DNA of 64,000 nucleotides, from positions 62,001-126,000 of the forward strand of contig NZ_AMSI01000008.1 of assembly GCF_000300515.1 (NCBI RefSeq), written 5' to 3'. Of the stretch, positions 1 to 64,000 are shown in pieces. Below the pieces are notes generated by a model, which saw only the letters and a list, made by a program, of their open reading frames with translations, was not told the DNA's origin and did not search any database. Source of the stretch: Nitratireductor indicus C115 (GTDB taxonomy: Bacteria; Pseudomonadota; Alphaproteobacteria; Rhizobiales; Rhizobiaceae). The translations under genes and the position numbers were made by a program. Numbering within the stretch: position 1 is the stretch's first letter; every line of letters begins with the position of its first letter.

Positions 1-35
1 GATCGCTCTGTCTTTCCGTGCTCTCGCACAATACG

Positions 36-1631
36 TCAGACGGTAACGTCGAATTGCAGTGGCTTGGCCGAAAGGATTGCCTTGTTGGCGCGCAGTTCTT
101 CAAGCACTTTCGCAGGGAACGGACCGTCGAGATAGAGCAGCGCGATGGCGTCGCCGCCGGGGCGGTTACGGCCGAGCTGGAAGTTTGCGATGTTGACTTC
201 GTGCTTGGCGCAGATGCCGCCCAGAATGCCGATGATGCCCGGCACGTCGTAATTGGTGGTGTAGAGCATGTGCTCGCCCACCTCGGCGTCGAGATTGATG
301 CCCTTGATCTGGATGAAGCGCGGCTTGCCATCGGAGAAGCAGGTGCCTGCGATGGTGCGCGTCTTCACCGAGGTCTTGACCGTCAGCTTGATGTAGCCGT
401 CGAAAGCACCGGACTTGTCGCGCTTGACTTCCGAGAGGATGATGCCGCGTTCCTTGACCATGATCGGCGCCGAGACCATGTTGACGTCCGACACCTGCGG
501 ACGGATGAGACCGGCCAGGGCGGCGCTCGTCAGCGCGCGGCGGTTCATGTCGGCGGTGGAGCCGTCGAACAGAATCTCGACTTCCTCGATGGGCTCCTCG
601 GTGACCTGGCCCACAAACGCACCGAGAACTTCGGCAAGCTTGATGAAGGGCTTCAGGCGCGGCGCTTCCTCGGCCGAGATCGAGGGCATGTTGATCGCGT
701 TGGTGACCGCGCCCTTGACCAGGTAATCGGACATCTGCTCGGCGACCTGCAGGGCCACGTTCTCCTGAGCTTCGGTGGTGGATGCGCCCAGATGCGGGGT
801 GCAGACCACATTCGGCATATCGAACAGGGCGTTCTCCGTGGCAGGCTCCACCTCGAACACGTCGATGCCGGCGCCGGCAACCTTGCCGGATTTGAGCGCC
901 TCGACCAGATCAGCCTCGACCACCAGGCCGCCACGGGCGCAGTTGATGATGCGCACGCCGTCCTTCATCTTGGCGAAGGCGTCCTTGTTGACGATGCCGC
1001 GTGTCTTGTCGTTGAGCGGTGTGTGCAGGGTGATGAAGTCCGCACGGGCGAAGAGCTCGTCCAGCTCGACCTTTTCCACGCCGAGTTCCGCAGCGCGCTC
1101 GACCGACAGGAAGGGATCGAAGGCGACCACATGCATCTTCAGCCCGATGCCGCGCATGGCAACCACGGAGCCGATATTGCCGCAGCCGATGACACCAAGC
1201 GTCTTGCCGGTGATCTCTACGCCCATGAAGCGGTTCTTTTCCCACTTTCCGGCATGGGTCGAGGCGTTGGCTTCGGGAATCTGGCGGGCGACGGCAAACA
1301 GCATGGCAATGGCATGCTCGGCGGTGGTGATGGAGTTGCCGAAGGGCGTGTTCATCACGATGATACCGCGGCGCGAAGCAGCCGGAATGTCGACATTGTC
1401 GACGCCGATGCCGGCGCGGCCGATGACCTTGAGATTGGTGGCGGCCTCGATCAGCTTTTCGGTGACCTTGGTGGCCGAGCGAATGGCGAGACCGTCATAC
1501 TGGCCGATGACGGAAAGGAGCTTTTCCTTGTCCTTGCCGAGGTCCGGCAGGTAGTCGACCTCGACGCCGCGATCCTTGAAGATCTGGACGGCGGTCGGCG
1601 AAAGTTTATCGGATACGAGTACGCGAGGCAT
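36..1631 (-). CDS. serA: D-3-phosphoglycerate dehydrogenase
   Basis: Oxidises 3-phosphoglycerate with NAD+ in the first committed step of serine synthesis, in the cytosol. The 531-residue product is the long family form: a Rossmann segment GVIGCGNIGS at about residues 146-155, the CARGG loop, the catalytic-His stretch CTPHLGAST, an intervening domain and a C-terminal ACT domain (VPGIIGILGG). The ACT domain suggests feedback control by serine. The ATG at 1631 is chosen because AAGGAA lies just upstream; an in-frame ATG at 1652 would add seven residues. It follows serC on the same strand after 120 bp, a common alphaproteobacterial serC-serA arrangement. Confidence 0.97.
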   Translation of the reverse strand: MPRVLVSDKLSPTAVQIFKDRGVEVDYLPDLGKDKEKLLSVIGQYDGLAIRSATKVTEKLIEAATNLKVIGRAGIGVDNVDIPAASRRGIIVMNTPFGNSITTAEHAIAMLFAVARQIPEANASTHAGKWEKNRFMGVEITGKTLGVIGCGNIGSVVAMRGIGLKMHVVAFDPFLSVERAAELGVEKVELDELFARADFITLHTPLNDKTRGIVNKDAFAKMKDGVRIINCARGGLVVEADLVEALKSGKVAGAGIDVFEVEPATENALFDMPNVVCTPHLGASTTEAQENVALQVAEQMSDYLVKGAVTNAINMPSISAEEAPRLKPFIKLAEVLGAFVGQVTEEPIEEVEILFDGSTADMNRRALTSAALAGLIRPQVSDVNMVSAPIMVKERGIILSEVKRDKSGAFDGYIKLTVKTSVKTRTIAGTCFSDGKPRFIQIKGINLDAEVGEHMLYTTNYDVPGIIGILGGICAKHEVNIANFQLGRNRPGGDAIALLYLDGPFPAKVLEELRANKAILSAKPLQFDVTV

Positions 1632-1751
1632 AGCGGTTTCCTTCGATCGCAATATGCTTGGGGACGGCTTGCCCTGCCTCCTGTCTGATCCTTCGCCCCA
1701 TCGGGAGAGAAGAAGAGGAAGCAGGGCTTGCGCCTATGCGGGTATGATTGC

Positions 1752-2927
1752 TCAGGCTGCGGCCTTGAGCGCTGCCTTCTGGGTTGCAAAAGCCCAATCG
1801 AGCCACGGCATCAGAGCTTCCAGATCGGAAGTCTCGACAGTGGCACCAGCCCAGATGCGCAATCCGGGAGGCGCATCGCGGTAGTGGCCGATATCCTGGG
1901 CAACACCCTCCTTGCCGAGCAGGGACACCATGCCCTTGGCGAAGGCAGCCTGGCCGGCGGCATCGAGCGCGGTCACTTCCGGATCGACGATGGACAGGCA
2001 AACGGAGGTGTTGGAGCGCGTCTCGGGCGCTTTGGCCAGATTGGCAAGCCAGCCGCTCTTTTCGACGAACGCGTCGATGGCAGCGAAATTGGCATCGGCG
2101 CGGGCAACGAGACCATCGAGACCGCCAATCGACTGGGCCCATTCCAGGGCGTCGATATAGTCTTCCACGCAGAGCATGGACGGGGTGTTGATCGTCTCGC
2201 CCTTGAAGATGCCTTCAATGAGCTTGCCGCCCTTGGTCATGCGGAAAATCTTCGGCAGCGGCCAGGCCGGTGCATAGCTTTCGAGGCGCTCAACCGCGCG
2301 CGGCGAAAGAATGATCATGCCGTGGCCGCCTTCGCCGCCAAGAACCTTCTGCCAGGAGAATGTGACGACGTCGAGCTTGTCGAAGGCCAGGCGCTGGGCG
2401 AAGGCCGCCGATGTGGCATCGCAGATGGTCAGGCCCTTGCGGTCGGCGGGGATGAAGTCGCCATTGGGGACGCGAACGCCCGATGTGGTGCCGTTCCAGG
2501 TAAAGACCACGTCGCGGTCGAAATCGATTGCGCTCAGATCGGGTAGTTCACCGTAGCCGGCCTCGAAACGGCGGACATCGGCGAGCTTGAGCTGCTTTGC
2601 CACGTCGGTGACCCAACCGGCGCCGAAGGATTCCCAGGCGACCATGTCGACACCGCGTTCGCCAAGCAGCGACCACATTGCCATTTCCATGGCACCGGTG
2701 TCGGAGGCGGGGACGATGCCGATCCGGTAATCGGCGGGCACCTGCAGTACTTCGCGGGTGAGGTCGATGGCCCGCGCAAGCTTTTCCTTGCCGATGGCGG
2801 CCCGGTGCGAACGACCGAGAGCGGCATCGGAAAGCGCATCGAGCGACCAGCCAGGACGCTTCGTGCAGGGACCAGAGGAGAATTGGGGATTGGCCGGGCG
2901 GTTTGCCGGCTTAGGTAGTGTGCTCAT
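1752..2927 (-). CDS. serC: phosphoserine aminotransferase
   Basis: PLP-dependent aminotransferase that converts 3-phosphohydroxypyruvate and glutamate to phosphoserine, the second step of serine synthesis. The 391-residue product opens with [15 protein letters not shown], typical of the alphaproteobacterial form. The PLP-lysine region is [16 protein letters not shown]. Start ATG at 2927 has AAGGATAGGA upstream; the frame stays open to 3065 but that part is not protein-like. It is first in a probable serC-serA operon and is preceded by a leader of about 160 nt that may be regulatory. Confidence 0.96.
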
Positions 2928-3121
2928 GATGTTCCTATCCTTGCAGATAGCACGCCTCTCGGTGGGGAGAGGTGGCCCACGGACGGCATTATGCTTTTGC
3001 GGGGCGCGCGTCAAGAGGCTCTGTACGGGTACGGAACCGTGTTTTCCGCGCGTGCGGCGCTGCACATGGTTCCCTAGACGCCCGTGAACCTCTATAGAGG
3101 CGTTTTGTTTTCATAAGTCAG
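2928..3121 (-). promoter_or_regulatory. serC promoter and structured leader
   Basis: On the minus strand a -35 like CTGACT (3116-3121) and a -10 CTATAG (3092-3097) are 18 bp apart. This predicts a leader of about 160 nt before serC. The leader can fold: GGAACC near 3065-3070 pairs with GGTTCC near 3031, and CCTCTC/GAGAGG forms a hairpin about 20 nt before the ribosome-binding site. Alphaproteobacteria carry a known serC RNA motif at this place; I cannot confirm a match to its consensus by eye. Confidence 0.4.
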
Positions 3122-3164
3122 TCTGGCGGTGGTTCGCCGGAGACGCGCCGGGAAGGAAGTTTTC

Positions 3165-4463
3165 ATGGCTAACGTGGTGGTCGTCGGTTCGCAGTGGGGC
3201 GACGAAGGCAAGGGCAAGATCGTCGATTGGCTTTCCGAACGCGCCGATGTGGTGGCGCGTTTCCAGGGGGGCCATAATGCCGGCCATACGCTGGTTATCG
3301 ACGGTGTCAGCTACAAGCTGTCGCTCCTGCCGTCCGGCGTCGTGCGCCCCGGCAAGCTGTCGGTCATCGGCAATGGCGTGGTGTTCGACCCGCATGCCTT
3401 CGTTGCAGAGCTCGACCGTCTGGCCCAGCAAGGCGTGACGGTAACGCCCGACCGCCTGAAAATAGCCGAAAACACAGCGCTTATTCTCTCCCTGCACAGG
3501 GAGCTTGACGGGTTCCGCGAAGACGCGGCGTCCAACTCGGGCACCAAAATCGGAACGACGCGGCGAGGTATTGGACCTGCCTATGAGGACAAGGTCGGCC
3601 GCCGCGCCATCAGGGTCATGGATTTGGCGAATATCGAAACGCTGCCAATGAAGGTGGACCGGCTCCTCACCCACCACAATGCGCTGCGTCGCGGCCTTGG
3701 CCATCCGGAAGTGACGCCGGACGCCATCGTGACGGAGCTGACCTCCGTCGCCGACAAGATCCTGCCCTATGTTGATCGCGTCTGGAAAATCCTCGAGGAC
3801 GCGCGCCGTGCCGGCCAGCGCATCCTGTTCGAGGGCGCTCAGGGCACGATGCTCGATATCGATCACGGCACCTATCCCTTCGTGACCTCCTCCAACACCG
3901 TTGCGGGTCAGGCCGCCACGGGCGTTGGTCTCGGGCCAGGTTCCGTCGACTATGTGCTCGGCATCACCAAGGCCTATACGACACGTGTCGGCGAGGGGCC
4001 GTTCCCGACCGAGCAGGACAATGAGGTCGGCGAGTTCCTCGGCACGCGCGGCCATGAATTCGGCACCGTGACGGGCCGCAAGCGCCGTTGTGGCTGGTTC
4101 GATGCCGTTCTCGTACGTCAGGCCGTGGTGGCGAATGGAATGAACGGCATCGCGCTGACCAAGCTCGACGTGCTGGATGGGCTCGACGAGATCAAAATCT
4201 GCACCGGTTACAAGCTCGACGGCGAAATCATCGATTACCTCCCCGCAAGCCAGGGCGCGCAGGCCCGGCTCGAGCCTGTCTACGAGACGCTGGAAGGCTG
4301 GAAGGAAACGACCAAGGGCGCGCGCAGCTGGGCCGATCTGCCGGCGCAGGCGGTTAAATATGTGCGTCATGTCGAAGAGCTGATCGGGGCGCCTGTGGCG
4401 ATCCTTTCGACCAGCCCTGAGCGCGAAGATGCGATACTTGTTACGGACCCGTTTCAAGATTAG
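3165..4463 (+). CDS. purA: adenylosuccinate synthetase
   Basis: Couples IMP, aspartate and GTP to adenylosuccinate in AMP synthesis. The 432-residue product matches the usual length. The N-terminal GTP-site motif [11 protein letters not shown] is present, followed by [21 protein letters not shown] and, in the C-terminal half, [19 protein letters not shown] precedes the ATG at 3165. It is divergent from serC and sits 67 bp before a membrane-anchored hypothetical gene. Confidence 0.98.
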
Positions 4464-4530
4464 TTTCGCGGGCTAACTATTTCAGCCGCCCGCCGGCGGC
4501 TGTGGTGTAAGAAGGTGGACAGGTAAAAGT

Positions 4531-6051
4531 ATGGCGGATTTCTCTGCGGTTCTGAGGAAGACGATCGACGGGCTCAGGGACAACACGCCTGAAGCCCGCG
4601 AGAGGATCTATCAGAAGGCCCGGACGACGATCGAGGCGAAACTCGCCGCGATCAATCCGCCGCCTTCCGCTGCCGTCTTCGACCGCCAGCGCAAAAGCCT
4701 GGAAGATGCGATCGCTTCCGTGGAAGCGGATTTCGCTCCCATCATCAAAAGCCTGCCGCCCGAAGACGATTTCGACAGCATCTTTGCCGAACTCCATTCG
4801 GACCCGGTCAAGAAACCCGAGCCCGCTGCTCCCGCACCGACACCGGTAACGCCTCCCAAGCCGCCGGTAAAACCTGAAGCGACCGAGCCGGCCAAGCCAT
4901 CCTCCAGCAAGCCGGAAGCAGACCTGCCGTCCTTTGACGAAGAGCAGGATACTTCTGGAGACGATGCGCAGACAGGCGGCGGCCAGGATCGCGAAGCGCG
5001 GAACGATGGCGGTGCAGTGCCGCCGCCGCGCGCCATCCGCCCGCGCCAGAAGAAATCGTCAAGCAAGGTGCCGGCTATTGCGGCCGGTGTTTTGCTGCTT
5101 GCCGCTGCGGCCGCGGCGGGTGGCTGGTATTATGTGAATATGCAGCCTTCCACACCGGGCAATGGCGGTACGGAAGTGGCCGGGCAGCCAGCCGAAACGA
5201 CCGGGCAGGAGCAGGGTGGTGCGCCATCCGGCGATGCGGCTGCGAACAATAACGGAGCCGCGCAACCGGCTGCACCCGCACAGGAGCGCCCGCGCAAGTT
5301 CACGCAGCGCCTCACGCCCGATGGGCAGGAGGTGGATGAGGGACCTGCGGGTGGCGAACCCGGCCTTGGCGAAGGAACTTCTGTGGCGCAGGCCACCGCT
5401 CCGTCGAGCAACGATCCCGCGACCGCGCCGAACCCTGCGCCCAACGGCAATGTACAGTCTTCTGCGGCGAGTGCGGGCGGTGATCAGGCCGTGCCGGTGG
5501 GGCAGCGCGCGATCTTCTATGAAGAGCGCACCAACGCTTCGCAAGGCTCGGCCGACCCCGGCTCGGTGGTCTGGTCCGTCGTGCGGGAATCGCCGGGCAA
5601 CGATCTGCCGCCCGAGCCGGTCATCCGCGCCGAGGCGACCGTGCCAGACAAGAATCTTCAGATGAAGCTCACCATCCGCCGCAATGCGGATCAGTCTCTG
5701 CCGGCGAGCCATATCGTGGAGATCATCTTCCTGACGCCCGAGAGTTTCGAGGGCGGCGGCATCGAGAATGTGCTGCGCGTGACGATGAAGCGTTCCGAAC
5801 AGGATACGGGCAATCCGCTGCTTGGCATTCCGGCGAAGATTGCCGACGGTTTCTTCCTCGTCGCACTGAGCGACAGTAAGGCGGATGAGCAGGCCAATCT
5901 TCTGCTCATGCAGCGCCAGAGCTGGATCGATATCCCGGTGGTCTACAAGTCGGGAAGGCGAGCCCTTATCACCATCGAAAAGGGCATTCCCGGCGACAAG
6001 ATATTCACCGACGTGCTCAATGCCTGGCAGAACGCGGCGGCCGGCGGATAA
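4531..6051 (+). CDS. hypothetical single-pass protein with proline-rich linkers
   Basis: I do not recognise a characterised family. The 506-residue product has an N-terminal cytoplasmic region of about 95 residues with charged helices (ADFSAVLRKTIDGLRDN). A Pro/Ala/Lys-rich disordered stretch follows to about residue 180. One membrane helix lies near residues 183-205 (PAIAAGVLLLAAAAAAGGWYY), then a low-complexity Gly/Ala/Gln/Asn linker, and a folded C-terminal domain from about residue 320 that begins near QRAIFYEERTNAS. The C-terminal domain is probably periplasmic. It follows purA and ends at a strong bidirectional terminator. Confidence 0.85.
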   Translation: MADFSAVLRKTIDGLRDNTPEARERIYQKARTTIEAKLAAINPPPSAAVFDRQRKSLEDAIASVEADFAPIIKSLPPEDDFDSIFAELHSDPVKKPEPAAPAPTPVTPPKPPVKPEATEPAKPSSSKPEADLPSFDEEQDTSGDDAQTGGGQDREARNDGGAVPPPRAIRPRQKKSSSKVPAIAAGVLLLAAAAAAGGWYYVNMQPSTPGNGGTEVAGQPAETTGQEQGGAPSGDAAANNNGAAQPAAPAQERPRKFTQRLTPDGQEVDEGPAGGEPGLGEGTSVAQATAPSSNDPATAPNPAPNGNVQSSAASAGGDQAVPVGQRAIFYEERTNASQGSADPGSVVWSVVRESPGNDLPPEPVIRAEATVPDKNLQMKLTIRRNADQSLPASHIVEIIFLTPESFEGGGIENVLRVTMKRSEQDTGNPLLGIPAKIADGFFLVALSDSKADEQANLLLMQRQSWIDIPVVYKSGRRALITIEKGIPGDKIFTDVLNAWQNAAAGG

Positions 6052-6207
6052 CGGCAGCCCTGCTTCTCAGCCTCTCCCTGTATGCGGGGAGAAGGGGCCT
6101 CGACGTTTGCCCGTCGCCTTCTCCAGTGTCGCCAATATGAAGCTCGGAGATGGTGACAGGAACGACTGTATGGGGCTCGACTGACCGCAATAACTGAAAG
6201 CGCAATG

Positions 6208-6240
6208 AAAAAACGCCGGGGCATGCCCGGCGTTTTCTTG
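6208..6240. terminator. bidirectional Rho-independent terminator
   Basis: Perfect 7-bp stem CGCCGGG/CCCGGCG (6214-6220 with 6226-6232), 5-nt loop, flanked by an A-run on the left and TTTTCTTG on the right. It lies between the convergent gene ending at 6051 and rpoH ending at 6267, so it can serve both. Confidence 0.85.
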
Positions 6241-6266
6241 TTTCATCCTGCCGCGAAATGCTTGGC

Positions 6267-7193
6267 TCAGGCGCCCGTTGCCTGCTGACGCGCGGCTTCG
6301 GCCTGCTGACGGGCAGCCAGAGCCTGTTCGCGGGAAGCCGCCTGGACGGCTTCCTGAACCTTTTCGAAAGCGCGGACCTCGATCTGGCGCACGCGTTCGC
6401 GGCTGATATCGAATTCGCCCGACAGTTCCTCGAGCGTCAGCGGTTCGTCGGAGAGACGGCGGGCCTCGAAGATGCGCTTCTCGCGGTCGTTGAGAACGGA
6501 CATGGCGTCGCCGAGCATGCGGCGGCGGTTTTCCAGTTCGTCCTGCTCGACAAGCATATCCTCCTGGCTCTCCGAATCGTCCACCAGCCAGTCCTGCCAT
6601 TCGCCGGACTCGCCTTCCGTGGCGCGGATCGGAGCGTTCAAGGAAGCATCGCCCGAAAGGCGGCGGTTCATCGAAACCACCTCTTCCTCGCTCACATTGA
6701 GGCGCGTCGCGATTTCGGAGACCTGCTCGGGATTGAGGTCACCGTCGTCGAGCGCCTGAATCTTGCTCTTCACCTTGCGCAGGTTGAAGAAGAGGCGCTT
6801 CTGATTTGCAGTGGTGCCCATCTTCACGAGGCTCCACGAACGCAGGATATATTCCTGGATCGAGGCCTTGATCCACCACATGGCATAGGTGGCCAGGCGG
6901 AAGCCGCGATCCGGCTCGAATTTCTTCACGGCCTGCATCAGGCCTACATTGCCTTCGGAAATGACTTCGCCGATCGGCAGGCCATATCCGCGATAGCCCA
7001 TGGCAATCTTGGCCACGAGGCGCAAATGGCTGGTTACAAGCTTATGGGCAGCCTGAGTGTCGTCACGCTCGGAATAACGCTTCGCGAGCATGTATTCCTC
7101 TTCGGGCTGGAGCATGGGGAAACGACGGATTTCCTCCAGGTAGCGGGTCAGTCCGCCTTCGCCCGAAGCGATGCTGGGTAATGTCTGGGCCAT
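6267..7193 (-). CDS. rpoH: RNA polymerase sigma-32 factor RpoH
   Basis: Heat-shock sigma factor that directs RNA polymerase to chaperone and protease promoters. The 308-residue product has region 2 (LRLVAKIAMGYRGYGLPIG, DRGFRLATYAMWWIKASIQ), the RpoH-box sequence QKRLFFNLRK that sets RpoH apart from RpoD, and a region 4 helix-turn-helix (TLEELSGEFDISRERVRQIE). A Gln/Ala-rich tail follows. ATG at 7193 is preferred over an in-frame TTG at 7196 because GAGGAGG is 7 bases from the ATG. Copy A of the three-hairpin intergenic repeat begins just upstream. Confidence 0.97.
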   Translation of the reverse strand: MAQTLPSIASGEGGLTRYLEEIRRFPMLQPEEEYMLAKRYSERDDTQAAHKLVTSHLRLVAKIAMGYRGYGLPIGEVISEGNVGLMQAVKKFEPDRGFRLATYAMWWIKASIQEYILRSWSLVKMGTTANQKRLFFNLRKVKSKIQALDDGDLNPEQVSEIATRLNVSEEEVVSMNRRLSGDASLNAPIRATEGESGEWQDWLVDDSESQEDMLVEQDELENRRRMLGDAMSVLNDREKRIFEARRLSDEPLTLEELSGEFDISRERVRQIEVRAFEKVQEAVQAASREQALAARQQAEAARQQATGA

Positions 7194-7210
7194 CAAGCAC
7201 CCTCCTCAGA

Positions 7211-7307
7211 ACGGTTCATCGTTTCGTGGAAACGCTGTCCCGCCCAATTTCCTTGTTTTCGCATTTATGCGGGTGTCAGATCATTTCATCTGACTGCAAA
7301 ATGCTCT
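7211..7307 (+). repeat. three-hairpin intergenic repeat, copy A
   Basis: One of four related elements in the window. It has three short hairpins in order: CGTTTC/GAAACG, GCATTTATGC, and GTCAGAT/ATCTGAC, ending in the shared tail TGCAAAATGCTCT. The third hairpin differs from the other copies on both arms, keeping pairing. It lies in the rpoH upstream region and is read on the opposite strand from rpoH. Confidence 0.8.
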
Positions 7308-7489
7308 CGCCGGACCTTCGCCCTGATGGAAACGCCGCTCTTTTGGCGCTCGCTTCCTGCGGGGTCGGCACGGCCGAATTTCGACGCACCGCACCATATC
7401 CCATATGGGACTCATTTCCGACAGTTAAAGCTTCTTCAGAAAGTCAACAAATCGTCATCGGGTGATGAACGATATTACTGTACCGCTTA

Positions 7490-8539
7490 TTACAAAATTT
7501 CGAATGCCTTTGTCAATGCCGTCATGTCGGCAGGGGGCGGGGCCTCGAAACGCATCAGTTCCCCGCTTGCCGGATGGCGGAAAGCAAGAAGGCGCGCATG
7601 CAGAGCCTGACGGCCGAATGCGGCAACGATCGGGCGGACTTCCTCCGGCAGGCGATTGATCTTGGTGCGGAAGGCACGGCCATATTCCTGGTCCCCGACC
7701 AGGGGGTGGCCGATATGGGCCAGATGCACGCGAATCTGATGTGTGCGCCCGGTTTCCAGCCGGCATTCGAGCAGTGCGGCAAATGCGCCGCCCCTGCCGT
7801 CGGAACCATAGCGCTTCTTCACCTGATAATGGGTCACCGCATGGCGCGCATCGCTGCGGCCGGCCGGTACGACGGCGCGCAGGGTGCGGCTCTGCGCGTG
7901 GCGGCCAAGGGCCGCGTCGATGCTGCCGGCCATTCGGTCTGGCGCACCCCAGACCAGCGCCTCATAGGCCCGTTCGAGATCGCCGCTGCGCCCGTGATCG
8001 GCAAAGGCCTCGGACAGGGCGCGATGGGCCCGGTCGGTCTTGGCGACGACCATCACGCCGCTCGTATCGCGGTCGAGCCGATGGACGATCCCAGGCCGCC
8101 GCACTCCGCCAATGCCTGAAAGCGTATCGCCGCAATGGTGCAGCAGCGCGTTGACCAGCGTTCCTGTCCAGTTTCCGGGGGCGGGATGCACCACCAGACC
8201 GGCAGGCTTGTTGACGACGACGAGGTCGGCATCCTCATAGAGGATGTCGAGGGGAATGGGTTCGGGAAGCGGTTCGGCGGGTTCGGCCTCCGGCATCTCC
8301 AGCCCATAGGTTTCGCCGGACGCGACCTTGTGCTTTGGTTCGGTGACGGGAGCATCGCCGCAGCTTACCGCGCCTGCGCGGATGAGGGTCTGTACACGGC
8401 TGCGCGAAACGGCCTCGCCGAGCATCGCGGAAAGCCATCTGTCGAGCCGTTCGCCGGCGGCGTCTTTATCGACGCGGAACTCTTTCCAGCCTTCCGCATC
8501 TTCCCATTGGCCGAGGTCTTCGTTATCAGGTTCGCGCAT
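7490..8539 (-). CDS. RluD-type 23S rRNA pseudouridine synthase
   Basis: RluA-family pseudouridine synthase, probably modifying 23S rRNA helix 69 in the manner of RluD. The 349-residue product has an N-terminal S4-like domain (AAGERLDRWLSAML, VSRSRVQTLIRAGAV) and a catalytic domain with the motif GIVHRLDRDTSGVMVVAKT containing the catalytic Asp. The RTHQIRVHL motif follows. ATG at 8539 is taken; an in-frame TTG at 8554 has no ribosome-binding site. It is divergent from the small membrane-protein gene at 8566. Confidence 0.93.
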   Translation of the reverse strand: MREPDNEDLGQWEDAEGWKEFRVDKDAAGERLDRWLSAMLGEAVSRSRVQTLIRAGAVSCGDAPVTEPKHKVASGETYGLEMPEAEPAEPLPEPIPLDILYEDADLVVVNKPAGLVVHPAPGNWTGTLVNALLHHCGDTLSGIGGVRRPGIVHRLDRDTSGVMVVAKTDRAHRALSEAFADHGRSGDLERAYEALVWGAPDRMAGSIDAALGRHAQSRTLRAVVPAGRSDARHAVTHYQVKKRYGSDGRGGAFAALLECRLETGRTHQIRVHLAHIGHPLVGDQEYGRAFRTKINRLPEEVRPIVAAFGRQALHARLLAFRHPASGELMRFEAPPPADMTALTKAFEIL

Positions 8540-8565
8540 CAGGACTGCTTTCAAGACGGTGAGAT

Positions 8566-8943
8566 ATGGTAAGGCCAGAAGAACAGGAAGACGAACCGCA
8601 GGAGGCGCTTGACCCGGCTGCCGAGCGGGTGCGCCGCAAGCTGGTGCGCTTCATGGCCATCAACCTTGCCATTCTGTTCGCTGCGGTTATGGCCGTGGTG
8701 CTGGCCTTTGTCTACAAATCGCTGCGTTCGCAGCCCGCCCCGGCAGCGGAAGAAACGATGCTTCTTCCCGGCGATGCAAAGACGGCCACGCTCGATGTTC
8801 CGCAGGGCGCGAGGGTTCTTTCGTACTCCATCGACGGGATGCGTGTTTCGCTGCATGTTTCCCTGTCCGATGGAAAGCAGGAAATCCGCATCTACGACCT
8901 TCGCAACGGCCAGCTGGCCGCGCGCTATTTGATTGGCGACTGA
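8566..8943 (+). CDS. small single-pass membrane protein, hypothetical
   Basis: The 125-residue product has an acidic N-terminus, one membrane helix at about residues 31-50 (INLAILFAAVMAVVLAFVY) and a C-terminal domain of about 65 residues ending EIRIYDLRNGQLAARYLIGD. It resembles small conserved rhizobial proteins of unknown function. Topology is likely N-in with the C-terminal domain in the periplasm. It starts 26 bp from the divergent pseudouridine synthase gene and is followed by tRNA-Glu. Confidence 0.75.
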   Translation: MVRPEEQEDEPQEALDPAAERVRRKLVRFMAINLAILFAAVMAVVLAFVYKSLRSQPAPAAEETMLLPGDAKTATLDVPQGARVLSYSIDGMRVSLHVSLSDGKQEIRIYDLRNGQLAARYLIGD

Positions 8944-9044
8944 GCGGCGGAAAGCGGCGTATATTATTTTCCGCCAATGGCGGGATTGATGAAATGGGCT
9001 GTTGCATTTGCGACGGAAGCTGACTATATCGCAGCTCTTGCCGC

Positions 9045-9120
9045 GCTCCCATCGTCTAGCGGTCTAGGACGCCGCCCTCTCACGGCGGAAACAGGGGTTC
9101 GATTCCCCTTGGGAGTGCCA
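9045..9120 (+). tRNA. tRNA-Glu (anticodon CUC)
   Basis: A 76-nt cloverleaf with encoded CCA. The acceptor stem pairs GCTCCCA with TGGGAGT. The anticodon arm GCCGCC-CTCTCAC-GGCGG places CTC in the loop. The T-arm GGGGTTCGATTCCCC is canonical. Confidence 0.97.
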
Positions 9121-9231
9121 GCATTCTTCCCTGACTCGATGAATTTTTGACCTGCCCTGTGCGGCTAAGGCCTGCTTCTACGTGCTCGCAAGCCGTCGAT
9201 GACCCGCCGCGCGAGGCCCCAGGGAATGCGG

Positions 9232-10419
9232 TTAGCGGCGCAGCTTCAACATCGCCATGTCGATGTCGAGGGGCGCAGCCAGATCCTCGATGGAATCATA
9301 GAGCAGTTCCAGCGCGTAATGCGGGTTGTGGGCATAGATGCCCGGGTCTGCCGTAACAAGCTTCCAGTTGTAGGCGGCGCGCAGCAGCCGTGGGGTCCAG
9401 GCCTTGTAGGCGACGGGCTTTCCGTCGGTCAGGTCGGCCGCGCCATCGCCATTCGCATCGGCAAAAAAATAGGGATGGCGGTGACCGTCATAAACCATGG
9501 GGCTCGCTGCCACCTTGGCTGAATAGGAAATCAGCATATTCATCAGGCGCTGGGCATTCGCTTCGATGTCGGAGCGTATGCCTACGTTCAGATCGCCGCT
9601 GCCGTCATAGCTCTGGCGCGAAATGCGAATGTCGCGGGGATTGCCTGTCTCATGACAGGTGAGGCAGGTCTCGGTGGAAACTTCCAGACTGTGGGCATCG
9701 TGGCACGAGGTGCAACTGGCGACCGGGCGGGCATGAAAGAAGCGGTCTGAGTATTCCTTCCCGGGATAATGATAACCGGCGGCGCCATAGCCACCGAGCC
9801 AGCTTGCCGCAGCAGTCGCGTAGTGCGGATTGATGAAGCTCAACTCCGGGTCGGAGGTATCGGCCGGACGTTCGCCGATGGCATTGCTGACGGTAGCGCC
9901 CGCCGCGCGCCCTTGATGGCAGGTCATGCAGGCGGCCTCAACACCTGCAACCGGATGCATGATGCCGCTCGGCAGGCGGACTTCCTTGATCTCCGAGAGG
10001 CGTGGATTGTGGCAGGTGGCGCAGTCGACGACACCACCGGTCGGCACGGGTTTTTCGGGCACGCCGGGTGTGCTCCCGTCGAGGCCGTGGAATGAACGAA
10101 AGCCGGCGCCTGAATGGCACACGGCGCATACCGGTGGAATTTCGCCGGCATCGTTCCAATGGCTGAAGGAGGGCGAGCGGGCATCGGAATGGCCGGAGCG
10201 CATCCATGCCTCTATGGCCGCGAAGTTATCGACGGGGATGTTTTCCGGGTGAAAGGGGCCGCTATCGGGCATGACATATGGTCGCACAGGGCTGGTGCCG
10301 CCGCCCGTATCGCTTGCGGTATTCGGTTCCTGCGCCGTGCCGGGGGCCGTGTTCCCAAGAAGAAATGCCGAGGCCGCCAGGACAAAGGCAGCGGAGAATA
10401 CTGTAATTGCTCTGTGCAT
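9232..10419 (-). CDS. periplasmic pentaheme cytochrome c
   Basis: A 395-residue exported protein with a signal peptide (about residues 1-29) and five CxxCH haem-binding motifs: CAVCH, CATCH, CMTCH, CTSCH and CLTCH. The motifs lie in the first two thirds. The C-terminal third has no haem motif but has an EF-hand-like loop DANGDGAADLTD. It should sit in the periplasm and carry electrons. It is transcribed divergently from the nqr operon with only 114 bp between start codons, so a shared control region and a functional link to the complex are likely. I do not recognise a named family; nitrite/hydroxylamine or NapC-type motifs are absent. Confidence 0.88.
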   Translation of the reverse strand: MHRAITVFSAAFVLAASAFLLGNTAPGTAQEPNTASDTGGGTSPVRPYVMPDSGPFHPENIPVDNFAAIEAWMRSGHSDARSPSFSHWNDAGEIPPVCAVCHSGAGFRSFHGLDGSTPGVPEKPVPTGGVVDCATCHNPRLSEIKEVRLPSGIMHPVAGVEAACMTCHQGRAAGATVSNAIGERPADTSDPELSFINPHYATAAASWLGGYGAAGYHYPGKEYSDRFFHARPVASCTSCHDAHSLEVSTETCLTCHETGNPRDIRISRQSYDGSGDLNVGIRSDIEANAQRLMNMLISYSAKVAASPMVYDGHRHPYFFADANGDGAADLTDGKPVAYKAWTPRLLRAAYNWKLVTADPGIYAHNPHYALELLYDSIEDLAAPLDIDMAMLKLRR

Positions 10420-10533
10420 GGCAGTTTTTCCGACGGCTGGATTTCCAAACTCTAGCTGATAACCATAATAGCCGGGTCACCGTTTCGGGCAAATGCGACA
10501 TGAAGGTCGAAATGGCGACAGACCGGAGGAACG
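10420..10533. promoter_or_regulatory. shared cytochrome/nqr control region
   Basis: The only non-coding DNA between the divergent pentaheme cytochrome gene and nqrA. Both promoters should lie here. I see no strong -35/-10 pair or palindrome by eye; GGAGGA at about 10525 is the nqrA ribosome-binding site. Confidence 0.5.
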
Positions 10534-11808
10534 ATGCTGGGCCAGGAATTTCGAGCGGGATTGAGCCTGCCGATCAAGACCCCGCCCCGGACCAAGGCGG
10601 GAATCATCGATCTCATCACCGAGGAAGCGGCCATAACGGCGGCGCCCGGTGAGGAACTGCGGGTCGAGATGGCAGTGTCGGAAGGCGCGCTTGTCGCACA
10701 GGGCGCGCCGCTCGCCAGGCTGCGCGGCCACCCGCAGATTGCATTCGTCGCTCCCATGGCCGGACGTGTCGCTTCAATCACGCTGCGGCCGGGGCATCGA
10801 CTTGGCGAGATCGTGCTGTTCCGAGAGGCAGATGGCGGGCGGTTCCGTCACGACAGAGCGGCTGCCTCAAGCGGGCGGGACGAAGTGGCCGTGCGTGCCC
10901 TTATGCAACAGGCGGGACTGTGGAGTGCATTGCGCAGCAGGCCGTTCGGCCACATGCCGCGCGCCGATGAAAAGCCGGCGGCAATTTTCGTCATGGCGGT
11001 GGATACGCGTCCCCATGCACCCGATCCGAGCGAGGCGCTGAAAGGCAAGGAGGAGGCATTCGCGCGCGGGCTCGATGCGCTGACGGGGTTTACCGAAGGC
11101 CCGGTTTTCGTCTGTCAGTCACGGGGCGCGAATGTCCTGAGCGACGCTTCCAATGGCCGCTTGCGGATCGTGACGACAGGGGAGCGGCATCCGCAGGGGC
11201 TCGCCGGCTTTCAGATCCACGCGCATTTCCCGGCAGGGCTGAAGGCTCCCGTCTGGGATATCCATGCGGAGGAGGTTGCGGCTCTCGGCGCGCTTCTTGC
11301 AAGCGGACATCTGCCTGAGACGCGGCTGGTGAGCATTGCCGGAGCGGCGCTGAGCGAAAGCCGGCTCGTGCGCTGTCAGCCGGGGGCGGATTTGCGCGGA
11401 TTGAGCTATGGCGCCGTGCGGCCCGGCAATCACATTCTGCTTTCGGGCTCGGCTCTTGATGGCCATGAGGCGCGTTGGCTTGCCCCGCGCGACAGACAGT
11501 CGACCGTATTGCCGCGCCATGGCCAGCGTCGGCGGGGGCATTGGTTCGGCGCGGCGTTGTCGCGTGCGGCGCGGCCCTTGCCGATCATCCCGACGGCGGC
11601 GCTCGAACAGGCCTTCGGCGCGGCGTTGCCGGCAGCGGCGATGACGCGCGCACTCGCTTCCGGCGATGACGAAACCGCCGTCAGGCTTGGCGCGCTTTCG
11701 CTTCTTGAAGAAGACCTGGCGCTTGCCGATTATGTGACTGCGGCGGAACCGCGTCTTTCCACGATGCTGCAAGGCATTCTTGCCCGCGTTGCGGCGGAGG
11801 AGGGGTAA
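10534..11808 (+). CDS. nqrA: Na+-translocating NADH:quinone reductase-type subunit A
   Basis: Soluble cytoplasmic subunit associated with quinone access. The 424-residue product shows the NqrA/RnfC-like N-terminal barrel (LSLPIKTPPRTKAG, FVAPMAGRVASI) and the conserved stretch ESRLVRCQPGADLRGL followed by HILLSGSALDGHEA. It is slightly shorter than the roughly 446-residue family norm. GGAGGA precedes the ATG. It overlaps nqrB by one base (TAATG). Confidence 0.93.
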   Translation: MLGQEFRAGLSLPIKTPPRTKAGIIDLITEEAAITAAPGEELRVEMAVSEGALVAQGAPLARLRGHPQIAFVAPMAGRVASITLRPGHRLGEIVLFREADGGRFRHDRAAASSGRDEVAVRALMQQAGLWSALRSRPFGHMPRADEKPAAIFVMAVDTRPHAPDPSEALKGKEEAFARGLDALTGFTEGPVFVCQSRGANVLSDASNGRLRIVTTGERHPQGLAGFQIHAHFPAGLKAPVWDIHAEEVAALGALLASGHLPETRLVSIAGAALSESRLVRCQPGADLRGLSYGAVRPGNHILLSGSALDGHEARWLAPRDRQSTVLPRHGQRRRGHWFGAALSRAARPLPIIPTAALEQAFGAALPAAAMTRALASGDDETAVRLGALSLLEEDLALADYVTAAEPRLSTMLQGILARVAAEEG

Positions 11809-12584
11809 TGATCCGAGGCATCTGGGATCGCGAAACCGTGGCGTTGCTCCTTCTGGCCGCGATTATGCCCATGGCGCTGACCTTTCTCTGGTTCGGTGGA
11901 AGCGGAGCGATCGGCCGGCTTGCGCTTGCGCTCATTGTCGCAGGGCTATGGCACCTGATCTTCATGCTGGCGCGTGCGCAACCGCCTTCATTCGCCGGTG
12001 CCATCGCTGCCCTGGCCGTGGCGATGCTTGTGCCGGAAGAGCTTGGCATGCTGCAGCTTGCCCTGGGTATCAGCTTCGGTTCGGTGATGGCCGAACTTGT
12101 GTTTGGCGGCTGGGGGCGCAATGTGGTCAATCCGGCGACGGTGACGCTTGCGTTTCTTGGCTTCAGCTTTCCCGCTGCGCCCTGGCCGGAACTCGTCTTG
12201 CCCATAGCCTGGGCGGCCATACCGGCTGCGTTGATCGGCGTGGGTTTTGGGGTGATGTCAGGGCGTATCGTGGGCGGTGCGGTTCTTGCCGGAGTGTTTG
12301 CGCTTGCATTCGGCGTGGAGCCAGGGCCGGTTCTGCCGGCGGCGGGGGTGGTTCTTGTGCTGCTCGTCTGCGATCCGGTCGCCAGCGCGGCGACCGGCGG
12401 CGGGCGCTGGCTGAACGGCCTGCTTTATGGCGGCCTTGTCGTGCTTTTCATGCTTGCCTGGAAGACTGCCGCGCCCGTGCAGATTGCGGTGTCGGCGGCG
12501 CTGTTTTCCTCCCTTGCAGCACCGCTTCTCGATGAAGCCGCCATAGGCTTGTGGCTCGCGCGCCGAAGGAGACGTCATGGCTGA
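11808..12584 (+). CDS. nqrB: compact NqrB-type membrane subunit lacking the FMN site
   Basis: Integral membrane subunit, 258 residues against about 400-415 in typical NqrB. NqrB signatures remain: GGWGRNVVNPATVTLAFL near residues 99-116 and CDPVASAATGGGRW near 188-201, with seven or more membrane helices. The D-x-x-S/T-G-A-T motif whose threonine carries covalent FMN in known NqrB is not present anywhere in the protein. In known NqrB this motif lies shortly after the FFAYP-like region; here that stretch (GFSFPAAPWPE) runs straight into the next helix. The N-terminal region is also shortened. The gene overlaps both neighbours, so translation is coupled and a frameshift is unlikely. Confidence 0.88.
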   Translation: MIRGIWDRETVALLLLAAIMPMALTFLWFGGSGAIGRLALALIVAGLWHLIFMLARAQPPSFAGAIAALAVAMLVPEELGMLQLALGISFGSVMAELVFGGWGRNVVNPATVTLAFLGFSFPAAPWPELVLPIAWAAIPAALIGVGFGVMSGRIVGGAVLAGVFALAFGVEPGPVLPAAGVVLVLLVCDPVASAATGGGRWLNGLLYGGLVVLFMLAWKTAAPVQIAVSAALFSSLAAPLLDEAAIGLWLARRRRRHG

Positions 12585-13374
12585 CCTCAATCCGTTCACT
12601 GCATGGCGCCGGCTTCTGGCCCTGCCGAATGAAAGCCGGCTGAAGACTGTGGCGATGGCATTCCTCGTGTCAGCCATCTGCGCCGTGCTGGTCAGCGGTG
12701 CGACGGTGGTGCTGCGGCCTATCCAGGCGGCCAACCGTGCCGCGGAAGAGCAGGCTCGACTGGAAGCGCTGGTGGCAGGCATTCCCGGCATGGCCGATCT
12801 CCTGCAGCGTTCGGGCGGCTCGTTGAGCACGGTGGTCATGGACCTGGCGCGCGGTTCGGCGGCCCGCGAGGTCACGCCGGAAACACTTGAGACGGCACTG
12901 GCCGATCCGGCCAACTGGACAGCGCTTCAGGCGGGTCAGGACATTGCCGGGCTGGGGCAGCGCCCGAATTTCGCGCAGATCTACCTGCTTCGCGACGGAG
13001 ACCGGATTTCGCTCGCGCTGCTGCCGATCAGCGGGGCGGGTTACAATGGCAGGATCGATGCGATCCTCGCCCTGCGGGGCGACATGAGAACCGTTGCGGG
13101 GCTCGCCGTAACGCGCCAGTCGGAAACACCGGGTCTGGGAGCGCGCATCGAAGAGCCGGCATGGCTTGCAAGCTTCGCCGGAAAGCAGGTGAGTGACGAT
13201 ACGGGAACAGTGCGCTTTTCGGTGGCGCGGGGCACGGCTTCCAGTGCCTATGAGGTGGATGGCATAACGGGCGCTACGCGCACCGGCAATGCGGTCACAC
13301 AGATCGTGCGGTTCTGGCTCGGGCCGCAAGGCTACGGCCCGCTGATCGATGCGATCAGGCGCGGGGAGTTCTAG
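12577..13374 (+). CDS. nqrC: Na+-NQR-type subunit C, covalent FMN protein
   Basis: Periplasmic flavoprotein subunit with one N-terminal membrane anchor (about residues 20-45). The 265-residue product contains the full flavinylation motif DGITGATRTGN, with the FMN-accepting Thr at about position 234, then the family tail WLGPQGYGPLIDAIR. ApbE, encoded downstream, is the expected FMN transferase. Overlaps nqrB by 8 bp. Confidence 0.94.
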   Translation: MADLNPFTAWRRLLALPNESRLKTVAMAFLVSAICAVLVSGATVVLRPIQAANRAAEEQARLEALVAGIPGMADLLQRSGGSLSTVVMDLARGSAAREVTPETLETALADPANWTALQAGQDIAGLGQRPNFAQIYLLRDGDRISLALLPISGAGYNGRIDAILALRGDMRTVAGLAVTRQSETPGLGARIEEPAWLASFAGKQVSDDTGTVRFSVARGTASSAYEVDGITGATRTGNAVTQIVRFWLGPQGYGPLIDAIRRGEF

Positions 13375-13377
13375 GCC

Positions 13378-14043
13378 ATGACCGCGCCTTCGCCTCTCTG
13401 GTCCACGCTCACCGATCCACTGGTTCGCCAAAATCCGGTGATGCTGCAGATTCTCGGTATCTGCTCCGCACTCGCGGTGACGACATCGATGGCGACGGCG
13501 CTCACCATGGCGGCCTCGCTCACCGTGGTTCTGGTTCTTTCGGCGGGCATTATCAGCATCATCCGACGCCATATTCCCGATGCGATCCGGCTCATTGTCC
13601 AGATTGTCATCGTTGCCTCGCTGGTCATCGTAATCGACCAGATACTGCAGGCCTATCTTCACGATATCAGCCAGAAGCTCTCCGTGTTCGTAAGCCTTAT
13701 CACGACGAATTGCCTCGTCCTTGGGCGGACGGAATCCTATGCGCGTCTCAACCCGCCTGTTCCTTCCATGGTCGATGCACTCGGCAACGGTCTTGGCTAT
13801 TCGCTGGTCCTGGTGGTTCTGGGCTCGCTGCGCGAGTTGTTCGGCGCGGGCAAGCTGCTCGGCTGGCAGGTGCTGCCGCTGGCAGAACAGGGGGGGTGGT
13901 TCACGCCGATGAGCCTGATGCTTCTGGCTCCCAGCGCATTCTTCCTGCTCGGCGGTCTTGTCTGGGCATTGCGCTCCCTCCGGCCCGAGCAGGCTGAACC
14001 GGCGGAGTTCGTCCCGCCGGTGACGCGGGAGGCGGGCGAATGA
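13378..14043 (+). CDS. nqrD: Na+-NQR-type subunit D
   Basis: Six-helix membrane subunit that, with NqrE, holds the intramembrane iron centre. The 221-residue product keeps the cysteines expected for it: Cys29 in QILGICSALAV and Cys112 in ITTNCLVLGR. The C-terminus overlaps nqrE by 4 bp (ATGA). Confidence 0.95.
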   Translation: MTAPSPLWSTLTDPLVRQNPVMLQILGICSALAVTTSMATALTMAASLTVVLVLSAGIISIIRRHIPDAIRLIVQIVIVASLVIVIDQILQAYLHDISQKLSVFVSLITTNCLVLGRTESYARLNPPVPSMVDALGNGLGYSLVLVVLGSLRELFGAGKLLGWQVLPLAEQGGWFTPMSLMLLAPSAFFLLGGLVWALRSLRPEQAEPAEFVPPVTREAGE

Positions 14044-14651
14044 ACGATCTTGCCGGTCTTTTTCTGCGCGCCGCTTTCGTGGAGAACATGCCGCTCAGCC
14101 TGTTTCTCGGCCTGTGTACCTTTCTTGCCCTGTCGCGGCGCACGGAAACAGCCATCGGTCTCGGCGTGGCGATGATCGCGGTAATGGGCGTGACGGTGCC
14201 ACTCAACCAGCTCATCTACAACGCGCTGCTCATGCCCGGCGCCTGGAGCTGGGCCGGCATGCCGGAGGTCGACCTTTCCTATCTTTCGCTGATCGCCTTT
14301 ATCGGCGTGATTGCGGCGACGGTGCAATTGCTTGAAATGCTGCTCGATCGCTTCTTTCCGGCGATCCATGCGTCCTTCGGCGTCTTCCTGCCTCTTCTTA
14401 CGGTGCAATGCGCGATCCTGGCGGGAAGCCTGTTCATGGTGGAAAGGCATTACACGCTGGCGCAGTCCTTCGTGTTCGGCCTCGGCGGGGGAACGGGCTT
14501 CGCCGTGGCGGTAATCATGCTCGCGGCGGTGCGCAGCCGGCTTGCCTATGCCGATCTCCCCGCAGGATTGCGGGGGCTGGGCATCGCCTTCGTCCTGACG
14601 GGCATGATGTCGCTCGGCTTTTCCTCCTTTGCGCAGATGGTGGCGCCATGA
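14040..14651 (+). CDS. nqrE: Na+-NQR-type subunit E
   Basis: Membrane partner of NqrD, 203 residues, six predicted helices. It keeps the iron-ligand cysteines: Cys26 in FLGLCTFLALS and Cys124 in LLTVQCAILAGS. The motif FVENMPLSLFLG near residues 13-24 is family-typical. Overlaps nqrF by 4 bp. Confidence 0.95.
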   Translation: MNDLAGLFLRAAFVENMPLSLFLGLCTFLALSRRTETAIGLGVAMIAVMGVTVPLNQLIYNALLMPGAWSWAGMPEVDLSYLSLIAFIGVIAATVQLLEMLLDRFFPAIHASFGVFLPLLTVQCAILAGSLFMVERHYTLAQSFVFGLGGGTGFAVAVIMLAAVRSRLAYADLPAGLRGLGIAFVLTGMMSLGFSSFAQMVAP

Positions 14652-15877
14652 ACGAGGTGGTTCTCGCCAGTCTTGTGGTGATGCTTCTCGTCGTCGGACT
14701 GACGGTAGGGCTTCTGGCGGCGCGGCGGCGGCTTGTTCCGCAGAGCGCCGTGACTGTCACAGTCAACGATACGACCCGCATCGAGGCATCGCGGGGCGAC
14801 AAGCTGCTTGGGGTTTTGCATGGCGCGGGCATCGGCATTCCGGCTGCCTGCGGGGGTTCGGGCACATGCGGGCTGTGCCGTGTCACGGTGACGGGCGAGG
14901 GCGCGGGCGAACCGCAGGCAACCGAACGCGGCATCCTTTCGGCAGCCGAGCGGAGGGCGCATATGCGCCTTGCATGCCAGACCACGCTACGCGGTTCGTG
15001 CGCTGTGACGGTTCCGCAGGACGTGCTGGCGGCGGGTGGCGGTTTCACCTGCCGGGTCGTGTCGAACCGCATGATGGCGCCGCTGATCCGCGAGCTGGTG
15101 CTGGAATTGCCGGAGGGCCAGCCTTTCGATTTCAGGGCCGGCGGCTTCATGCAGCTCACCGCGCCGGCCTATAGTCTCGATTTCGGCAGGATCGACCTCG
15201 ATGAGGGCTTCCGCGAAGCATGGCGCATTGCAGGCTGGGACCGCATGTCCGCAGTCTCTCATGCGCCCGTGACGCGTGCATATTCCATTGCCTGCCGCCC
15301 GGAGGACAGTGCCCGCGGGCAGGCGGTCTTCAACATCCGCCTTGCCGTGCCGCCGGTCGGTCGCGAGCTGGAGGTTCCGCCGGGCGCGGTGTCATCCTGG
15401 CTCTTTGCCCGCAAGCCTGGCGACATGATCGATGTCTCGGGGCCGTTCGGCGATTTCCATGTTCAGCCGACCGACCGCGAGATGGTCTTCATCGGTGGCG
15501 GTGTCGGCATGGCGCCACTCCGGGCGATGATCCACGAACAGATCGGCAAGGGAAGCGGGCGCAGGATGCGCTATTTCTACGGCGCTCGCTCTCTGGCCGA
15601 TCTCTTCTATGTGGAGGAGTTCGAGGCCATTGCCGCTGCGCATGAGAATTTCATCTGGACGCCGGCGCTTTCCGACCCGGCTCCCGGCGATCGCTGGCGG
15701 GGTGCGACCGGGTTCATCCATGAAACGGTCCGCGATGCCCTGCGGGGGCATCCTGCGCCGGAGGATTGCGAATACTATTTGTGCGGACCGCCCGTCATGA
15801 TCTCGGCTGTTCTGGCCACGCTCGAGCGGCTCGGTGTCGAACGGCAGTCCATCTTCAACGACGATTTCGGAGTCTGA
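14648..15877 (+). CDS. nqrF: Na+-NQR-type NADH-oxidising subunit F
   Basis: Electron entry subunit that oxidises NADH and passes electrons through FAD and a 2Fe-2S cluster. The 409-residue product has an N-terminal membrane helix, a ferredoxin domain with Cys68, Cys74, Cys77 and Cys110 (ACGGSGTCGLC, LACQ), an FAD motif RAYSIAC and a NADH site FIGGGVGMAPLRAM. Length matches the family. The frame is open upstream to 14408, but the ATG at 14648 overlaps the nqrE stop as in the rest of the operon. Confidence 0.95.
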   Translation: MNEVVLASLVVMLLVVGLTVGLLAARRRLVPQSAVTVTVNDTTRIEASRGDKLLGVLHGAGIGIPAACGGSGTCGLCRVTVTGEGAGEPQATERGILSAAERRAHMRLACQTTLRGSCAVTVPQDVLAAGGGFTCRVVSNRMMAPLIRELVLELPEGQPFDFRAGGFMQLTAPAYSLDFGRIDLDEGFREAWRIAGWDRMSAVSHAPVTRAYSIACRPEDSARGQAVFNIRLAVPPVGRELEVPPGAVSSWLFARKPGDMIDVSGPFGDFHVQPTDREMVFIGGGVGMAPLRAMIHEQIGKGSGRRMRYFYGARSLADLFYVEEFEAIAAAHENFIWTPALSDPAPGDRWRGATGFIHETVRDALRGHPAPEDCEYYLCGPPVMISAVLATLERLGVERQSIFNDDFGV

Positions 15878-15880
15878 CCC

Positions 15881-16864
15881 ATGAGCGCGTTCCAGATCCG
15901 GCCCAGCCGCCGCACCCTTCTCGTTATGACCGGTTCGCTGCTGGCGGCGCCAGCCATCGCCCGGTCGCAGACGCGCGCCGTCGAGGTGATGGAAGGCCGT
16001 GCCTTTGCAACCGGCTGGCGCCTGACACTGCCTGCGGGCGGGCGCGGCGAGGTTTTGCGCGCACCCATCGAGGCGTTGCTGGCGGAGGTGGATCGCCAGA
16101 TGTCGCCATGGCGGGCCGATAGCGTCGTCAGCCGCTTCAATGCTGCGGGAGCAGGCGAGCATGCGGTACCAGCCGAAACGGCGGCCGTGACCGCTGCCGC
16201 GTTGCGCATCGCGCGTGATAGCGGCGGGCGGTTCGATCCTACGGTCGGTCCGCTCGTTGCCCGCTGGGGGTTCGGCCCCATCGAGGGGGACGGCGTGCCG
16301 GACTGGCATGGCCTTGCGGTCGGCGAGACCGATATTGGCAAGTCGCGGCCGGGCCTGACACTCGATCTCTGCGGGATCGCCAAGGGGCGGGCCCTGGACG
16401 GGATGGCTGAGATCGTGCGCGGGGCCGGCCATGATGATTTCCTGATCGATCTCGGGGGCGAGCTTGCCGCAGGCGGCCGGCATCCTTCCGGCCGGGACTG
16501 GCAGGTCGCGGTGGAGGATCCGCGCGGCGATGGTCTGGAACCGGCAGGCATGCTGCGGCTTGGCGGCATGGCGGTAGCGACCTCGGGTGGGCGGGCACAG
16601 AGCTATTCGCTGGACGGGCGCAGCTACAGCCATATCATCGACCCGGCAACGGGCGAGCCGGTGGCCGGGGCTCTGGCCTCCGTATCCGTTATCGGGCAAG
16701 CGGCCATGTGGGCCGATGGCTGGGCGACGGCGCTTGCAGCGGCAGGCCCGGTGGAAGGCCCCGCGCTGGCGCGTCGCGCGGGAATTTCCGCGCTCTTCCT
16801 CATCCGGGAGGATGCAGGCCTGCGGCACGAGGCGACCGGCACGTTCGACCGGCATCTGATTTGA
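15881..16864 (+). CDS. apbE: FAD:protein FMN transferase ApbE
   Basis: Periplasmic enzyme that attaches FMN from FAD to threonine in Nqr/Rnf subunits. The 327-residue product starts with a Tat-like signal (SRRTLLVMTGSLLAAP) and has the family motifs RFDPTVGPLVARWG, LDLCGIAKGRALD, DFLIDLGGEL and HIIDPATGEPV. It lies 3 bp after nqrF. Here its visible target is NqrC, because NqrB lacks the acceptor motif. Confidence 0.94.
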   Translation: MSAFQIRPSRRTLLVMTGSLLAAPAIARSQTRAVEVMEGRAFATGWRLTLPAGGRGEVLRAPIEALLAEVDRQMSPWRADSVVSRFNAAGAGEHAVPAETAAVTAAALRIARDSGGRFDPTVGPLVARWGFGPIEGDGVPDWHGLAVGETDIGKSRPGLTLDLCGIAKGRALDGMAEIVRGAGHDDFLIDLGGELAAGGRHPSGRDWQVAVEDPRGDGLEPAGMLRLGGMAVATSGGRAQSYSLDGRSYSHIIDPATGEPVAGALASVSVIGQAAMWADGWATALAAAGPVEGPALARRAGISALFLIREDAGLRHEATGTFDRHLI

Positions 16865-16898
16865 GGCGATACGGGATTTAACGCGGAAAGGACGAGAG

Positions 16899-17075
16899 AT
16901 GGAACTGGTTCTCGGCGTTGCAGTCTTCCTCCTGGCGGCGGTCGGGCTCGCCATCGGGCTCATTCTCGGTCGGGGTCCCATCGAGGGTTCTTGCGGAGGG
17001 CTTACCTGCATCAAGGGCGCTTCCTGTGCCGGTTGCCATAGTCGGGCAGGAAAGGAAGCGGAGGAAGCGCCATGA
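16899..17075 (+). CDS. nqrM: NqrM iron-delivery accessory protein
   Basis: A 58-residue protein with one N-terminal membrane helix (about residues 3-24) and four closely spaced cysteines in GSCGGLTCIKGASCAGC. This matches DUF539/NqrM, needed in Vibrio for maturation of the NqrD/E iron centre. Its ATG at 16899 follows AAAGGACGAG, and its stop overlaps the next start (ATGA). Confidence 0.88.
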   Translation: MELVLGVAVFLLAAVGLAIGLILGRGPIEGSCGGLTCIKGASCAGCHSRAGKEAEEAP

Positions 17076-17467
17076 GCACGGATTTGACTGTCGCTGCGAT
17101 CATGCAGACGGATTGTCCCGTTCTGGCGCGGGAAATGCCCATCAGGCGCGCGGTTGCTCTGCTTGTGGAGAGCGGCGTTGCGGCAGCATCGGTTACGGAC
17201 GAGAGCGGGGCGCTGGTCGGTATCCTCACGCAGAAGGATTGTTTTCGCCCGGCACTGCATGCCAGCTATTATCAGGAATGGAAGGGAACCGTCGCCGATC
17301 ACATGACGGCGGGTGCGGTGTCGCTGTCGACGTCGGACGATCTCATATCTGCGGCGCAGGCCTTTCTCGATCATCCGCACAGGGTGTTTCCGGTTCTCGA
17401 TGAGGGGCGTCTTGTCGGAATGTTGCGCCGCGCGGATGTGCTTGCCGCGCTCCTGCGGGTGGGGTGA
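17072..17467 (+). CDS. two-CBS-domain protein
   Basis: A 131-residue soluble protein consisting of two CBS motifs (about residues 8-60 and 72-128; DESGALVGILTQKD and DEGRLVGMLRRADV). CBS pairs bind adenosyl nucleotides and report energy state. Translationally coupled to nqrM by a 4-bp overlap, it looks like an energy-sensing accessory to the Nqr-type operon rather than a standard nqr gene. Confidence 0.85.
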   Translation: MSTDLTVAAIMQTDCPVLAREMPIRRAVALLVESGVAAASVTDESGALVGILTQKDCFRPALHASYYQEWKGTVADHMTAGAVSLSTSDDLISAAQAFLDHPHRVFPVLDEGRLVGMLRRADVLAALLRVG

Positions 17468-17491
17468 GCCGGATATCGCGACAGGAACGCT

Positions 17492-17922
17492 ATGGGCATT
17501 TTGAAATGCATTCTCGTGGCCACTGATTTCTCCGAACGGTCCGACCGGGCCGTTCGCCGCGCCGTCCTGCTCGCACGGCAAACCGGGGCAGCGTTGTCGC
17601 TCGTGCATGTGGTGGATGACGATCAACCGCGCCAGATCGTCGAGAGCGAATTCGGCATGGCGTCCCAGCTTCTGGAGGAGCAAGCGAAAACGCTGGAAAG
17701 CGTGGACGGCGTTTCATGCCATGCGGAAGTGAGACTTGGGGATGCCTTTGCCGGCATTCTGGCTGCTGGTCAAGAGCAGCGGCCCACGAAGCCGGGGCGG
17801 GGCTTGTGGTGGTGGGAAGCTGCGGAAGGAATGGAATCGAGAAGATGGTTCTGGGCAGCGTGGCCGAAGAACTCTTGCGCGTCGCCGATGTGGATGTGCT
17901 TGTGATCCCGTCCGCCGCCTGA
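17492..17922 (+). pseudogene. universal stress protein, frameshifted
   Basis: The first 90 or so codons encode a UspA domain start (ILVATDFSERSDRAVRRAVL, DAFAGILAA). After about 17761-17790 the homologous reading continues one frame back and gives GLVVVGSCGRNGIEKMVLGS, which contains the ATP-binding G-x2-G-x9-G-S signature, ending DVLVIPSAA at 17922. The uninterrupted frame instead stops at 17905 with a nonsense-like, Trp-rich tail. A one-base loss near 17761-17790, or a sequencing error there, explains this. Last gene of the nqr operon. Confidence 0.8.
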
Positions 17923-18055
17923 CGATCCGGGCCATAGCACCGTCATGAAATCACAGCTTATGTTTTTTGGTTATAACTGCCCGTGAAATTGCGATAGGAC
18001 AGTTAGCCGCCTGCGCTATAGGGTCGCTGAAAGCGTTCCCTATAGAGGTTCCCCA

Positions 18056-19063
18056 GTGACAGATGAAGTTAAGGAGGTGCGGGACGGTGAAGTTGTTCCG
18101 GCACCCGCTTCCCAAGGAAATATTGAAAAGTCGAATCATATCAGATCGTTGATATGGGGCGCGGTGGTGGCTGTCATCATCGCCGTCTTTTTGCCGGCTC
18201 CTCTTTTCGCCTCCAATCTCTCATTCCTGTTCTACATGATGCTGTGGCTCACCATGGCCATGTCGTTCAACTTCGTTGCGGGCATGGCCGGATATATGCC
18301 TTTTGGTTATGTGGCCTTCTATGGCGTCGGCGCCTATGCCATGGGCGTGCTTTACAAGACGTTCGGGATGCCCATTCCCATCGCGCTGGCAGGCTCTGCG
18401 GCAGCGGGCATACTGGTCGGCCTTCTGGTTGCGCCGACGCTGCGGCTGAAGGGGGTTTACTTCGGCATCGTCAGCCTGGCGCTCGCCATGGCGATGAAGC
18501 TTGTGATCTCGCTTATGCCGAGAGATATCACCGGTGGAAGCCTTGGGCTCATCCTGTCCTCGGCCAATGATCCTCTGGCGGCCTATTATGCCATGTTCCT
18601 CGTCATGATGGGCGCGCTTGCTGCCGGCACATGGCTTTCCATGTCGCGGCTGGGGACGGCGCTCCGGGCGATCCGGGACGACAGCGAGGCGGCGGAAGTG
18701 GTCGGCGTCAATGTGGTCGCCACGCGGCTCAAGGCGTGGATCATGGCCACCATGTTTCCCGCGCTCGTGGGCGGGGTCGAGGCTTGGTACACCAACGCGA
18801 TCGACCTCGATTCCTCCTTCAACCTGCTGGTGACGGCCAAGAGCATTGTCTATGCGATGGCCGGCGGTCTCGGCTTCCTCGTGGGGCCGATTGTCGGCGC
18901 CAGCGCGCTCTACGGGATCGACCAGCTTATCTGGCGCAATTTCCCCACGCTCAACCTGCTCATTCTCGGCGTCGTCATCATCGCTTTGATGCTGCTTCTG
19001 CCACGCGGCATCGTGGGAGCCTTTGCGCAACGCTTCTCCCGCTTCCGGCGCTTCATTCCGTAG
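18056..19063 (+). CDS. branched-chain-type ABC permease (LivM family)
   Basis: Inner-membrane permease, 335 residues, about nine helices after a hydrophilic N-terminal tail of 30 residues. The LivM signatures FNFVAGMAGYMPFGYVAFYG and SRLGTALRAIRDDSEAAEVV (EAA loop) are present. It starts with GTG at 18056 behind AGAGG. It is the first gene of a five-gene importer operon; unusually the LivM-type gene precedes the LivH-type gene. Confidence 0.93.
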   Translation: MTDEVKEVRDGEVVPAPASQGNIEKSNHIRSLIWGAVVAVIIAVFLPAPLFASNLSFLFYMMLWLTMAMSFNFVAGMAGYMPFGYVAFYGVGAYAMGVLYKTFGMPIPIALAGSAAAGILVGLLVAPTLRLKGVYFGIVSLALAMAMKLVISLMPRDITGGSLGLILSSANDPLAAYYAMFLVMMGALAAGTWLSMSRLGTALRAIRDDSEAAEVVGVNVVATRLKAWIMATMFPALVGGVEAWYTNAIDLDSSFNLLVTAKSIVYAMAGGLGFLVGPIVGASALYGIDQLIWRNFPTLNLLILGVVIIALMLLLPRGIVGAFAQRFSRFRRFIP

Positions 19064-19083
19064 TCGTACAGGACTGAAACAAG

Positions 19084-19965
19084 ATGAACGAACTTCTGCT
19101 TCAAGGCCTGGTCAACGGCATCGTCGTCGGGCTGATCTATGCGCTGATCGGCGTCAGCCTCAATGTGATCTTCGGCGTGTTGCGCGTCGTCAATTTCGCG
19201 CATGGCGAATTCATTGTGCTTGGCGCCTATGCGGCCTATTTCGCCCAGGCCTGGCTCGGCCTGTCGCCGCTTCTGGCGATGCCCCTGGTCTTCGTGATCT
19301 TCGGTGCGATGGGATATGGCCTCTATTTCGTGCTGGTGCAGCGCCTGTCCCGCTCCAACGATCCCGAGCATGCCTCGCTGCTGGTCATGTTCGGCCTTTC
19401 GCTGGTGCTTGGCGCGCTCATGCTCCTGGCTTTCGAGGCGGATGCGCGCTCGCTGAATTTCACGCTTGATCCGCCCTTCCTGATGTTCGGCAACATCATT
19501 CTGCCGACCACGAAGCTGCTCGGGCTGGTTGTCGCCATCCTGGTGACGGGGGCGCTCGCTTTCTTCCTTTACCGGACAATGCCCGGCAAGGCGCTGCGCG
19601 CCATCATCATGAACCGCGACGCGATCCAGATCGTGGGCGTGGATCTCAACAGGCTTTCAGCCCTCACCTTCGGGCTGGGCCTGGGGCTGGCAGGCATCAC
19701 CGGCATCCTCGTATCGATGATCTTCCCGTCCTTCTCGCCGTTCATCGGCCAGGATTACACGCTGATCGGCTTCATCGTGATCGTACTTGGCGGTCTCGGT
19801 CATCCCATCGGTGCTGTGGCCGGCGGCATATTGTTCGGTCTCGCCGAACAGACCGCCATGGTCTTCTTCAGCGGAACGGTGGCAATGCTCCTTGGATTCG
19901 TTTTGCTGATCGCAGTCATTCTCCTTCGTCCCGCCGGTCTCTTCGGCGTGCAGAACTCGCGGTGA
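19084..19965 (+). CDS. branched-chain-type ABC permease (LivH family)
   Basis: Second membrane subunit, 293 residues, about eight helices. The N-terminal motif LQGLVNGIVVGLIYALIGVS and the NFAHGEFIVLGAYAAYF stretch are LivH hallmarks; the EAA loop is PGKALRAIIMNRDAIQIVG. It sits 20 bp after the LivM-type gene and 4 bp before the ATPase gene. Confidence 0.94.
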   Translation: MNELLLQGLVNGIVVGLIYALIGVSLNVIFGVLRVVNFAHGEFIVLGAYAAYFAQAWLGLSPLLAMPLVFVIFGAMGYGLYFVLVQRLSRSNDPEHASLLVMFGLSLVLGALMLLAFEADARSLNFTLDPPFLMFGNIILPTTKLLGLVVAILVTGALAFFLYRTMPGKALRAIIMNRDAIQIVGVDLNRLSALTFGLGLGLAGITGILVSMIFPSFSPFIGQDYTLIGFIVIVLGGLGHPIGAVAGGILFGLAEQTAMVFFSGTVAMLLGFVLLIAVILLRPAGLFGVQNSR

Positions 19966-19969
19966 CGCC

Positions 19970-20677
19970 ATGTTGAAAGTCGACCAGCTCGTAAAGAAAT
20001 TCGGTGGCATGACGGCCCTTGGCGGTGTCAGCCTTACACTTCCCGATCAGTCGATCCTTGGCCTTCTGGGCATGAACGGCTCCGGAAAGACCACGATGCT
20101 CAATTGCATCAACGGTCTTTATGAGGCGACTTCGGGGGAAATCACGCTCGATGGCGTCAGCCTCATCGGCAAGTCGCCGCATGCCGTGTTCTCCGAGGGC
20201 GTGGGGCGCACATTCCAGGTGCCACGTGTTTTTCACCAGATGTCTCTTCTGGAGAACCTTTCGGTCGCACTCCTCAACAAGGGGCTCTCCAACGCTGAAG
20301 TGGCCGAGATCAGCGCCCACTGGCTCAACAAGGTGGAGCTCTACCGACTGCGCCACAACTATGCGGAGGAGCTTTCAGGCGGACAGCAGAAGCTGCTGGA
20401 GCTTGCCCGCATCATGGTGGCCAATCCCAAGCTGGTATTGCTCGACGAACCCTTCGCCGGCGTCAATCCGGGTCTTGCCCTGCTGCTCATCCGGATCATT
20501 CGCGAGATGCCGAAGGAAGTCGGGTGCTCAGTCCTTCTCGTCAGCCACGATCTGACATCGGTCTATGAACTGTCCGACAACATCCTGGTCATGCATGAGG
20601 GCAAGGTGCTGGCCGAAGGCAGCGCCGAGGTCATCCAGAGCAATCCCGACGTCATCGAAGCCTATCTGGGAGCCTGA
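19970..20677 (+). CDS. branched-chain-type ABC ATPase (LivG family)
   Basis: Cytoplasmic ATPase, 235 residues, slightly short for LivG. Walker A GMNGSGKTT, a TFQVPRVFHQMSLLENL Q-loop region, signature LSGGQQK and Walker B LVLLDEPFAGVNPG are intact, with switch His in LLVSHDLTSV. Partner of the following LivF-type ATPase. Confidence 0.94.
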   Translation: MLKVDQLVKKFGGMTALGGVSLTLPDQSILGLLGMNGSGKTTMLNCINGLYEATSGEITLDGVSLIGKSPHAVFSEGVGRTFQVPRVFHQMSLLENLSVALLNKGLSNAEVAEISAHWLNKVELYRLRHNYAEELSGGQQKLLELARIMVANPKLVLLDEPFAGVNPGLALLLIRIIREMPKEVGCSVLLVSHDLTSVYELSDNILVMHEGKVLAEGSAEVIQSNPDVIEAYLGA

Positions 20678-20679
20678 TC

Positions 20680-21423
20680 ATGGATGGCGTTGAACTCAGC
20701 ATGAAGAACATCTCCGTTGCCTATAACGGTGACATCACGGTCCTCAAGGACGTGGCCCTGCGGGCACGCCCGGGGGAGGTGACGGGCATTATCGGCCCCA
20801 ATGGAGCCGGCAAGTCCACCGTGCTCAAGACGATCTTCGGTCTTCTTTCGACCAAGGCCGGCACGATCAGCATGGGCGACCGCGACATTACCGGCCTCAA
20901 GGCATTCCAGAGGGCGTTGGAGGGCATCGCCTTCGTGCCGCAGAACCGCAGCGTCTTTGCCGGGCTTTCCGTCTACGACAATCTGCTTCTGGGCTGCTGG
21001 CCGTTCCGCAAGGACAAGGCGCGGATCGACCGGGCCATCGACGGCATTTTCGAGCGCTTTCCGATCCTGAAGGAAAAGCGGGCGACCCCTGCAGGCTCCA
21101 TGAGCGGCGGGCAGCAGCGGTTTCTCGAAATCGCCCGCGCGCTGGTCACCGAGCCGAAGGTCATTCTTCTGGACGAGCCGACGGCGATGATCGCGCCGAA
21201 GATTTCAAAGGACATCTATGCCCTGACGCGCAGCCTTGCCGATCAGGGCGCGACCATCATCCTCGTCGACCAGAACGTGCGCCAGTGCGCCACGATCTCG
21301 GACCGGCTCTACATCCTGGAACTCGGCCGCAACAAGGCTGAAGGGACCAAGGAAGACTTCGCCACCGACGGCCAGCTCAAGGAGATGGTCGCCGAATGGA
21401 TGAACTACAAGATCGACGTCTGA
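20680..21423 (+). CDS. branched-chain-type ABC ATPase (LivF family)
   Basis: Second ATPase, 247 residues. Walker A GPNGAGKST, signature MSGGQQR, Walker B VILLDEP. The D-loop region reads TAMIAPKISKDIY rather than the usual S-x-G-LAP form, and the switch position has Gln (LVDQNV) as in LivF. Starts 2 bp after the LivG-type gene. Confidence 0.94.
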   Translation: MDGVELSMKNISVAYNGDITVLKDVALRARPGEVTGIIGPNGAGKSTVLKTIFGLLSTKAGTISMGDRDITGLKAFQRALEGIAFVPQNRSVFAGLSVYDNLLLGCWPFRKDKARIDRAIDGIFERFPILKEKRATPAGSMSGGQQRFLEIARALVTEPKVILLDEPTAMIAPKISKDIYALTRSLADQGATIILVDQNVRQCATISDRLYILELGRNKAEGTKEDFATDGQLKEMVAEWMNYKIDV

Positions 21424-21461
21424 GACGTCACGGACCCAAGATCAAGAAAAGGGGAATGACC

Positions 21462-22688
21462 ATGTGGACCATCACCAAACGAAACTTTCTGGCGGGCACG
21501 CTGCTTGCCTGCCTTGCCCTGCCGGGCGCCGCGCAGGCGCAGGAGAAAATCCGTATCGGCATGACGGTTTCGTCGTCCGGTAATTTCGCGCTTGCCTCGC
21601 AGTCCGGCGTGCGCGGCGTCGAAATCTGGGTGGACGAGATCAACGCCAAGGGCGGCCTCGACATCAAGGGCGAGAAGCGTCTCGTCGAGCTCGTCAAGCG
21701 TGATGACCGCTCTGACAAGCAGATGGTAGCGCGCGTTTATGAAGACCTGATCGCGAACGAGAATGTCGACCTGCTGATGGCGCCCTTCGGCTCCACGCTG
21801 ACGGCTGCCGCAGCGACGGTGACCGAGCGTCTGGACAAGTTTCTGGTGATCTGGTCGGCGGCGTCCGATGCTCTTTATGACCAGGGCTTCAAGAACATCG
21901 TGTCGGCAACGCAGATGCCCGTGTCGCGCATGCCCTCGGCTGGTCTGGAAGCGGCGGCTGCCCTCGGCAACAAGAAGGTTGCCATCATCAATGTCGATGA
22001 GCCGTTTCCGGCGGGCCTTGCCGACGGCGCCGAGGCGATTGCCGAGAAGCTCGGTATGGAAGTGGTGCTGAAGGAAGACTATCCGAAAGGCACGAAGGAT
22101 TTCAGCCTGCTGCTGCAGAAGGCCCGGGCGGCCGGAGCCGATGTGTTTTTCCCGACCAGCTATGAAGGCGACCTGATCTCCATGGTGCGCCAGATGCACC
22201 AGATGAACGTCAACTTCCCGATGACTTTCATGGTCTACGCATCGACACCCCAGTTCATCGATATCGGTGACGATGCCCAGTACATCTACAGCCACACCAA
22301 TTTCCACCCCACGATCAACTGGGCTGTGAATGCCGGTCTCAACCGGGAAGGGTTCCTTGAGGCCTACAAACGCCTCTTCCCGAACGTTTCCTACGAGCCC
22401 GATTTCCAGACCGTTCTTGCCTATGGCGCCGCCGTCATCGCCGGCGAGATCATTCAGAATGCCGACAGTCTCGAAGCGGCTGACCTGAAGAAGGCGGCGA
22501 TGGCGCTTTCCGACAAGCTGACGGTTCTGGCCGGTCCCTATGCGATCGACGAGACCGGCAAGCAGCTGAAAATGCCTTTCCCGGTGGTGCAGCTGCAGCC
22601 GGGCAAGGGGCTTGTCACCGTGTGGCCGAAAGAGGTCGCGGTGGCCGAGCCGATCTACCCCATCCCGGGTTGGGATAAACGCGACTAG
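21462..22688 (+). CDS. periplasmic binding protein of branched-chain-type ABC importer
   Basis: Exported substrate-binding protein of the LivK/amide-binding group, 408 residues. Signal peptide about residues 1-26 (NFLAGTLLACLALPGAAQAQ), then KIRIGMTVSSSGNFA. ATG at 21462 is chosen because AGGGG is 7 bases away; ATG at 21456 is too close. A terminator-like hairpin follows. Substrate cannot be read from the sequence, but the next two genes suggest amides or N-acyl-D-amino acids. Confidence 0.9.
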   Translation: MWTITKRNFLAGTLLACLALPGAAQAQEKIRIGMTVSSSGNFALASQSGVRGVEIWVDEINAKGGLDIKGEKRLVELVKRDDRSDKQMVARVYEDLIANENVDLLMAPFGSTLTAAAATVTERLDKFLVIWSAASDALYDQGFKNIVSATQMPVSRMPSAGLEAAAALGNKKVAIINVDEPFPAGLADGAEAIAEKLGMEVVLKEDYPKGTKDFSLLLQKARAAGADVFFPTSYEGDLISMVRQMHQMNVNFPMTFMVYASTPQFIDIGDDAQYIYSHTNFHPTINWAVNAGLNREGFLEAYKRLFPNVSYEPDFQTVLAYGAAVIAGEIIQNADSLEAADLKKAAMALSDKLTVLAGPYAIDETGKQLKMPFPVVQLQPGKGLVTVWPKEVAVAEPIYPIPGWDKRD

Positions 22689-22696
22689 CCATCCGT

Positions 22697-22738
22697 GCCC
22701 GGCCACGGAACCCAATGCCGGGGCCGGGCGCATTTTTT
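22697..22738 (+). terminator. intercistronic terminator after binding-protein gene
   Basis: Stem GCCCGGCC/GGCCGGGC (22697-22704 with 22722-22729) followed by GCATTTTTT. It lies between the binding protein and the amidase gene and would favour expression of the upstream importer genes. Confidence 0.7.
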
Positions 22739-22751
22739 AGAAAAGAACATC

Positions 22752-24152
22752 ATGGACCCCTCATTCGCATCCCTTGCGGAGCTTTCCCAGGCTCTGCGCG
22801 CAGGCGCTTTCACTTCAACCGATATCGTCCGACATTTTCTCGACCGCATCAACGCCATGAACGGCACCCTCGGCGCATTCGTCGGGGTGAATGCCGAAAG
22901 GGCGATGGAGATGGCGGAAGGACTCGACAAGCTGCGCGCATCCGGCGTCGTCTACGGCCCCCTGCACGGATTGCCGATTGCGGTGAAGGATCTGGTGGAC
23001 TGGCAGGACGAACCCTGTTCCGTCGGAAGTGCCGCCTGGAAAGAACGCCGCTCGCAAAGCGATGCGACCGTGATGCGCAAGCTTCTTGCCGCAGGCATGA
23101 TCCCCATCGGGCGTACGGCCATGGTGGAGTTCGCATTTGGCGGCTGGGGTACCAATCCGCTCTGCGGCACACCGCGCAACCCGTGGGACATGCAGGAGCA
23201 TCGCATTCCCGGCGGGTCGTCCAGCGGGTCTGGAGTGGCCGTCGCGGCAGGTCTCGCGCCAGCAGCGATTGGCAGCGATACGGGTGGTTCTGTGCGTATT
23301 CCGGCTGCGCTGACCGGCATTGCCGGTCTCAAGCCGACCTATGGGCGCATCAGCCTGAAGGGCTGTTTCCCGCTTTCGGGAACGCTTGATTCCGTCGGTC
23401 CGATGACACGCACCGTAGAGGATGCTGCTCTTCTGTTCGAAGCCCTTGCGGGCCCCGATGCGGACGATCCGGCAACCCTGATCGCTCCTGAACTCGAAGC
23501 CGATGCCTGGCGCAGGCTGCATGTGGAAGGGATGCGCGTGGCGGTCATGCGCGAGGAAGATTTCCCGATAGCCATCGATCCGGATTGCCAGGCAGCCTAT
23601 GACCGGACGAAGGCGTCTCTCGCCGATCTCGGCGCGCATCTCGTTCCCGTCGAACTGCCGTTTTCGTTCAACGAGCTCACGGAGCGCAACGGACGCATCA
23701 TCGCGGCCGAATCCTATGCGATCCATCACGATTATATCCATGACGAGCGGCTGGCCATCGGGCCTTATGTGCGCCAGCGCATTCTGGGGGGCGCCAATAT
23801 CAGCGCCAAGGATTATCTGGCGACGCTGGCGGATCATCGCCGCATGAAGAAGGTGTATGACGCGTTTATGCAGCCCTACGGGGCGCTGCTGACGCCGACG
23901 GTGCCCTTTCCCGCAGTGTCGCTTGCCGAGGTGGATGAACAGAGCTTCCCGCTCGCCGCCTACGGCAGGCCCGCCAACTATGTGGGCGGATGCGGCCTTG
24001 CCTTGCCGGCGGGCTTTACGGAGACGGGCCTGCCTCTTTCCGTACAGCTGATGGGAAGGGCGTTCGATGAAGCTTCCGTGATCGCTCTCGGTCACGCGCT
24101 TGAAAAGGCGCTTTCGGTTCCGGCAAGACGGCCTGGAACGATGGCTGCCTGA
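22752..24152 (+). CDS. amidase-signature hydrolase
   Basis: Amidase of the Ser-cisSer-Lys family, 466 residues. The catalytic Lys is in PIAVKDLVD near residue 80, and the signature GGSSSGSGVAVAAG leads to the nucleophile region GSDTGGSVRIPAA. It cleaves a carboxamide or acyl-amide bond; the substrate is unknown. ATG at 22752 starts MDPSFASLAEL. It lies between an ABC importer and a D-aminoacylase, suggesting uptake followed by stepwise hydrolysis. Confidence 0.92.
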   Translation: MDPSFASLAELSQALRAGAFTSTDIVRHFLDRINAMNGTLGAFVGVNAERAMEMAEGLDKLRASGVVYGPLHGLPIAVKDLVDWQDEPCSVGSAAWKERRSQSDATVMRKLLAAGMIPIGRTAMVEFAFGGWGTNPLCGTPRNPWDMQEHRIPGGSSSGSGVAVAAGLAPAAIGSDTGGSVRIPAALTGIAGLKPTYGRISLKGCFPLSGTLDSVGPMTRTVEDAALLFEALAGPDADDPATLIAPELEADAWRRLHVEGMRVAVMREEDFPIAIDPDCQAAYDRTKASLADLGAHLVPVELPFSFNELTERNGRIIAAESYAIHHDYIHDERLAIGPYVRQRILGGANISAKDYLATLADHRRMKKVYDAFMQPYGALLTPTVPFPAVSLAEVDEQSFPLAAYGRPANYVGGCGLALPAGFTETGLPLSVQLMGRAFDEASVIALGHALEKALSVPARRPGTMAA

Positions 24153-24182
24153 CGACGAAAAATCCTGGGAGGAGTTCCGAAG

Positions 24183-25628
24183 ATGCAGTCCGTTTGCGAT
24201 ACGCTTTTGGCCAATGCCCTGTTGTTCGACGGTCTTGGGGGCGAACCCTTCCAGGGCGGTCTCGCGATCCGCGAAGGCCGCATCGCGGCGGTGGGGGATA
24301 TCTCGGGCTGGAGCGCGCCTGAGACGATCAATCTCGACGGGCTTTGCCTGGCGCCCGGCTTCATCGACGTGCACACCCATGACGATCTGGCTGTGCTCAA
24401 CGACAGCGCCATGGAGCCCAAGGTGACGCAGGGTGTGACGACGGTGATCGTCGGCAATTGCGGCATCAGTCTCGCGCCGTATGAAAATCCCACGGAACTC
24501 GTGCCGCCGCTCGGACTGCTCGGTTCTGCGCAGGATTATCGTTTCGGGTCGTTCGAAGCTTACCGTGCGGCGGTGGATGCGGCCCATGTCGCGGTCAATG
24601 TGGCTGCGCTTGCCGGCCATGGCACATTGCGCGCCATGGTGATGAAAGACACCGACGCGCCGGCGGGGGAAGCGGAACTTGCGGCGATGCGCGCCCTGCT
24701 GGGCGAGGCGCTGGAAGCCGGAGTTCTGGGCCTTTCCACGGGGCTTGCCTATCCGGTTGCCCGGCATGCCCCGACGGCCGAGGTGGTTGGGCTGTCCCAG
24801 GAACTTGCGGCTCATCCCGGAGCTCTTTACGTCACGCATATGCGCGATGAGCGCGACAAGGTGGAAGAAGCCGTCTGGGAAACCATTTCCATCGGTCGCG
24901 AGGCGGGGGTACCTGTCGTCATCTCGCACCATAAGTGCATCGGGCGGCACAATTACGGACGCTCGGTGAAGACGCTCTCCATGATCGACAATGCGCTGCG
25001 CCATCAGGATATCGCCATGGACGTCTATCCTTACGAGGCAAGCTCTACCGTGCTTCTGCCCGAGCTGACGCGGCATGCGGATCGCATTCTCGTCATCGAT
25101 TCAGGGGCGCACCCGGAATTCAACGGAATGGAACTTGCAAAAGTGGCCGAAGCGATGGATTGCGACCAGGCAGAAGCGGCCAGGCGGCTCGCGCCGGCGC
25201 GGGGCATTTATTTCCAGATGTCGCCCGAGGATATCAACCGTATCATGCGGCACCCGCGAACGATGATCGGCTCGGACGGCATCCCGGGGCCGATGGCGCA
25301 TCCGCGCCTTTGGGGAACATTTCCGCGCGTGCTCGGACGGTATGTGCGCGAGGAGCGGGTTCTGCCGCTGAAGGAGGCCGTGCGAAAGATGACCTCGCTG
25401 CCGGCGCAGATTTTCGGGTTGGCGCGGCGCGGACGCCTTCAGGCCGGTTTCCACGCCGATCTCGTCGCCTTCAACGCGGAGACCGTTCTGGATCTCGCCG
25501 ATTACGACACGCCTGACCGCCCTTCCGTCGGCATCGAGCATGTATTCGTCAACGGCAAGGCGGTTCTGGCGCATGGCGCCGTCACCGGCGCGCGTGGGGG
25601 CCGGTTCGTGGCGCGCGGCGAGGCCTGA
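24183..25628 (+). CDS. N-acyl-D-amino-acid deacylase (D-aminoacylase)
   Basis: Zinc amidohydrolase-fold enzyme, 481 residues, that hydrolyses N-acyl-D-amino acids. Metal-site features: GFIDVHTHDDL near residue 60, the Cys of VGNCGIS, VISHHKCIGR and the catalytic Asp region MIGSDGIPGP. The ending FRGRFVA-like family tail is replaced by GARGGRFVARG. Start ATG at 24183 has GGGAGGAG upstream. Together with the amidase it marks the operon as a D-amino-acid or amide salvage pathway. Confidence 0.93.
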   Translation: MQSVCDTLLANALLFDGLGGEPFQGGLAIREGRIAAVGDISGWSAPETINLDGLCLAPGFIDVHTHDDLAVLNDSAMEPKVTQGVTTVIVGNCGISLAPYENPTELVPPLGLLGSAQDYRFGSFEAYRAAVDAAHVAVNVAALAGHGTLRAMVMKDTDAPAGEAELAAMRALLGEALEAGVLGLSTGLAYPVARHAPTAEVVGLSQELAAHPGALYVTHMRDERDKVEEAVWETISIGREAGVPVVISHHKCIGRHNYGRSVKTLSMIDNALRHQDIAMDVYPYEASSTVLLPELTRHADRILVIDSGAHPEFNGMELAKVAEAMDCDQAEAARRLAPARGIYFQMSPEDINRIMRHPRTMIGSDGIPGPMAHPRLWGTFPRVLGRYVREERVLPLKEAVRKMTSLPAQIFGLARRGRLQAGFHADLVAFNAETVLDLADYDTPDRPSVGIEHVFVNGKAVLAHGAVTGARGGRFVARGEA

Positions 25629-25695
25629 TCCTCCGTCTTCAATGGAGAGTGTTCCGGTTTGCAGCCGGGTGATCCTGCCTGGCGGCAGAATCCTC

Positions 25696-25797
25696 TAAAG
25701 TGTAAGGAGCGATCCTTCAGATTCGCTCCTTACACTTTAAGCTTTTGATCTTGTACATGTCATTATTCCGGAATCGGATCCCGCTTCCGGGAGACAT
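25696..25797. repeat. palindromic intergenic element, probable bidirectional terminator
   Basis: A perfect 17-bp inverted repeat (25696-25712 with 25723-25739, loop of 10) built on AAAGTGTAAGGAGCGA, followed by AAGCTTTT. A second imperfect palindrome at about 25758-25797 (ATGTC...TTCCGGAA...TTCCGGGA...GACAT) resembles intergenic repeats common in rhizobial genomes. It separates convergent genes, so it can stop transcription from both sides. Confidence 0.65.
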
Positions 25798-25800
25798 GCG

Positions 25801-26694
25801 TTAGCCGCTGCTGTGCAGCTCCTGGCAGGCCGATTTCAGAATCTTGATGAACATGTCCTCGGCATTCGAGACCGGCCGGTTTTCCGATGTGAGCGCGGTG
25901 ATCGTGAACTGAAGCTTTGGCACCAGCGGGCGCAGGCGGACGCCGCGCGTGAAGCGGGCGGAGAATTCGTCGACGATGGCGCAGCCGACACCCTGGCTCA
26001 CACAGGCGGCGGCTACCGAATAGGTGTGCACCGAAATGCGCGGCTCGTAGGGCATGCCTTCCTGATCGAAGGCGTGGCGCAGAAAGGTGCCGACGGGAGA
26101 TTCCTTTTCCAGGCCGACAAACGTTTTCATGTCGATGTCGCGCAAATGTATGGGCGATGGGTCGACCGGTTTGTCGGGATCATCGGTTTCAAGATAAGTC
26201 AGGTTCATCGTGCCGACGGTGGTGGAATTTATTCCAGGGGTCTCGACGATGGAGAAGGCGACCGCAAGATCGAGATCAAGCGCCCGCAAGCGTCGCAAGA
26301 GCATGTCGTAGTGGTGGGTGAATATCTCCACCTTGAAGCCTTCCCAATGTTTGGGCAGCTTGGAGACCACTTTCGGCGCAAGGCCAACGCCAAGGCTTGG
26401 CAGAAAACCTACCCGCAGGACATCATCCGGGTTGCGGCCGAGATTACGCGCGAGAGTGCGAAATCGCTCAAGCGCGGCCTGCACGTCGACGGCCTCGGAA
26501 AAAAGAAGATCCGCTTCGCGTGTGGGCACAAGGCGCTGTTTCACCCGATCGAAGAGTTTGAAGCCGAGCAGGGATTCCGCATGTTTCAGGGTGCGGCTGA
26601 GGGCGGGCTGCGAGACATTCAAGCGTTCGGCTGCCGCGTTGATCGATCCGGCGAGCCGGATCGCGTGGAATACTTCAATGTGACGAAGCTGCAT
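25801..26694 (-). CDS. LysR-family transcriptional regulator
   Basis: The 297-residue product has an N-terminal winged helix-turn-helix (LRHIEVFHAIRLAGSINAAA, VSQPALSRTLKHAE) and a C-terminal LysR substrate domain. ATG at 26694 (MQLRHIEVF) matches the family start; the frame is open to 26781. It is convergent with the D-aminoacylase operon and probably regulates it. A perfect palindrome at 26735-26751 lies about 40 bp upstream of its start. Confidence 0.92.
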   Translation of the reverse strand: MQLRHIEVFHAIRLAGSINAAAERLNVSQPALSRTLKHAESLLGFKLFDRVKQRLVPTREADLLFSEAVDVQAALERFRTLARNLGRNPDDVLRVGFLPSLGVGLAPKVVSKLPKHWEGFKVEIFTHHYDMLLRRLRALDLDLAVAFSIVETPGINSTTVGTMNLTYLETDDPDKPVDPSPIHLRDIDMKTFVGLEKESPVGTFLRHAFDQEGMPYEPRISVHTYSVAAACVSQGVGCAIVDEFSARFTRGVRLRPLVPKLQFTITALTSENRPVSNAEDMFIKILKSACQELHSSG

Positions 26695-26734
26695 TGCGCC
26701 GTTGATCGGTTGCGAGGGATAGATGCCTTGGTTC

Positions 26735-26751
26735 TGGTACCGTCGGTACCA
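26735..26751. promoter_or_regulatory. candidate LysR operator palindrome
   Basis: Perfect inverted repeat TGGTACC-GTC-GGTACCA. Its position about 40 bp before the lysR start fits autoregulation by the LysR protein; this is inference. Confidence 0.5.
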
Positions 26752-26885
26752 TACTAAACGTCTGTGCGGAGCAGTGGGCAAGAAGTTTGGTGGCAGATGG
26801 CCCGGAATCAGCGAAAGGACCCTTTTCCGGCTAAGTTTTTGGACGCGCGAGGAAGGTTATGGCGCAGCATAAGGCCGTAATTGAC

Positions 26886-26925
26886 GTGACACGAAAGTGT
26901 CATCGAACTGTTACATAGAGTTGTT
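26886..26925 (+). promoter_or_regulatory. Pho box (PhoB-binding repeats)
   Basis: Four 7-mers at an exact 11-bp period: GTGACAC, GTGTCAT, CTGTTAC and AGTTGTT, separated by GAAA, CGAA and ATAG. The middle pair matches the PhoB consensus CTGTCAT-N4-CTGTCAT closely. It lies 60-100 bp before pstS. Confidence 0.85.
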
Positions 26926-26984
26926 ATCCCGCTCCCGACGTCGACAGGGCGTCTGACCGAATTCCGAACAGGGAGCAGTCTCCA

Positions 26985-28028
26985 ATGAACAAATTCCTCC
27001 TTACCGCCTCGGCGGCCGCGATCGCCCTTGCCGGGTCGGTCGGCCTCGCGGAGGCGCGCGATCAGATACAGATCGCTGGATCGTCCACCGTTCTTCCCTA
27101 TGCGTCGATCGTTGCCGAGGCCTTCGGCGAGAACACCGAGTTTCCGACCCCGGTTGTCGAATCCGGTGGCTCGGGTGCCGGCCGCAAGAAGCTCTGCGAA
27201 GGCGTGGGCGAAAATACCATCGACATCGCCAATTCGTCCTCGCGCATCAAGCAGTCGGACATCGATCTCTGCGCCCAGAACGGCGTCAAGGAAATCCAGG
27301 AAGTCCGTATCGGTTATGACGGCATCGTTTTTGCGTCTGACATCAACGGTCCCGAATATGCCTTCACACCTGCCGACTGGCACAACGCGCTTGCCGCGAA
27401 GGTGGTGAAGGACGGCCAGTTGGTCGCCAATCCCTACAAGAAGTGGAACGAGATTCGCGCCGACTTGCCGGACCAGGAAATCCTGGCCTTCATCCCAGGA
27501 ACGAAGCATGGCACGCGTGAAGTGTTCGATGAGAAGGTGATCGTCGACGGCTGCGAGGAAAACGGCACCCTTGAGGCTCTGAAGGCCGCCAATGCCGGTG
27601 ACGAGAAAGCCGCCGAAAAGGAATGCATGGCGCTTCGGACTGATGGTGTGTCGATCGACATCGACGGCGACTACACCGAGACGCTCGCCCGCGTTGACGC
27701 CAACAAGAACGGCATCGGCGTGTTCGGCCTGTCGTTCTACCAGAACAACACCGACAAGCTGCGCGTCGGCACCATGGGCGGCATCGTCCCGTCCGTCGAG
27801 ACGATCGCTTCGGGCGAGTATCCGGTTTCCCGCCCGCTCTACTTCTATGTGAAGAATGCGCATCTCGACGTGATCCCGGGCCTGCAGGAATACATCGAGT
27901 TCTTCGTGTCCGACGAGATCGCCGGTCCTGACGGTCCGCTGGCCGCCTACGGCCTCGTCTCCGATCCTGAACTCGCCAAGACCCAGGAAAAGGTCAAGAA
28001 CCGTGTCCCGATGGGCGCGCTGAACTGA
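26985..28028 (+). CDS. pstS: phosphate ABC transporter binding protein
   Basis: Periplasmic phosphate-binding protein, 347 residues, signal peptide about residues 1-24 (ending GLAEA). Phosphate-site motifs AGSSTVLPYA, SGGSGAGRKK and SSRIKQSD are clear. First gene of the pst operon behind a Pho box. A hairpin terminator follows. Confidence 0.96.
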   Translation: MNKFLLTASAAAIALAGSVGLAEARDQIQIAGSSTVLPYASIVAEAFGENTEFPTPVVESGGSGAGRKKLCEGVGENTIDIANSSSRIKQSDIDLCAQNGVKEIQEVRIGYDGIVFASDINGPEYAFTPADWHNALAAKVVKDGQLVANPYKKWNEIRADLPDQEILAFIPGTKHGTREVFDEKVIVDGCEENGTLEALKAANAGDEKAAEKECMALRTDGVSIDIDGDYTETLARVDANKNGIGVFGLSFYQNNTDKLRVGTMGGIVPSVETIASGEYPVSRPLYFYVKNAHLDVIPGLQEYIEFFVSDEIAGPDGPLAAYGLVSDPELAKTQEKVKNRVPMGALN

Positions 28029-28044
28029 TCCTCGCATGATATGG

Positions 28045-28077
28045 AGACGGCGCCGACAGGCGCCGTCTCATTTTCGA
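28045..28077 (+). terminator. intercistronic terminator pstS/pstC
   Basis: Perfect 11-bp stem GAGACGGCGCC/GGCGCCGTCTC (28045-28055 with 28060-28070), 4-nt loop, then ATTTTCG. It would keep the pstS transcript in excess over the permease genes. Confidence 0.75.
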
Positions 28078-28096
28078 TCAGGGCGGATACAGGCTA

Positions 28097-29557
28097 ATGA
28101 CCCCAGGGATACTCGCAATCATCGTGCTGGTGCTCACCGTAGCCGGCTATTTCCTCGGCCGACAACGTGCGCTGGCTCTGGCCAAGCGGGAGGGCGTGCG
28201 CCTTCACTCCTTGCCCAGTCATTACGGACAAGCCGTTGCACTGTTCACCGCAGTCCCGGCCCTGCTTCTTATGGGCGCGTGGCTGTTTCTGCAGCCGCTT
28301 CTCCTCGAGAACCAGGTCAGCTCGCAGATACCGGACAGCGTGATCCCCGAGGGCGGCGCGCGAAGCCTGGTAATGGCCGATGTCCGCCGCATCGCAGACG
28401 GCATGGACCGTCTTGTCGGATCGGGGGGCCTCAACGAGGACGACCTCTCATCAATGCGCGCTGACTTCTCCAATATCCGCGGTCGTCTCGCGGAGGTTGG
28501 TGTCGCGCTCGGCTCCGATGTCGAACCAGCCGTCTTCGAAGCCGCCAAATCCTATCGCAGTATCGCTGGAACGAGTACGCTCCTGAGAAACATCGCGGTG
28601 ATCGCCGTGGCTCTCGGCTTCGGCTTTCTGGCGTGGAGGCAGGTGCGGCCGGCAATGCGTGCCCGCAATGTCAGCGAAACATTCATTCGTTCCCTCCTGA
28701 TCGGGTCATCGCTCGTCGCCATCCTGACGACGTTCGGCATCGTGACATCGCTCCTCTTCGAGACGATCCATTTCTTCCGACTGTATCCGGCTAGCGAGTT
28801 TTTCTTCTCGACGGTTTGGAATCCCCAGTTTCGCGGCGGTTCTGACCTGGGCGTCCTTCCGTTGCTCTGGGGCACATTCTACGTTTCTTTCGTCGCCCTT
28901 CTCCTGGCCGTGCCGATCGGCTTGATGATCGCAATCTATCTGGCCGAATATTCCGGCAAGGCGCTGCGCAGCTTCGCAAAACCGGCCATCGAGATTCTCG
29001 CCGGCATACCGACCATCGTCTACGGTCTTTTCGCCCTCATCACGGTCGGGCCTTTCCTGCGTGACTGGATCGCCCAGCCTCTTGGACTGGGAAGTTCGTC
29101 GTCATCCGTCCTTACCGCCGGGCTGGTCATGGGGATCATGCTGATTCCCTTCGTCTCCTCGCTGTCCGACGACGTCATTAACGCTGTGCCGCAGGCGATG
29201 CGCGACGGTTCCTACGGTCTTGGCGCCACGCAGTCCGAGACCATCAGGAAGGTCATCATGCCAGCCGCCCTCCCGGGCATCGTTGGTGCGATCCTGCTGG
29301 CGGCCAGCCGCGCCATCGGCGAGACCATGATCGTCGTCATGGGTGCAGGCGCGGCCGCGCGCCTCGGCCTCAACCCGCTGGAGGCGATGACCACGGTGAC
29401 GGTGAAGATCGTCAGCCAGCTAACCGGCGACACCGAGTTCGCCAGTCCCGAGACACTGGTCGCCTTTGCGCTCGGCCTCACGCTTTTCGTTTTCACGCTG
29501 GGCCTCAATATCCTTGCCCTCTACATCGTGCGCAAATACCGGGAGCAGTATGAATGA
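28097..29557 (+). CDS. pstC: phosphate ABC transporter permease PstC
   Basis: Inner-membrane permease, 486 residues, longer than enterobacterial PstC (about 320) because of an N-terminal extension with two helices and a periplasmic loop; this long form is common in alphaproteobacteria. The permease core has AGIPTIVYGLFALITVGPF and the EAA-like loop DGSYGLGATQSETIRKV. It overlaps pstA by 4 bp. Confidence 0.95.
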   Translation: MTPGILAIIVLVLTVAGYFLGRQRALALAKREGVRLHSLPSHYGQAVALFTAVPALLLMGAWLFLQPLLLENQVSSQIPDSVIPEGGARSLVMADVRRIADGMDRLVGSGGLNEDDLSSMRADFSNIRGRLAEVGVALGSDVEPAVFEAAKSYRSIAGTSTLLRNIAVIAVALGFGFLAWRQVRPAMRARNVSETFIRSLLIGSSLVAILTTFGIVTSLLFETIHFFRLYPASEFFFSTVWNPQFRGGSDLGVLPLLWGTFYVSFVALLLAVPIGLMIAIYLAEYSGKALRSFAKPAIEILAGIPTIVYGLFALITVGPFLRDWIAQPLGLGSSSSSVLTAGLVMGIMLIPFVSSLSDDVINAVPQAMRDGSYGLGATQSETIRKVIMPAALPGIVGAILLAASRAIGETMIVVMGAGAAARLGLNPLEAMTTVTVKIVSQLTGDTEFASPETLVAFALGLTLFVFTLGLNILALYIVRKYREQYE

Positions 29558-30906
29558 CCGACCTGACAGCAATGCCTGCCGTCGTCGATTCCCAGAGCCG
29601 CTCGCTTTTCAAGCGCGGCGAGCGTACGCGGCGGCGCCACGCGGCGGAGAAACGTTTCCGCATGATCGGCCTGGCGGCGGTCATCTTCGGCATCCTCGCA
29701 CTGTTCGGTCTGCTCGGCTCAATTCTGAATAACGGCGCCTCGTCGTTCCGGCAGACCTACATCACGCTGGACATCCACCTCGACCCCGCCAAGCTTGACA
29801 AAACGGGTGATCGCGATCCCGAAGCGCTACGTAAGCTCACGACCTTCAGCTATCAGCCGCTCATCAAGATGGCACTGGACGCACTGGTCGAAGGGAAGGG
29901 CGTGAGTGTGGAGGGGCTCACAAGCAAGGATCTGGAGGGCATGATATCGAAGGAAGCGCCAGCGGAGCTGAGGCGCTTTGTGCTCGCTCATCCCTCGAGA
30001 ATCGGTGAGACCGTCACGTTCGCGTTTCTCGCCGACGGACGTATCGATGGCTACTACAAGGGCCGGGTGACCATGGCGACGGCGGAACTCGACCGCAACG
30101 TCACCCCCGAACAATTGAGGCTGGCCGACAAGCTGAAGGATGCCGGCGTGCTGGCGACCCGGTTCAACTGGTCGTTTCTCACCGCGCCGGATGCCTCCGA
30201 CACACGGCCGGAAGCCGCGGGCCTTGGCGTCGCCATTCTGGGCTCAGCCTACATGATGCTGATCGTCCTGGTCCTATCGCTGCCGATCGGCGTGGCCGCC
30301 TCGATCTATCTCGAAGAATTCGCGCCAAGGAACAGGCTTACGGATGTCATCGAGGTCAATATCGCGAATCTTGCCGCCGTGCCCTCGATCGTGTTCGGTA
30401 TATTGGGGCTTGCGGTGTTCATCAACTATGCAGGGTTGCCGCAGTCCGCACCGATCGTCGGCGGCCTGGTTCTCACGCTGATGACGCTACCCACAATCAT
30501 CATTGCGACCCGCGCGGCGCTGAAAGCCGTGCCACCATCCATCCGCGAGGCGGCACTGGGTGTGGGAGCATCGAAGATGCAGGCCATCTTCCATCACGTT
30601 TTACCGCTTGCCGCACCGGGTATCCTGACCGGAACGATCATCGGTCTCGCCCAAGCGCTCGGCGAAACCGCACCGCTGCTGCTCATCGGCATGGTGGCCT
30701 TCGTGCGCGAGTTTCCGGCAGCGCCGCCGGGCGGCTTCTTCGATCCTGCATCCGCCCTGCCGGTTCAAGTTTACAACTGGACCCAGCGCGGCGATCCGGC
30801 GTTCATCGAGCGGGCGTCCGGTGCGATTATTGTGCTGCTGGTCTTCCTCATCATAATGAATCTGGGTGCCATCTTCCTGCGTCGCCGCTTCGAGCGTCGT
30901 TGGTAA
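29554..30906 (+). CDS. pstA: phosphate ABC transporter permease PstA
   Basis: Second permease, 450 residues, also the long alphaproteobacterial form with a DUF3333-like N-terminal region (about residues 1-180). The core has NIANLAAVPSIVFGILGLAV and the cytoplasmic loop EAALGVGASKMQAIFHHVLP. Confidence 0.95.
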   Translation: MTDLTAMPAVVDSQSRSLFKRGERTRRRHAAEKRFRMIGLAAVIFGILALFGLLGSILNNGASSFRQTYITLDIHLDPAKLDKTGDRDPEALRKLTTFSYQPLIKMALDALVEGKGVSVEGLTSKDLEGMISKEAPAELRRFVLAHPSRIGETVTFAFLADGRIDGYYKGRVTMATAELDRNVTPEQLRLADKLKDAGVLATRFNWSFLTAPDASDTRPEAAGLGVAILGSAYMMLIVLVLSLPIGVAASIYLEEFAPRNRLTDVIEVNIANLAAVPSIVFGILGLAVFINYAGLPQSAPIVGGLVLTLMTLPTIIIATRAALKAVPPSIREAALGVGASKMQAIFHHVLPLAAPGILTGTIIGLAQALGETAPLLLIGMVAFVREFPAAPPGGFFDPASALPVQVYNWTQRGDPAFIERASGAIIVLLVFLIIMNLGAIFLRRRFERRW

Positions 30907-30920
30907 CGGAGTAAAAGGAC

Positions 30921-31736
<816 letters not shown>

Positions 31737-31767
31737 CATGGAACCGCATTCTACGAGGAACATGACC

Positions 31768-32478
31768 ATGGGCGAACATACCGTCAGCTCATTCGACGAG
31801 GAACTGGGCCATATAGACCGCCTCATCCGCGAGATGGGCGATCTGGCGGGCGCGATGACGCGGGCTTCCACCAATGCACTTCTGAGTTCGGATACCGCGC
31901 TTGCCCAGCGGGTGATCTCGGACGACACCATCATGGACGCCAAGCAGCGCGAGCTGGATGAGCGCGCGATCACGCTGATCGCCAAGCGCCAGCCGATGGC
32001 GCAGGACCTGCGCGGCGTGGTCGGCGCCATTCGGATGGCCGCGGACCTGGAGCGTATCGGCGATCTGGCGAAGAACATCGCCAAGCGCGTTGGTGCGGTC
32101 GGCCAGAGCGCGACGCCGCGCACGCTGGCGCATTCCATCGACAACATGGCCGGGCTGGTGCTCGACCAGGTAAATGCGGTGGTGGATTTCTATGTCCGAC
32201 GCGAGGCGGAGCAGCTTGTGCCGCTGCGGGACGAGGATGAAAAGATCGATATCCAGTACACATCGATCTTCCGCGAACTCCTGACCTACATGATGGAGGA
32301 TCCGCGCAACATCACGGCGTGCACGCATCTTCTCTTCTGCGCGAAGAATCTGGAGCGTATCGGCGATCACGTGACCAACATTGCCGAAAACGCCTATTAT
32401 GTGATGACAGGTTCGCAGCTTCCGGTGCAGCGGCCGAAGCTCGACGAAACGCAGATGTCGGTCGAAGCCGATTCGTGA
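31768..32478 (+). CDS. phoU: phosphate signalling protein PhoU
   Basis: Cytoplasmic helical-bundle protein, 236 residues, that links Pst to the PhoR/PhoB system. Two PhoU repeats are visible with LRGVVGAIRMAADLERIGDL and CAKNLERIGDHVTNIAENAY (metal-site E/D residues). ATG at 31768 has GAGG 9 bases upstream; 31762 and 31738 are in-frame alternatives. Confidence 0.95.
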   Translation: MGEHTVSSFDEELGHIDRLIREMGDLAGAMTRASTNALLSSDTALAQRVISDDTIMDAKQRELDERAITLIAKRQPMAQDLRGVVGAIRMAADLERIGDLAKNIAKRVGAVGQSATPRTLAHSIDNMAGLVLDQVNAVVDFYVRREAEQLVPLRDEDEKIDIQYTSIFRELLTYMMEDPRNITACTHLLFCAKNLERIGDHVTNIAENAYYVMTGSQLPVQRPKLDETQMSVEADS

Positions 32479-32551
32479 CGGGGGACGGGATTGCCTCGGA
32501 TCGCTTGCGCCGCATCCGCGCGCTGTCGGGCAGGTTCGCCCGGCCGCTTCA

Positions 32552-32659
32552 TGCTTTAGAGTGGTTCATCGTTTTGTGGAAACGCTGAACCCTCAATCTC
32601 GTGCTTGTCCGCATTCATGCGGACGTCAGGCGATTCCTCCTGACTGCAAAATGTTCTAG
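32552..32659 (+). repeat. three-hairpin intergenic repeat, copy B
   Basis: Same architecture as copy A: CGTTTT/GAAACG hairpin, CCGCATTCATGCGG, then GTCAGG...CCTGAC and the tail TGCAAAATGTTCTAG. It fills most of the gap between phoU and phoB, in the same direction as transcription, so it is transcribed within the pst-pho operon. Confidence 0.8.
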
Positions 32660-32671
32660 GAGACCGGAACG

Positions 32672-33361
32672 ATGATTGCCCCCAAAGTCATGGTCGTCGA
32701 GGATGACGAACCTCTTTGCGTTCTGCTGAAATACAATCTGGAGGCCGAGGGCTACCAGGTGGAGGTCATCTCGCGCGGTGACGAGGCGGAAGTGCGGCTA
32801 CAGGAAAATGTGCCCGATCTCCTTGTGCTGGACTGGATGGTGCCTGCCGTTTCGGGCATTGAATTGTGCCGGCGGCTGCGCATGCGGCCGGAGACCGAGC
32901 GGTTGCCGGTCATCATGCTGACAGCGCGAGGCGAGGAAAGCGACCGCGTCCGCGGCCTTTCCACCGGCGCGGACGACTATCTCGTCAAGCCGTTCTCGAC
33001 GCCGGAATTCGTCGCTCGCGTGCGCGCACTTCTGCGACGCGCCAAACCGGAAGTGTTGTCCACCGTGCTTTCGGTCGGCGATATCGTGCTCGATCGCGAG
33101 TCGCACCGGGTTTATCGGCGCAAGAATGAAATCAGGCTCGGGCCGACGGAATTCCGTCTCCTGGAATTCATGATGCAGCATCCCGGACGCGTTTTTTCGC
33201 GCAGCCAGCTTTTGGACAATGTCTGGGGTGAGACGATCTATATCGATGAACGCACCGTCGACGTGCATGTCGGGCGCTTGCGCAAGGCCGTCAATCAGGG
33301 GCGCCTGCCGGATGTGATCCGCACGATCCGCGGAGCGGGATACGCAATCCGCGAAGCCTGA
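32672..33361 (+). CDS. phoB: phosphate regulon response regulator PhoB
   Basis: OmpR-family response regulator, 229 residues. Receiver domain with phospho-acceptor Asp54 (LLVLDWMVP), Thr in MLTARGE and Lys in LVKPFS. C-terminal winged helix with RVFSRSQLLDNVWG and ERTVDVHVGRLRKA. It would bind the Pho box before pstS. No phoR is present in the window. Confidence 0.96.
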   Translation: MIAPKVMVVEDDEPLCVLLKYNLEAEGYQVEVISRGDEAEVRLQENVPDLLVLDWMVPAVSGIELCRRLRMRPETERLPVIMLTARGEESDRVRGLSTGADDYLVKPFSTPEFVARVRALLRRAKPEVLSTVLSVGDIVLDRESHRVYRRKNEIRLGPTEFRLLEFMMQHPGRVFSRSQLLDNVWGETIYIDERTVDVHVGRLRKAVNQGRLPDVIRTIRGAGYAIREA

Positions 33362-33370
33362 CGGCAAAAT

Positions 33371-33399
33371 GCCAGAGCCGGTGCGGCACCGGCCCTGGC
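33371..33399. terminator. hairpin between convergent phoB and lipoprotein gene
   Basis: GCCAG-A-GCCGGTG / CACCGGC-C-CTGGC with a 3-nt loop and one A:C mismatch. No T-tract follows, so its role as a terminator is uncertain. Confidence 0.4.
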
Positions 33400-33450
33400 T
33401 GAGCTTGATGACTGGAATTCGATCATGCTGATCTTTGATCAACGACCGGA

Positions 33451-33768
33451 TCAGTGGCGCGTTGTGCGATGATCCTGCTGCATGGCGACGTTATAGCTCG
33501 TTGCAGGCTCGATGGAGCCGACGAGCTTACCATCCTTGGTGATATCCCATTCGATGGTCGCGTCCTCATATTCGAGAGCGGGGTCTACATAGACGCATGT
33601 GGCCAGAACGCGGGGAGCCTGTCCGTCGAGCTCGCGCCTTGAGGCCGGCATCTCAGCCTGACATTCCTCAAACGTCTCGTAAATCGGCGTCGGCGCGGGA
33701 AGCTCCTGGCATTCGCCCAGGTCGCCCGAGCAACCGACAATCAATAGAAGTGCAGCAATGTGTTCCAT
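33451..33768 (-). CDS. small putative lipoprotein, hypothetical
   Basis: The 105-residue product begins MEHIAALLLIVGCSGD, a short signal with a lipobox-like IVGC. It has further cysteines and an acidic C-terminal part; no family recognised. AAAGGAG sits 7 bases before the ATG, which strongly supports translation. A GGAAC-N17-CGTT match lies directly upstream, suggesting control by EcfG. Confidence 0.75.
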   Translation of the reverse strand: MEHIAALLLIVGCSGDLGECQELPAPTPIYETFEECQAEMPASRRELDGQAPRVLATCVYVDPALEYEDATIEWDITKDGKLVGSIEPATSYNVAMQQDHRTTRH

Positions 33769-33792
33769 GGCTTACTCCTTTCATTGTCTGGA

Positions 33793-33818
33793 AACGGCGG
33801 GCCATGGCCGCCGGTTCC
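33793..33818 (-). promoter_or_regulatory. EcfG-type promoter for small lipoprotein gene
   Basis: Minus-strand GGAAC (33814-33818) and CGTT (33793-33796) separated by 17 bp. Predicted transcript start is about 20 nt before the ATG at 33768. Confidence 0.6.
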
Positions 33819-33859
33819 GCGAATGCCGTGTTCCGGCCGTTTCGCCGGTTTGGTGATGC

Positions 33860-34027
33860 TTAGCTGCCGCGGCGCATCAGGCCTGCAATGAGGGAAATCG
33901 CCAGAAGCGCGAGGAAGATGAAGAATAAGATCTGGGCCATGCCGGCCGAAGCGCCAGCTATGCCGCCGAAACCAAGAGCGCCAGCGATCAGCGCTACAAC
34001 AAGAAAAACTACAGCCCAATAAAGCAT
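33860..34027 (-). CDS. DUF1328 small membrane protein
   Basis: A 55-residue protein with two hydrophobic helices: [20 protein letters not shown] and [20 protein letters not shown]. This is the DUF1328/YtjA pattern, found in stress regulons of many alphaproteobacteria. GGGAGAG precedes the ATG and a perfect EcfG-type promoter lies 34 bp upstream. Confidence 0.9.
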
Positions 34028-34060
34028 CGGAACTCTCCCGGTGGTTATCTATGCTTCAAA

Positions 34061-34085
34061 AACGCTTGTCCTTCGGCTTGGTTCC
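34061..34085 (-). promoter_or_regulatory. EcfG-type promoter for DUF1328 gene
   Basis: Minus-strand GGAAC (34081-34085), 16-bp spacer, CGTT (34061-34064): an exact match to the alphaproteobacterial general stress promoter. Confidence 0.8.
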
Positions 34086-34108
34086 GGGAAAAACAATTTA
34101 TTAATAAA

Positions 34109-34138
34109 TAAAGCCGCCCGGAGGGCGGCTTTTCGTTT
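34109..34138 (-). terminator. Rho-independent terminator of phyR
   Basis: Perfect 7-bp stem GCCGCCC/GGGCGGC with GGA loop (34113-34129), followed on the minus strand by TTTATTTATT. It lies 19 bp past the phyR stop. Confidence 0.85.
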
Positions 34139-34156
34139 CGAAATATGTTTTGGATT

Positions 34157-34951
34157 TCAGGCGGCTGCCTTCGATTGCCGGTCGAAGAACAGAGCCTGAC
34201 TGATAAGCGCCTTGACCATGTCCGGGTTGAAGGGCTTGGTCACCAGGAACGCTGGTTCCGGCCGTTCACCGGTGAGCAGACGCTCGGGAAACGCCGTGAT
34301 GAAGATGACCGGAACGGAGGTGGATGCGAGAATTTCGTTCACGGCGTCCAGGCCGGAACTGCCGTCGGCTAGCTGGATATCGGCCAACACCATTTTCGGC
34401 TGGGTCTTTGCGAACATCGCCACCGCTTCCTTATGGGTGCGGGCGTTACCGACCACGCGGTGTCCGAGGCTCTCGACCATTTCCTCGATATCCATCGCGA
34501 TGAGCGGTTCATCCTCGATGATAAGAATTTCCGTCGCCACCTGGCGGGAAATCTCTTCGCTCGCATCACGCAACATGGCGTTGAGTGCCGTTGTGTCGAC
34601 ACCGAGTATTTCAGCCGCTTCGTTGGGATGGAAACCCTCAACGGCAACGAGAAGGAACGCCTGGCGAGGGCGCGGGGCCAATGCCGAAAGATTGCTCAGT
34701 GCATGACGCTCCCAAGCGGAGGCCGGCGATTCATCGGGGACGCGGATATCCAGCGCCTCGAAGAGGGCGACATAGAGCTTGAAGAGCGCGATCTTGTCGG
34801 TTGGAGCGTCGGGAAAGATGCTGGTATCGGCGATCAACGCCTCGAGCACCGCCGCTACTCGCGCGTCGCCGCTTGTCTGCGAGCCGGAAACGGCCCTTGA
34901 AAACCGCCGCAGATAGGGAAGCTGCGGGGCAATGCGCGCTGACAGGTTCAT
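34157..34951 (-). CDS. phyR: general stress response regulator PhyR
   Basis: Anti-anti-sigma factor of the general stress response. The 264-residue product has an N-terminal sigma-like domain (LYVALFEALDI, PRPRQAFLLVAVEGFHPNEA, VDTTALNAMLRDA) that mimics EcfG to capture NepR, and a C-terminal receiver domain with phospho-Asp191 (LADIQLADG), ITAFPERLLTGE and VTKPF. ATG at 34951 matches the family start (MNLSARIAPQLPYLRR). It is divergent from nepR-ecfG and has its own EcfG-type promoter. Confidence 0.96.
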   Translation of the reverse strand: MNLSARIAPQLPYLRRFSRAVSGSQTSGDARVAAVLEALIADTSIFPDAPTDKIALFKLYVALFEALDIRVPDESPASAWERHALSNLSALAPRPRQAFLLVAVEGFHPNEAAEILGVDTTALNAMLRDASEEISRQVATEILIIEDEPLIAMDIEEMVESLGHRVVGNARTHKEAVAMFAKTQPKMVLADIQLADGSSGLDAVNEILASTSVPVIFITAFPERLLTGERPEPAFLVTKPFNPDMVKALISQALFFDRQSKAAA

Positions 34952-35015
34952 GAGTATGTGATCTCCCTCAAAATATATGCAAATTCCAGTAAGCAGTCGC
35001 GTCAGTCGGCTTTTC

Positions 35016-35040
35016 AACGTGCGAGTCTGGAAAATGTTCC
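35016..35040 (-). promoter_or_regulatory. EcfG-type promoter of phyR
   Basis: Minus-strand GGAAC (35036-35040), exactly 16 bp, CGTT (35016-35019). It lies back to back with the nepR promoter; the two -35 elements form TGTTCC-AAACCGGT-GGAACA. Confidence 0.85.
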
Positions 35041-35048
35041 AAACCGGT

Positions 35049-35073
35049 GGAACAATTTCGTCTCATGGGCGTT
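35049..35073 (+). promoter_or_regulatory. EcfG-type promoter of nepR-ecfG
   Basis: GGAAC (35049-35053), 16 bp, CGTT (35070-35073). The predicted leader to nepR is about 90 nt. It implies positive autoregulation of ecfG. Confidence 0.85.
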
Positions 35074-35168
35074 TCGCTTCAAATCCAGGTGTGGCGTCGG
35101 GGCTTTGGGTAAGCTCCTTTCGGTGCGTCAGACGGGGCAAACAGGTAAGCAATGGACGAAAAACAGGC

Positions 35169-35375
35169 ATGAAATACGAAAAGCCAGCCAGCCAGCGTAC
35201 ATCTGGCCACCGCGGAAGTGCGGACGATCCACTCGGGGTCAACTCGGAGATCGGCCGGAAACTCAAGCAATATTACGACGATCTGGTCTCCGAAGAAATT
35301 CCGGACAAGTTCGCCATGCTTCTCACTCAGCTTGAAGCAAGTGAACGTTCGCAGCAGGGCGAAGATAAGGACTGA
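35169..35375 (+). CDS. nepR: anti-sigma factor NepR
   Basis: A 68-residue protein that binds EcfG or, under stress, phosphorylated PhyR. The core IGRKLKQYYDDLVSEEIPDK followed by FAMLLTQLE matches NepR. ATG at 35169 has a weak ribosome-binding site; the frame stays open to 34977. It ends 5 bp before ecfG, so the pair is translationally close. Confidence 0.9.
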   Translation: MKYEKPASQRTSGHRGSADDPLGVNSEIGRKLKQYYDDLVSEEIPDKFAMLLTQLEASERSQQGEDKD

Positions 35376-35380
35376 TTTTC

Positions 35381-35932
35381 ATGAGTGTCTACTCGGGGTT
35401 CCGCGAAGATCTGCTCGGTACCGTGCCCAGCTTGCGGGCATTTGCGGTGTCGTTGGCGAAAAATGCGGATCGGGCCGACGATCTGGTGCAGGAAACGCTC
35501 GTCAAGGCGTGGGACAAACAGCAGAGCTTTCAGCCGGGAACGAACCTGAAGGCCTGGTTGTTCACGATCCTGCGCAACGAGTTCTATTCACAGATGCGCA
35601 AGCGCAAACGCGAGGTCGAAGACAGCGATGGCGCCATCACAGCGCGCCTTTCCGTGCACCCCGCGCAGGAAGGATCCGTTGACCTCAAGGATTTCCGCAA
35701 GGCGCTGGAGCAACTGCCGGAAGATCAGCGCGAGGCGATCATCCTGATCGGTGCTTCCGGATTTTCCTACGAGGAGGCTGCGGAAATCTGCGGCTGCGCG
35801 GTCGGAACCATCAAGAGCCGGGTAAGCCGTGCGCGCAACCGGTTGCAGGACATACTGGAGATTTCCGGCGAAAGCGATTTCGGACCGGATGCCATCTCCG
35901 CACAGATCACGAACACGGCGTTCGTCGCCTAA
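35381..35932 (+). CDS. ecfG: general stress ECF sigma factor EcfG
   Basis: ECF15-group sigma factor, 183 residues. Region 2: NADRADDLVQETLVKAWDK and NLKAWLFTILRNEFYS; region 4: LPEDQREAIILIGASGFSYE and AVGTIKSRVSRARNRL. AAGGA sits in the nepR tail 10 bases upstream. It should recognise the GGAAC-N16-CGTT sites around it. Confidence 0.95.
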   Translation: MSVYSGFREDLLGTVPSLRAFAVSLAKNADRADDLVQETLVKAWDKQQSFQPGTNLKAWLFTILRNEFYSQMRKRKREVEDSDGAITARLSVHPAQEGSVDLKDFRKALEQLPEDQREAIILIGASGFSYEEAAEICGCAVGTIKSRVSRARNRLQDILEISGESDFGPDAISAQITNTAFVA

Positions 35933-35981
35933 ATTCAGCGATGCTGGATCAGAATCCGGGAAATATTTCAGGAGGAGCCCC

Positions 35982-36389
35982 TCAGTTTGGCGGGCTTTCT
36001 TCTTGTTCCAGTGCATCGGGGGCTGCGATTGCGGCCACCAATGCTTCGATCAGATCGCTTTCGCGATAGGGCTTCTCGACGACGCGAATGCCGGCGAAGG
36101 GCTCAAAAACCGTATGGTTGGCGGCATAGCCAGAGGCAAAGATGAAAGGAATACGGCGAGTTTGCAGAAGCTTTGCGAACTCGTCGGTCCATTGCTCGGA
36201 AATCTTAATATCGAGAATGGCGCTTGAAATCTTCCGTGCATCCAGAAGATCGGCCTGGAGGCTCTCGAAGGAATCGATCGTCACAACGTCGACGGCGCCG
36301 TGTTCGCGGCAGAGTTCCTCGACATTCATGGCGATCAGCGCTTCGTCTTCCACCAGAAGGACACAGGCACCGTTAAGAGGCTTTACCAA
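35982..36389 (-). CDS. single-domain response regulator
   Basis: A 135-residue stand-alone receiver domain: acidic pair VEDEALIAMN, phospho-Asp60 (SAILDIKI), FASGYAA in place of the Thr motif and Lys in VVEKPYRESDL. There is no output domain. The start is TTG at 36389, supported by AAAGGA 7 bases upstream. It lies convergent to ecfG, as stand-alone receivers that tune HWE-type stress kinases often do; that role is inference. Confidence 0.85.
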   Translation of the reverse strand: MVKPLNGACVLLVEDEALIAMNVEELCREHGAVDVVTIDSFESLQADLLDARKISSAILDIKISEQWTDEFAKLLQTRRIPFIFASGYAANHTVFEPFAGIRVVEKPYRESDLIEALVAAIAAPDALEQEESPPN

Positions 36390-36536
36390 GGGGCGTCCTT
36401 TCTGAGCCAGCTAGTTATGCGATTCAATCTCACCCCGCGTGGTGTTTGTCATTAAAAAAAGACATGCCTCTGTGTTTTGGGAACCATTTGGTTTTTGGGC
36501 GCTTTTCCGTCCGCTGGAACAAAATGGGGGCACAGG

Positions 36537-37286
36537 ATGACATCCGAGACAATCGAACTGCACAAAAGCCTTCCCTGCACGCAATGCCCGCTGCGAAGTG
36601 TGGAGAACTTCCGCGATTTCGAAGAGGACGAACTGACATTCGTAGGACGCTTCAAGAAGGGCGACCTTGCGGTGAAGAAGGGCGCTACCTTGCTCGTCGA
36701 GGGAGCGCATAACCCGCATCTCTACACGGTGCTTTCGGGATGGGGTTTTCGCTACAAGCTTTTGAGCGATGGCCGCAGGCAGATCGTGAACTATGTGATG
36801 CCGGGTGATCTGGTGGGGTTGCAGGGTAGCCTGACTGGCGAGATGCAGCACTCGGTCGAGGCGCTGTCCTCCATGGTGCTTTGCGTTTTCGAAAAGGCCG
36901 AACTTTTTTCTCTTTACGAGCGCTTTCCCGCGCTTGCCTATGACATCACGTGGATGGCATCTCGCGAGGAGTGCATGCTCGATGAGAATCTTTTGACCGT
37001 GGGACGGCGCACGGCGCTGGAAAAGGTTGCCTATCTTCTGGTGTTCCTGCTGGATCGCGGCAGGCGCAGCGGAATGACGCAGAAGCCCGTTCTGTCCATC
37101 ACCCAGCAGCATGTTGCCGATACGCTCGGCATTTCGGTGGTGCATACCAACAAGACCATTGCCAAGCTGGCCAAGCGCAGGCTTCTTGAATGGGAAGACG
37201 GCGGTTGCCGGATCACAGATCCGGAGGCTTTGGCCGAACTGGCGGGCTGGAGCGCTGGGAAAGAGGCGAGGCGGCCTTTTCTATGA
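36537..37286 (+). CDS. Crp/Fnr-family transcriptional regulator
   Basis: The 249-residue product has a cyclic-nucleotide-like sensor domain (about residues 30-140) and a C-terminal helix-turn-helix (SITQQHVADTLGISVVHTNK). The N-terminus has CTQCPLR, a C-x2-C pair, but the third close cysteine of oxygen-sensing FNR is absent, so an iron-sulfur cluster is doubtful. GGGGG lies 7 bases before the ATG. Its last 74 bp overlap the convergent permease gene. Confidence 0.9.
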   Translation: MTSETIELHKSLPCTQCPLRSVENFRDFEEDELTFVGRFKKGDLAVKKGATLLVEGAHNPHLYTVLSGWGFRYKLLSDGRRQIVNYVMPGDLVGLQGSLTGEMQHSVEALSSMVLCVFEKAELFSLYERFPALAYDITWMASREECMLDENLLTVGRRTALEKVAYLLVFLLDRGRRSGMTQKPVLSITQQHVADTLGISVVHTNKTIAKLAKRRLLEWEDGGCRITDPEALAELAGWSAGKEARRPFL

Positions 37287-38394
37287 TGGTGTGCTGGTGG
37301 ATGTTGCGCTGGGGCAGGCGTTGCTGCCTGGCGGTCGCCAGAGGCTCGATGCCGGGGAGAATGTTCCCGGCGATGGCATAAACGGTCAGAAGCGCGGGGA
37401 TGGCGATGAAGCCGCCGATCGGGCCCCACATCCATAGCCAGAACGCAATCGCCAGAAATACGATGAAGGGATTGAGGGTCATGCGCCGGCCGATCACCGT
37501 CGGCGTCACGAATTGCGCTTCGATGGCATTCAGGCCGAGATATACAACCATCGGCATGCAGCTTGCAGTGAGGGTGTCGAAGGTGGCAAGGCCCACCCCG
37601 AACAGGACGAGCGCCATCACCGCCGGGCCGATATAGATCACAAAATTCAAAAGGGCTGCCATGGCACCCCACAGAGGGGCGGAAGGCACTCCCAGAAGCC
37701 AGAGCGCGACGCTGACTGCAATGCCGAGACCCACATTGATGATGCTGATGGACAGCAGATAGTCGGAGACGGCGTTTTCGACATCACGAAAAATATGCGC
37801 CACACGCCAGCGCAGGCGGCGGTCGAAACACAGTTTCAGGATCGCGATACGTGTCTGATGACGCGTCGCGACGAAGAAGTAGAGGCTGGCGAAGAAGAGA
37901 AGAAGCTGTGCCAGAAGCGTTGGTGCAAGCACCGCCACATCCTGCATGGTCGAGCCATCCTCGACGGCCACGGTGACCTTCGACCCTCCGGTGACGGATC
38001 GAATTTGTTCCTGCAGTTCCTTCATCGTGTTGAGGGGCTGGCGCAGGCTTGAAAGCTGAAGTTGAAGCTCGCCCCAGATCTGCGGGAGCCTGTCGGCCCA
38101 GGCCGTCAACGGAGTGCCGATGGCGATCAGGAACGCACTCACCAGAACGATGAAGATCAGGACCACGATCACGGCGGAAAGCGAGGACGGCAGGCCACGG
38201 TTTTCAAGCCGGCTCGCAATAGGTCCGAGCATGAGCCCGATGAAGACGGCCAGCGTCAATGGCGAGAGCAGGAAGCGCGCATGATGCAGCGTCAGGATGA
38301 AGACCATCAACCCCATAAACAGCAAAGCCACCTGCGAGCCGGATGTCATCAATGTCTTCAGGTCAATGATGTGACCCGTGGATTTGCGACGCAT
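37213..38394 (-). CDS. AI-2E/PerM-family membrane protein
   Basis: A 393-residue polytopic protein with paired N-terminal helices, an amphipathic cytoplasmic or periplasmic region (LPQIWGELQLQLSSLRQPL) and a C-terminal helix bundle. Motifs NFVIYIGPAVMALVLFGVG and PTVIGRRMTLNPFIVFLAI are typical of the AI-2E exporter (UPF0118) family, some members of which are Na+/H+ antiporters. Substrate unknown. A GGAAC-N16-CCTT near-match to the stress promoter lies upstream. Confidence 0.88.
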   Translation of the reverse strand: MRRKSTGHIIDLKTLMTSGSQVALLFMGLMVFILTLHHARFLLSPLTLAVFIGLMLGPIASRLENRGLPSSLSAVIVVLIFIVLVSAFLIAIGTPLTAWADRLPQIWGELQLQLSSLRQPLNTMKELQEQIRSVTGGSKVTVAVEDGSTMQDVAVLAPTLLAQLLLFFASLYFFVATRHQTRIAILKLCFDRRLRWRVAHIFRDVENAVSDYLLSISIINVGLGIAVSVALWLLGVPSAPLWGAMAALLNFVIYIGPAVMALVLFGVGLATFDTLTASCMPMVVYLGLNAIEAQFVTPTVIGRRMTLNPFIVFLAIAFWLWMWGPIGGFIAIPALLTVYAIAGNILPGIEPLATARQQRLPQRNIHQHTIIEKAASPLSQRSSPPVRPKPPDL

Positions 38395-38465
38395 GGGAAG
38401 TTTCCAGCTGTTGAGATCGCCCTTGGACCTAACAAGGCGTGAGGGCGCTTTTGGTTCCTTCCGAG

Positions 38466-38490
38466 GGAACCGTTGCTCGATTTCCGCGTT
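38466..38490 (+). promoter_or_regulatory. EcfG-type promoter of DUF883-like operon
   Basis: GGAAC (38466-38470), 16 bp, CGTT (38487-38490), 35 bp before the ATG at 38526. Exact consensus match. Confidence 0.85.
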
Positions 38491-38525
38491 GCAAAAGAGA
38501 AGCGTAACACAGGGAGATTGCCGAA

Positions 38526-38852
38526 ATGGCCACGAGTTCGCGAGCCCCGAAGAATGCAGACGTTACAAGCACCGACCTCGAAAAGGATATCGGCCAGCTT
38601 CGGGCCGACATGGCGCAGTTGGTGGAGCATCTGAAGAAGATGGGCGAGCAGTCGGGCAGTGCTGCCCGGAAGGCAGCCAATGAAGGCGTCGAGCAATTGC
38701 GTGTGCAAGGCGAAGCGGCCATGCGCTCTGTGCGCGATGGAGCCGAGGACCTTGAGCACCAGTTGGCCAGCACCGTTCGCGAACGGCCCATCACCTCGCT
38801 GGCTTTGGCTCTGGGAGCCGGATTCCTGATTGCTCTCGCCACCCGTCGATAA
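38526..38852 (+). CDS. DUF883/ElaB-like stress membrane protein
   Basis: The 108-residue product has a long amphipathic helix or coiled coil (TDLEKDIGQLRADMAQLVEH) and a C-terminal helix ending LALALGAGFLIALATRR. The YqjD/ElaB group tethers to the membrane by this tail and is stress- or stationary-phase-induced in enterobacteria. It is 9 bp before the next gene and has a perfect EcfG promoter. Confidence 0.85.
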   Translation: MATSSRAPKNADVTSTDLEKDIGQLRADMAQLVEHLKKMGEQSGSAARKAANEGVEQLRVQGEAAMRSVRDGAEDLEHQLASTVRERPITSLALALGAGFLIALATRR

Positions 38853-38861
38853 GGTGCCACC

Positions 38862-39320
38862 ATGCTGGCAAGATTGCTTGCCTCGTTCGCAGCCGGAGAA
38901 ATGTCCGGTGCGGTGAAGCGCCTGCGTATTTCAGCCGCGGCCTATATGGCTGCGGCGTTGCTGGCGCTTTTCGGCGCCGGCTTTCTTGTATTCGCCGCTT
39001 TCATTCTTGCGGCCGACAGATGGGGCGCGGTGAATGCAGCGCTCGGGTTTGGCATCGCGTTTCTCGCGGTGGCCGGGATCGTGCTTCTGGCGCTCAAGAT
39101 ATGGACCTCGGTTCAGTCACGCCGTGCGCGTCGCCGGCGGGTCTCCGATGCGGGGCTTCTGGCGGGTACTGCAGCCTTGACCTTGCTTCCCTCGCTTCTT
39201 GCCCGATCGGGCAAGATCGGCGGTATTGCGCTGCCGATCGTTGCGGCTGTCGGTTACGCCATTTATCGCGAGAACGCTCGGCACTCGGATGAGGATGAGG
39301 TGGGACCAGACGGCGCCTAG
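38862..39320 (+). CDS. holin-like (DUF1469/YqjE-type) membrane protein
   Basis: The 152-residue product has two strong membrane helices (about residues 25-50 and 57-80), then a basic loop SRRARRRR and a third hydrophobic stretch near 125-135. This resembles the phage-holin-superfamily III/YqjE proteins that accompany YqjD. It is likely co-transcribed with the upstream DUF883-like gene under EcfG. Confidence 0.8.
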   Translation: MLARLLASFAAGEMSGAVKRLRISAAAYMAAALLALFGAGFLVFAAFILAADRWGAVNAALGFGIAFLAVAGIVLLALKIWTSVQSRRARRRRVSDAGLLAGTAALTLLPSLLARSGKIGGIALPIVAAVGYAIYRENARHSDEDEVGPDGA

Positions 39321-39460
39321 AGGCTTTCGCTCCGCCGATGCGAGAGTAGAAATGTCATCGGCGGCACGGCTTCTCACATTCGGTTTCAATATGGAACCCG
39401 AGGCAAAGGCTCCGCATTTTCGAAACAGTTGAAGAGTTTCGAGAAGAAGGAGCAATCACG

Positions 39461-39646
39461 ATGCCTCAGAAGACGACACCGCAGGATGCGCGTCAGGGCA
39501 GGCGCGGATTCCCTGTTCTGCTTGTGCTGATGTTCGGGCTGCTTCTGGCTGCCGTCGCATGGTGGGGCGTCGAGGCCTACGGTCTGATGCTCGATCAGCA
39601 ACAGGCGGTAGAGATGCCGGCCTCGCACGATACGCCCGCAGGCTGA
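39461..39646 (+). CDS. small single-pass membrane protein
   Basis: A 61-residue protein with a basic N-terminus (DARQGRRG), one membrane helix at about residues 18-37 (PVLLVLMFGLLLAAVAWWGV) and a short polar tail. No family recognised. AGAAGGAG precedes the ATG at 39461. It sits between the stress membrane pair and dps, so a stress role is possible. Confidence 0.7.
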   Translation: MPQKTTPQDARQGRRGFPVLLVLMFGLLLAAVAWWGVEAYGLMLDQQQAVEMPASHDTPAG

Positions 39647-39692
39647 CGCGGAAAGACAATCGATATTTCATGCAAAGTCCAAGGAGAAAACC

Positions 39693-40202
39693 ATGAGCAA
39701 TGCAGCTGAAGTTCTTAAACCGAGGACCCATGCGGATTCCATGAACATCGGGTTGAGCGATGCGGACCGCAAAGAGATTTCAGCAGGTCTTTCGGAGATT
39801 CTGGTCGGGACCTACCGGCTTCTGATCAAGACCCATATCTACCACTGGAATGTGGTCGGTCCGCTGTTCCATTCGATCCATGTCCTGACGGAAGAACAGT
39901 ACAATGCGCTGTTCGAGGCGACAGATATCATCGCGGAACGGATTCGCGCGCTCGGACATCATGCCCCGATTCTGGCGGGCAAGGGACTGGACACTTCGAT
40001 CGAGTTGAAGGCTTCGGGGCGCTCAGCGCTTGAGATGGTGCGTGATCTCGTTGAGGATCACGAGGAAGCGGTGCGCAAGATGCGCGATATCGGCACTATG
40101 GCTGATGAAAAGGGTGATCTCGTCACGGCCGACATGCTGACGGCGCGCCTTACCTTTCATGAAAAAGCCCTCTGGATGCTGCGTGCACTGATCACGGATT
40201 GA
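39693..40202 (+). CDS. dps: Dps-family DNA-protection ferritin
   Basis: Dodecameric mini-ferritin that stores iron with hydrogen peroxide and protects DNA. The 169-residue product has the inter-subunit ferroxidase residues in KTHIYHWNVVGPLFHSIH (His pair) and VEDHEEAVRKM. AAGGAG precedes the ATG. A strong terminator follows 30 bp after the stop. Confidence 0.95.
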   Translation: MSNAAEVLKPRTHADSMNIGLSDADRKEISAGLSEILVGTYRLLIKTHIYHWNVVGPLFHSIHVLTEEQYNALFEATDIIAERIRALGHHAPILAGKGLDTSIELKASGRSALEMVRDLVEDHEEAVRKMRDIGTMADEKGDLVTADMLTARLTFHEKALWMLRALITD

Positions 40203-40231
40203 TGCGGCAGGTTCAACGGCCTGAAATACAG

Positions 40232-40268
40232 GGAGCGGATCGCCGGCTGGCGATCCGCTCCTTTTCTT
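40232..40268 (+). terminator. Rho-independent terminator of dps
   Basis: Perfect 13-bp stem GGAGCGGATCGCC/GGCGATCCGCTCC (40232-40244 with 40249-40261), GGCT loop, then TTTTCTT. Confidence 0.92.
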
Positions 40269-40375
40269 GGGGAGATTGCTCTTGCGGCGTTATCAAGGGA
40301 CGCTCTTTACGCAATTGCGTCCTTGCGGGTATTGCCTGTGCAGGTTGCATCATCCGAACAGCGAGCCACTTCCAT

Positions 40376-41329
40376 ATGAAGCGTATTCTCTTCCTTCTCG
40401 TTGTTGGCCTGCCTTGTGCGTTTGCATGTGAAGCAGGGGCCGAGACCGTCCACATTTCCGGCCCTGCCGGAAAGCTGGAGGCGGAGGCCGTTTCCGTGCC
40501 GGATGCACGGCATGTGCTGGTGATCGTCCCGGGATCCGGGCCGACCGACAGGAATGGAAATTCATCCCTGCCGGGTCTTGCCTCCAATGCCTATAGGTTT
40601 CTTGCCGAAGACCTCGCTGCGCGCGGCGTTGCCTCGTTGCGCATCGACAAGCGAGGTTTTTTCGGGAGTGCAGGTGCCTTGGCGGACGCCAACGATGTGA
40701 CCATCGAGGCCTATGCGGAAGATGCCCGCCGCTGGGTCGACCGTGCCGCCGGGCTTGCGCCATGCGTTTGGATTGCGGGACATTCCGAGGGTGGGCTGGT
40801 CGCTCTCGTTGCCGCGCAGAAGCCTCCTGAAAGCCTTTGCGGGCTTATCCTGATTTCCACGTCGGGCCGGCCGACCGGCCAGCTTCTTATCGAGCAATTG
40901 CAGGCCAATCCGGCCAATGCGCCGTTGATGCCCGAAATCAAATCCGTCGTTGACGATCTTGAGGCAGGCCGCCCGCGCGATCCCGAAAGTTTGTCGCCGG
41001 TGCTCCAATCTTTCTTTTCCCGTGGGCTGCAACGCTACATGATCGACCTGTTTTCCTACGACCCGGCAATCATTGCCGATGCGTGGAGGGGACCCGTCCT
41101 TATCGTGCAGGGCGATGCTGATATGCAGGTGAAATTGCAGGATGCCGAACTCCTTGCGAAGTCCATGCCGCAGGCGCAGCGTGTGGATCTTGCGGGGGGA
41201 ACCCATATGCTGAAGGAAGAGGTGCCCGGCAATCCCATGGCGACCTACTCTGATCCCTCATTGCCGCTTCATCCGCAGCTTGTTCCTGCCATCGTGAATT
41301 TCCTCGAGGCTGCCGACCGTTCGAGATGA
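40376..41329 (+). CDS. exported alpha/beta hydrolase
   Basis: A 317-residue secreted esterase-like protein. Signal peptide about residues 1-22 (ILFLLVVGLPCAFA). The oxyanion-side motif VPGSGPTDRNGN, nucleophile elbow GHSEGG, an Asp in VQGDADMQV and a His in LAGGTHML form a serine-hydrolase triad. ATG at 40376 is chosen for the signal peptide; the frame is open to 40199. Substrate unknown. Confidence 0.85.
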   Translation: MKRILFLLVVGLPCAFACEAGAETVHISGPAGKLEAEAVSVPDARHVLVIVPGSGPTDRNGNSSLPGLASNAYRFLAEDLAARGVASLRIDKRGFFGSAGALADANDVTIEAYAEDARRWVDRAAGLAPCVWIAGHSEGGLVALVAAQKPPESLCGLILISTSGRPTGQLLIEQLQANPANAPLMPEIKSVVDDLEAGRPRDPESLSPVLQSFFSRGLQRYMIDLFSYDPAIIADAWRGPVLIVQGDADMQVKLQDAELLAKSMPQAQRVDLAGGTHMLKEEVPGNPMATYSDPSLPLHPQLVPAIVNFLEAADRSR

Positions 41330-41364
41330 TGCCTTGGCCGAAGAGGCAGCCATGACATCGCCTG

Positions 41365-42270
41365 TCAGGGTTTTGCCGGAGCCAGAACGGCCAACGCGCC
41401 GGGATGGAGCTCGAAGGTCGTTTTCTGATCGAGGTCGCAAAGCTCTCCGTCCATGGCGCATTTGAACCGCTTGTTCGGCGATGTCAGATCGAGTGTCACG
41501 CGTGTGGCGCGGTGGATTTCCACCTGTGCATTCTTCTTCCAGCGCCCGATCCCCATGTTCAAAACCATGAGAATAAGGTCGCGGCGGCGCTTTGCCCTCG
41601 TGACATAAATGCCGAGTTCCCCGCCGTCTGGCTTTCCGGCAAAGGGCAGGCGCTGGCCTTCGGCGAAGAGGTTGTTGGTGACGGCAAGGCTCGAGGTGGT
41701 GGTCAGCATCTGCGCTTCGCCCATGTGAAGGCGCACCTTCAAGGATGGCGGGCGGATGAGCGTGGCGAAAGCCGCACGCACCGAGGCCATCATCTTTCCG
41801 ATGCGCGAGCGAAACGTCATACGCTCGCGGATACGAATGAGCTTGGGGTGCATGCCGATGGAAAACTGATGCACGAAATAGCGCTCGTTGGCGCGGGCGA
41901 TATCCACCTGTCGTATTCGGCCCGTCGCAAGCGAGGCAATCGCGTCTTGCAGTTCCAGCGGGATTTCAAGGCTGCGCGCGAACAGATTCATCGTGCCTGC
42001 GGGCAGAACGGCGAGGGCCTTATCGGTGTGGGCGACGAGGCTCGCCGCCAGCGATATCGTGCCATCGCCGCCGCCGGCCAGCAGTATCTCCGTTTTCCGA
42101 TCGGCAGCGACTTCACGCATCAACGAGACCAAGTCGTCGCCACCGGTCAGTTTGACCTCGACGGTGTGGCCAGCGGCGCGAAAAACCCGTTCGATGTCGC
42201 GCGCAAGCGCCTCCACATCAAGGCTGCGCAAGGTTCCGCCGTTCCGGTTCAGTACCGCCACCACATGCAT
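41365..42270 (-). CDS. diacylglycerol-kinase-family lipid kinase
   Basis: The 301-residue product has the DAGK catalytic-domain signature LLAGGGDGTISLAAS, the PAGTMNLFARSL motif and a C-terminal beta domain ending in the MDGELCDL stretch, as in YegS/BmrU-type lipid kinases. It phosphorylates a lipid or sphingoid substrate. ATG at 42270 has GAGGA upstream. It diverges from the PRC-barrel gene. Confidence 0.9.
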   Translation of the reverse strand: MHVVAVLNRNGGTLRSLDVEALARDIERVFRAAGHTVEVKLTGGDDLVSLMREVAADRKTEILLAGGGDGTISLAASLVAHTDKALAVLPAGTMNLFARSLEIPLELQDAIASLATGRIRQVDIARANERYFVHQFSIGMHPKLIRIRERMTFRSRIGKMMASVRAAFATLIRPPSLKVRLHMGEAQMLTTTSSLAVTNNLFAEGQRLPFAGKPDGGELGIYVTRAKRRRDLILMVLNMGIGRWKKNAQVEIHRATRVTLDLTSPNKRFKCAMDGELCDLDQKTTFELHPGALAVLAPAKP

Positions 42271-42367
42271 GAACGTTGTCCTCGCACCAATCCGTTGCAG
42301 TCCGCGCAAAAGAAGGGAGTGGCCAAAAGGTTCCCACTCATGGAGCATCTAATTCTCGGGAAATGTC

Positions 42368-42392
42368 GGAACCACTCGCGCCAAGACGCGTT
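42368..42392 (+). promoter_or_regulatory. EcfG-type promoter of PRC-barrel gene
   Basis: GGAAC (42368-42372), 16 bp, CGTT (42389-42392). Exact consensus; predicted leader of about 85 nt to the ATG at 42484. Confidence 0.8.
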
Positions 42393-42483
42393 CTATGGAT
42401 GCAAACAGCCGCGCACCGACCTCCCTGGCAAGTTTGGTTCAGTGCGCGGCCTGTACAGAAACACTGCACATGGAGAGCTTATC

Positions 42484-43548
42484 ATGATCCGCAACCTTTT
42501 GGCGACCACCGCGATCGCTACGCTTGTGGCCACCGGTGCGGTCGCGCAGACAAGCACCCCGCCCACAACCGGTGCTCCTGCCGCCGCTCCTGTCGAACAG
42601 CCCATGACCGTTCGGGCCGAAGGTCATCTCGCCTCCGAGCTTATCGGAAAGTCCGTCTATAACGGCACTGGCGATGACGCCCAGAACATCGGCAAGGTGA
42701 CCGATCTTGTCCTTGACGATGCAGGCGATGTCAAAGCCATCGTCGTCGGCGTTGGCGGCTTCCTTGGTATTGGCCAGAAGGAAGTGGCGCTTGAGTACGA
42801 TCTAGCCGAATGGGCCGAGAAGGACGGTGATCGCTGGCTGGTTATAGAAACCACGGCAGACGCGCTGAAGGCTCAGGAGGAATTCGACCGTTCGGCCTAT
42901 CGCCCGATGCCTGCCGATGCCGATGTGAAGGAAACCAAGCCGGCGACAAAGGATGATCTGGCGAAGGCGCCGGTCGAGACTGACGATAGCGACGATAGCA
43001 CTGCCATGGCCCCGGCTTCGGATGCCGGCAGCGGCACCAGCGGTGGCATGGCTGCGGCTCCGGCTCCGGAGGCGGACAGCGCTTCTGACGCAGGCCAGAC
43101 CACTGCCGAGGCAGACAAGACCGACAAGCCGGCCGGCGAGATGTCCGCTCAGGCTCCCGCCAGCGATGAGGCCATGACCGACGACACCAAGACCTCGGCC
43201 ATCGACAGCTCGGAGCTGGAAAAGATGCCTGTCGAGCAGATCCGCACCGAGGACCTGACCGGCACGGCCGTCTACGGCGCCAATGAGGAGCGTATCGGCG
43301 AGATCGGCGACATCATCCTGTCGCAGGACGGTAAGGTGGATGCTGTGCTGGTCGATGTCGGTGGCTTCCTGGGTCTCGGCGAGAAGGAAGTGGCCATTGG
43401 TATGGACAATCTTGCCTTCATGACCGACGGCAACGGTTCGCTTTATCTCTACACCGACTTCTCCAAGGAAGCGCTGGAGAGCCAGCCGGCCTATGACGAA
43501 GGCACCTATGCCGAGAAGCGCGACGAAATGCGGATGCAGGTTCAGTAA
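42484..43548 (+). CDS. exported protein with two PRC-barrel domains
   Basis: A 354-residue protein with a signal peptide (about residues 1-21, ending TGAVAQ) and two PRC-barrel domains at about 47-135 and 258-340. The two share GVGGFLGIGQKEVAL and DVGGFLGLGEKEVAI, showing internal duplication. The linker of about 120 residues is rich in Ala, Asp and Thr and probably disordered. A perfect EcfG promoter upstream puts it in the general stress regulon. Molecular function unknown. Confidence 0.88.
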   Translation: MIRNLLATTAIATLVATGAVAQTSTPPTTGAPAAAPVEQPMTVRAEGHLASELIGKSVYNGTGDDAQNIGKVTDLVLDDAGDVKAIVVGVGGFLGIGQKEVALEYDLAEWAEKDGDRWLVIETTADALKAQEEFDRSAYRPMPADADVKETKPATKDDLAKAPVETDDSDDSTAMAPASDAGSGTSGGMAAAPAPEADSASDAGQTTAEADKTDKPAGEMSAQAPASDEAMTDDTKTSAIDSSELEKMPVEQIRTEDLTGTAVYGANEERIGEIGDIILSQDGKVDAVLVDVGGFLGLGEKEVAIGMDNLAFMTDGNGSLYLYTDFSKEALESQPAYDEGTYAEKRDEMRMQVQ

Positions 43549-43568
43549 CGCGCGTACCGCATCGTCGC

Positions 43569-43606
43569 CAAGAAGCCCCGTATCCCCCGATGCGGGGCTT
43601 CTTATT
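43569..43606 (+). terminator. Rho-independent terminator
   Basis: Perfect 11-bp stem AAGAAGCCCCG/CGGGGCTTCTT (43570-43580 with 43593-43603), 12-nt loop, followed by ATTG; the stem itself supplies the T-rich arm. Ends the PRC-barrel transcript. Confidence 0.8.
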
Positions 43607-43728
43607 GTCTACAAAAGCTGAACAATGCGTATTGCCCGTCCACCCTGTCATTACCGGGCAAACCGTCCCATCTTCCGTGCTAAGTTCCAATCGTCCTTGC
43701 GGACGCTGCTACGAGAAAGGGGCGCGAC

Positions 43729-44661
43729 ATGCTCACTCAGATCGAAGGCATTCATCACATCACCTCGCTGGCGCGGGACGCCCAGGCAACGGACCGTTTC
43801 GTCACTGAGACGCTGGGTCTCAGGCGGGTCAAGAAGACCGTGAATTTCGACGCGCCGGATGTTTATCATCTCTATTATGCAAACGGCACGGGCGAGCCTG
43901 GAACGGTGCTTACCTATTTTCCGTTTGCGCATATCGGCGCTGGACGGCGTGGTTCCGGCGAAGTGGGGACGACCGTTTTTTCGGTGCCTCAAGGCGCGCT
44001 TGGCTTCTGGGAAAAGCGTTTCCGGGCTCTGGGCGTTGTTGGGCTTTCCCACGAGGTTCGTTTCGGCGAGGACCGGCTTCTGTTTTCTGGAGCGGATGGT
44101 GACGGGTTTGCCCTGGTCGAGACGACCGGCGATCAGCGTGCGCCCTGGGCTGGAGCGGATATCGACGCGGAGGTCGCCTTGCGGGGCTTTCACTCCGCAT
44201 CGCTGGTGCTTGCCGACAGGGGCGGCACGCAGGCGCTTCTCGAACTGATGGGCTACAGGCCCGAAGGCGAGGAAGGCCGGGTGCTGCGCATGGTGCGCGA
44301 AGGCGCCAATGGCGCTGGCATCATCGATCTTGAAACGCAGCCGGATGCTCCGGTTGCCCGGCAGGGCGCCGGGTCGGTCCACCATATCGCATTTGCCGTG
44401 GCGGACGATGCCGCGCAGCTGACCGTGCGCAAGGTACTCGTGGACAATGGTTTCCAGATCACGCCGGTGATCGACCGGGATTATTTCCACTCGGTCTATT
44501 TCCGTGCGCCGGGCGGTGTTCTTTTCGAGATCGCGACCAATCAGCCGGGATTTGCCCGAGATGAGGACCCGGAGCATCTGGGTGAAGCTTTGAAACTGCC
44601 GCGGCAGCATGCGTCTTTGCGCGAGACGCTGGAACGCAGCCTGCCGAAGATCGGAGATTGA
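43729..44661 (+). CDS. MhqO-type glyoxalase/extradiol dioxygenase family protein
   Basis: Vicinal-oxygen-chelate protein, 310 residues, with two VOC modules. Metal-site residues appear in GIHHITSLARD near residue 7 and SVHHIAFAVADD near 222, with a C-terminal Glu in GGVLFEIATNQPGFA. Resembles ring-cleaving dioxygenase MhqO, implicated in quinone or electrophile tolerance. GAGAAAGGGG precedes the ATG. It is followed 5 bp later by an MhqD-like esterase. Confidence 0.88.
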   Translation: MLTQIEGIHHITSLARDAQATDRFVTETLGLRRVKKTVNFDAPDVYHLYYANGTGEPGTVLTYFPFAHIGAGRRGSGEVGTTVFSVPQGALGFWEKRFRALGVVGLSHEVRFGEDRLLFSGADGDGFALVETTGDQRAPWAGADIDAEVALRGFHSASLVLADRGGTQALLELMGYRPEGEEGRVLRMVREGANGAGIIDLETQPDAPVARQGAGSVHHIAFAVADDAAQLTVRKVLVDNGFQITPVIDRDYFHSVYFRAPGGVLFEIATNQPGFARDEDPEHLGEALKLPRQHASLRETLERSLPKIGD

Positions 44662-44666
44662 GGATC

Positions 44667-45299
44667 ATGGCAAACGATGCCTATGCCTATCACCTTAATT
44701 CGGCGGGTCCGGGCAAGCCGCTGCTGGTCCTTTTCCATGGGACGGGCGGTAATGAAGAGCAGCTCCTTTCCCTCGGCGCGAAACTCGCGCCGGGGGCGGG
44801 TCTCCTGGCGCCGCGAGGCGATGTCAGCGAGCATGGAGCGGCGCGTTTCTTCCGCCGGACGGGCGAGGGCGTCTACGACATGGTGGATCTCAACCGTGCG
44901 ACGGGCAAGATGCGGGCCTTCATCGCGGCGCATGTGGAGAGGGAACAGCCGAGCGCGGTCATCGGTCTTGGCTATTCCAATGGAGCGAACATTCTGGCTT
45001 CGGTTATCTTTTCGGCGCCGGCATTGTTTGACGCGGCAGTGTTGATGCACCCGCTCATTCCGTTTCGTCCCGTCTGGGGCGGGGCCACCGTCGATACGAA
45101 ACTGCTTGTCACGGCGGGCCGTCACGATCCCATCTGTCCGCAACCCCTGACCAGCCGGCTGCTCAGCTATCTGGAGGATGCGGGTGCGGACCTGCGGGCG
45201 GAATGGCATGACGGCGGACATGAGCTGCGGCCGAATGAAATCAACGCGGCGGCGGATTTTCTGGCGCCGCTTCTCGATAACGGAAAGGACAATTCATGA
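44667..45299 (+). CDS. MhqD-like carboxylesterase/phospholipase
   Basis: Alpha/beta hydrolase of the dienelactone-hydrolase/carboxylesterase group, 210 residues. HGTGGNEEQL forms the oxyanion side, the nucleophile Ser is in GYSNGANI, Asp in AGRHDPICP and His in GGHELRPNE. ATG at 44667; the TTG at 44658 is less likely. Tight coupling to the glyoxalase gene mirrors mhqO-mhqD pairs. Confidence 0.87.
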   Translation: MANDAYAYHLNSAGPGKPLLVLFHGTGGNEEQLLSLGAKLAPGAGLLAPRGDVSEHGAARFFRRTGEGVYDMVDLNRATGKMRAFIAAHVEREQPSAVIGLGYSNGANILASVIFSAPALFDAAVLMHPLIPFRPVWGGATVDTKLLVTAGRHDPICPQPLTSRLLSYLEDAGADLRAEWHDGGHELRPNEINAAADFLAPLLDNGKDNS

Positions 45300-45592
45300 G
45301 CGACACCAAAGCCATCACTATCGAAGACAACGGCAGCAAGGGGCGCTATGTCTATCGCGCCGACGGTCATGAAGCGGAGATGACCTTCTCGCGCGTCGGC
45401 ACAAGCCAGATCATCATCGATCATACGGGCGTTCCCGATGCCTTTCGAGGACAGGGCGTTGGTGTGGCGCTGGTCACGAGGGCCGTCGAGGATGCGCGTG
45501 CGAGCGGAATAAAGATCCGGCCCTTATGCCCTTTCGCAGCGGCACAGTTCCGCCGGCATCCTGAATGGCACGATGTTCTGGTAGACCGCTGA
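45296..45592 (+). CDS. YidJ-like GNAT N-acetyltransferase
   Basis: A 98-residue small GNAT fold protein: the acetyl-CoA loop DAFRGQGVGVALV and RPLCPFAAAQFRRHPEW are typical of the minimal bacterial GNAT group (DUF4442-unrelated, COG2388). Overlaps the esterase stop by 4 bp, so it is the third gene of the trio. Substrate unknown. Confidence 0.85.
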   Translation: MSDTKAITIEDNGSKGRYVYRADGHEAEMTFSRVGTSQIIIDHTGVPDAFRGQGVGVALVTRAVEDARASGIKIRPLCPFAAAQFRRHPEWHDVLVDR

Positions 45593-45611
45593 TCGAAGGA
45601 TGATGTTTTGG

Positions 45612-45663
45612 CCGCCGCCAGTGTCCCGCTCCCCCAAACCGGAAGTCGGGACACTGGCGGCGG
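45612..45663. terminator. 17-bp hairpin between convergent operons
   Basis: A perfect 17-bp stem (45612-45628 with 45647-45663) built on CCGCCAGTGTCCCG, loop of 18. No T-tract. It separates the GNAT gene from ask_ect and may terminate both transcripts or be an intergenic palindrome. Confidence 0.55.
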
Positions 45664-45698
45664 TCATCTCCCCCTGGAAATGCGCTGCAAGGCTGCTG

Positions 45699-47192
45699 TC
45701 AAGCTGCCTCGCGCAATTCCTCCTGCGCCTTCTCGATGAAGGCCCTGTGAAGCGCCTTGACCGCTTTCTGGCGATCTTCGCTGTGGACGAGAAACTGAAC
45801 ATCGACACCGCGTCCTGTCTCCTGGGCGGAGATCGGAACGATGCCCTGTTCGTCAAGGGCCTTCAGGCCGCGGAGCATCACGTTGAGGCCGGTCAGGTCG
45901 CGACCGATCACCGACACCATGCCGGCACGGCGGGTGGTGATGCGGGCGGCGGGATAGCGCGCAGCAAGGTCGCGCTCCACACGACGCACAGTCTTCAGCG
46001 TCGATTCCAGATGATGCACGATGGTGTTGGCGTTGGACGTCTTGGAAACGATGCGCACCCGGTGGCGGGTCAAGACATCGAGGATTGCGGCGTCGTAGCC
46101 CTTCACGCCCACCATGTCCTGCTCGAACAGTTCGAGCGTGGTGACCGGCAGGCCGGTGACCATCTCGACACCCGGTTGAGAAGCGGGTTCGGCATCGATG
46201 AGCGTGCCAGGGTCTTCCGGCTCGAAGGCGTTTGCGACACGGAGCGGCACGCCGGCCTGGCGCAGCTTCTTGGCTGCCTTGGGATGGATCGCTTCCATGC
46301 CCATGTTGGATAGCTGGTCGGCGACATCGTAGTTGGTGCGGCCGATCTTGCGCACATTCTCGGTCCCAACCTGGCGCGGGTCCGCACTGGAAAGGTGGAA
46401 TTCCTTGTGAATGATCGCCTCGCGCGCGCCGGTCAGCGCGGCGATCGTGGCGAAGGTCACTTCGGAATAGCCGCGATCGAATTCACGCATCAATCCTTCC
46501 CTGCACTGGGAATAGCCCGTGACGATCGGAAGTTCGCGTTCGAGGTCGATTTCGCCGAACGCGCGCTCAATGCGTTCGTTGAGTGTCGGCTGGGTCTCAT
46601 CGCGCCAGCCGGTCAGGTCGACGAAGCGGGCATTCACCCCATGCCGGCGCATCAGAAGCGCAAGGTTGCTCGCCGAATGCGCTTCACCCAGTGCGGAGAG
46701 CAGTTCGCGGATGGTCTGCATATGCTCGCCGAGCTGGAAATGACCGTAGGAGCACAGGCGTTGCAGGTCGATAAGGCATCCGCGCGCGCCTTCGATGCGT
46801 TCGCGCACGAAGTCGTCGGCCGCGTGGCGGTCGCCCGCATCGTCGAACATATCGTGGTTTATTGTGCGCATGGCGCGGTTGACGCCGCTCAGGGCCTCGA
46901 GCCAACCATGTTCGTTGTCCGCCTGAGCAAATAGAGCATAGACACCCGGCTCTCCGGATTTCTTGTGTTCCAGAAGCTTGTCGGTAATGCCGCCAAAGGC
47001 CGAAACCACGAAGACGCGCTCATAGAGCTCGGCTTCTGCGCGTTTGCCGATCAGGATCGTGTCGATCAGCTCGCGGGCGCGGCTCATGGACGTGCCACCG
47101 ATCTTCTCGACCGTGTGATGACCCCGCTTTTGCTGTTCGCTTCTGCCGTCGGTGCTGGAGGTCTTCAGGGGTTCTTGTTCAGTCATGCTCAT
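45699..47192 (-). CDS. ask_ect: ectoine-specialised aspartokinase
   Basis: Phosphorylates aspartate to feed aspartate semialdehyde into ectoine synthesis. The 497-residue product starts, after about 30 polar residues, with HTVEKIGGTSMSRARELIDT, the Ask_Ect signature, and has kinase motifs VVSAFGGITDKLL, RGYSEVTFATIAALTGA and C-terminal ACT domains (RITTRRAGMVSVIGRDL). Placement after ectD in the ect operon supports the specialised role. ATG at 47192 or 47186. Confidence 0.94.
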   Translation of the reverse strand: MSMTEQEPLKTSSTDGRSEQQKRGHHTVEKIGGTSMSRARELIDTILIGKRAEAELYERVFVVSAFGGITDKLLEHKKSGEPGVYALFAQADNEHGWLEALSGVNRAMRTINHDMFDDAGDRHAADDFVRERIEGARGCLIDLQRLCSYGHFQLGEHMQTIRELLSALGEAHSASNLALLMRRHGVNARFVDLTGWRDETQPTLNERIERAFGEIDLERELPIVTGYSQCREGLMREFDRGYSEVTFATIAALTGAREAIIHKEFHLSSADPRQVGTENVRKIGRTNYDVADQLSNMGMEAIHPKAAKKLRQAGVPLRVANAFEPEDPGTLIDAEPASQPGVEMVTGLPVTTLELFEQDMVGVKGYDAAILDVLTRHRVRIVSKTSNANTIVHHLESTLKTVRRVERDLAARYPAARITTRRAGMVSVIGRDLTGLNVMLRGLKALDEQGIVPISAQETGRGVDVQFLVHSEDRQKAVKALHRAFIEKAQEELREAA

Positions 47193-47254
47193 CTGTCTTT
47201 GCGCCTGCTCTTGTGGCCGGCCGCGCAGGCGCGGCCAGCCGGTGTAACGCCGTC

Positions 47255-48187
47255 TCAGGCAAGCTCGCCGGTGGCGATCTCTATCGCTTTCGGTTCGCTG
47301 CGATCGGCAAGGAAATCGGGCCGTGCCTTGCGCGCGCCGAAGGGAGCTTCCAGCCGGTTGGACAGGGCGTTGAACACAAAGAACGCATTCGAACGTGCAA
47401 ATGGTGTGATGTTGCCGTTCGAGCCGTGCATCGTGTTGCAATCGAAAAAGACCAGCGTGCCGGCCTTGCCGGTTGCCGGCGTGATGCCGTGCGTGGCCGC
47501 TAGCTTCGTCAACGCCTCATGGGAAGGGACGCCCACTTCCTGCTTCTTGAGCGAGGATTTGTGGTTGTCGTCGGGCGTTTCGCCCGCACAGGCGATGAAA
47601 TGCTTGTGGGAGCCCGGCATCAGCATCAACGGGCCGTTGAGGGCGTCGTTGTCGGTCAGGAGCAAGGATGCAGAGACTGCACGCATACGCGGCATGCCGT
47701 CTTCCGCGTGCCAGGTCTCGAAATCCGAATGCCAGTAAAACTCCTTGCCGGTGAAGCCCGGCTTGTAGTTCAGGCGGGACTGGTGGACGTAGACGTCGTC
47801 TCCGAGCAGGAAGCTGGCAATGCCGGCGACGCGGCGGTCGCGCGCGAGGCGATTGAACAGCGAACTCTGTTCCGGCAGCTTGAAGATGGTGCGGACTTCA
47901 TCGGAACCCGGCTCGGTGACGACGCTTCCTTCCATCAGATCGCGTTCGCCGCCGCGCAGGGAGGACGATTCTGCCTTGAGCGCCTCAACTTCTTCCTCGG
48001 AAAAGACATCCTTGAGGATGAGGAAGCCGTCACGGTCGAACTGATCTGCCTGCTGCGCGGTCAGGGGCGCATCGGGGCGCCATTGGCTCCATACGGCCTT
48101 GTCCTGGCGCGGCAACCAGCGTTCTTCCGGCAGCCTGCTTGGATAGGGATCCTGACTTCGGTCACGCTCCTTTGACATCGCTGTCAT
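47255..48187 (-). CDS. ectD: ectoine 5-hydroxylase
   Basis: Fe(II)/2-oxoglutarate dioxygenase that converts ectoine to 5-hydroxyectoine. The 310-residue product has the EctD signature FYWHSDFETWHAEDGMPRMR with the first iron ligands (His, Asp), the distal His in NTMHGSNGNITPFAR and the 2-oxoglutarate Arg just after. ATG at 48187 has AAGGAG 8 bases away. It is separated from ectC by repeat copy C. Confidence 0.97.
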   Translation of the reverse strand: MTAMSKERDRSQDPYPSRLPEERWLPRQDKAVWSQWRPDAPLTAQQADQFDRDGFLILKDVFSEEEVEALKAESSSLRGGERDLMEGSVVTEPGSDEVRTIFKLPEQSSLFNRLARDRRVAGIASFLLGDDVYVHQSRLNYKPGFTGKEFYWHSDFETWHAEDGMPRMRAVSASLLLTDNDALNGPLMLMPGSHKHFIACAGETPDDNHKSSLKKQEVGVPSHEALTKLAATHGITPATGKAGTLVFFDCNTMHGSNGNITPFARSNAFFVFNALSNRLEAPFGARKARPDFLADRSEPKAIEIATGELA

Positions 48188-48248
48188 GGTTCGTTCTCCT
48201 TGTTCTAAGGGTAAAGGCCGGGTCCGGAGACCCGCGCCGGGATGCATT

Positions 48249-48348
48249 GGATCGGCTCATCGCTTTATCGCTGTTGTTCCGATCTCTGTTTTCCGCATTC
48301 ATTGATGCGGAGGTCAGGTGACTTCACCTGACTGCTGGATGCTCTAGG
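48249..48348 (+). repeat. three-hairpin intergenic repeat, copy C
   Basis: The most diverged copy. It keeps CCGCATTCATTGATGCGG and GTCAGGTGACTTCACCTGAC, ending TGCTGGATGCTCTAG; the first hairpin is degraded. It lies between ectC and ectD, opposite to the direction of transcription, so the ect mRNA carries its complement. Confidence 0.75.
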
Positions 48349-48736
48349 CATCCTCGAGCGCATAAGAGCCATCGGCGCGGTGCACTTCATTGCCGGTAAC
48401 GGGCGGGTTGAAGGTGCAGGCCATGATCATGGGTTTGCCGGCATCGGAGCGCAGGATGTGCTTGTCGTGCTTATCGAGCGCATACATGATGCCGGGCCTG
48501 ATTTCATGGACTTCGCCGGTGGCGCAATCCTCGATGGAGCCGGTGCCATCGACGCAATAGACGCACTCCAGATGGTTCTTGTAGTGCATGTGCAGCTCGG
48601 CACCGGCATGGATGGTGGTGATATGGAACGAAAAACCCATATCATCGGATTTCAGCAACAGGCGCACGCTGTCCCAGCCTTCGGAAAAGACGTGGCGCTC
48701 GGTGTTTTTGGCGTCGTTCAGGTCTCGTACGATCAT
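48344..48736 (-). CDS. ectC: L-ectoine synthase
   Basis: Cupin-fold enzyme that cyclises N-gamma-acetyl-diaminobutyrate to ectoine. The 130-residue product matches Ect[17 protein letters not shown], metal-site [16 protein letters not shown] and the KHILRSD stretch. Starts 5 bp after the ectB stop. Confidence 0.97.
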
Positions 48737-48741
48737 GTTTC

Positions 48742-50031
48742 CTACTCCGCTGCGATCTTTCCGCTCTGATTCAGCTCGGCCACGGCTGCTTCCAGAATGT
48801 CGAGGCCACGGGCAAAGGTCTGCTGCTCGATGGTCAGCGGGCAGAGAACCTTGACCACCTCGTCATGGGCGCCCGAGGTTTCGATGATCAGCCCGTCGCG
48901 AAACGCGCGCTTGCAAATCTCCGAAGCTGTTTCGCCCGAGCCGACATCAACGCCCATCATCATGCCGCGACCCTTGACCCTGCTGCCGGGCAGGAGCGCG
49001 GCGATCTTGTTCAGGCGCTTTTCCAGATAGGCGCTGCGCTCTGCGACCTCGCTGCGAAACGCATCGTCGGCCCAGAATTTTTCCAGTGCCACGCGCGCCG
49101 TGACGAAGGCGTGGTTGTTGCCGCGGAAGGTGCCGTTGTGCTCGGCCGGGCCAAACTGGTCGTATTCCGGCTTGACCAGAACCGTCGCGAAAGGAAGGCC
49201 GAAGCCGGAAAGCGATTTGGCCATGGTGATCAGGTCGGGCGTGATCCCCATCTCCTCGAAGGAGAAGAAGCCGCCGGTGCGGCCGCAACCGGCCTGGATA
49301 TCATCGATGATGAGCAGGGCTCCGTGCGCGCGGGCGATCTCGGCCACGCGGCGGACCCATTCGCGGGAAGCCGCGTTCAGGCCGCCTTCGCCCTGCACCG
49401 TTTCCAGGATAATGGCCGCTGGCTTCTCCACGCCGCTGGACGGCTCGGCAAGCATACGGTTCAGAAGGTCGGCGGTGTCGATGTCGCCGCCCATGGAGTT
49501 ATGGTAGGGCACGTGCGTCACGTGATCGAGCGGGACGCCGGCACCGCCGCGATGATAGCCATTGCCGGTGGCAGCGAGCGCACCGAGCGTCACGCCGTGA
49601 AAGCCGTTGGTGAAGGCGATGACCTTCTGGCGGCCCGTGACCTTGCGGGCGATCTTAAGGGCAGCCTCGACGGCGTTGGCTCCGGTCGGACCGGTGAACA
49701 GCACACGATGATCCATGCCCCGCGGACGCAGGATCAGGCGCTCGAAGGCTTCCAGGAAGCCAGCCTTCGCATCCGTGTGCAGGTCGAGCCCGTGGGTGAT
49801 GCCATCACGGGAAATGTGCTCCATCAGCGCGGCCTTCATGTCAGGATCGTTGTGGCCGTAATTGAGCGTCGAGCAGCCGGCGAGAAAGTCGATATATTCC
49901 TTGCCTGACGCATCGGTGAGCGTTGCACCTTCGGCCTTGGTGAAGACGGTCGGGAAGCTGCGGCAATAGCTGCGCGCTTCGGACTCGCGTCGTGCAAAAA
50001 TCTGTTTGTCGTCCGTCGTAACGGTCGTCAT
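48742..50031 (-). CDS. ectB: diaminobutyrate-2-oxoglutarate transaminase
   Basis: PLP aminotransferase that makes L-2,4-diaminobutyrate from aspartate semialdehyde and glutamate. The 429-residue product has [17 protein letters not shown], the class-III signature around [19 protein letters not shown] and the PLP Lys in [21 protein letters not shown] precedes the ATG. Confidence 0.97.
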
Positions 50032-50058
50032 GGTTCTTCCTTCAGGTTGTTGCGGTCT

Positions 50059-50676
50059 TCAGGTTCGGGTCGTGTCAGGCGTGGCTGCCGCCGCTGGGCG
50101 TGCCGTCTCGCGCGAAGCGCGCCAGGCATCGCCCGTCTCCGCTTGTGCCGTATCGGCGAAATCGATGGTAACCATGTGCTCTGTCTCGTGCTTGCCATCG
50201 AAATGCGCATCGCTGCGGAAATGGGGCTCGTGAGACAGCGCACCGCCGCGTGAGCGCGCGAACGAGGAAAACAGTCCCCAGCTCGCCTTGTTGTCGGCTG
50301 TGATCGTCGTCTTCAGGCGCGCGACATTCGCGCAGGCATCGCGCTCCAGAAGTTCGGCGAGAAGCTTCTTGCCAAGGCCCGTGCCCTGAGCGTCGCGATG
50401 GACGGCAACCTGCCAGACGAAGAGGGTGTCCGGCTCATCGGGCACGAGATAGGCGGAAATCCAACCGATCAAAGCACCATCTTCAGTGCGTTCCGCCGCG
50501 ACGCAGGTGTCGCTGAAATGATCGCACTGAAGCAGATTGCAGTAGAGGGAGTTTTCGTCGAGCGGTTTGCATGCGCCGATCAGGCGCCACACCTGTGCGC
50601 CGTCTTGCGCGCTCGGCGGACGCAGGACGAAATCATGCGTCTGCTCGCGCGCGAGCTTTATGTCATTGGTGGCCAT
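50059..50676 (-). CDS. ectA: diaminobutyrate acetyltransferase
   Basis: GNAT-fold enzyme that acetylates diaminobutyrate in the second ectoine step. The 205-residue product has the EctA core LRPPSAQDGAQVWRLI, YCNLLQCDHFSDTCVAAE and acetyl-CoA loop VHRDAQGTGLGKKLL. The last 30 or so residues (Ala/Thr/Arg-rich) form a tail longer than usual. GAGGAG precedes the ATG. First gene of the ect operon. Confidence 0.96.
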   Translation of the reverse strand: MATNDIKLAREQTHDFVLRPPSAQDGAQVWRLIGACKPLDENSLYCNLLQCDHFSDTCVAAERTEDGALIGWISAYLVPDEPDTLFVWQVAVHRDAQGTGLGKKLLAELLERDACANVARLKTTITADNKASWGLFSSFARSRGGALSHEPHFRSDAHFDGKHETEHMVTIDFADTAQAETGDAWRASRETARPAAAATPDTTRT

Positions 50677-50700
50677 TGGTCTCCTCGATTAGCGCGTCGA

Positions 50701-50728
50701 ATATTATGATGATCGAATGATATTTCAA
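50701..50728 (-). promoter_or_regulatory. ect operon promoter
   Basis: Minus-strand -35 TTGAAA (50723-50728), 16-bp spacer, -10 TAATAT (50701-50706). The predicted start is about 18 nt before ectA. Close to the vegetative sigma-70 consensus. Confidence 0.7.
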
Positions 50729-50765
50729 CCTCTAAAGGGCTATGCGGTTCCAAATCTCTCATAAG

Positions 50766-50782
50766 CCATTGAATTACAATGG
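50766..50782. promoter_or_regulatory. candidate EctR operator
   Basis: Perfect inverted repeat CCATTG-AATTA-CAATGG between ectA and ectR. MarR-family regulators bind such AT-rich palindromes of about this size; assignment to EctR is inference. Confidence 0.5.
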
Positions 50783-50889
50783 AGTTGTTATGCCATTTTA
50801 TTCGCTAATCAAAATATCTATCCTCTGATATGGCTGGAGGATTAGGCGGCTTGGTTTGCTGCCTTTGTCACGAAGCGGAGATCGGCGGG

Positions 50890-51366
50890 ATGGAAGACCG
50901 CACTCAGACGAGCCTGATCGCGTTGCGGCGTATCTTGCGGGCGACAGAGTTGAACGCGCGCACACTGGCGCGCGCGACAGGGCTCACGACCCCGCAGCTC
51001 ATCGTTCTGGAAATCGTGGCGGCGGCGGGACGCGCTACCCCGAAGGATATTTCAGGCAAGGCAGGCGTCGGCCAGGCAACCGCGACAGCGCTGGTAGACA
51101 AACTGGAGGCGCGAGGTCTGGTGACACGCACGCGCAGTGACCTCGACAAGCGGGTGGTGTGGGTCGCGCCGACCGAAGAGGGGCGTGAGCTCTTGAAAAC
51201 CGCGCCGGACCCGCTTCAGAAAACCTTCTCGGCGCAGTTCGAGAAACTGCCGGACTGGGAGCAGGCGATGATCGTGGCCGCGCTCGAGCGGGTAGGGGCG
51301 ATGCTCAATGCCGGTGCGCTCGATGCCGCGCCGCTGCTGGATGTGGGGGCAGTGGACCGGAAGTAG
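50890..51366 (+). CDS. ectR: MarR-family ectoine operon regulator
   Basis: The 158-residue product is a MarR-type winged helix: ELNARTLARATGLTTPQLIV, ATPKDISGKAGVGQATATAL, and the wing RTRSDLDKRVVWVAPTEEG. Divergent position next to ectA is the EctR location in many ectoine producers, where EctR represses ect. ATG at 50890 (MEDRTQTSL) has GGAG 9 bases upstream. Confidence 0.92.
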   Translation: MEDRTQTSLIALRRILRATELNARTLARATGLTTPQLIVLEIVAAAGRATPKDISGKAGVGQATATALVDKLEARGLVTRTRSDLDKRVVWVAPTEEGRELLKTAPDPLQKTFSAQFEKLPDWEQAMIVAALERVGAMLNAGALDAAPLLDVGAVDRK

Positions 51367-51371
51367 GTCCG

Positions 51372-52301
51372 TCAATCCTCAAGCGCTGTTTCCAGTGTGG
51401 CCTCGACCACCTCGACGAAGCTGATTTCTTCCAGGGTCAAGCGGTTGTGTGGGCTTGTGATCAGGTAGTTGTTCACGACCGGCAAGTGCTCATAGGGCGG
51501 CAGGGGCCACAGGCGGCCAGCATTCACATAAAGCGTGCCCATTGAAACGTTGAGCGGGCCGAATCCAATGCCGGCTTCGATCAGGCGCAACACCTCCTCG
51601 TCGCTTGCGGAGCTGGCGATGCGATTGTCGCGGAAGCGGTTGCCGAGGCCAATGCGGGCGACCGCATCCAGGCCGGCTTCCAGATGGTCGCTTTCGTATG
51701 AGATGTAGTTGTGCTCGTCGAGATCATCGAGCGTCAGATTCTCACGGCCAAACAAGGGGTGACGCCTGCCGCAATAGAACCCCATATTGCCGCTGCTGAG
51801 ATGGTGGCAGGACAGGCCCGATTGCGGCTTGTTGAGGATGCAGAAGCCAATGGTGGCCCTGCCATGGCGCACATTGTCGATGATGATACCGGAGGGGGCG
51901 GATTCGATCTCCAGCTTCACCTGCGGCTGGCGCTCATGAAAGACTTCCAATGCGTTGTTCAGCACGGGGCAATCGAGATGATTGGCGATCTGGATGCGCA
52001 CCATGCCGTTGAGCCGCGAGGCATCGCCGGCGAGATCCGAAATGCGTTCGACCCCGCGCAACACCCTGAGCGCTTCTTCATGAAATAGCCTGCCATAGTC
52101 GGTCAGTTCGAACGTACCGCGTGTGCGATGGATCAGGCGATGGCCGAGCGAGGTTTCGAGCCGGTTGAGCGCGTTGGAAACACTGGGCTGCGTGCGCAGA
52201 AGACGTTGCGAGGCAGCGGTTATACCGCCGGCCTCGAGAATGACCTGGAAAATGAAGATCAGGTTCCAGTCAAATTCCCGCAAAAACCGCTCATTGCGCA
52301 T
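51372..52301 (-). CDS. LysR-family transcriptional regulator
   Basis: The 309-residue product has an N-terminal LysR helix-turn-helix (FDWNLIFIFQVILEAGGITAA, RTQPSVSNALNRLETSLG) and an effector domain. GAGG precedes the ATG at 52301. It is the last gene in line with a DadA-like oxidase and a polar amino-acid importer, which it probably controls. It is convergent with ectR, 5 bp away. Confidence 0.92.
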   Translation of the reverse strand: MRNERFLREFDWNLIFIFQVILEAGGITAASQRLLRTQPSVSNALNRLETSLGHRLIHRTRGTFELTDYGRLFHEEALRVLRGVERISDLAGDASRLNGMVRIQIANHLDCPVLNNALEVFHERQPQVKLEIESAPSGIIIDNVRHGRATIGFCILNKPQSGLSCHHLSSGNMGFYCGRRHPLFGRENLTLDDLDEHNYISYESDHLEAGLDAVARIGLGNRFRDNRIASSASDEEVLRLIEAGIGFGPLNVSMGTLYVNAGRLWPLPPYEHLPVVNNYLITSPHNRLTLEEISFVEVVEATLETALED

Positions 52302-52381
52302 GAAGAAGCCTCTTTCGTTGGCATCGGCCGGTTCCAAGGTGCCGGCTGACGTCCTACTGAAAGACGCTTGTCGGCAAAACG

Positions 52382-53650
52382 TCAACGCACGGTGTTCAGT
52401 TGCGGGGTCTTGCCGAAGCGCTCCATGGCGAACGGCGCGGGATCGGCAAAAGGGGCTTCTCCCGTCATCATCTCTGCCAGAAGCCGTCCCGTGACCGGCC
52501 CAAGGGTCAGGCCGTGATGCGCATGGCCGAACGCCACCCACAGCCCCTCATGCAAAGGCGCCCGGCCGATAACCGGTTTCATGTCCGGCATGGCCGAGCG
52601 CAATCCGAGCCATGGGGTGTCTTCCACGGGCTGGCCGAGGGGGAAAAGCTCTCGCGCCCTGCGTTCCACGCGCTGGAGCTGGATTCTGTTGGGCGGGGCA
52701 TCCGGTGCGTCGAGCTCGACGCCGGTCGTAAGGCGGATGCCCTGTTCCATCGGCGCCAATACATATCCCACTTCCTCATCGAGGATCGCATGGGAGAGGC
52801 CGGCATTTCCTTCAGGGCGAAAATGCATGTGATACCCACGCTTGATGCCGAGCGGGACGCGGTATCCCAAGGGTTCGAGCAAACGAACGGAATGGGGCCC
52901 GAGGGCGATTACCAGACGAGCGGCTTCGTGGATCCCGCTATCCGTGCTTACCTGCCATCCCGTCCGTGTCTTGCGGATGCCGGCGATGGCGCCGCGCAGA
53001 AACGACCCCCCCTTTTTTTCAAAGAGATCGGCATAGCCCTTCGTAAGGGCGCCCGGATCGCTGACAGTATAGGGGTCGGTCCAGTGGATCGCGCCTACGG
53101 CTCGTTCTGTCAGAGCAGGTTCGGCAGCTGAAAGCGCTGTGCGGTCGAGCACCTTCCAGGAAAGATCGAATTCGGCGAGCGCGGATGCTCGGGCTTCGGC
53201 CGCTTCCTGCGCGGCTATGGAGCGAAATACCTCGATCCAGCCATTCCTGCGGATGAGGTGCTCAAGGCCGGCCTCAGCGATAAGCCGGTCATGTTCGCCG
53301 AGACACGCCTCGATGAGAGGTAGGATTTCATGGGCGCTGCGCATCAGCCGGTCATGGCGGGAGGCATGCCAGTAGCGCAGCACCCAGCCGGCCACGCGTG
53401 GCAGGTGCCAGGGGGCATAGCGCACGGCCGCCGAGCGGTTGGATGCATAGGCAAGCAATGTGGGAAGGTGGCGCGGAATGGCGTAGGGGATGACGCTCGC
53501 CCGCTCGATCAATCCCGCATTCCCATAGCTCGCTTCCTCGCCGGGTTCGTTGCGATCGATCAGCGCGACGGACTGGCCGCGCTCGCGCAGATGCAAGGCA
53601 ACGCAGACGCCGACAATGCCGGCTCCAAGGACGAGCGTTTCAGTGGTCAT
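52382..53650 (-). CDS. DadA-like FAD-dependent D-amino-acid oxidase/dehydrogenase
   Basis: The 422-residue product has an N-terminal FAD-binding motif VLGAGIVGVCVALHLRERG, an ALIDRNEPGEEASYGNAG stretch typical of DadA/glycine-oxidase-type enzymes and a C-terminal AFGHAHHGLTLGPVTGRL. It likely deaminates a D- or imino acid brought in by the adjacent importer. ATG at 53650. Substrate not readable. Confidence 0.9.
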   Translation of the reverse strand: MTTETLVLGAGIVGVCVALHLRERGQSVALIDRNEPGEEASYGNAGLIERASVIPYAIPRHLPTLLAYASNRSAAVRYAPWHLPRVAGWVLRYWHASRHDRLMRSAHEILPLIEACLGEHDRLIAEAGLEHLIRRNGWIEVFRSIAAQEAAEARASALAEFDLSWKVLDRTALSAAEPALTERAVGAIHWTDPYTVSDPGALTKGYADLFEKKGGSFLRGAIAGIRKTRTGWQVSTDSGIHEAARLVIALGPHSVRLLEPLGYRVPLGIKRGYHMHFRPEGNAGLSHAILDEEVGYVLAPMEQGIRLTTGVELDAPDAPPNRIQLQRVERRARELFPLGQPVEDTPWLGLRSAMPDMKPVIGRAPLHEGLWVAFGHAHHGLTLGPVTGRLLAEMMTGEAPFADPAPFAMERFGKTPQLNTVR

Positions 53651-53708
53651 TTCATTCTCTTCGCATGTTGGCGGCGCCGTTCCGCACCCGGATCGATGCG
53701 GGGCGGCT

Positions 53709-54485
53709 TTATTTCGTACGAGCCAGGAAAGCGCGGAAGCGCTCCGACTTTTGCTCGTGGAACAGATCGGACGACGCGCCCTCCTCCTCGACCCGGCCGT
53801 GATGCATGAAGACGGTGCGGTTCGAGACATCACGGGCAAATCCCATTTCATGGGTGACCACGATCATCGTGCGCCCTTCCTCCGCAAGCTGCCGAATGAG
53901 CGCGAGAACTTCACCGACCAGTTCCGGGTCGAGGGCGGAGGTAGGCTCGTCGAAAAGCATCACGTCCGGTTCCATGGCCAGGGCGCGGGCGATGGCGGTC
54001 CGTTGTTGCTGGCCACCTGAAAGCTGGGCGGGATAATGATCGAAACGGCCTTCCAGCCCCACGCGGGCAAGGAGCGCTTCGGCGCGATCGCGCACGGTTG
54101 CCCGCTCTTGCCCCAGAACCCGCAACGGGCCTTCCATGACGTTCTGCAGAACGGTCATGTGTGACCACAGATTGAACTGCTGGAACACCATGCCGAGGTG
54201 CCGGCGCACCGTTTTCATCTGGCGGGGGTCGACGCGTCCGTCGCGGATGTCGACAACCTGATCGTGGACTTCCAGATGCCCGCGGTCGGGGATTTCGAGC
54301 ATGTTGATACAGCGCAGGAACGTGCTCTTGCCCGAGCCGCTCGAACCGAGGATCGCGATCACATCGCCCTGGCTGGCGCTCAGGGAAACGTCTTTCAAAA
54401 CCTCTACGGAGCCGAAGGTCTTGGCGATGTTGCGTGCTACGAGGACAGGCCGGTCCTCATTCCGGGGGGAGAGGGATAGCGTCAT
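53709..54485 (-). CDS. polar amino-acid ABC transporter ATPase
   Basis: HisP/GlnQ-type ATPase, 258 residues. Walker [12 protein letters not shown]-loop [18 protein letters not shown] (polar-amino-acid family), signature LSGGQQQR, Walker [15 protein letters not shown] and switch His VVTHEMGFA. Overlaps the upstream permease gene by 4 bp. Confidence 0.95.
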
Positions 54486-55201
54486 GGCTGGCCTCCGGTG
54501 GTGACGGGATTAGAGGTCGGAACGGGGCGCCTGAACTGAGGCGCGCTCCACCATTCGAGAAGGCGCCACAGGCGCACGACCGCGAAGGAAATGACGAGGT
54601 AGAGAATGGCGGCCTGAAGATAGATGCCGAAGTCGAAGGTGCGCGCGAAAATGAGGCGCGCCTGTCCCATCAGGTCGAGCAGCGTCACCACGGAGGCTAT
54701 GGCCGATCCCTTGATCATGAGGATCAATTCATTGCCGAGCGCGGGCATCGCGATGCGATAGGCATGAGGGCAGATGATCCGCCGTAATTGCAGGCCGAAG
54801 GACATGGAGATGGCCTTGGCGGCCTCGACCTCGCCTGCCGGTACGGCGCGAATGCCCCCGCGCAGGATTTCGGCCTGATAGGCGGCTGTGTTGAGCGTGA
54901 AGGTCAGCAGCGCGCAGAAATAGGGTTCGCGCAGAAAGGTCCACAGCCCGAGCGCCTGAAGCTGCGGACGAAACTGGCCGGCGCCGTAGTAAACGAGGAA
55001 GAGCTGCGCCAGCATCGGCGTTCCGCGCAGAAACGAAATCAGCACGCGGACGATACCGCTGGCGAGCTTGTTGCCATAGATGCGCAGAAGCGCGAGCGGC
55101 AGTGCCAGCAGCGCGCCGATGAAGAAGGCGCCGATTGCCAGTTGCAGGGTGAGGCCCGCGCCTTTCAGAAGTAAAGGCCAGTTTTCGAGGGTGAAGGTCA
55201 T
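54482..55201 (-). CDS. polar amino-acid ABC transporter permease
   Basis: HisM/GlnP-type permease, 239 residues, five helices. [17 protein letters not shown] and the loop [20 protein letters not shown] are family hallmarks. Overlaps the next permease gene by 4 bp. Confidence 0.94.
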
Positions 55202-55911
55202 TTCACGAACCTCACGCCGCGATTGCTGCGATGTTCGAGCCAGCCGAGAACGGTTTCGGAAAGTATGCAGAGGCCCCAGTAGAGCACGCAGACCGCGCCA
55301 TAGATCAGGAAGGGCTGTTTGGAGACGTTGGAAGCCACGAAGCCCTGGCGCATCACGTCGTTCAGGGCGATCACCGAGACAAGGGCCGTGTCCTTGATCA
55401 GGTTGATCCAGAGATTGCCGAGCCCGGGCAGAGCAAGCCGCATGAGCTGCGGAAACTTGATGCGATGAAACACCTGCCAGTCGGACATGCCGATGGCGAA
55501 TGCGGCTTCGATCTGGCCGGGTGGCAAGGCCATGAAGGCACCGCGAAAAACCTCGGCCGCATAAGCGCCGAAGACAAGGGCCAGGGCAACCGCGCCAGTG
55601 AGGAACGGTGACAGATCGACGGCCACATGGTCATGGGCAAGGGCGCTCAACACCGTGTTGAGGAACATGCCGAGCCCATTGTATAGGATGAACAATGTCA
55701 GCAGTTCGGGCAGGCCGCGAAAGACGGTCACATATGCCGCAGCCAGTCCGCGCGCCATGCGCGAAGGCGACAGCGCCAGGCTTGCAAAGCAGAGGCCAAG
55801 CACGAGGCCGAAGGGCAATGTCGTGAGGGCGAGCGAAACCGTTATCCAGAGGCCGGACAACAGTTCGTCTCCCCAACCCGTGGCGGACGGGGCGAGAATG
55901 GAAATATCCAT
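55198..55911 (-). CDS. polar amino-acid ABC transporter permease
   Basis: HisQ/GlnP-type permease, 237 residues. VFRGLPELLTLFILYNGLG and the loop GQIEAAFAIGMSDWQVFHRI mark the family. Second membrane subunit of the importer. Confidence 0.94.
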   Translation of the reverse strand: MDISILAPSATGWGDELLSGLWITVSLALTTLPFGLVLGLCFASLALSPSRMARGLAAAYVTVFRGLPELLTLFILYNGLGMFLNTVLSALAHDHVAVDLSPFLTGAVALALVFGAYAAEVFRGAFMALPPGQIEAAFAIGMSDWQVFHRIKFPQLMRLALPGLGNLWINLIKDTALVSVIALNDVMRQGFVASNVSKQPFLIYGAVCVLYWGLCILSETVLGWLEHRSNRGVRFVK

Positions 55912-55968
55912 GGAAGGGGTCTCCTGGTCTCCGGGCTCGCGGCAGCCGCGGCCCGGAGGCTCCGGGCA

Positions 55969-56760
55969 TCATTTGAGAGTGTAGATGTCCAGGGAGAAGT
56001 ATTTGTCGTTGATCTTCTTGTAGGTGCCATCGGCGACGATGGCATCAAGCGCGCCATTGAGGCGGGCAAGAAGCTCGGTATCTTCCTTGCGCACCGCCAT
56101 GCCGACGCCTTCGCCGACATATTGCGGGTCCGTGATGGGCTTGCCGACCAGTTCGCAGCAGGCACCGTCATCCGTCTTTTCGGTCCATTCGAGCATAGGT
56201 ATGAGATCGCCCACCTGGATATCGAGACGGCCGTTGACGAGGTCGAGATTGACTTCATCCTGGGTGCGGTACTGCCGGATATCGGCCGTACCGTGGACAG
56301 CCTCGGCATATTGCGACTGGGTGGCGCCCGCCTGGACGCCAAGCGTCTTTCCGTCGAGATCGGGCTTGTCGATAATGGATGCATCGCTGCCCTTTGGCAT
56401 TACATAGGTCATCGCCGAGCGGTAGTAGGGCTTGGTGAAGGCGACCTTCTCCTTGCGGGCTTCGGTGATGAACATGGAGGCGACGATGACATCGTATTTG
56501 CTGGCGAGAAGACCGGGGATGATCCCGTCCCAATCCTGTGCCACCATCGAGCATTCGGCCTTGAGGTGGGCGCAGATGGCTTCCGCGATTTCGACATCGA
56601 AACCGAACAGTTTTCCGGACGCGTCCACACCGTTGAAGGGCGGATAGGCGCCTTCGGTTGCTATGCGCAGTTTCAGGGGCTCTTCAGCGTGCGCTGGAAT
56701 GGCTGTGGCAATCCCGGCGGCTGCAAGGGCCGCAATGGCGGCAATCATCTTCAACGACAT
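55969..56760 (-). CDS. polar amino-acid ABC transporter binding protein
   Basis: Periplasmic binding protein of the SBP3 family, 263 residues. Signal peptide about residues 1-23 (ending IPAHAEE), then LRIATEGAYPPFNGVDASGK and FGFDVEIAEAICAHL, which carry the alpha-amino/carboxylate-binding residues. GGGAGG precedes ATG 56760. First gene of the importer operon; an AT-rich palindrome lies upstream. Confidence 0.94.
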   Translation of the reverse strand: MSLKMIAAIAALAAAGIATAIPAHAEEPLKLRIATEGAYPPFNGVDASGKLFGFDVEIAEAICAHLKAECSMVAQDWDGIIPGLLASKYDVIVASMFITEARKEKVAFTKPYYRSAMTYVMPKGSDASIIDKPDLDGKTLGVQAGATQSQYAEAVHGTADIRQYRTQDEVNLDLVNGRLDIQVGDLIPMLEWTEKTDDGACCELVGKPITDPQYVGEGVGMAVRKEDTELLARLNGALDAIVADGTYKKINDKYFSLDIYTLK

Positions 56761-56825
56761 TCGTCCTCCCGCAAATCCGTTTGTAGATGGCATAAGCTTA
56801 CGCGGGAGGCGCCAAGTCGCCTCAT

Positions 56826-56849
56826 TTATATATCGGATTGGATATATAA
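56826..56849. promoter_or_regulatory. AT-rich operator-like palindrome
   Basis: Perfect 9-bp inverted repeat TTATATATC-GGATTG-GATATATAA, 66 bp before the binding-protein start. It is the obvious candidate control site for the importer operon. Confidence 0.55.
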
Positions 56850-56915
56850 TTCTGGTGAATGCATCTTGAGATGCGAAAGCCATTTGCCGCGGCATCAAAT
56901 CGCACGTTTGAGAAA

Positions 56916-56992
56916 TGGCGATCCCGACAGGATTCGAACCTGTGACCCTCAGATTAGGAATCTGATGCTCTATCCTGCTGAGCTACGGGACC
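56916..56992 (-). tRNA. tRNA-Arg (anticodon CCU)
   Basis: A 77-nt cloverleaf with encoded CCA. Acceptor stem GGTCCCG/CGGGATC (one G:U), anticodon arm TCAGA-TTCCTAA-TCTGA with CCT in the loop, T-arm CAGGTTCGAATCCTG. Confidence 0.97.
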
Positions 56993-57062
56993 GCTTGGCT
57001 CTTCTCATAGCGTCACGAGGCCGTTTCGCCAAGGCGAAATCCATGGCCTTCCCGGCGCTTCG

Positions 57063-58226
57063 TCAGGCGGCAAGGGCCGTTTCGGCGAGCCGGACCCAGT
57101 AGCTCACGCCGTAGGGAATGGCCTCGTCGCTGAAATCATAGCCCGTGTTGTGGAGGGCAGGCGTATCGCCGTTGCCAAGGAAGATCAGCGCGCCAGGGCG
57201 TGCTTCCAGCATGTAGGAGAAATCCTCGCCACCCATGGTCGGGGTCACATTAGCATCCACATTCTTGTCGCCTGCGACCTCGCCCGCTACCGCTCCGGCA
57301 AAGGCTGCTTCCTCCGGCCGGTTGAAAGTTACGGGATAGTTGGGGTCGTAATGTACTTCCACCGTAGCGCCGTGGGCTGCGGCCACGCCCTCGCAGATCA
57401 CGCGCATGCGCTTTTCCGCTTCGGCGGCCACTTCCTTGCGCAGGGAACGGACCGTGCCGGCAAGGGCCACCTGGTCGGGGATGACGTTGTAGGCGTCGCC
57501 GGCGTTGAACTTGGTGACGGAGACGACCACGGAATCGAGGGGATGCACATTGCGCGAGGCGATGGATTGAAGGCCGAGCACGATCTGGCTGGCCGCAACG
57601 ATGGGATCGACCACCATATGCGGCATGGCCGCGTGGCCGCTGCGGCCCTTCACCACGATGTCGAATTCGGCCGTCGCGGCCATGATCGGGCCGGGGCAGA
57701 TGGCAAACTGGCCAACGGGAATACCCGGCATGTTGTGCATGCCGAAGACGCGCTCGATCCCGAAGCGCTCCATCATGCCGTCCTTGACCATCTCGTTGCC
57801 GCCGCCGCCGCCTTCTTCCGCGGGCTGGAAGATGAGGGCCACCGATCCCCTGAAATTGCGTGTCTCAGCCAGATATTTCGCCGCGCCCAGGAGCATGGCC
57901 GTGTGGCCGTCATGGCCGCAGGCATGCATCCTGCCCGGCACTGTCGAAGCCCAGGGCTTGCCGCTCACCTCGTTGAGAGGAAGCGCATCCATATCGGCAC
58001 GCAGGCCAATCGCCGGGCCATTGCCGAGCGTTCCGCGAATCACGCCGACCACGCCGGTGCGGCCAATGCCCGTCACGACCTCGTCGCAGCCGAATTCCCG
58101 CAGTTTCTGCTCGACGAAACCGGCCGTGCGGTGCACGTCGAACTGCAGTTCCGGATTGCGGTGCAGATCACGCCGCCAGGCGGTGATTTCTTCCTGGAGT
58201 TCGGCGGCGCGGTTCAGGATAGGCAT
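57063..58226 (-). CDS. M20-family metal amidohydrolase (hippurate hydrolase type)
   Basis: Zinc/manganese-dependent deacylase, 387 residues. Motifs: WRRDLHRNPELQFD, RADMDALPLNE, MHACGHDGHTAMLLGA and AEEGGGGGNEMV with catalytic Glu. A lid domain is present around DIVVKGRSGHAAMPHM. It removes an N-acyl group from an amino acid; substrate not known. GAAGGAAG precedes the ATG. Confidence 0.95.
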   Translation of the reverse strand: MPILNRAAELQEEITAWRRDLHRNPELQFDVHRTAGFVEQKLREFGCDEVVTGIGRTGVVGVIRGTLGNGPAIGLRADMDALPLNEVSGKPWASTVPGRMHACGHDGHTAMLLGAAKYLAETRNFRGSVALIFQPAEEGGGGGNEMVKDGMMERFGIERVFGMHNMPGIPVGQFAICPGPIMAATAEFDIVVKGRSGHAAMPHMVVDPIVAASQIVLGLQSIASRNVHPLDSVVVSVTKFNAGDAYNVIPDQVALAGTVRSLRKEVAAEAEKRMRVICEGVAAAHGATVEVHYDPNYPVTFNRPEEAAFAGAVAGEVAGDKNVDANVTPTMGGEDFSYMLEARPGALIFLGNGDTPALHNTGYDFSDEAIPYGVSYWVRLAETALAA

Positions 58227-58676
58227 AAGTGGCTTCCTTCAAAATTTTGCCCGGTTTGGATGGATAAAGGCCGGGTGACTGTGGCCTTCGCTGGCACCCG
58301 CTTCGGGAAAACCAGCACGGTCCAGGCGGCCGTTGGCGGCGCTGCGGCGGTGTCTGTCGGAGTTTCCGATGCAAAGTCCCTGTGAAGGGTGTATGCATCA
58401 TTGCAGGGAACCCGCTTAAACCGCAAGGGTGCTCGTTGCCTTGGCCGCCTATATGTTTAGTCGGTGTGCGGGGAGCCCCTGGCGGGCTTTGCCAATCGGT
58501 GCCGTTATGCGTTAAATGGCGGCCAGCCGGCAAGGTGAGAGAGCCCTAAGCGGGGTTTTCAGGGCTTCGATTTCGGGGCGGGTGTTCTTGCGTGGCACCT
58601 GGGTATCCCCAGCGGGATGTCCCGACGGAAACAATTTGCCCGATGCTTCGGGCGGCAACGATATTTGGATGAGCTC
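58227..58676. other. 450-bp intergenic region without a recognised gene
   Basis: Lies between the divergent M20 hydrolase and the DD-carboxypeptidase. Open frames here are short or overlap the hydrolase and have no family features. A weak stem AGCCCT/AGGGCT occurs near 58540-58570. It should hold both promoters. Confidence 0.5.
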
Positions 58677-59792
58677 ATGTCTTCGATGAAATGCAGTGCT
58701 GCGTTTCTTGCGGTCCTGTTCCTCGGCCTGGTGACGGCCATATTGCCGGCAAAGGCGGGAGCGTCGATCGTCATCGATGTGGGGTCCGGAAAGGTGTTGT
58801 CGCATGAAAATGCGTTTCAGCGCTGGTATCCGGCTTCGCTGACCAAGCTCATGACGGCCTATGTGGCTTTTCGGACCGTCAAGGCAGGCGAGATGCGCTT
58901 CGATTCGCCTGTGCGGATTTCTGCAAATGCCGCCAAGGAGCCGCCGAGCAAGATGGGTTATCCGGTGGGCTCCGTGCTCACGCTCGACAATGCGCTCAAG
59001 ATCATCATGGTGAAATCGGCGAACGATATCGCCACATCCATCGGCGAAAGCATCGCCGGCTCGGAGCGGGCTTTTGCCGCGCGCATGAACCAGACCGCGC
59101 GGCAGATCGGAATGACGGGATCGCATTTCGTCAATGCGCATGGTCTTTATTCCACCGAGCAATATACCACGGCGCATGATCTGGCAGTGCTCGTGCGCGC
59201 CATTCGCACGGAGTTTCCCGAGCACGCGCATTATTTCTCGCTCGAGGCCATTCAGGCGGGCGACAAGATCATGCCGAATTACAATTGGCTGATCGGCCGC
59301 TTTCAGGGGGCGGACGGCATGAAGACAGGCTACATCTGCTCGTCCGGTTTCAATCTCGCTTCGACGGCCACGCGAAACGGGCGAACGCTGGCGGCGATCG
59401 TTCTGGGCGCGCCCTCGCAGGTCAAGCGCGGTGAGAAGGCCGCTGAACTTCTGACGCAGGGGTTCAAGGCGCCTGGCTTCGGTGCGCCGACGCTCGCTTC
59501 CCTCACCCCTTACGGTCAGAATCGCAATGTCGCAATCGACCTGCGTCCGCAGATCTGTTCGAAGGAAGCGGTTGCCGAGCGTGTGGAGGAGCGCGATGAC
59601 GAAGGGCGGCTGATGGTGAATTCGCCTTATATCCGCCCCATGGATCATGACCCCCGCCCCGTTCTCATTACGCTTGGCGGAGCCACCGGGCCTGAATCCA
59701 AGGCGCCGCGTTTTGCCAATGTGCCGATCCCCACGCCGCGTCCAGACTATAATCCGGGCGGTGCAGCGATGATCACCGGGCAAGGCGGCTAG
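58677..59792 (+). CDS. D-alanyl-D-alanine carboxypeptidase (DacF/PBP5/6 type)
   Basis: Exported serine peptidase that trims peptidoglycan stem peptides, 371 residues. Signal peptide about residues 1-26. Active-site motifs PASLTKLMTAY (SxxK), VKSANDIATS (SxN) and GADGMKTGY (KTG) are intact. ATG at 58677 has GGAT upstream; 58686 is an alternative. It ends 7 bp before the COG0523 GTPase gene. Confidence 0.94.
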   Translation: MSSMKCSAAFLAVLFLGLVTAILPAKAGASIVIDVGSGKVLSHENAFQRWYPASLTKLMTAYVAFRTVKAGEMRFDSPVRISANAAKEPPSKMGYPVGSVLTLDNALKIIMVKSANDIATSIGESIAGSERAFAARMNQTARQIGMTGSHFVNAHGLYSTEQYTTAHDLAVLVRAIRTEFPEHAHYFSLEAIQAGDKIMPNYNWLIGRFQGADGMKTGYICSSGFNLASTATRNGRTLAAIVLGAPSQVKRGEKAAELLTQGFKAPGFGAPTLASLTPYGQNRNVAIDLRPQICSKEAVAERVEERDDEGRLMVNSPYIRPMDHDPRPVLITLGGATGPESKAPRFANVPIPTPRPDYNPGGAAMITGQGG

Positions 59793-59799
59793 ATCCGAC

Positions 59800-60906
59800 A
59801 TGAATGGGGCGATGCGCATTCCACTGACCTTGGTGACCGGTTTCCTTGGGGCCGGAAAGACGACGCTCATCAATCGCCTGCTACGCGATCCGGCCCTTTC
59901 CGATACGGCGGTGATCGTCAACGAGTTTGGCGAAGTGGGCATCGATCATCTTCTGGTCGAGGAGGCATCCGACGGCGTCATCGAGCTTTCGGACGGCTGC
60001 CTGTGCTGCACGGTTCGCGGAGCCCTGGTGGATACGCTCGTCGATCTTGCCGCGCGCGTTGCCGATGGGCGGGCCGCGCGCCTGAAGCGGGTCGTCATCG
60101 AAACGACGGGGCTCGCCGACCCGGTGCCGGTTCTGCAGGCGCTTGCCGCCCATGCGCAGCTTGCGGAAGCCTTTTCCATTGATGGTGTCGTGACCGTCGT
60201 CGATACGCTGCACGGCGACGGGACGCTCGACGAGTATGAGGAAGCGCGGCGGCAGGTGGCCGTCGCCGACCGCCTGGTCCTCACCAAAGCGGATCAGGCA
60301 CAGCCCGAGGCGCTGGCGCAGCTGGAGGCAAGGCTTGGTGAATTTGCTCCGGGTGCGGAGCTTGTGGATGCGGGCAAGGCCTCAGCCACGATGCTTATCG
60401 ATTGCAGTGCACTTGATGCGGGCAGGCGTGCGGCGAGGGTCGCGCATGCGTCGCAGCATGATCATTGCCACGATCACCCCCATCATCATGGTGACGGCTG
60501 CGATCACGTCCACCGTCACCATCACGGTGCGCCGTTCGATACGGTGTTTCTCAGTGGAGAAGCGCCAATGCCGCTGGCGGTGCTGGAGGGCTTCCTCGAT
60601 CTGCTGCGCAGCCAGTGCGGAAACCATATCCTGCGTCTGAAAGGGCTTGTGGAGACTGCCGAAACGCCGGAACGGCCGCTTGTCGTGCAGGGTGTGCGGC
60701 AAATCCTCGGCGCGCCGCGCTATCTGGAGCGCTGGCCCGATGGGACGCGTGGTGTGCGGCTGGTGGTGATCGGAACGAGCCTCGACGCTGAATATGTGCG
60801 CGGCATCTTCTCGGCCTTTACAGGCCAGGCGCGCATCGACACGCCGGATCGGGCCGCGCTGCAGGAGAACCCGCTGGCGATTGCCGGATATTCGACTGGC
60901 TTCTAG
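59800..60906 (+). CDS. CobW/COG0523-family metallochaperone GTPase
   Basis: G3E GTPase, 368 residues, of the COG0523 family that moves zinc or other metals. Walker A GFLGAGKTT, metal-binding GCLCC, GTP motifs ETTGLADPVP and LTKAD. An internal His-rich segment (HDHCHDHPHHHGDGCDHVH) near residues 220-240 supports metal binding. The C-terminal CobW domain is present. Short distance suggests co-transcription with the carboxypeptidase gene. Confidence 0.93.
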   Translation: MNGAMRIPLTLVTGFLGAGKTTLINRLLRDPALSDTAVIVNEFGEVGIDHLLVEEASDGVIELSDGCLCCTVRGALVDTLVDLAARVADGRAARLKRVVIETTGLADPVPVLQALAAHAQLAEAFSIDGVVTVVDTLHGDGTLDEYEEARRQVAVADRLVLTKADQAQPEALAQLEARLGEFAPGAELVDAGKASATMLIDCSALDAGRRAARVAHASQHDHCHDHPHHHGDGCDHVHRHHHGAPFDTVFLSGEAPMPLAVLEGFLDLLRSQCGNHILRLKGLVETAETPERPLVVQGVRQILGAPRYLERWPDGTRGVRLVVIGTSLDAEYVRGIFSAFTGQARIDTPDRAALQENPLAIAGYSTGF

Positions 60907-60997
60907 AGCATTTTGCAGTCAGGTGGAATCACCTGACGTCTGCATAAATGCGGAAAAACAAAGAGGTAGATCGGTTCAGGGTTTCCGTGGTGAAACC
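60904..60997 (-). repeat. three-hairpin intergenic repeat, copy D
   Basis: Read on the minus strand it has GGTTTC/GAAACC, CCGCATTTATGCAG, then GTCAGGTGATTCCACCTGAC and TGCAAAATGCTCTAG. It starts at the stop codon of the COG0523 gene and lies between convergent genes. Confidence 0.8.
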
Positions 60998-61085
60998 GTG
61001 AGCCAATGTAGAGCGCCCGGTTTCCCATTTGTGCATATTTCGGGCGTTTTTACCCGATTGCAGAACGGCTGAATCGGCCAGCCCT

Positions 61086-61316
61086 TTATGCGCCTCGCTC
61101 GACGAGAAAACGATGGCCTTCGCTCATCGACTCCGTGGAGACGAGCCGGTGGCCGCTCTCGTTGCAGAACGCGGGAATATCGATCACGGCCAGCGGGTCG
61201 GTGGTTTCCAGCCAGAGCTGTTCGCCGACCGTCATCCCGGCAAGACGCTTGCGGGCCTTGAGCACGGGAAGTGGGCAATTCAGCCCCCGCAGATCATAGA
61301 TTTCCGGAGGGGTCAT
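61086..61316 (-). CDS. TusA/SirA-family sulfur-carrier-like protein
   Basis: A 76-residue protein with the TusA motif NCPLPVLKARKRL (active Cys about residue 14) and a second Cys in PAFCNESGH. The family carries sulfur as a persulfide for tRNA thiolation or other routes. Its start overlaps the stop of the upstream L,D-transpeptidase gene by one base (TGATG). Confidence 0.92.
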   Translation of the reverse strand: MTPPEIYDLRGLNCPLPVLKARKRLAGMTVGEQLWLETTDPLAVIDIPAFCNESGHRLVSTESMSEGHRFLVERGA

Positions 61317-62638
61317 CAGCCGCCGAACAGGTTGCGCAGACGCCTCGTCACAGCGCTTGTGCGCGATTCCGCCGGCTTGGGCTGCGCTGCCGGAGCTTCC
61401 GCGACGGCCGCCGGTGTTTCGGAAGCGCTTGGATTGGGCGTGGGTACGGGCACGGAGCCGGTCGACATGGGAGCATCAGCCGGTGCGGAAGAAGCCGCAG
61501 CTTCCTGCCGATCCGGCGTTACCGCCTGCATGGCATTCTGGAGCCCGTTCGGCTGACCATCTGTGGTGTAGGCCGTGGTCGTTGCGGGTGCCGCGGGTGC
61601 CACTGTCGGCTTCGGGGCCGTGGCAATGGCCGTCGGCGTAGGATTGAGGCTCGGGGGTTCGCGGGAAACGCGTTCGCCACGGGCCCGGCGCTTGCTCCAG
61701 TCCGCGACCAGAAGCGCTTCCTTGTGGCCGGCGATGGAGGGCGCGGGCGTGCTCTTCGCGCGTGCGCCGAGCGCAGCCGAGAAAGCCCGGTCATATTGGG
61801 TCTGATATTGCTGATAGGCCATCATCAGCGAGTCCGGCTGACTCATCTGCGGGCAGGCGCCGGTGGGCGAGAAGCTCTGCCCCTCGGGTGCCTCGCGGTT
61901 GAACACATAGCGCTTCTCGCAGACATCCACCTTCGGCGGCAGCTTGGTCAGCTCGAAGTAATCGTAACCTTCCTTCAGCATTTTCCAGAAGGCGTAGTTC
62001 GGGTCGGTGCGGTAGCGGGCCATGTTTTCCGCCGTCATGCGGAAGGGGAAGGCCTGAATCTGGAAGTCGCGCTGGCCGCCTTTGAAGGCGTCGCGAGCGA
62101 AGGCATAAATCTCGGCCACCTGTTCGTCGGTCATCGAATAGCATCCAGCCGAAGAGCACGCGCCATGCACCATCAGATGTTGGCCGGTGCGCCCGTTGGC
62201 GCGGTCATAGGCATTCGGGAAGCCGATGTTGAAGGACAGGTAATATTGCGATTTCGGGTTCATCTGCCCCGGTCGCACCGTATAGAAGCCCTCGGGCGCC
62301 TGGCGATCGCCTTCGGTGAATTTCGGCCCCAGCTTGCCTGACCATTTGCAGATGTCGTAGCTGGCGATCACGTCGTAGCGGCCATTCTGCTTGGCCTTCC
62401 AGATCTCCAGCTTCCCTTCTTCCTTGAAGATGCGCATCATGACAGGGGATGTCTTGCTCATCCCCTTGGCCTTCATCGACTGCACGATGCGCTCGGGCAA
62501 TTGCCGCTCTGCCTTGGGGGAAATGTCCTCAAGGGTCTCGTTGCAGCCGGCAAGCGCCAGCGCGGCAGACAGGAAGAGTGCGTATTTGCCCAGTCGTTTC
62601 ATCGAGTGCTGCGTGTCCCGCCTTGGTGGCGCTTTCAT
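61316..62638 (-). CDS. L,D-transpeptidase (YkuD-type) lipoprotein
   Basis: A 440-residue exported lipoprotein. Lipobox ALAGC near residue 32 after a hydrophobic signal. The YkuD domain has YTVRPGQMNP, LMVHGACSSAGCYSM with the catalytic His/Cys region, and is followed by a helical part. The last 130 residues are Pro/Ala/Thr-rich and low in complexity. ATG at 62638 has AGGA 7 bases upstream; ATG at 62602 is an alternative. It forms 3-3 or protein-peptidoglycan crosslinks. Confidence 0.9.
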   Translation of the reverse strand: MKAPPRRDTQHSMKRLGKYALFLSAALALAGCNETLEDISPKAERQLPERIVQSMKAKGMSKTSPVMMRIFKEEGKLEIWKAKQNGRYDVIASYDICKWSGKLGPKFTEGDRQAPEGFYTVRPGQMNPKSQYYLSFNIGFPNAYDRANGRTGQHLMVHGACSSAGCYSMTDEQVAEIYAFARDAFKGGQRDFQIQAFPFRMTAENMARYRTDPNYAFWKMLKEGYDYFELTKLPPKVDVCEKRYVFNREAPEGQSFSPTGACPQMSQPDSLMMAYQQYQTQYDRAFSAALGARAKSTPAPSIAGHKEALLVADWSKRRARGERVSREPPSLNPTPTAIATAPKPTVAPAAPATTTAYTTDGQPNGLQNAMQAVTPDRQEAAASSAPADAPMSTGSVPVPTPNPSASETPAAVAEAPAAQPKPAESRTSAVTRRLRNLFGG

Positions 62639-63076
62639 CTGCGAATCCTAAGATGGCAGTTCGCTTATAGAAAATGAAGTATGAAGCCTCATACTTTCAA
62701 TTTCATTACCCGCGCTGTTAGGGCCTAGGCCCATCTTGCGACCCAAGCCGCGCATTTTGTGCTTCTTTGTGGCGATTTGACGGCTTCTATGCGGCTCGCG
62801 CAGGGAACACAATCCCCCGTTCCTGCCACATGTTTGCGCATCTCCCGCTCACGACGGTTTTCGCCAGCCTGCGGGGAGCGCACGTTGGTTAGGGGTAGAT
62901 TTCACGGTGAGATGAATATTTGAAATGAAATTCCAATGGCCCGGGATAATCGGAAGCCGGTTTCTTCACCGATGTCCTCAAAAGGCGTTTGATGAAAAAT
63001 AATGCTGAAAGGGCGCCTTGCAGGGCGCCCTTTCAGTGCTTCATACGCAAGCGCCAAGGGCGCAACGGAGACTACA
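62639..63076. other. 438-bp intergenic region with two palindromes
   Basis: No gene recognised. It holds AGTATGA-AGCC-TCATACT at 62678-62695, just upstream of the L,D-transpeptidase, and a strong 13-bp hairpin at 63005-63036 in the leader of the binding-protein gene. The remainder shows no clear feature. Confidence 0.55.
63005..63036 (+). promoter_or_regulatory. leader hairpin before binding-protein gene
   Basis: Perfect 13-bp stem CTGAAAGGGCGCC/GGCGCCCTTTCAG with TTGCAG loop, ending 40 bp before the ATG at 63077. No upstream gene runs into it on this strand and no T-tract follows, so it may be a leader control element or transcript-stabilising hairpin rather than an end-of-gene terminator. 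Confidence 0.5.
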
Positions 63077-63820
63077 ATGCACAAGTTGACGCTGGCCGCG
63101 GTGTTGCTGGCCACCACGATTTCAGGAGCCCATGCCGATACGATCCGGGTCGGTATGTCCGGCGGCTATTTCCCCTTCACCTTCGTCAAGCAGGACAAGC
63201 TGCAGGGCTTCGAGGTGGATTTCATGAATGCAGTCGCGGAAGAAACCGGCGACGAAGTTCAATTCGTGACGATGGGTTTTTCCGGCCTTGTCGGCGCGCT
63301 GGATGCTAAGCGCATCGACACCATTGCCAATCAGATCACCATCACACCGGAACGTGAGGCGAAGTTCGCCTTCTCGCAGCCCTATGTGATCGACGGTGCC
63401 CAGGTGACGGTGAAAAAGGGCAATGAAAGCGAAATCACAGGGCCCGAGAGCCTTAAAGGGCGGACGGTGGCCGTTAATCTCGGCTCGAATTTCGAGCAGC
63501 TCCTGCGCGAACTTCCCTATGCGAGTGAAATTGAAATCAAGACCTATGAGAGCAATCTTGCGCAGGATACCGCGCTTGGCCGGGTGGATGCCTTCGTCAT
63601 GGATCGCGTGAGTGCTGCCCAGCTCATCAAGGAATCGCCGTTGCCGCTGGCGCTTGCGGGCGAGCCATTCTCCGAAATCCGCAATGCGCTTCCCTTCCGC
63701 AATGACGAGGAAGGCAAGGCACTGCGCGATCGCGTCGATGCGGCAATCGGCAAGCTCAAGGAAAACGGCAAGCTTTCGGAAATCTCCGAAAAGTGGTTCG
63801 GCACCGATATCACCAAGTGA
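63077..63820 (+). CDS. amino-acid ABC transporter binding protein (SBP3 family)
   Basis: Periplasmic binding protein, 247 residues. Signal peptide about residues 1-20 (TLAAVLLATTISGAHA), then IRVGMSGGYFPFTFVKQDKL and GFEVDFMNAVAEETG. It resembles cystine/polar amino-acid binders. GGAG is 7 bases before ATG 63077. Its permeases probably lie past the window end. Confidence 0.93.
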   Translation: MHKLTLAAVLLATTISGAHADTIRVGMSGGYFPFTFVKQDKLQGFEVDFMNAVAEETGDEVQFVTMGFSGLVGALDAKRIDTIANQITITPEREAKFAFSQPYVIDGAQVTVKKGNESEITGPESLKGRTVAVNLGSNFEQLLRELPYASEIEIKTYESNLAQDTALGRVDAFVMDRVSAAQLIKESPLPLALAGEPFSEIRNALPFRNDEEGKALRDRVDAAIGKLKENGKLSEISEKWFGTDITK

Positions 63821-63890
63821 GGGGGTGGCGGAAGCCGGAAACCCGGCACTGCCGCTCGCCTTACGGCGCCACAGCACCTGATGCCCCGCG

Positions 63891-63925
63891 AAGCCTTCTC
63901 CCGTTCCGGGAGAGGGCTTTCGATT
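63891..63925 (+). terminator. terminator-like REP palindrome
   Basis: AAGCC-TTCTCCCG-TTC-CGGGAGAG-GGCTT followed by TCGATTTAT. It ends the binding-protein gene or marks an intergenic palindrome of the CTTCTCCC type. Confidence 0.55.
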
Positions 63926-63978
63926 TATCGTGGTAGTCTCGACCTTTATGCATTTTCACAACGAAAGAAGCAGGACCC

Positions 63979-64000
63979 GTGAGACCGCTTGATCTGGACT
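63979..64000 (+). CDS. possible start of a gene cut by the window end
   Basis: GTG at 63979 after AGGA encodes VRPLDLD before the window ends. Only seven codons are visible; identity unknown. Confidence 0.3.

Follow-up and report, generated by a model that had tools for sequence, protein, structure and literature searches.

The window analysed here is a stretch of 64,000 nucleotides from Nitratireductor indicus C115 (contig NZ_AMSI01000008.1, positions 62,001 to 126,000), in which nqrA to nqrF all lie in one operon. The features referred to below are as follows, with positions counted from the first base of the window.

9232..10419, minus strand: gene for a secreted pentaheme cytochrome c of 395 aa, with five CxxCH motifs at residues 98, 133, 164, 236 and 252; the proposed electron acceptor of NqrC
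10420..10533, no strand: intergenic region of 114 bases common to the cytochrome gene and nqrA, which are divergent
10534..11808, plus strand: nqrA, 424 aa, with N-terminal, second and SLBB domains
11808..12584, plus strand: nqrB, a short form of 258 aa that lacks both the FMN loop and the N-terminal quinone-pocket segment
12174..12200, plus strand: junction in nqrB at about residues 123-131, where the counterpart of Vibrio cholerae NqrB 225-272 (with T236 and A263) is missing
12577..13374, plus strand: nqrC, the periplasmic FMN subunit, 265 aa
13267..13278, plus strand: flavinylation motif TGAT of NqrC, residues 231-234
13378..14043, plus strand: nqrD, one half of the membrane 2Fe-2S site
14040..14651, plus strand: nqrE, the second half of the membrane 2Fe-2S site
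14648..15877, plus strand: nqrF, the NADH/FAD/2Fe-2S input subunit
15881..16864, plus strand: apbE, FMN transferase
16899..17075, plus strand: gene for an NqrM-like small Cys-rich protein of 58 aa, named from its motif and from how the homologous place is annotated
17072..17467, plus strand: gene for a protein with two CBS domains

The cytochrome gene beside nqrA had gone unmentioned in a preliminary description of this DNA.

Passages of PMC9325719 and PMC12174285 give the electron path of NQR as running from NADH to the FAD and 2Fe-2S cluster of NqrF, then to the 2Fe-2S cluster of NqrD and NqrE, FMN on NqrC, FMN on NqrB, riboflavin and quinone. Residue roles in NqrB, NqrD and NqrE are taken here from passages of PMC10643135, PMC12174285, PMC9325719 and PMC4014512. 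As the preliminary description had stated, the NqrB of the window has only 258 aa and no [ST]GA[ST] motif in its frame; D..[ST]GA[ST] is likewise absent from the three forward frames of positions 11701-12700. The earliest common start codon in the nqrB frame is that at 11808, and the gene overlaps both neighbours, as had been noticed, by one base with nqrA and by eight bases with nqrC. The alignment to V. cholerae NqrB in the PDB is broken around T236, and in the multiple alignment the row of the window is gapped across V. cholerae 225-272, which places the gap at the FMN segment, where it had been expected.

The FMN loop is missing in all 33 aligned short NqrBs, the window included. The gap region has a constant length of 21 residues in 33/33 of these forms, versus 65 residues in 14 of 15 canonical NqrBs and 62 in the other one. 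The residue table consists of 33 short and 15 canonical NqrBs; two loci with broken frames, L017 and L023, were left out along with L114-L116, and the former two also stand outside the tree described below, yet are counted among the 38 short-NqrB operons. A crude string rule labelled two rows 'RnfD-like', and one of them, L049, has canonical NqrB residues and lies outside the 15; the pattern applied gave no usable NqrB for L005, L006 and L011. No flavinylation motif occurs in the NqrB frames of the 38 operons or in two plasmid copies, and this includes the displaced motif that the preliminary description had named as the finding to set against it. A frameshift or assembly error, already considered unlikely there, is ruled out by the constant gap length in 33/33 forms and by the presence of the same short gene on four plasmid records.

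The N-terminal quinone-pocket segment of Na+-NQR NqrB is also missing in the NqrB of the window, whose structure model aligns to chain positions 49-413 only, with no common start codon upstream. Ahead of TM1, short forms usually have 7-8 residues (range 3-32) and V. cholerae NqrB has 53; this comparison rests on V. cholerae and on the structure-model alignment because canonical starts, set at the first Met, vary (25 residues before TM1 in 10/15, 53 in four and 88 in one). In addition G140, which we take to be one of the helix III glycines linked to opening of the quinone site, is kept in 15/15 canonical NqrBs and in only 1/33 short ones. A passage of PMC4014512 ties helix III glycines to this opening. 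E157, placed by PMC10643135 at the cytoplasmic mouth of the proposed NqrB Na+ path, is E in 15/15 canonical and 0/33 short NqrBs, and the column of V. cholerae A263, a Na+ ligand through its backbone at the Na-1 site, is gapped in 33/33 short forms. The E274 column gives the same count (15/15 versus 0/33), at the edge of the gap where the alignment is unsure. By these alignments FMN-NqrB and the quinone pocket are lost in the short forms, and the Na+ pathway of NqrB looks disabled. The riboflavin pocket is variably kept and may survive: among the contacts listed in PMC9325719 (T162, N200, N203 and D346), D346 is present as D or E in 33/33 short NqrBs, T162 in 26/33, N200 in 24/33 and N203 in 22/33, the window having A at the T162 position.

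The remaining redox sites are intact, in agreement with the preliminary description. NqrC retains VDGITGAT and with it the threonine site for covalent FMN, and in alignments C29 and C112 of NqrD and the cysteines of NqrE match the V. cholerae 2Fe-2S cysteines, whose role as cluster ligands is taken from PMC9325719. NqrF scores 413 bits against TIGR01941 (cut-off 295). Only NqrD, NqrE and NqrF pass the NCBIfam equivalog cut-offs, while NqrA, NqrB and NqrC fall below them; NqrD and NqrE are well conserved. A search of the 73-contig N. indicus C115 assembly with PF03116 gave only two matches, both short NqrBs, and thus no canonical NqrB that could complement was seen elsewhere in this genome. The second match belongs to another FMN-less nqr operon (locus L004), and both operons are intact.

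All 38 short-NqrB operons gathered are apparently alphaproteobacterial, and a scan of genome contigs gave 16 short-NqrB loci in genera including Pseudooceanicola, Paracoccus, Martelella and Shinella. Within the Pseudomonadota samples searched, with few candidates scored per genome, a short NqrB was found in 17 of 397 genomes from the order of the window (its own genome carrying two), 2 of 385 from the class sample and 4 of 349 from the phylum sample. The genome of the window is counted in each, and every genome with a short NqrB in the three samples falls within its class. The operon is patchy even within the genus, since eight of 11 genomes have no match; the short form occurs in two (its own and G007) and a canonical NqrB in one (G008). 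Record L023 bears the title Marinicella sp. W31, which is the name of a gammaproteobacterium. This title was taken as wrong because the L023 genome shares 81% identity with the window in a sigma-factor gene (RpoH by eye), which matches the level of Martelella (81%) and Shinella (82%), versus 65% in Pseudooceanicola.

Plasmid records with a short nqrB come from Nitratireductor sp. OM-1, Paracoccus seriniphilus (DSM 14827), Pseudooceanicola algae and Shinella sp. HZN7, and all four annotate the short NqrB as 'RnfD' beside 'NqrA'. The OM-1 copy has 98% DNA identity to L078 (from G007) and is therefore not independent evidence. The preliminary description had asked whether short FMN-less forms cluster. 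In a tree built from concatenated NqrD, NqrE and NqrF (36 short and 15 canonical rows, NqrB excluded), the 36 short-NqrB operons do fall on one side of a single branch with support of 100/100; two rows of the tree (L069 and L115) are long, and 11 canonical rows have an odd composition. On this sequence evidence, the short-NqrB operons are a lineage and not an accident.

A homologue of the pentaheme cytochrome, whose N-terminal signal peptide was judged by eye, adjoins 34 of the 38 short-NqrB operons: 17/17 in one set (the window and L014-L029), 14/18 in a second (L004, L060-L075 and L078) and 3/3 in a third (L114-L116). It also adjoins 4/4 plasmid copies. In 33 operons the gene is divergent from nqrA, and in L064 it lies downstream of the operon. 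Each of the 34 cytochromes has five CxxCH motifs and neither CX3CH nor CX4CH. Among the 397 genomes of the order, 17 have a short NqrB, 16 have the cytochrome (E of 1e-20 or better) and 14 have both (Fisher p 4e-21, uncorrected for kinship), and the cytochrome is present in 0/34 genomes with other NqrB/RnfD matches. The two genomes with the cytochrome and no short NqrB carry a more distant copy elsewhere, at loci without nqr (L076 and L077). No homologue of the cytochrome or of the nitroreductase described below, and no ORF with at least three CxxCH motifs, was found in the 15 canonical nqr stretches (10-15 kb each). On a Defluviimonas plasmid, a member of the cytochrome family lies two genes away from a PepSY/DUF2271/ApbE flavinylation cluster. 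The structure model of the cytochrome is poor (pLDDT 50), its PDB profile matches are weak (the best being a Cytochrome c-552 chain, E 0.002) and it has no match in PHROG.

The four operons without this cytochrome carry other periplasmic redox proteins, so that a periplasmic redox partner accompanies 38/38 operons. Three of them (L004, L062 and L068) have a secreted nitroreductase-family gene (PF00881) nearby, with a twin-arginine-like signal judged by eye. In the fourth, L069 from a nine-contig genome, NqrC runs on into a tetraheme domain (PF14537, Cytochrom_c3_2; E 5e-18), and the two halves of the operon are separated by a gene for a flavoprotein with a twin-arginine-like signal. The best PDB matches of this flavoprotein are flavocytochrome c fumarate reductases (1d4c, 1qo8 and others), although its family includes dehydrogenases too. 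In flavocytochrome c fumarate reductase the tetraheme domain and the flavoprotein form one chain, whereas in L069 the tetraheme domain is on NqrC and the flavoprotein is separate; judged by this comparison, the heme part has moved onto NqrC. The fusion is the most direct hint that NqrC passes electrons to periplasmic hemes. It is a single case, seen in 1/38 operons and in one of the 28 genomes of its family, among which no further NqrC fusion was found.

How does this complex compare with known systems? It resembles the Na+-NQR of V. cholerae in its six subunits, the FMN site of NqrC, the NqrD/E cysteines, NqrF and the fold of NqrB, and differs from it in an NqrB that lacks the FMN loop, the N-terminal quinone segment and E157, as well as in a periplasmic redox partner beside the operon and in apbE located with the operon in 35 of 38 cases. 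It is filed as an NQR-derived variant and not as Na+-NQR because some of the features that define the latter were looked for and are missing. An identity as RNF is ruled out by the presence of NqrA and NqrF in place of RnfB and RnfC, and the FMN threonine of RnfD is also absent. Passages of PMC8238504 and PMC11334425 describe NQR/RNF-like two-subunit complexes that likewise combine an NqrB/RnfD-type subunit without flavinylation site with an FMN-bind subunit, and for which a one-way flow from NAD(P)H to the outside has been proposed. In those complexes NqrB is fused to a NAD-binding domain and only two subunits are apparent; here there is a six-subunit operon, and the NqrB of the window matches PF03116 only, with no fused NAD-binding domain (PF00175). 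They also keep the opposite half of the machine, whereas here the NqrD/E path would carry the electron. Rnf-MmcA of Methanosarcina acetivorans is alike in that a related membrane complex is encoded with a multiheme cytochrome c, and MmcA takes electrons from Rnf to an acceptor outside the cytoplasm (passages of PMC11024163). That system, however, consists of an archaeal Rnf and an OTR-related heptaheme protein with five CxxCH, one CX3CH and one CX4CH motif (PMC11024163), whereas here a bacterial NQR (with NqrA and NqrF) is accompanied by a cytochrome with five CxxCH and neither of the two longer motifs. In the open-access titles, abstract openings and passages covered, neither a six-subunit NQR without FMN-NqrB nor an nqr operon with a multiheme cytochrome is described. 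This, together with the single NqrD/E/F branch, supports the suggestion in the preliminary description of an NQR subclass that is undescribed and whose electron route differs.

Acetate kinase and phosphotransacetylase genes were noticed by eye near L004, L062 and L069. With up to two mismatches, an FNR-like box lies upstream of nqrA in 22/38 short-NqrB operons, versus 2.7 expected from shuffled sequence, and also in 5/15 canonical loci; with at most one mismatch the counts are 15/38 versus 1/15, and 14 of these 15 boxes lie 61-104 bases from the inferred start. The scan used the FNR consensus and mononucleotide shuffles only, with nqrA starts inferred by alignment, and found no such box upstream of nqrA in the window. 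The boxes and the nearby acetate kinase and phosphotransacetylase genes may suggest use at low oxygen.

Gene content, missing segments, their conservation, the single branch, the synteny of the partners and one fusion are the observations from which we infer an electron path, its direction, the ion coupling and the final acceptor. We consider it probable, at roughly 0.68, that the complex is an NQR-derived exporter of electrons from NADH to the periplasm, in which FMN-NqrC would deliver to exchangeable periplasmic partners and not to quinone. NADH would be oxidised by NqrF through its FAD and 2Fe-2S cluster, and the electron would cross the membrane via the 2Fe-2S cluster of NqrD and NqrE and reach the FMN of NqrC. 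From there it would pass to a dedicated periplasmic partner, which in most operons would be the divergently encoded pentaheme cytochrome c and in others the secreted nitroreductase-family protein, or the NqrC-fused tetraheme domain feeding the fumarate-reductase-like flavoprotein. The branch that returns electrons to the membrane (FMN-NqrB and the quinone pocket) would have been removed and NqrB left as a scaffold, while ion pumping may persist through NqrD/E. Delivery from FMN-NqrC to the partner is the simplest reading because the sites through FMN-NqrC are intact, FMN-NqrB and the quinone pocket are gone and a partner has been added; the conservation of that partner suggests the electron destination. 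The outward direction is favoured because the partners are reductase-like. The altered electron route proposed in the preliminary description is thus supported but was incomplete, missing the losses in the quinone pocket and the Na+ path and the periplasmic partner. Against an exporter it may be said that members of the cytochrome family are also found where there is no nqr (L076, L077 and Defluviimonas).

In the main rival reading the complex has remained a quinone reductase, in which FMN-NqrC would reach the NqrB riboflavin directly, skipping FMN-NqrB, a remodelled quinone site would be used and the cytochrome would be a side partner. The riboflavin-site residues are mostly kept, and hence the NqrB return branch may not be dead. 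Passages of PMC11334425 propose that the covalent flavin samples a non-covalent flavin site in two-subunit complexes without the same threonine, and RnfD is likewise without N-terminal quinone helices according to PMC12174285. However, the N-terminus of the quinone pocket is missing and G140 is replaced in 32/33 short forms, a minority of forms have the riboflavin asparagines replaced with no other change in their operons, and this rival leaves the periplasmic redox partner in 38/38 operons unexplained. We regard it as unlikely, if worth keeping in mind.

Reverse operation, in which a periplasmic donor would reduce the cytochrome and the complex would use the ion gradient to drive electrons uphill to NAD+, appears rather improbable. 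Machines of the NQR/RNF type can run in reverse and multiheme cytochromes operate in either direction, which also counts against a strict exporter. Nevertheless, the swapped partners resemble reductases (nitroreductase family and flavocytochrome c fumarate reductase), even if the flavoprotein family includes dehydrogenases, and many of the operons have an FNR-like box. That NqrB is decaying or mis-assembled and the complex is being lost has a negligible chance. The broken frames in two of 38 records (L017 and L023) could be cited for it, but they are most likely due to sequencing errors, and decay is refuted by conservation: the other 36 frames are open, the gap has the same length in 33/33 forms, plasmid copies exist and one genome holds two intact operons.

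If export of electrons to the periplasm is correct, there would be a direct respiratory route from NADH to the periplasm, hidden by the current annotation ('RnfD' beside 'NqrA'). On balance, and with less assurance, we lean towards a distinct energy-converting class, in which the quinone-reducing half of NQR would have been removed and an ion pump turned into a transmembrane NADH:periplasm oxidoreductase with exchangeable terminal modules. It is debated whether redox chemistry in NQR and RNF drives ions through a channel in NqrB or through NqrD/E, the latter having been proposed as the ion site for the RNF of A. woodii (passages of PMC12174285). A conserved natural NQR without FMN-NqrB and without the Na+-path residues of NqrB separates both coupling models. 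If the short-NqrB complex pumps, the NqrB model is not general, whereas a complex that does not pump would be an uncoupled variant made by nature; if ions still move through NqrD/E, coupling needs neither FMN-NqrB nor an NqrB channel.

Among the genes downstream of nqrF, the 58-aa NqrM-like ORF had no match in Pfam and NCBIfam, and the ORF that occupies this place in Nitratireductor sp. OM-1 carries the annotation NqrM. The two-CBS-domain gene is present in 37/38 short-NqrB operons, the exception being L020, whose contig ends directly after apbE. As a marker of these operons it has to be read with the observation that a weakly similar CBS protein (26-34% identity) is also present in 4/15 canonical nqr stretches.

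A second nqr operon whose NqrB lacks the FMN site is present in the same genome as the window, and the following features of this and related loci were recorded.

L004 (G000:C7:80000-96000), 3.3-9.6 kb, minus strand: the genome's other nqr operon, with an NqrB that lacks the FMN site
L068, about 5.8-6.4 kb, minus strand: small ORF with a single CxxCH, flanked by nqrA and the gene of the nitroreductase family
L069:6337-7707, minus strand: NqrC with a fused C-terminal tetraheme cytochrome domain
Window 16899-17075: NqrM-like, Cys-rich ORF of 58 aa, between apbE and the CBS gene
Window 17072-17467: two-CBS-domain protein

The NqrB of the L004 operon is 36% identical to that of the window and its NqrC motif reads SGAS; the operon is accompanied by genes for a secreted protein of the nitroreductase family and for a member of the Na/Ca-exchanger family, with an acetate kinase gene close by. 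Genes of the exchanger family lie near five of the 38 short-NqrB operons (L004, L060, L062, L067 and L068), and the one-CxxCH ORF of L068 is possibly a monoheme cytochrome divergent from nqrA. The L069 operon is split by a gene for a fumarate-reductase-like flavoprotein. The NqrC of the window contains an additional SGAT where the membrane anchor ends (residues 40-43; 12694-12705), which is found in many relatives and absent in some; the Asp before the motif is missing there, and this SGAT is probably fortuitous.

Downstream of apbE, the NqrM-like ORF has no match in Pfam or NCBIfam. The two-CBS-domain protein, present in 37 of the 38 operons, is perhaps a regulator of the NQR-derived complex. 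In the Nitratireductor operon on NZ_CP029209.1, apbE (604132-605108) is annotated as two adjacent parts.

Members of the pentaheme cytochrome family also occur at loci where nqr was not found within the stretch shown. On the Defluviimonas plasmid NZ_CP156080.1 (L132), a 43% identical cytochrome lies close to a PepSY/DUF2271/ApbE cluster, flanked by two-component regulators. Two more distant members (L076 and L077) lie, by eye, one close to formate dehydrogenase-like genes and the other adjoining a P450-like gene. Finally, one of the two records with a broken NqrB frame (L023), titled Marinicella sp. W31, is probably misnamed, as suggested by a sigma-factor gene that matches that of the window as closely as those of Martelella and Shinella do.
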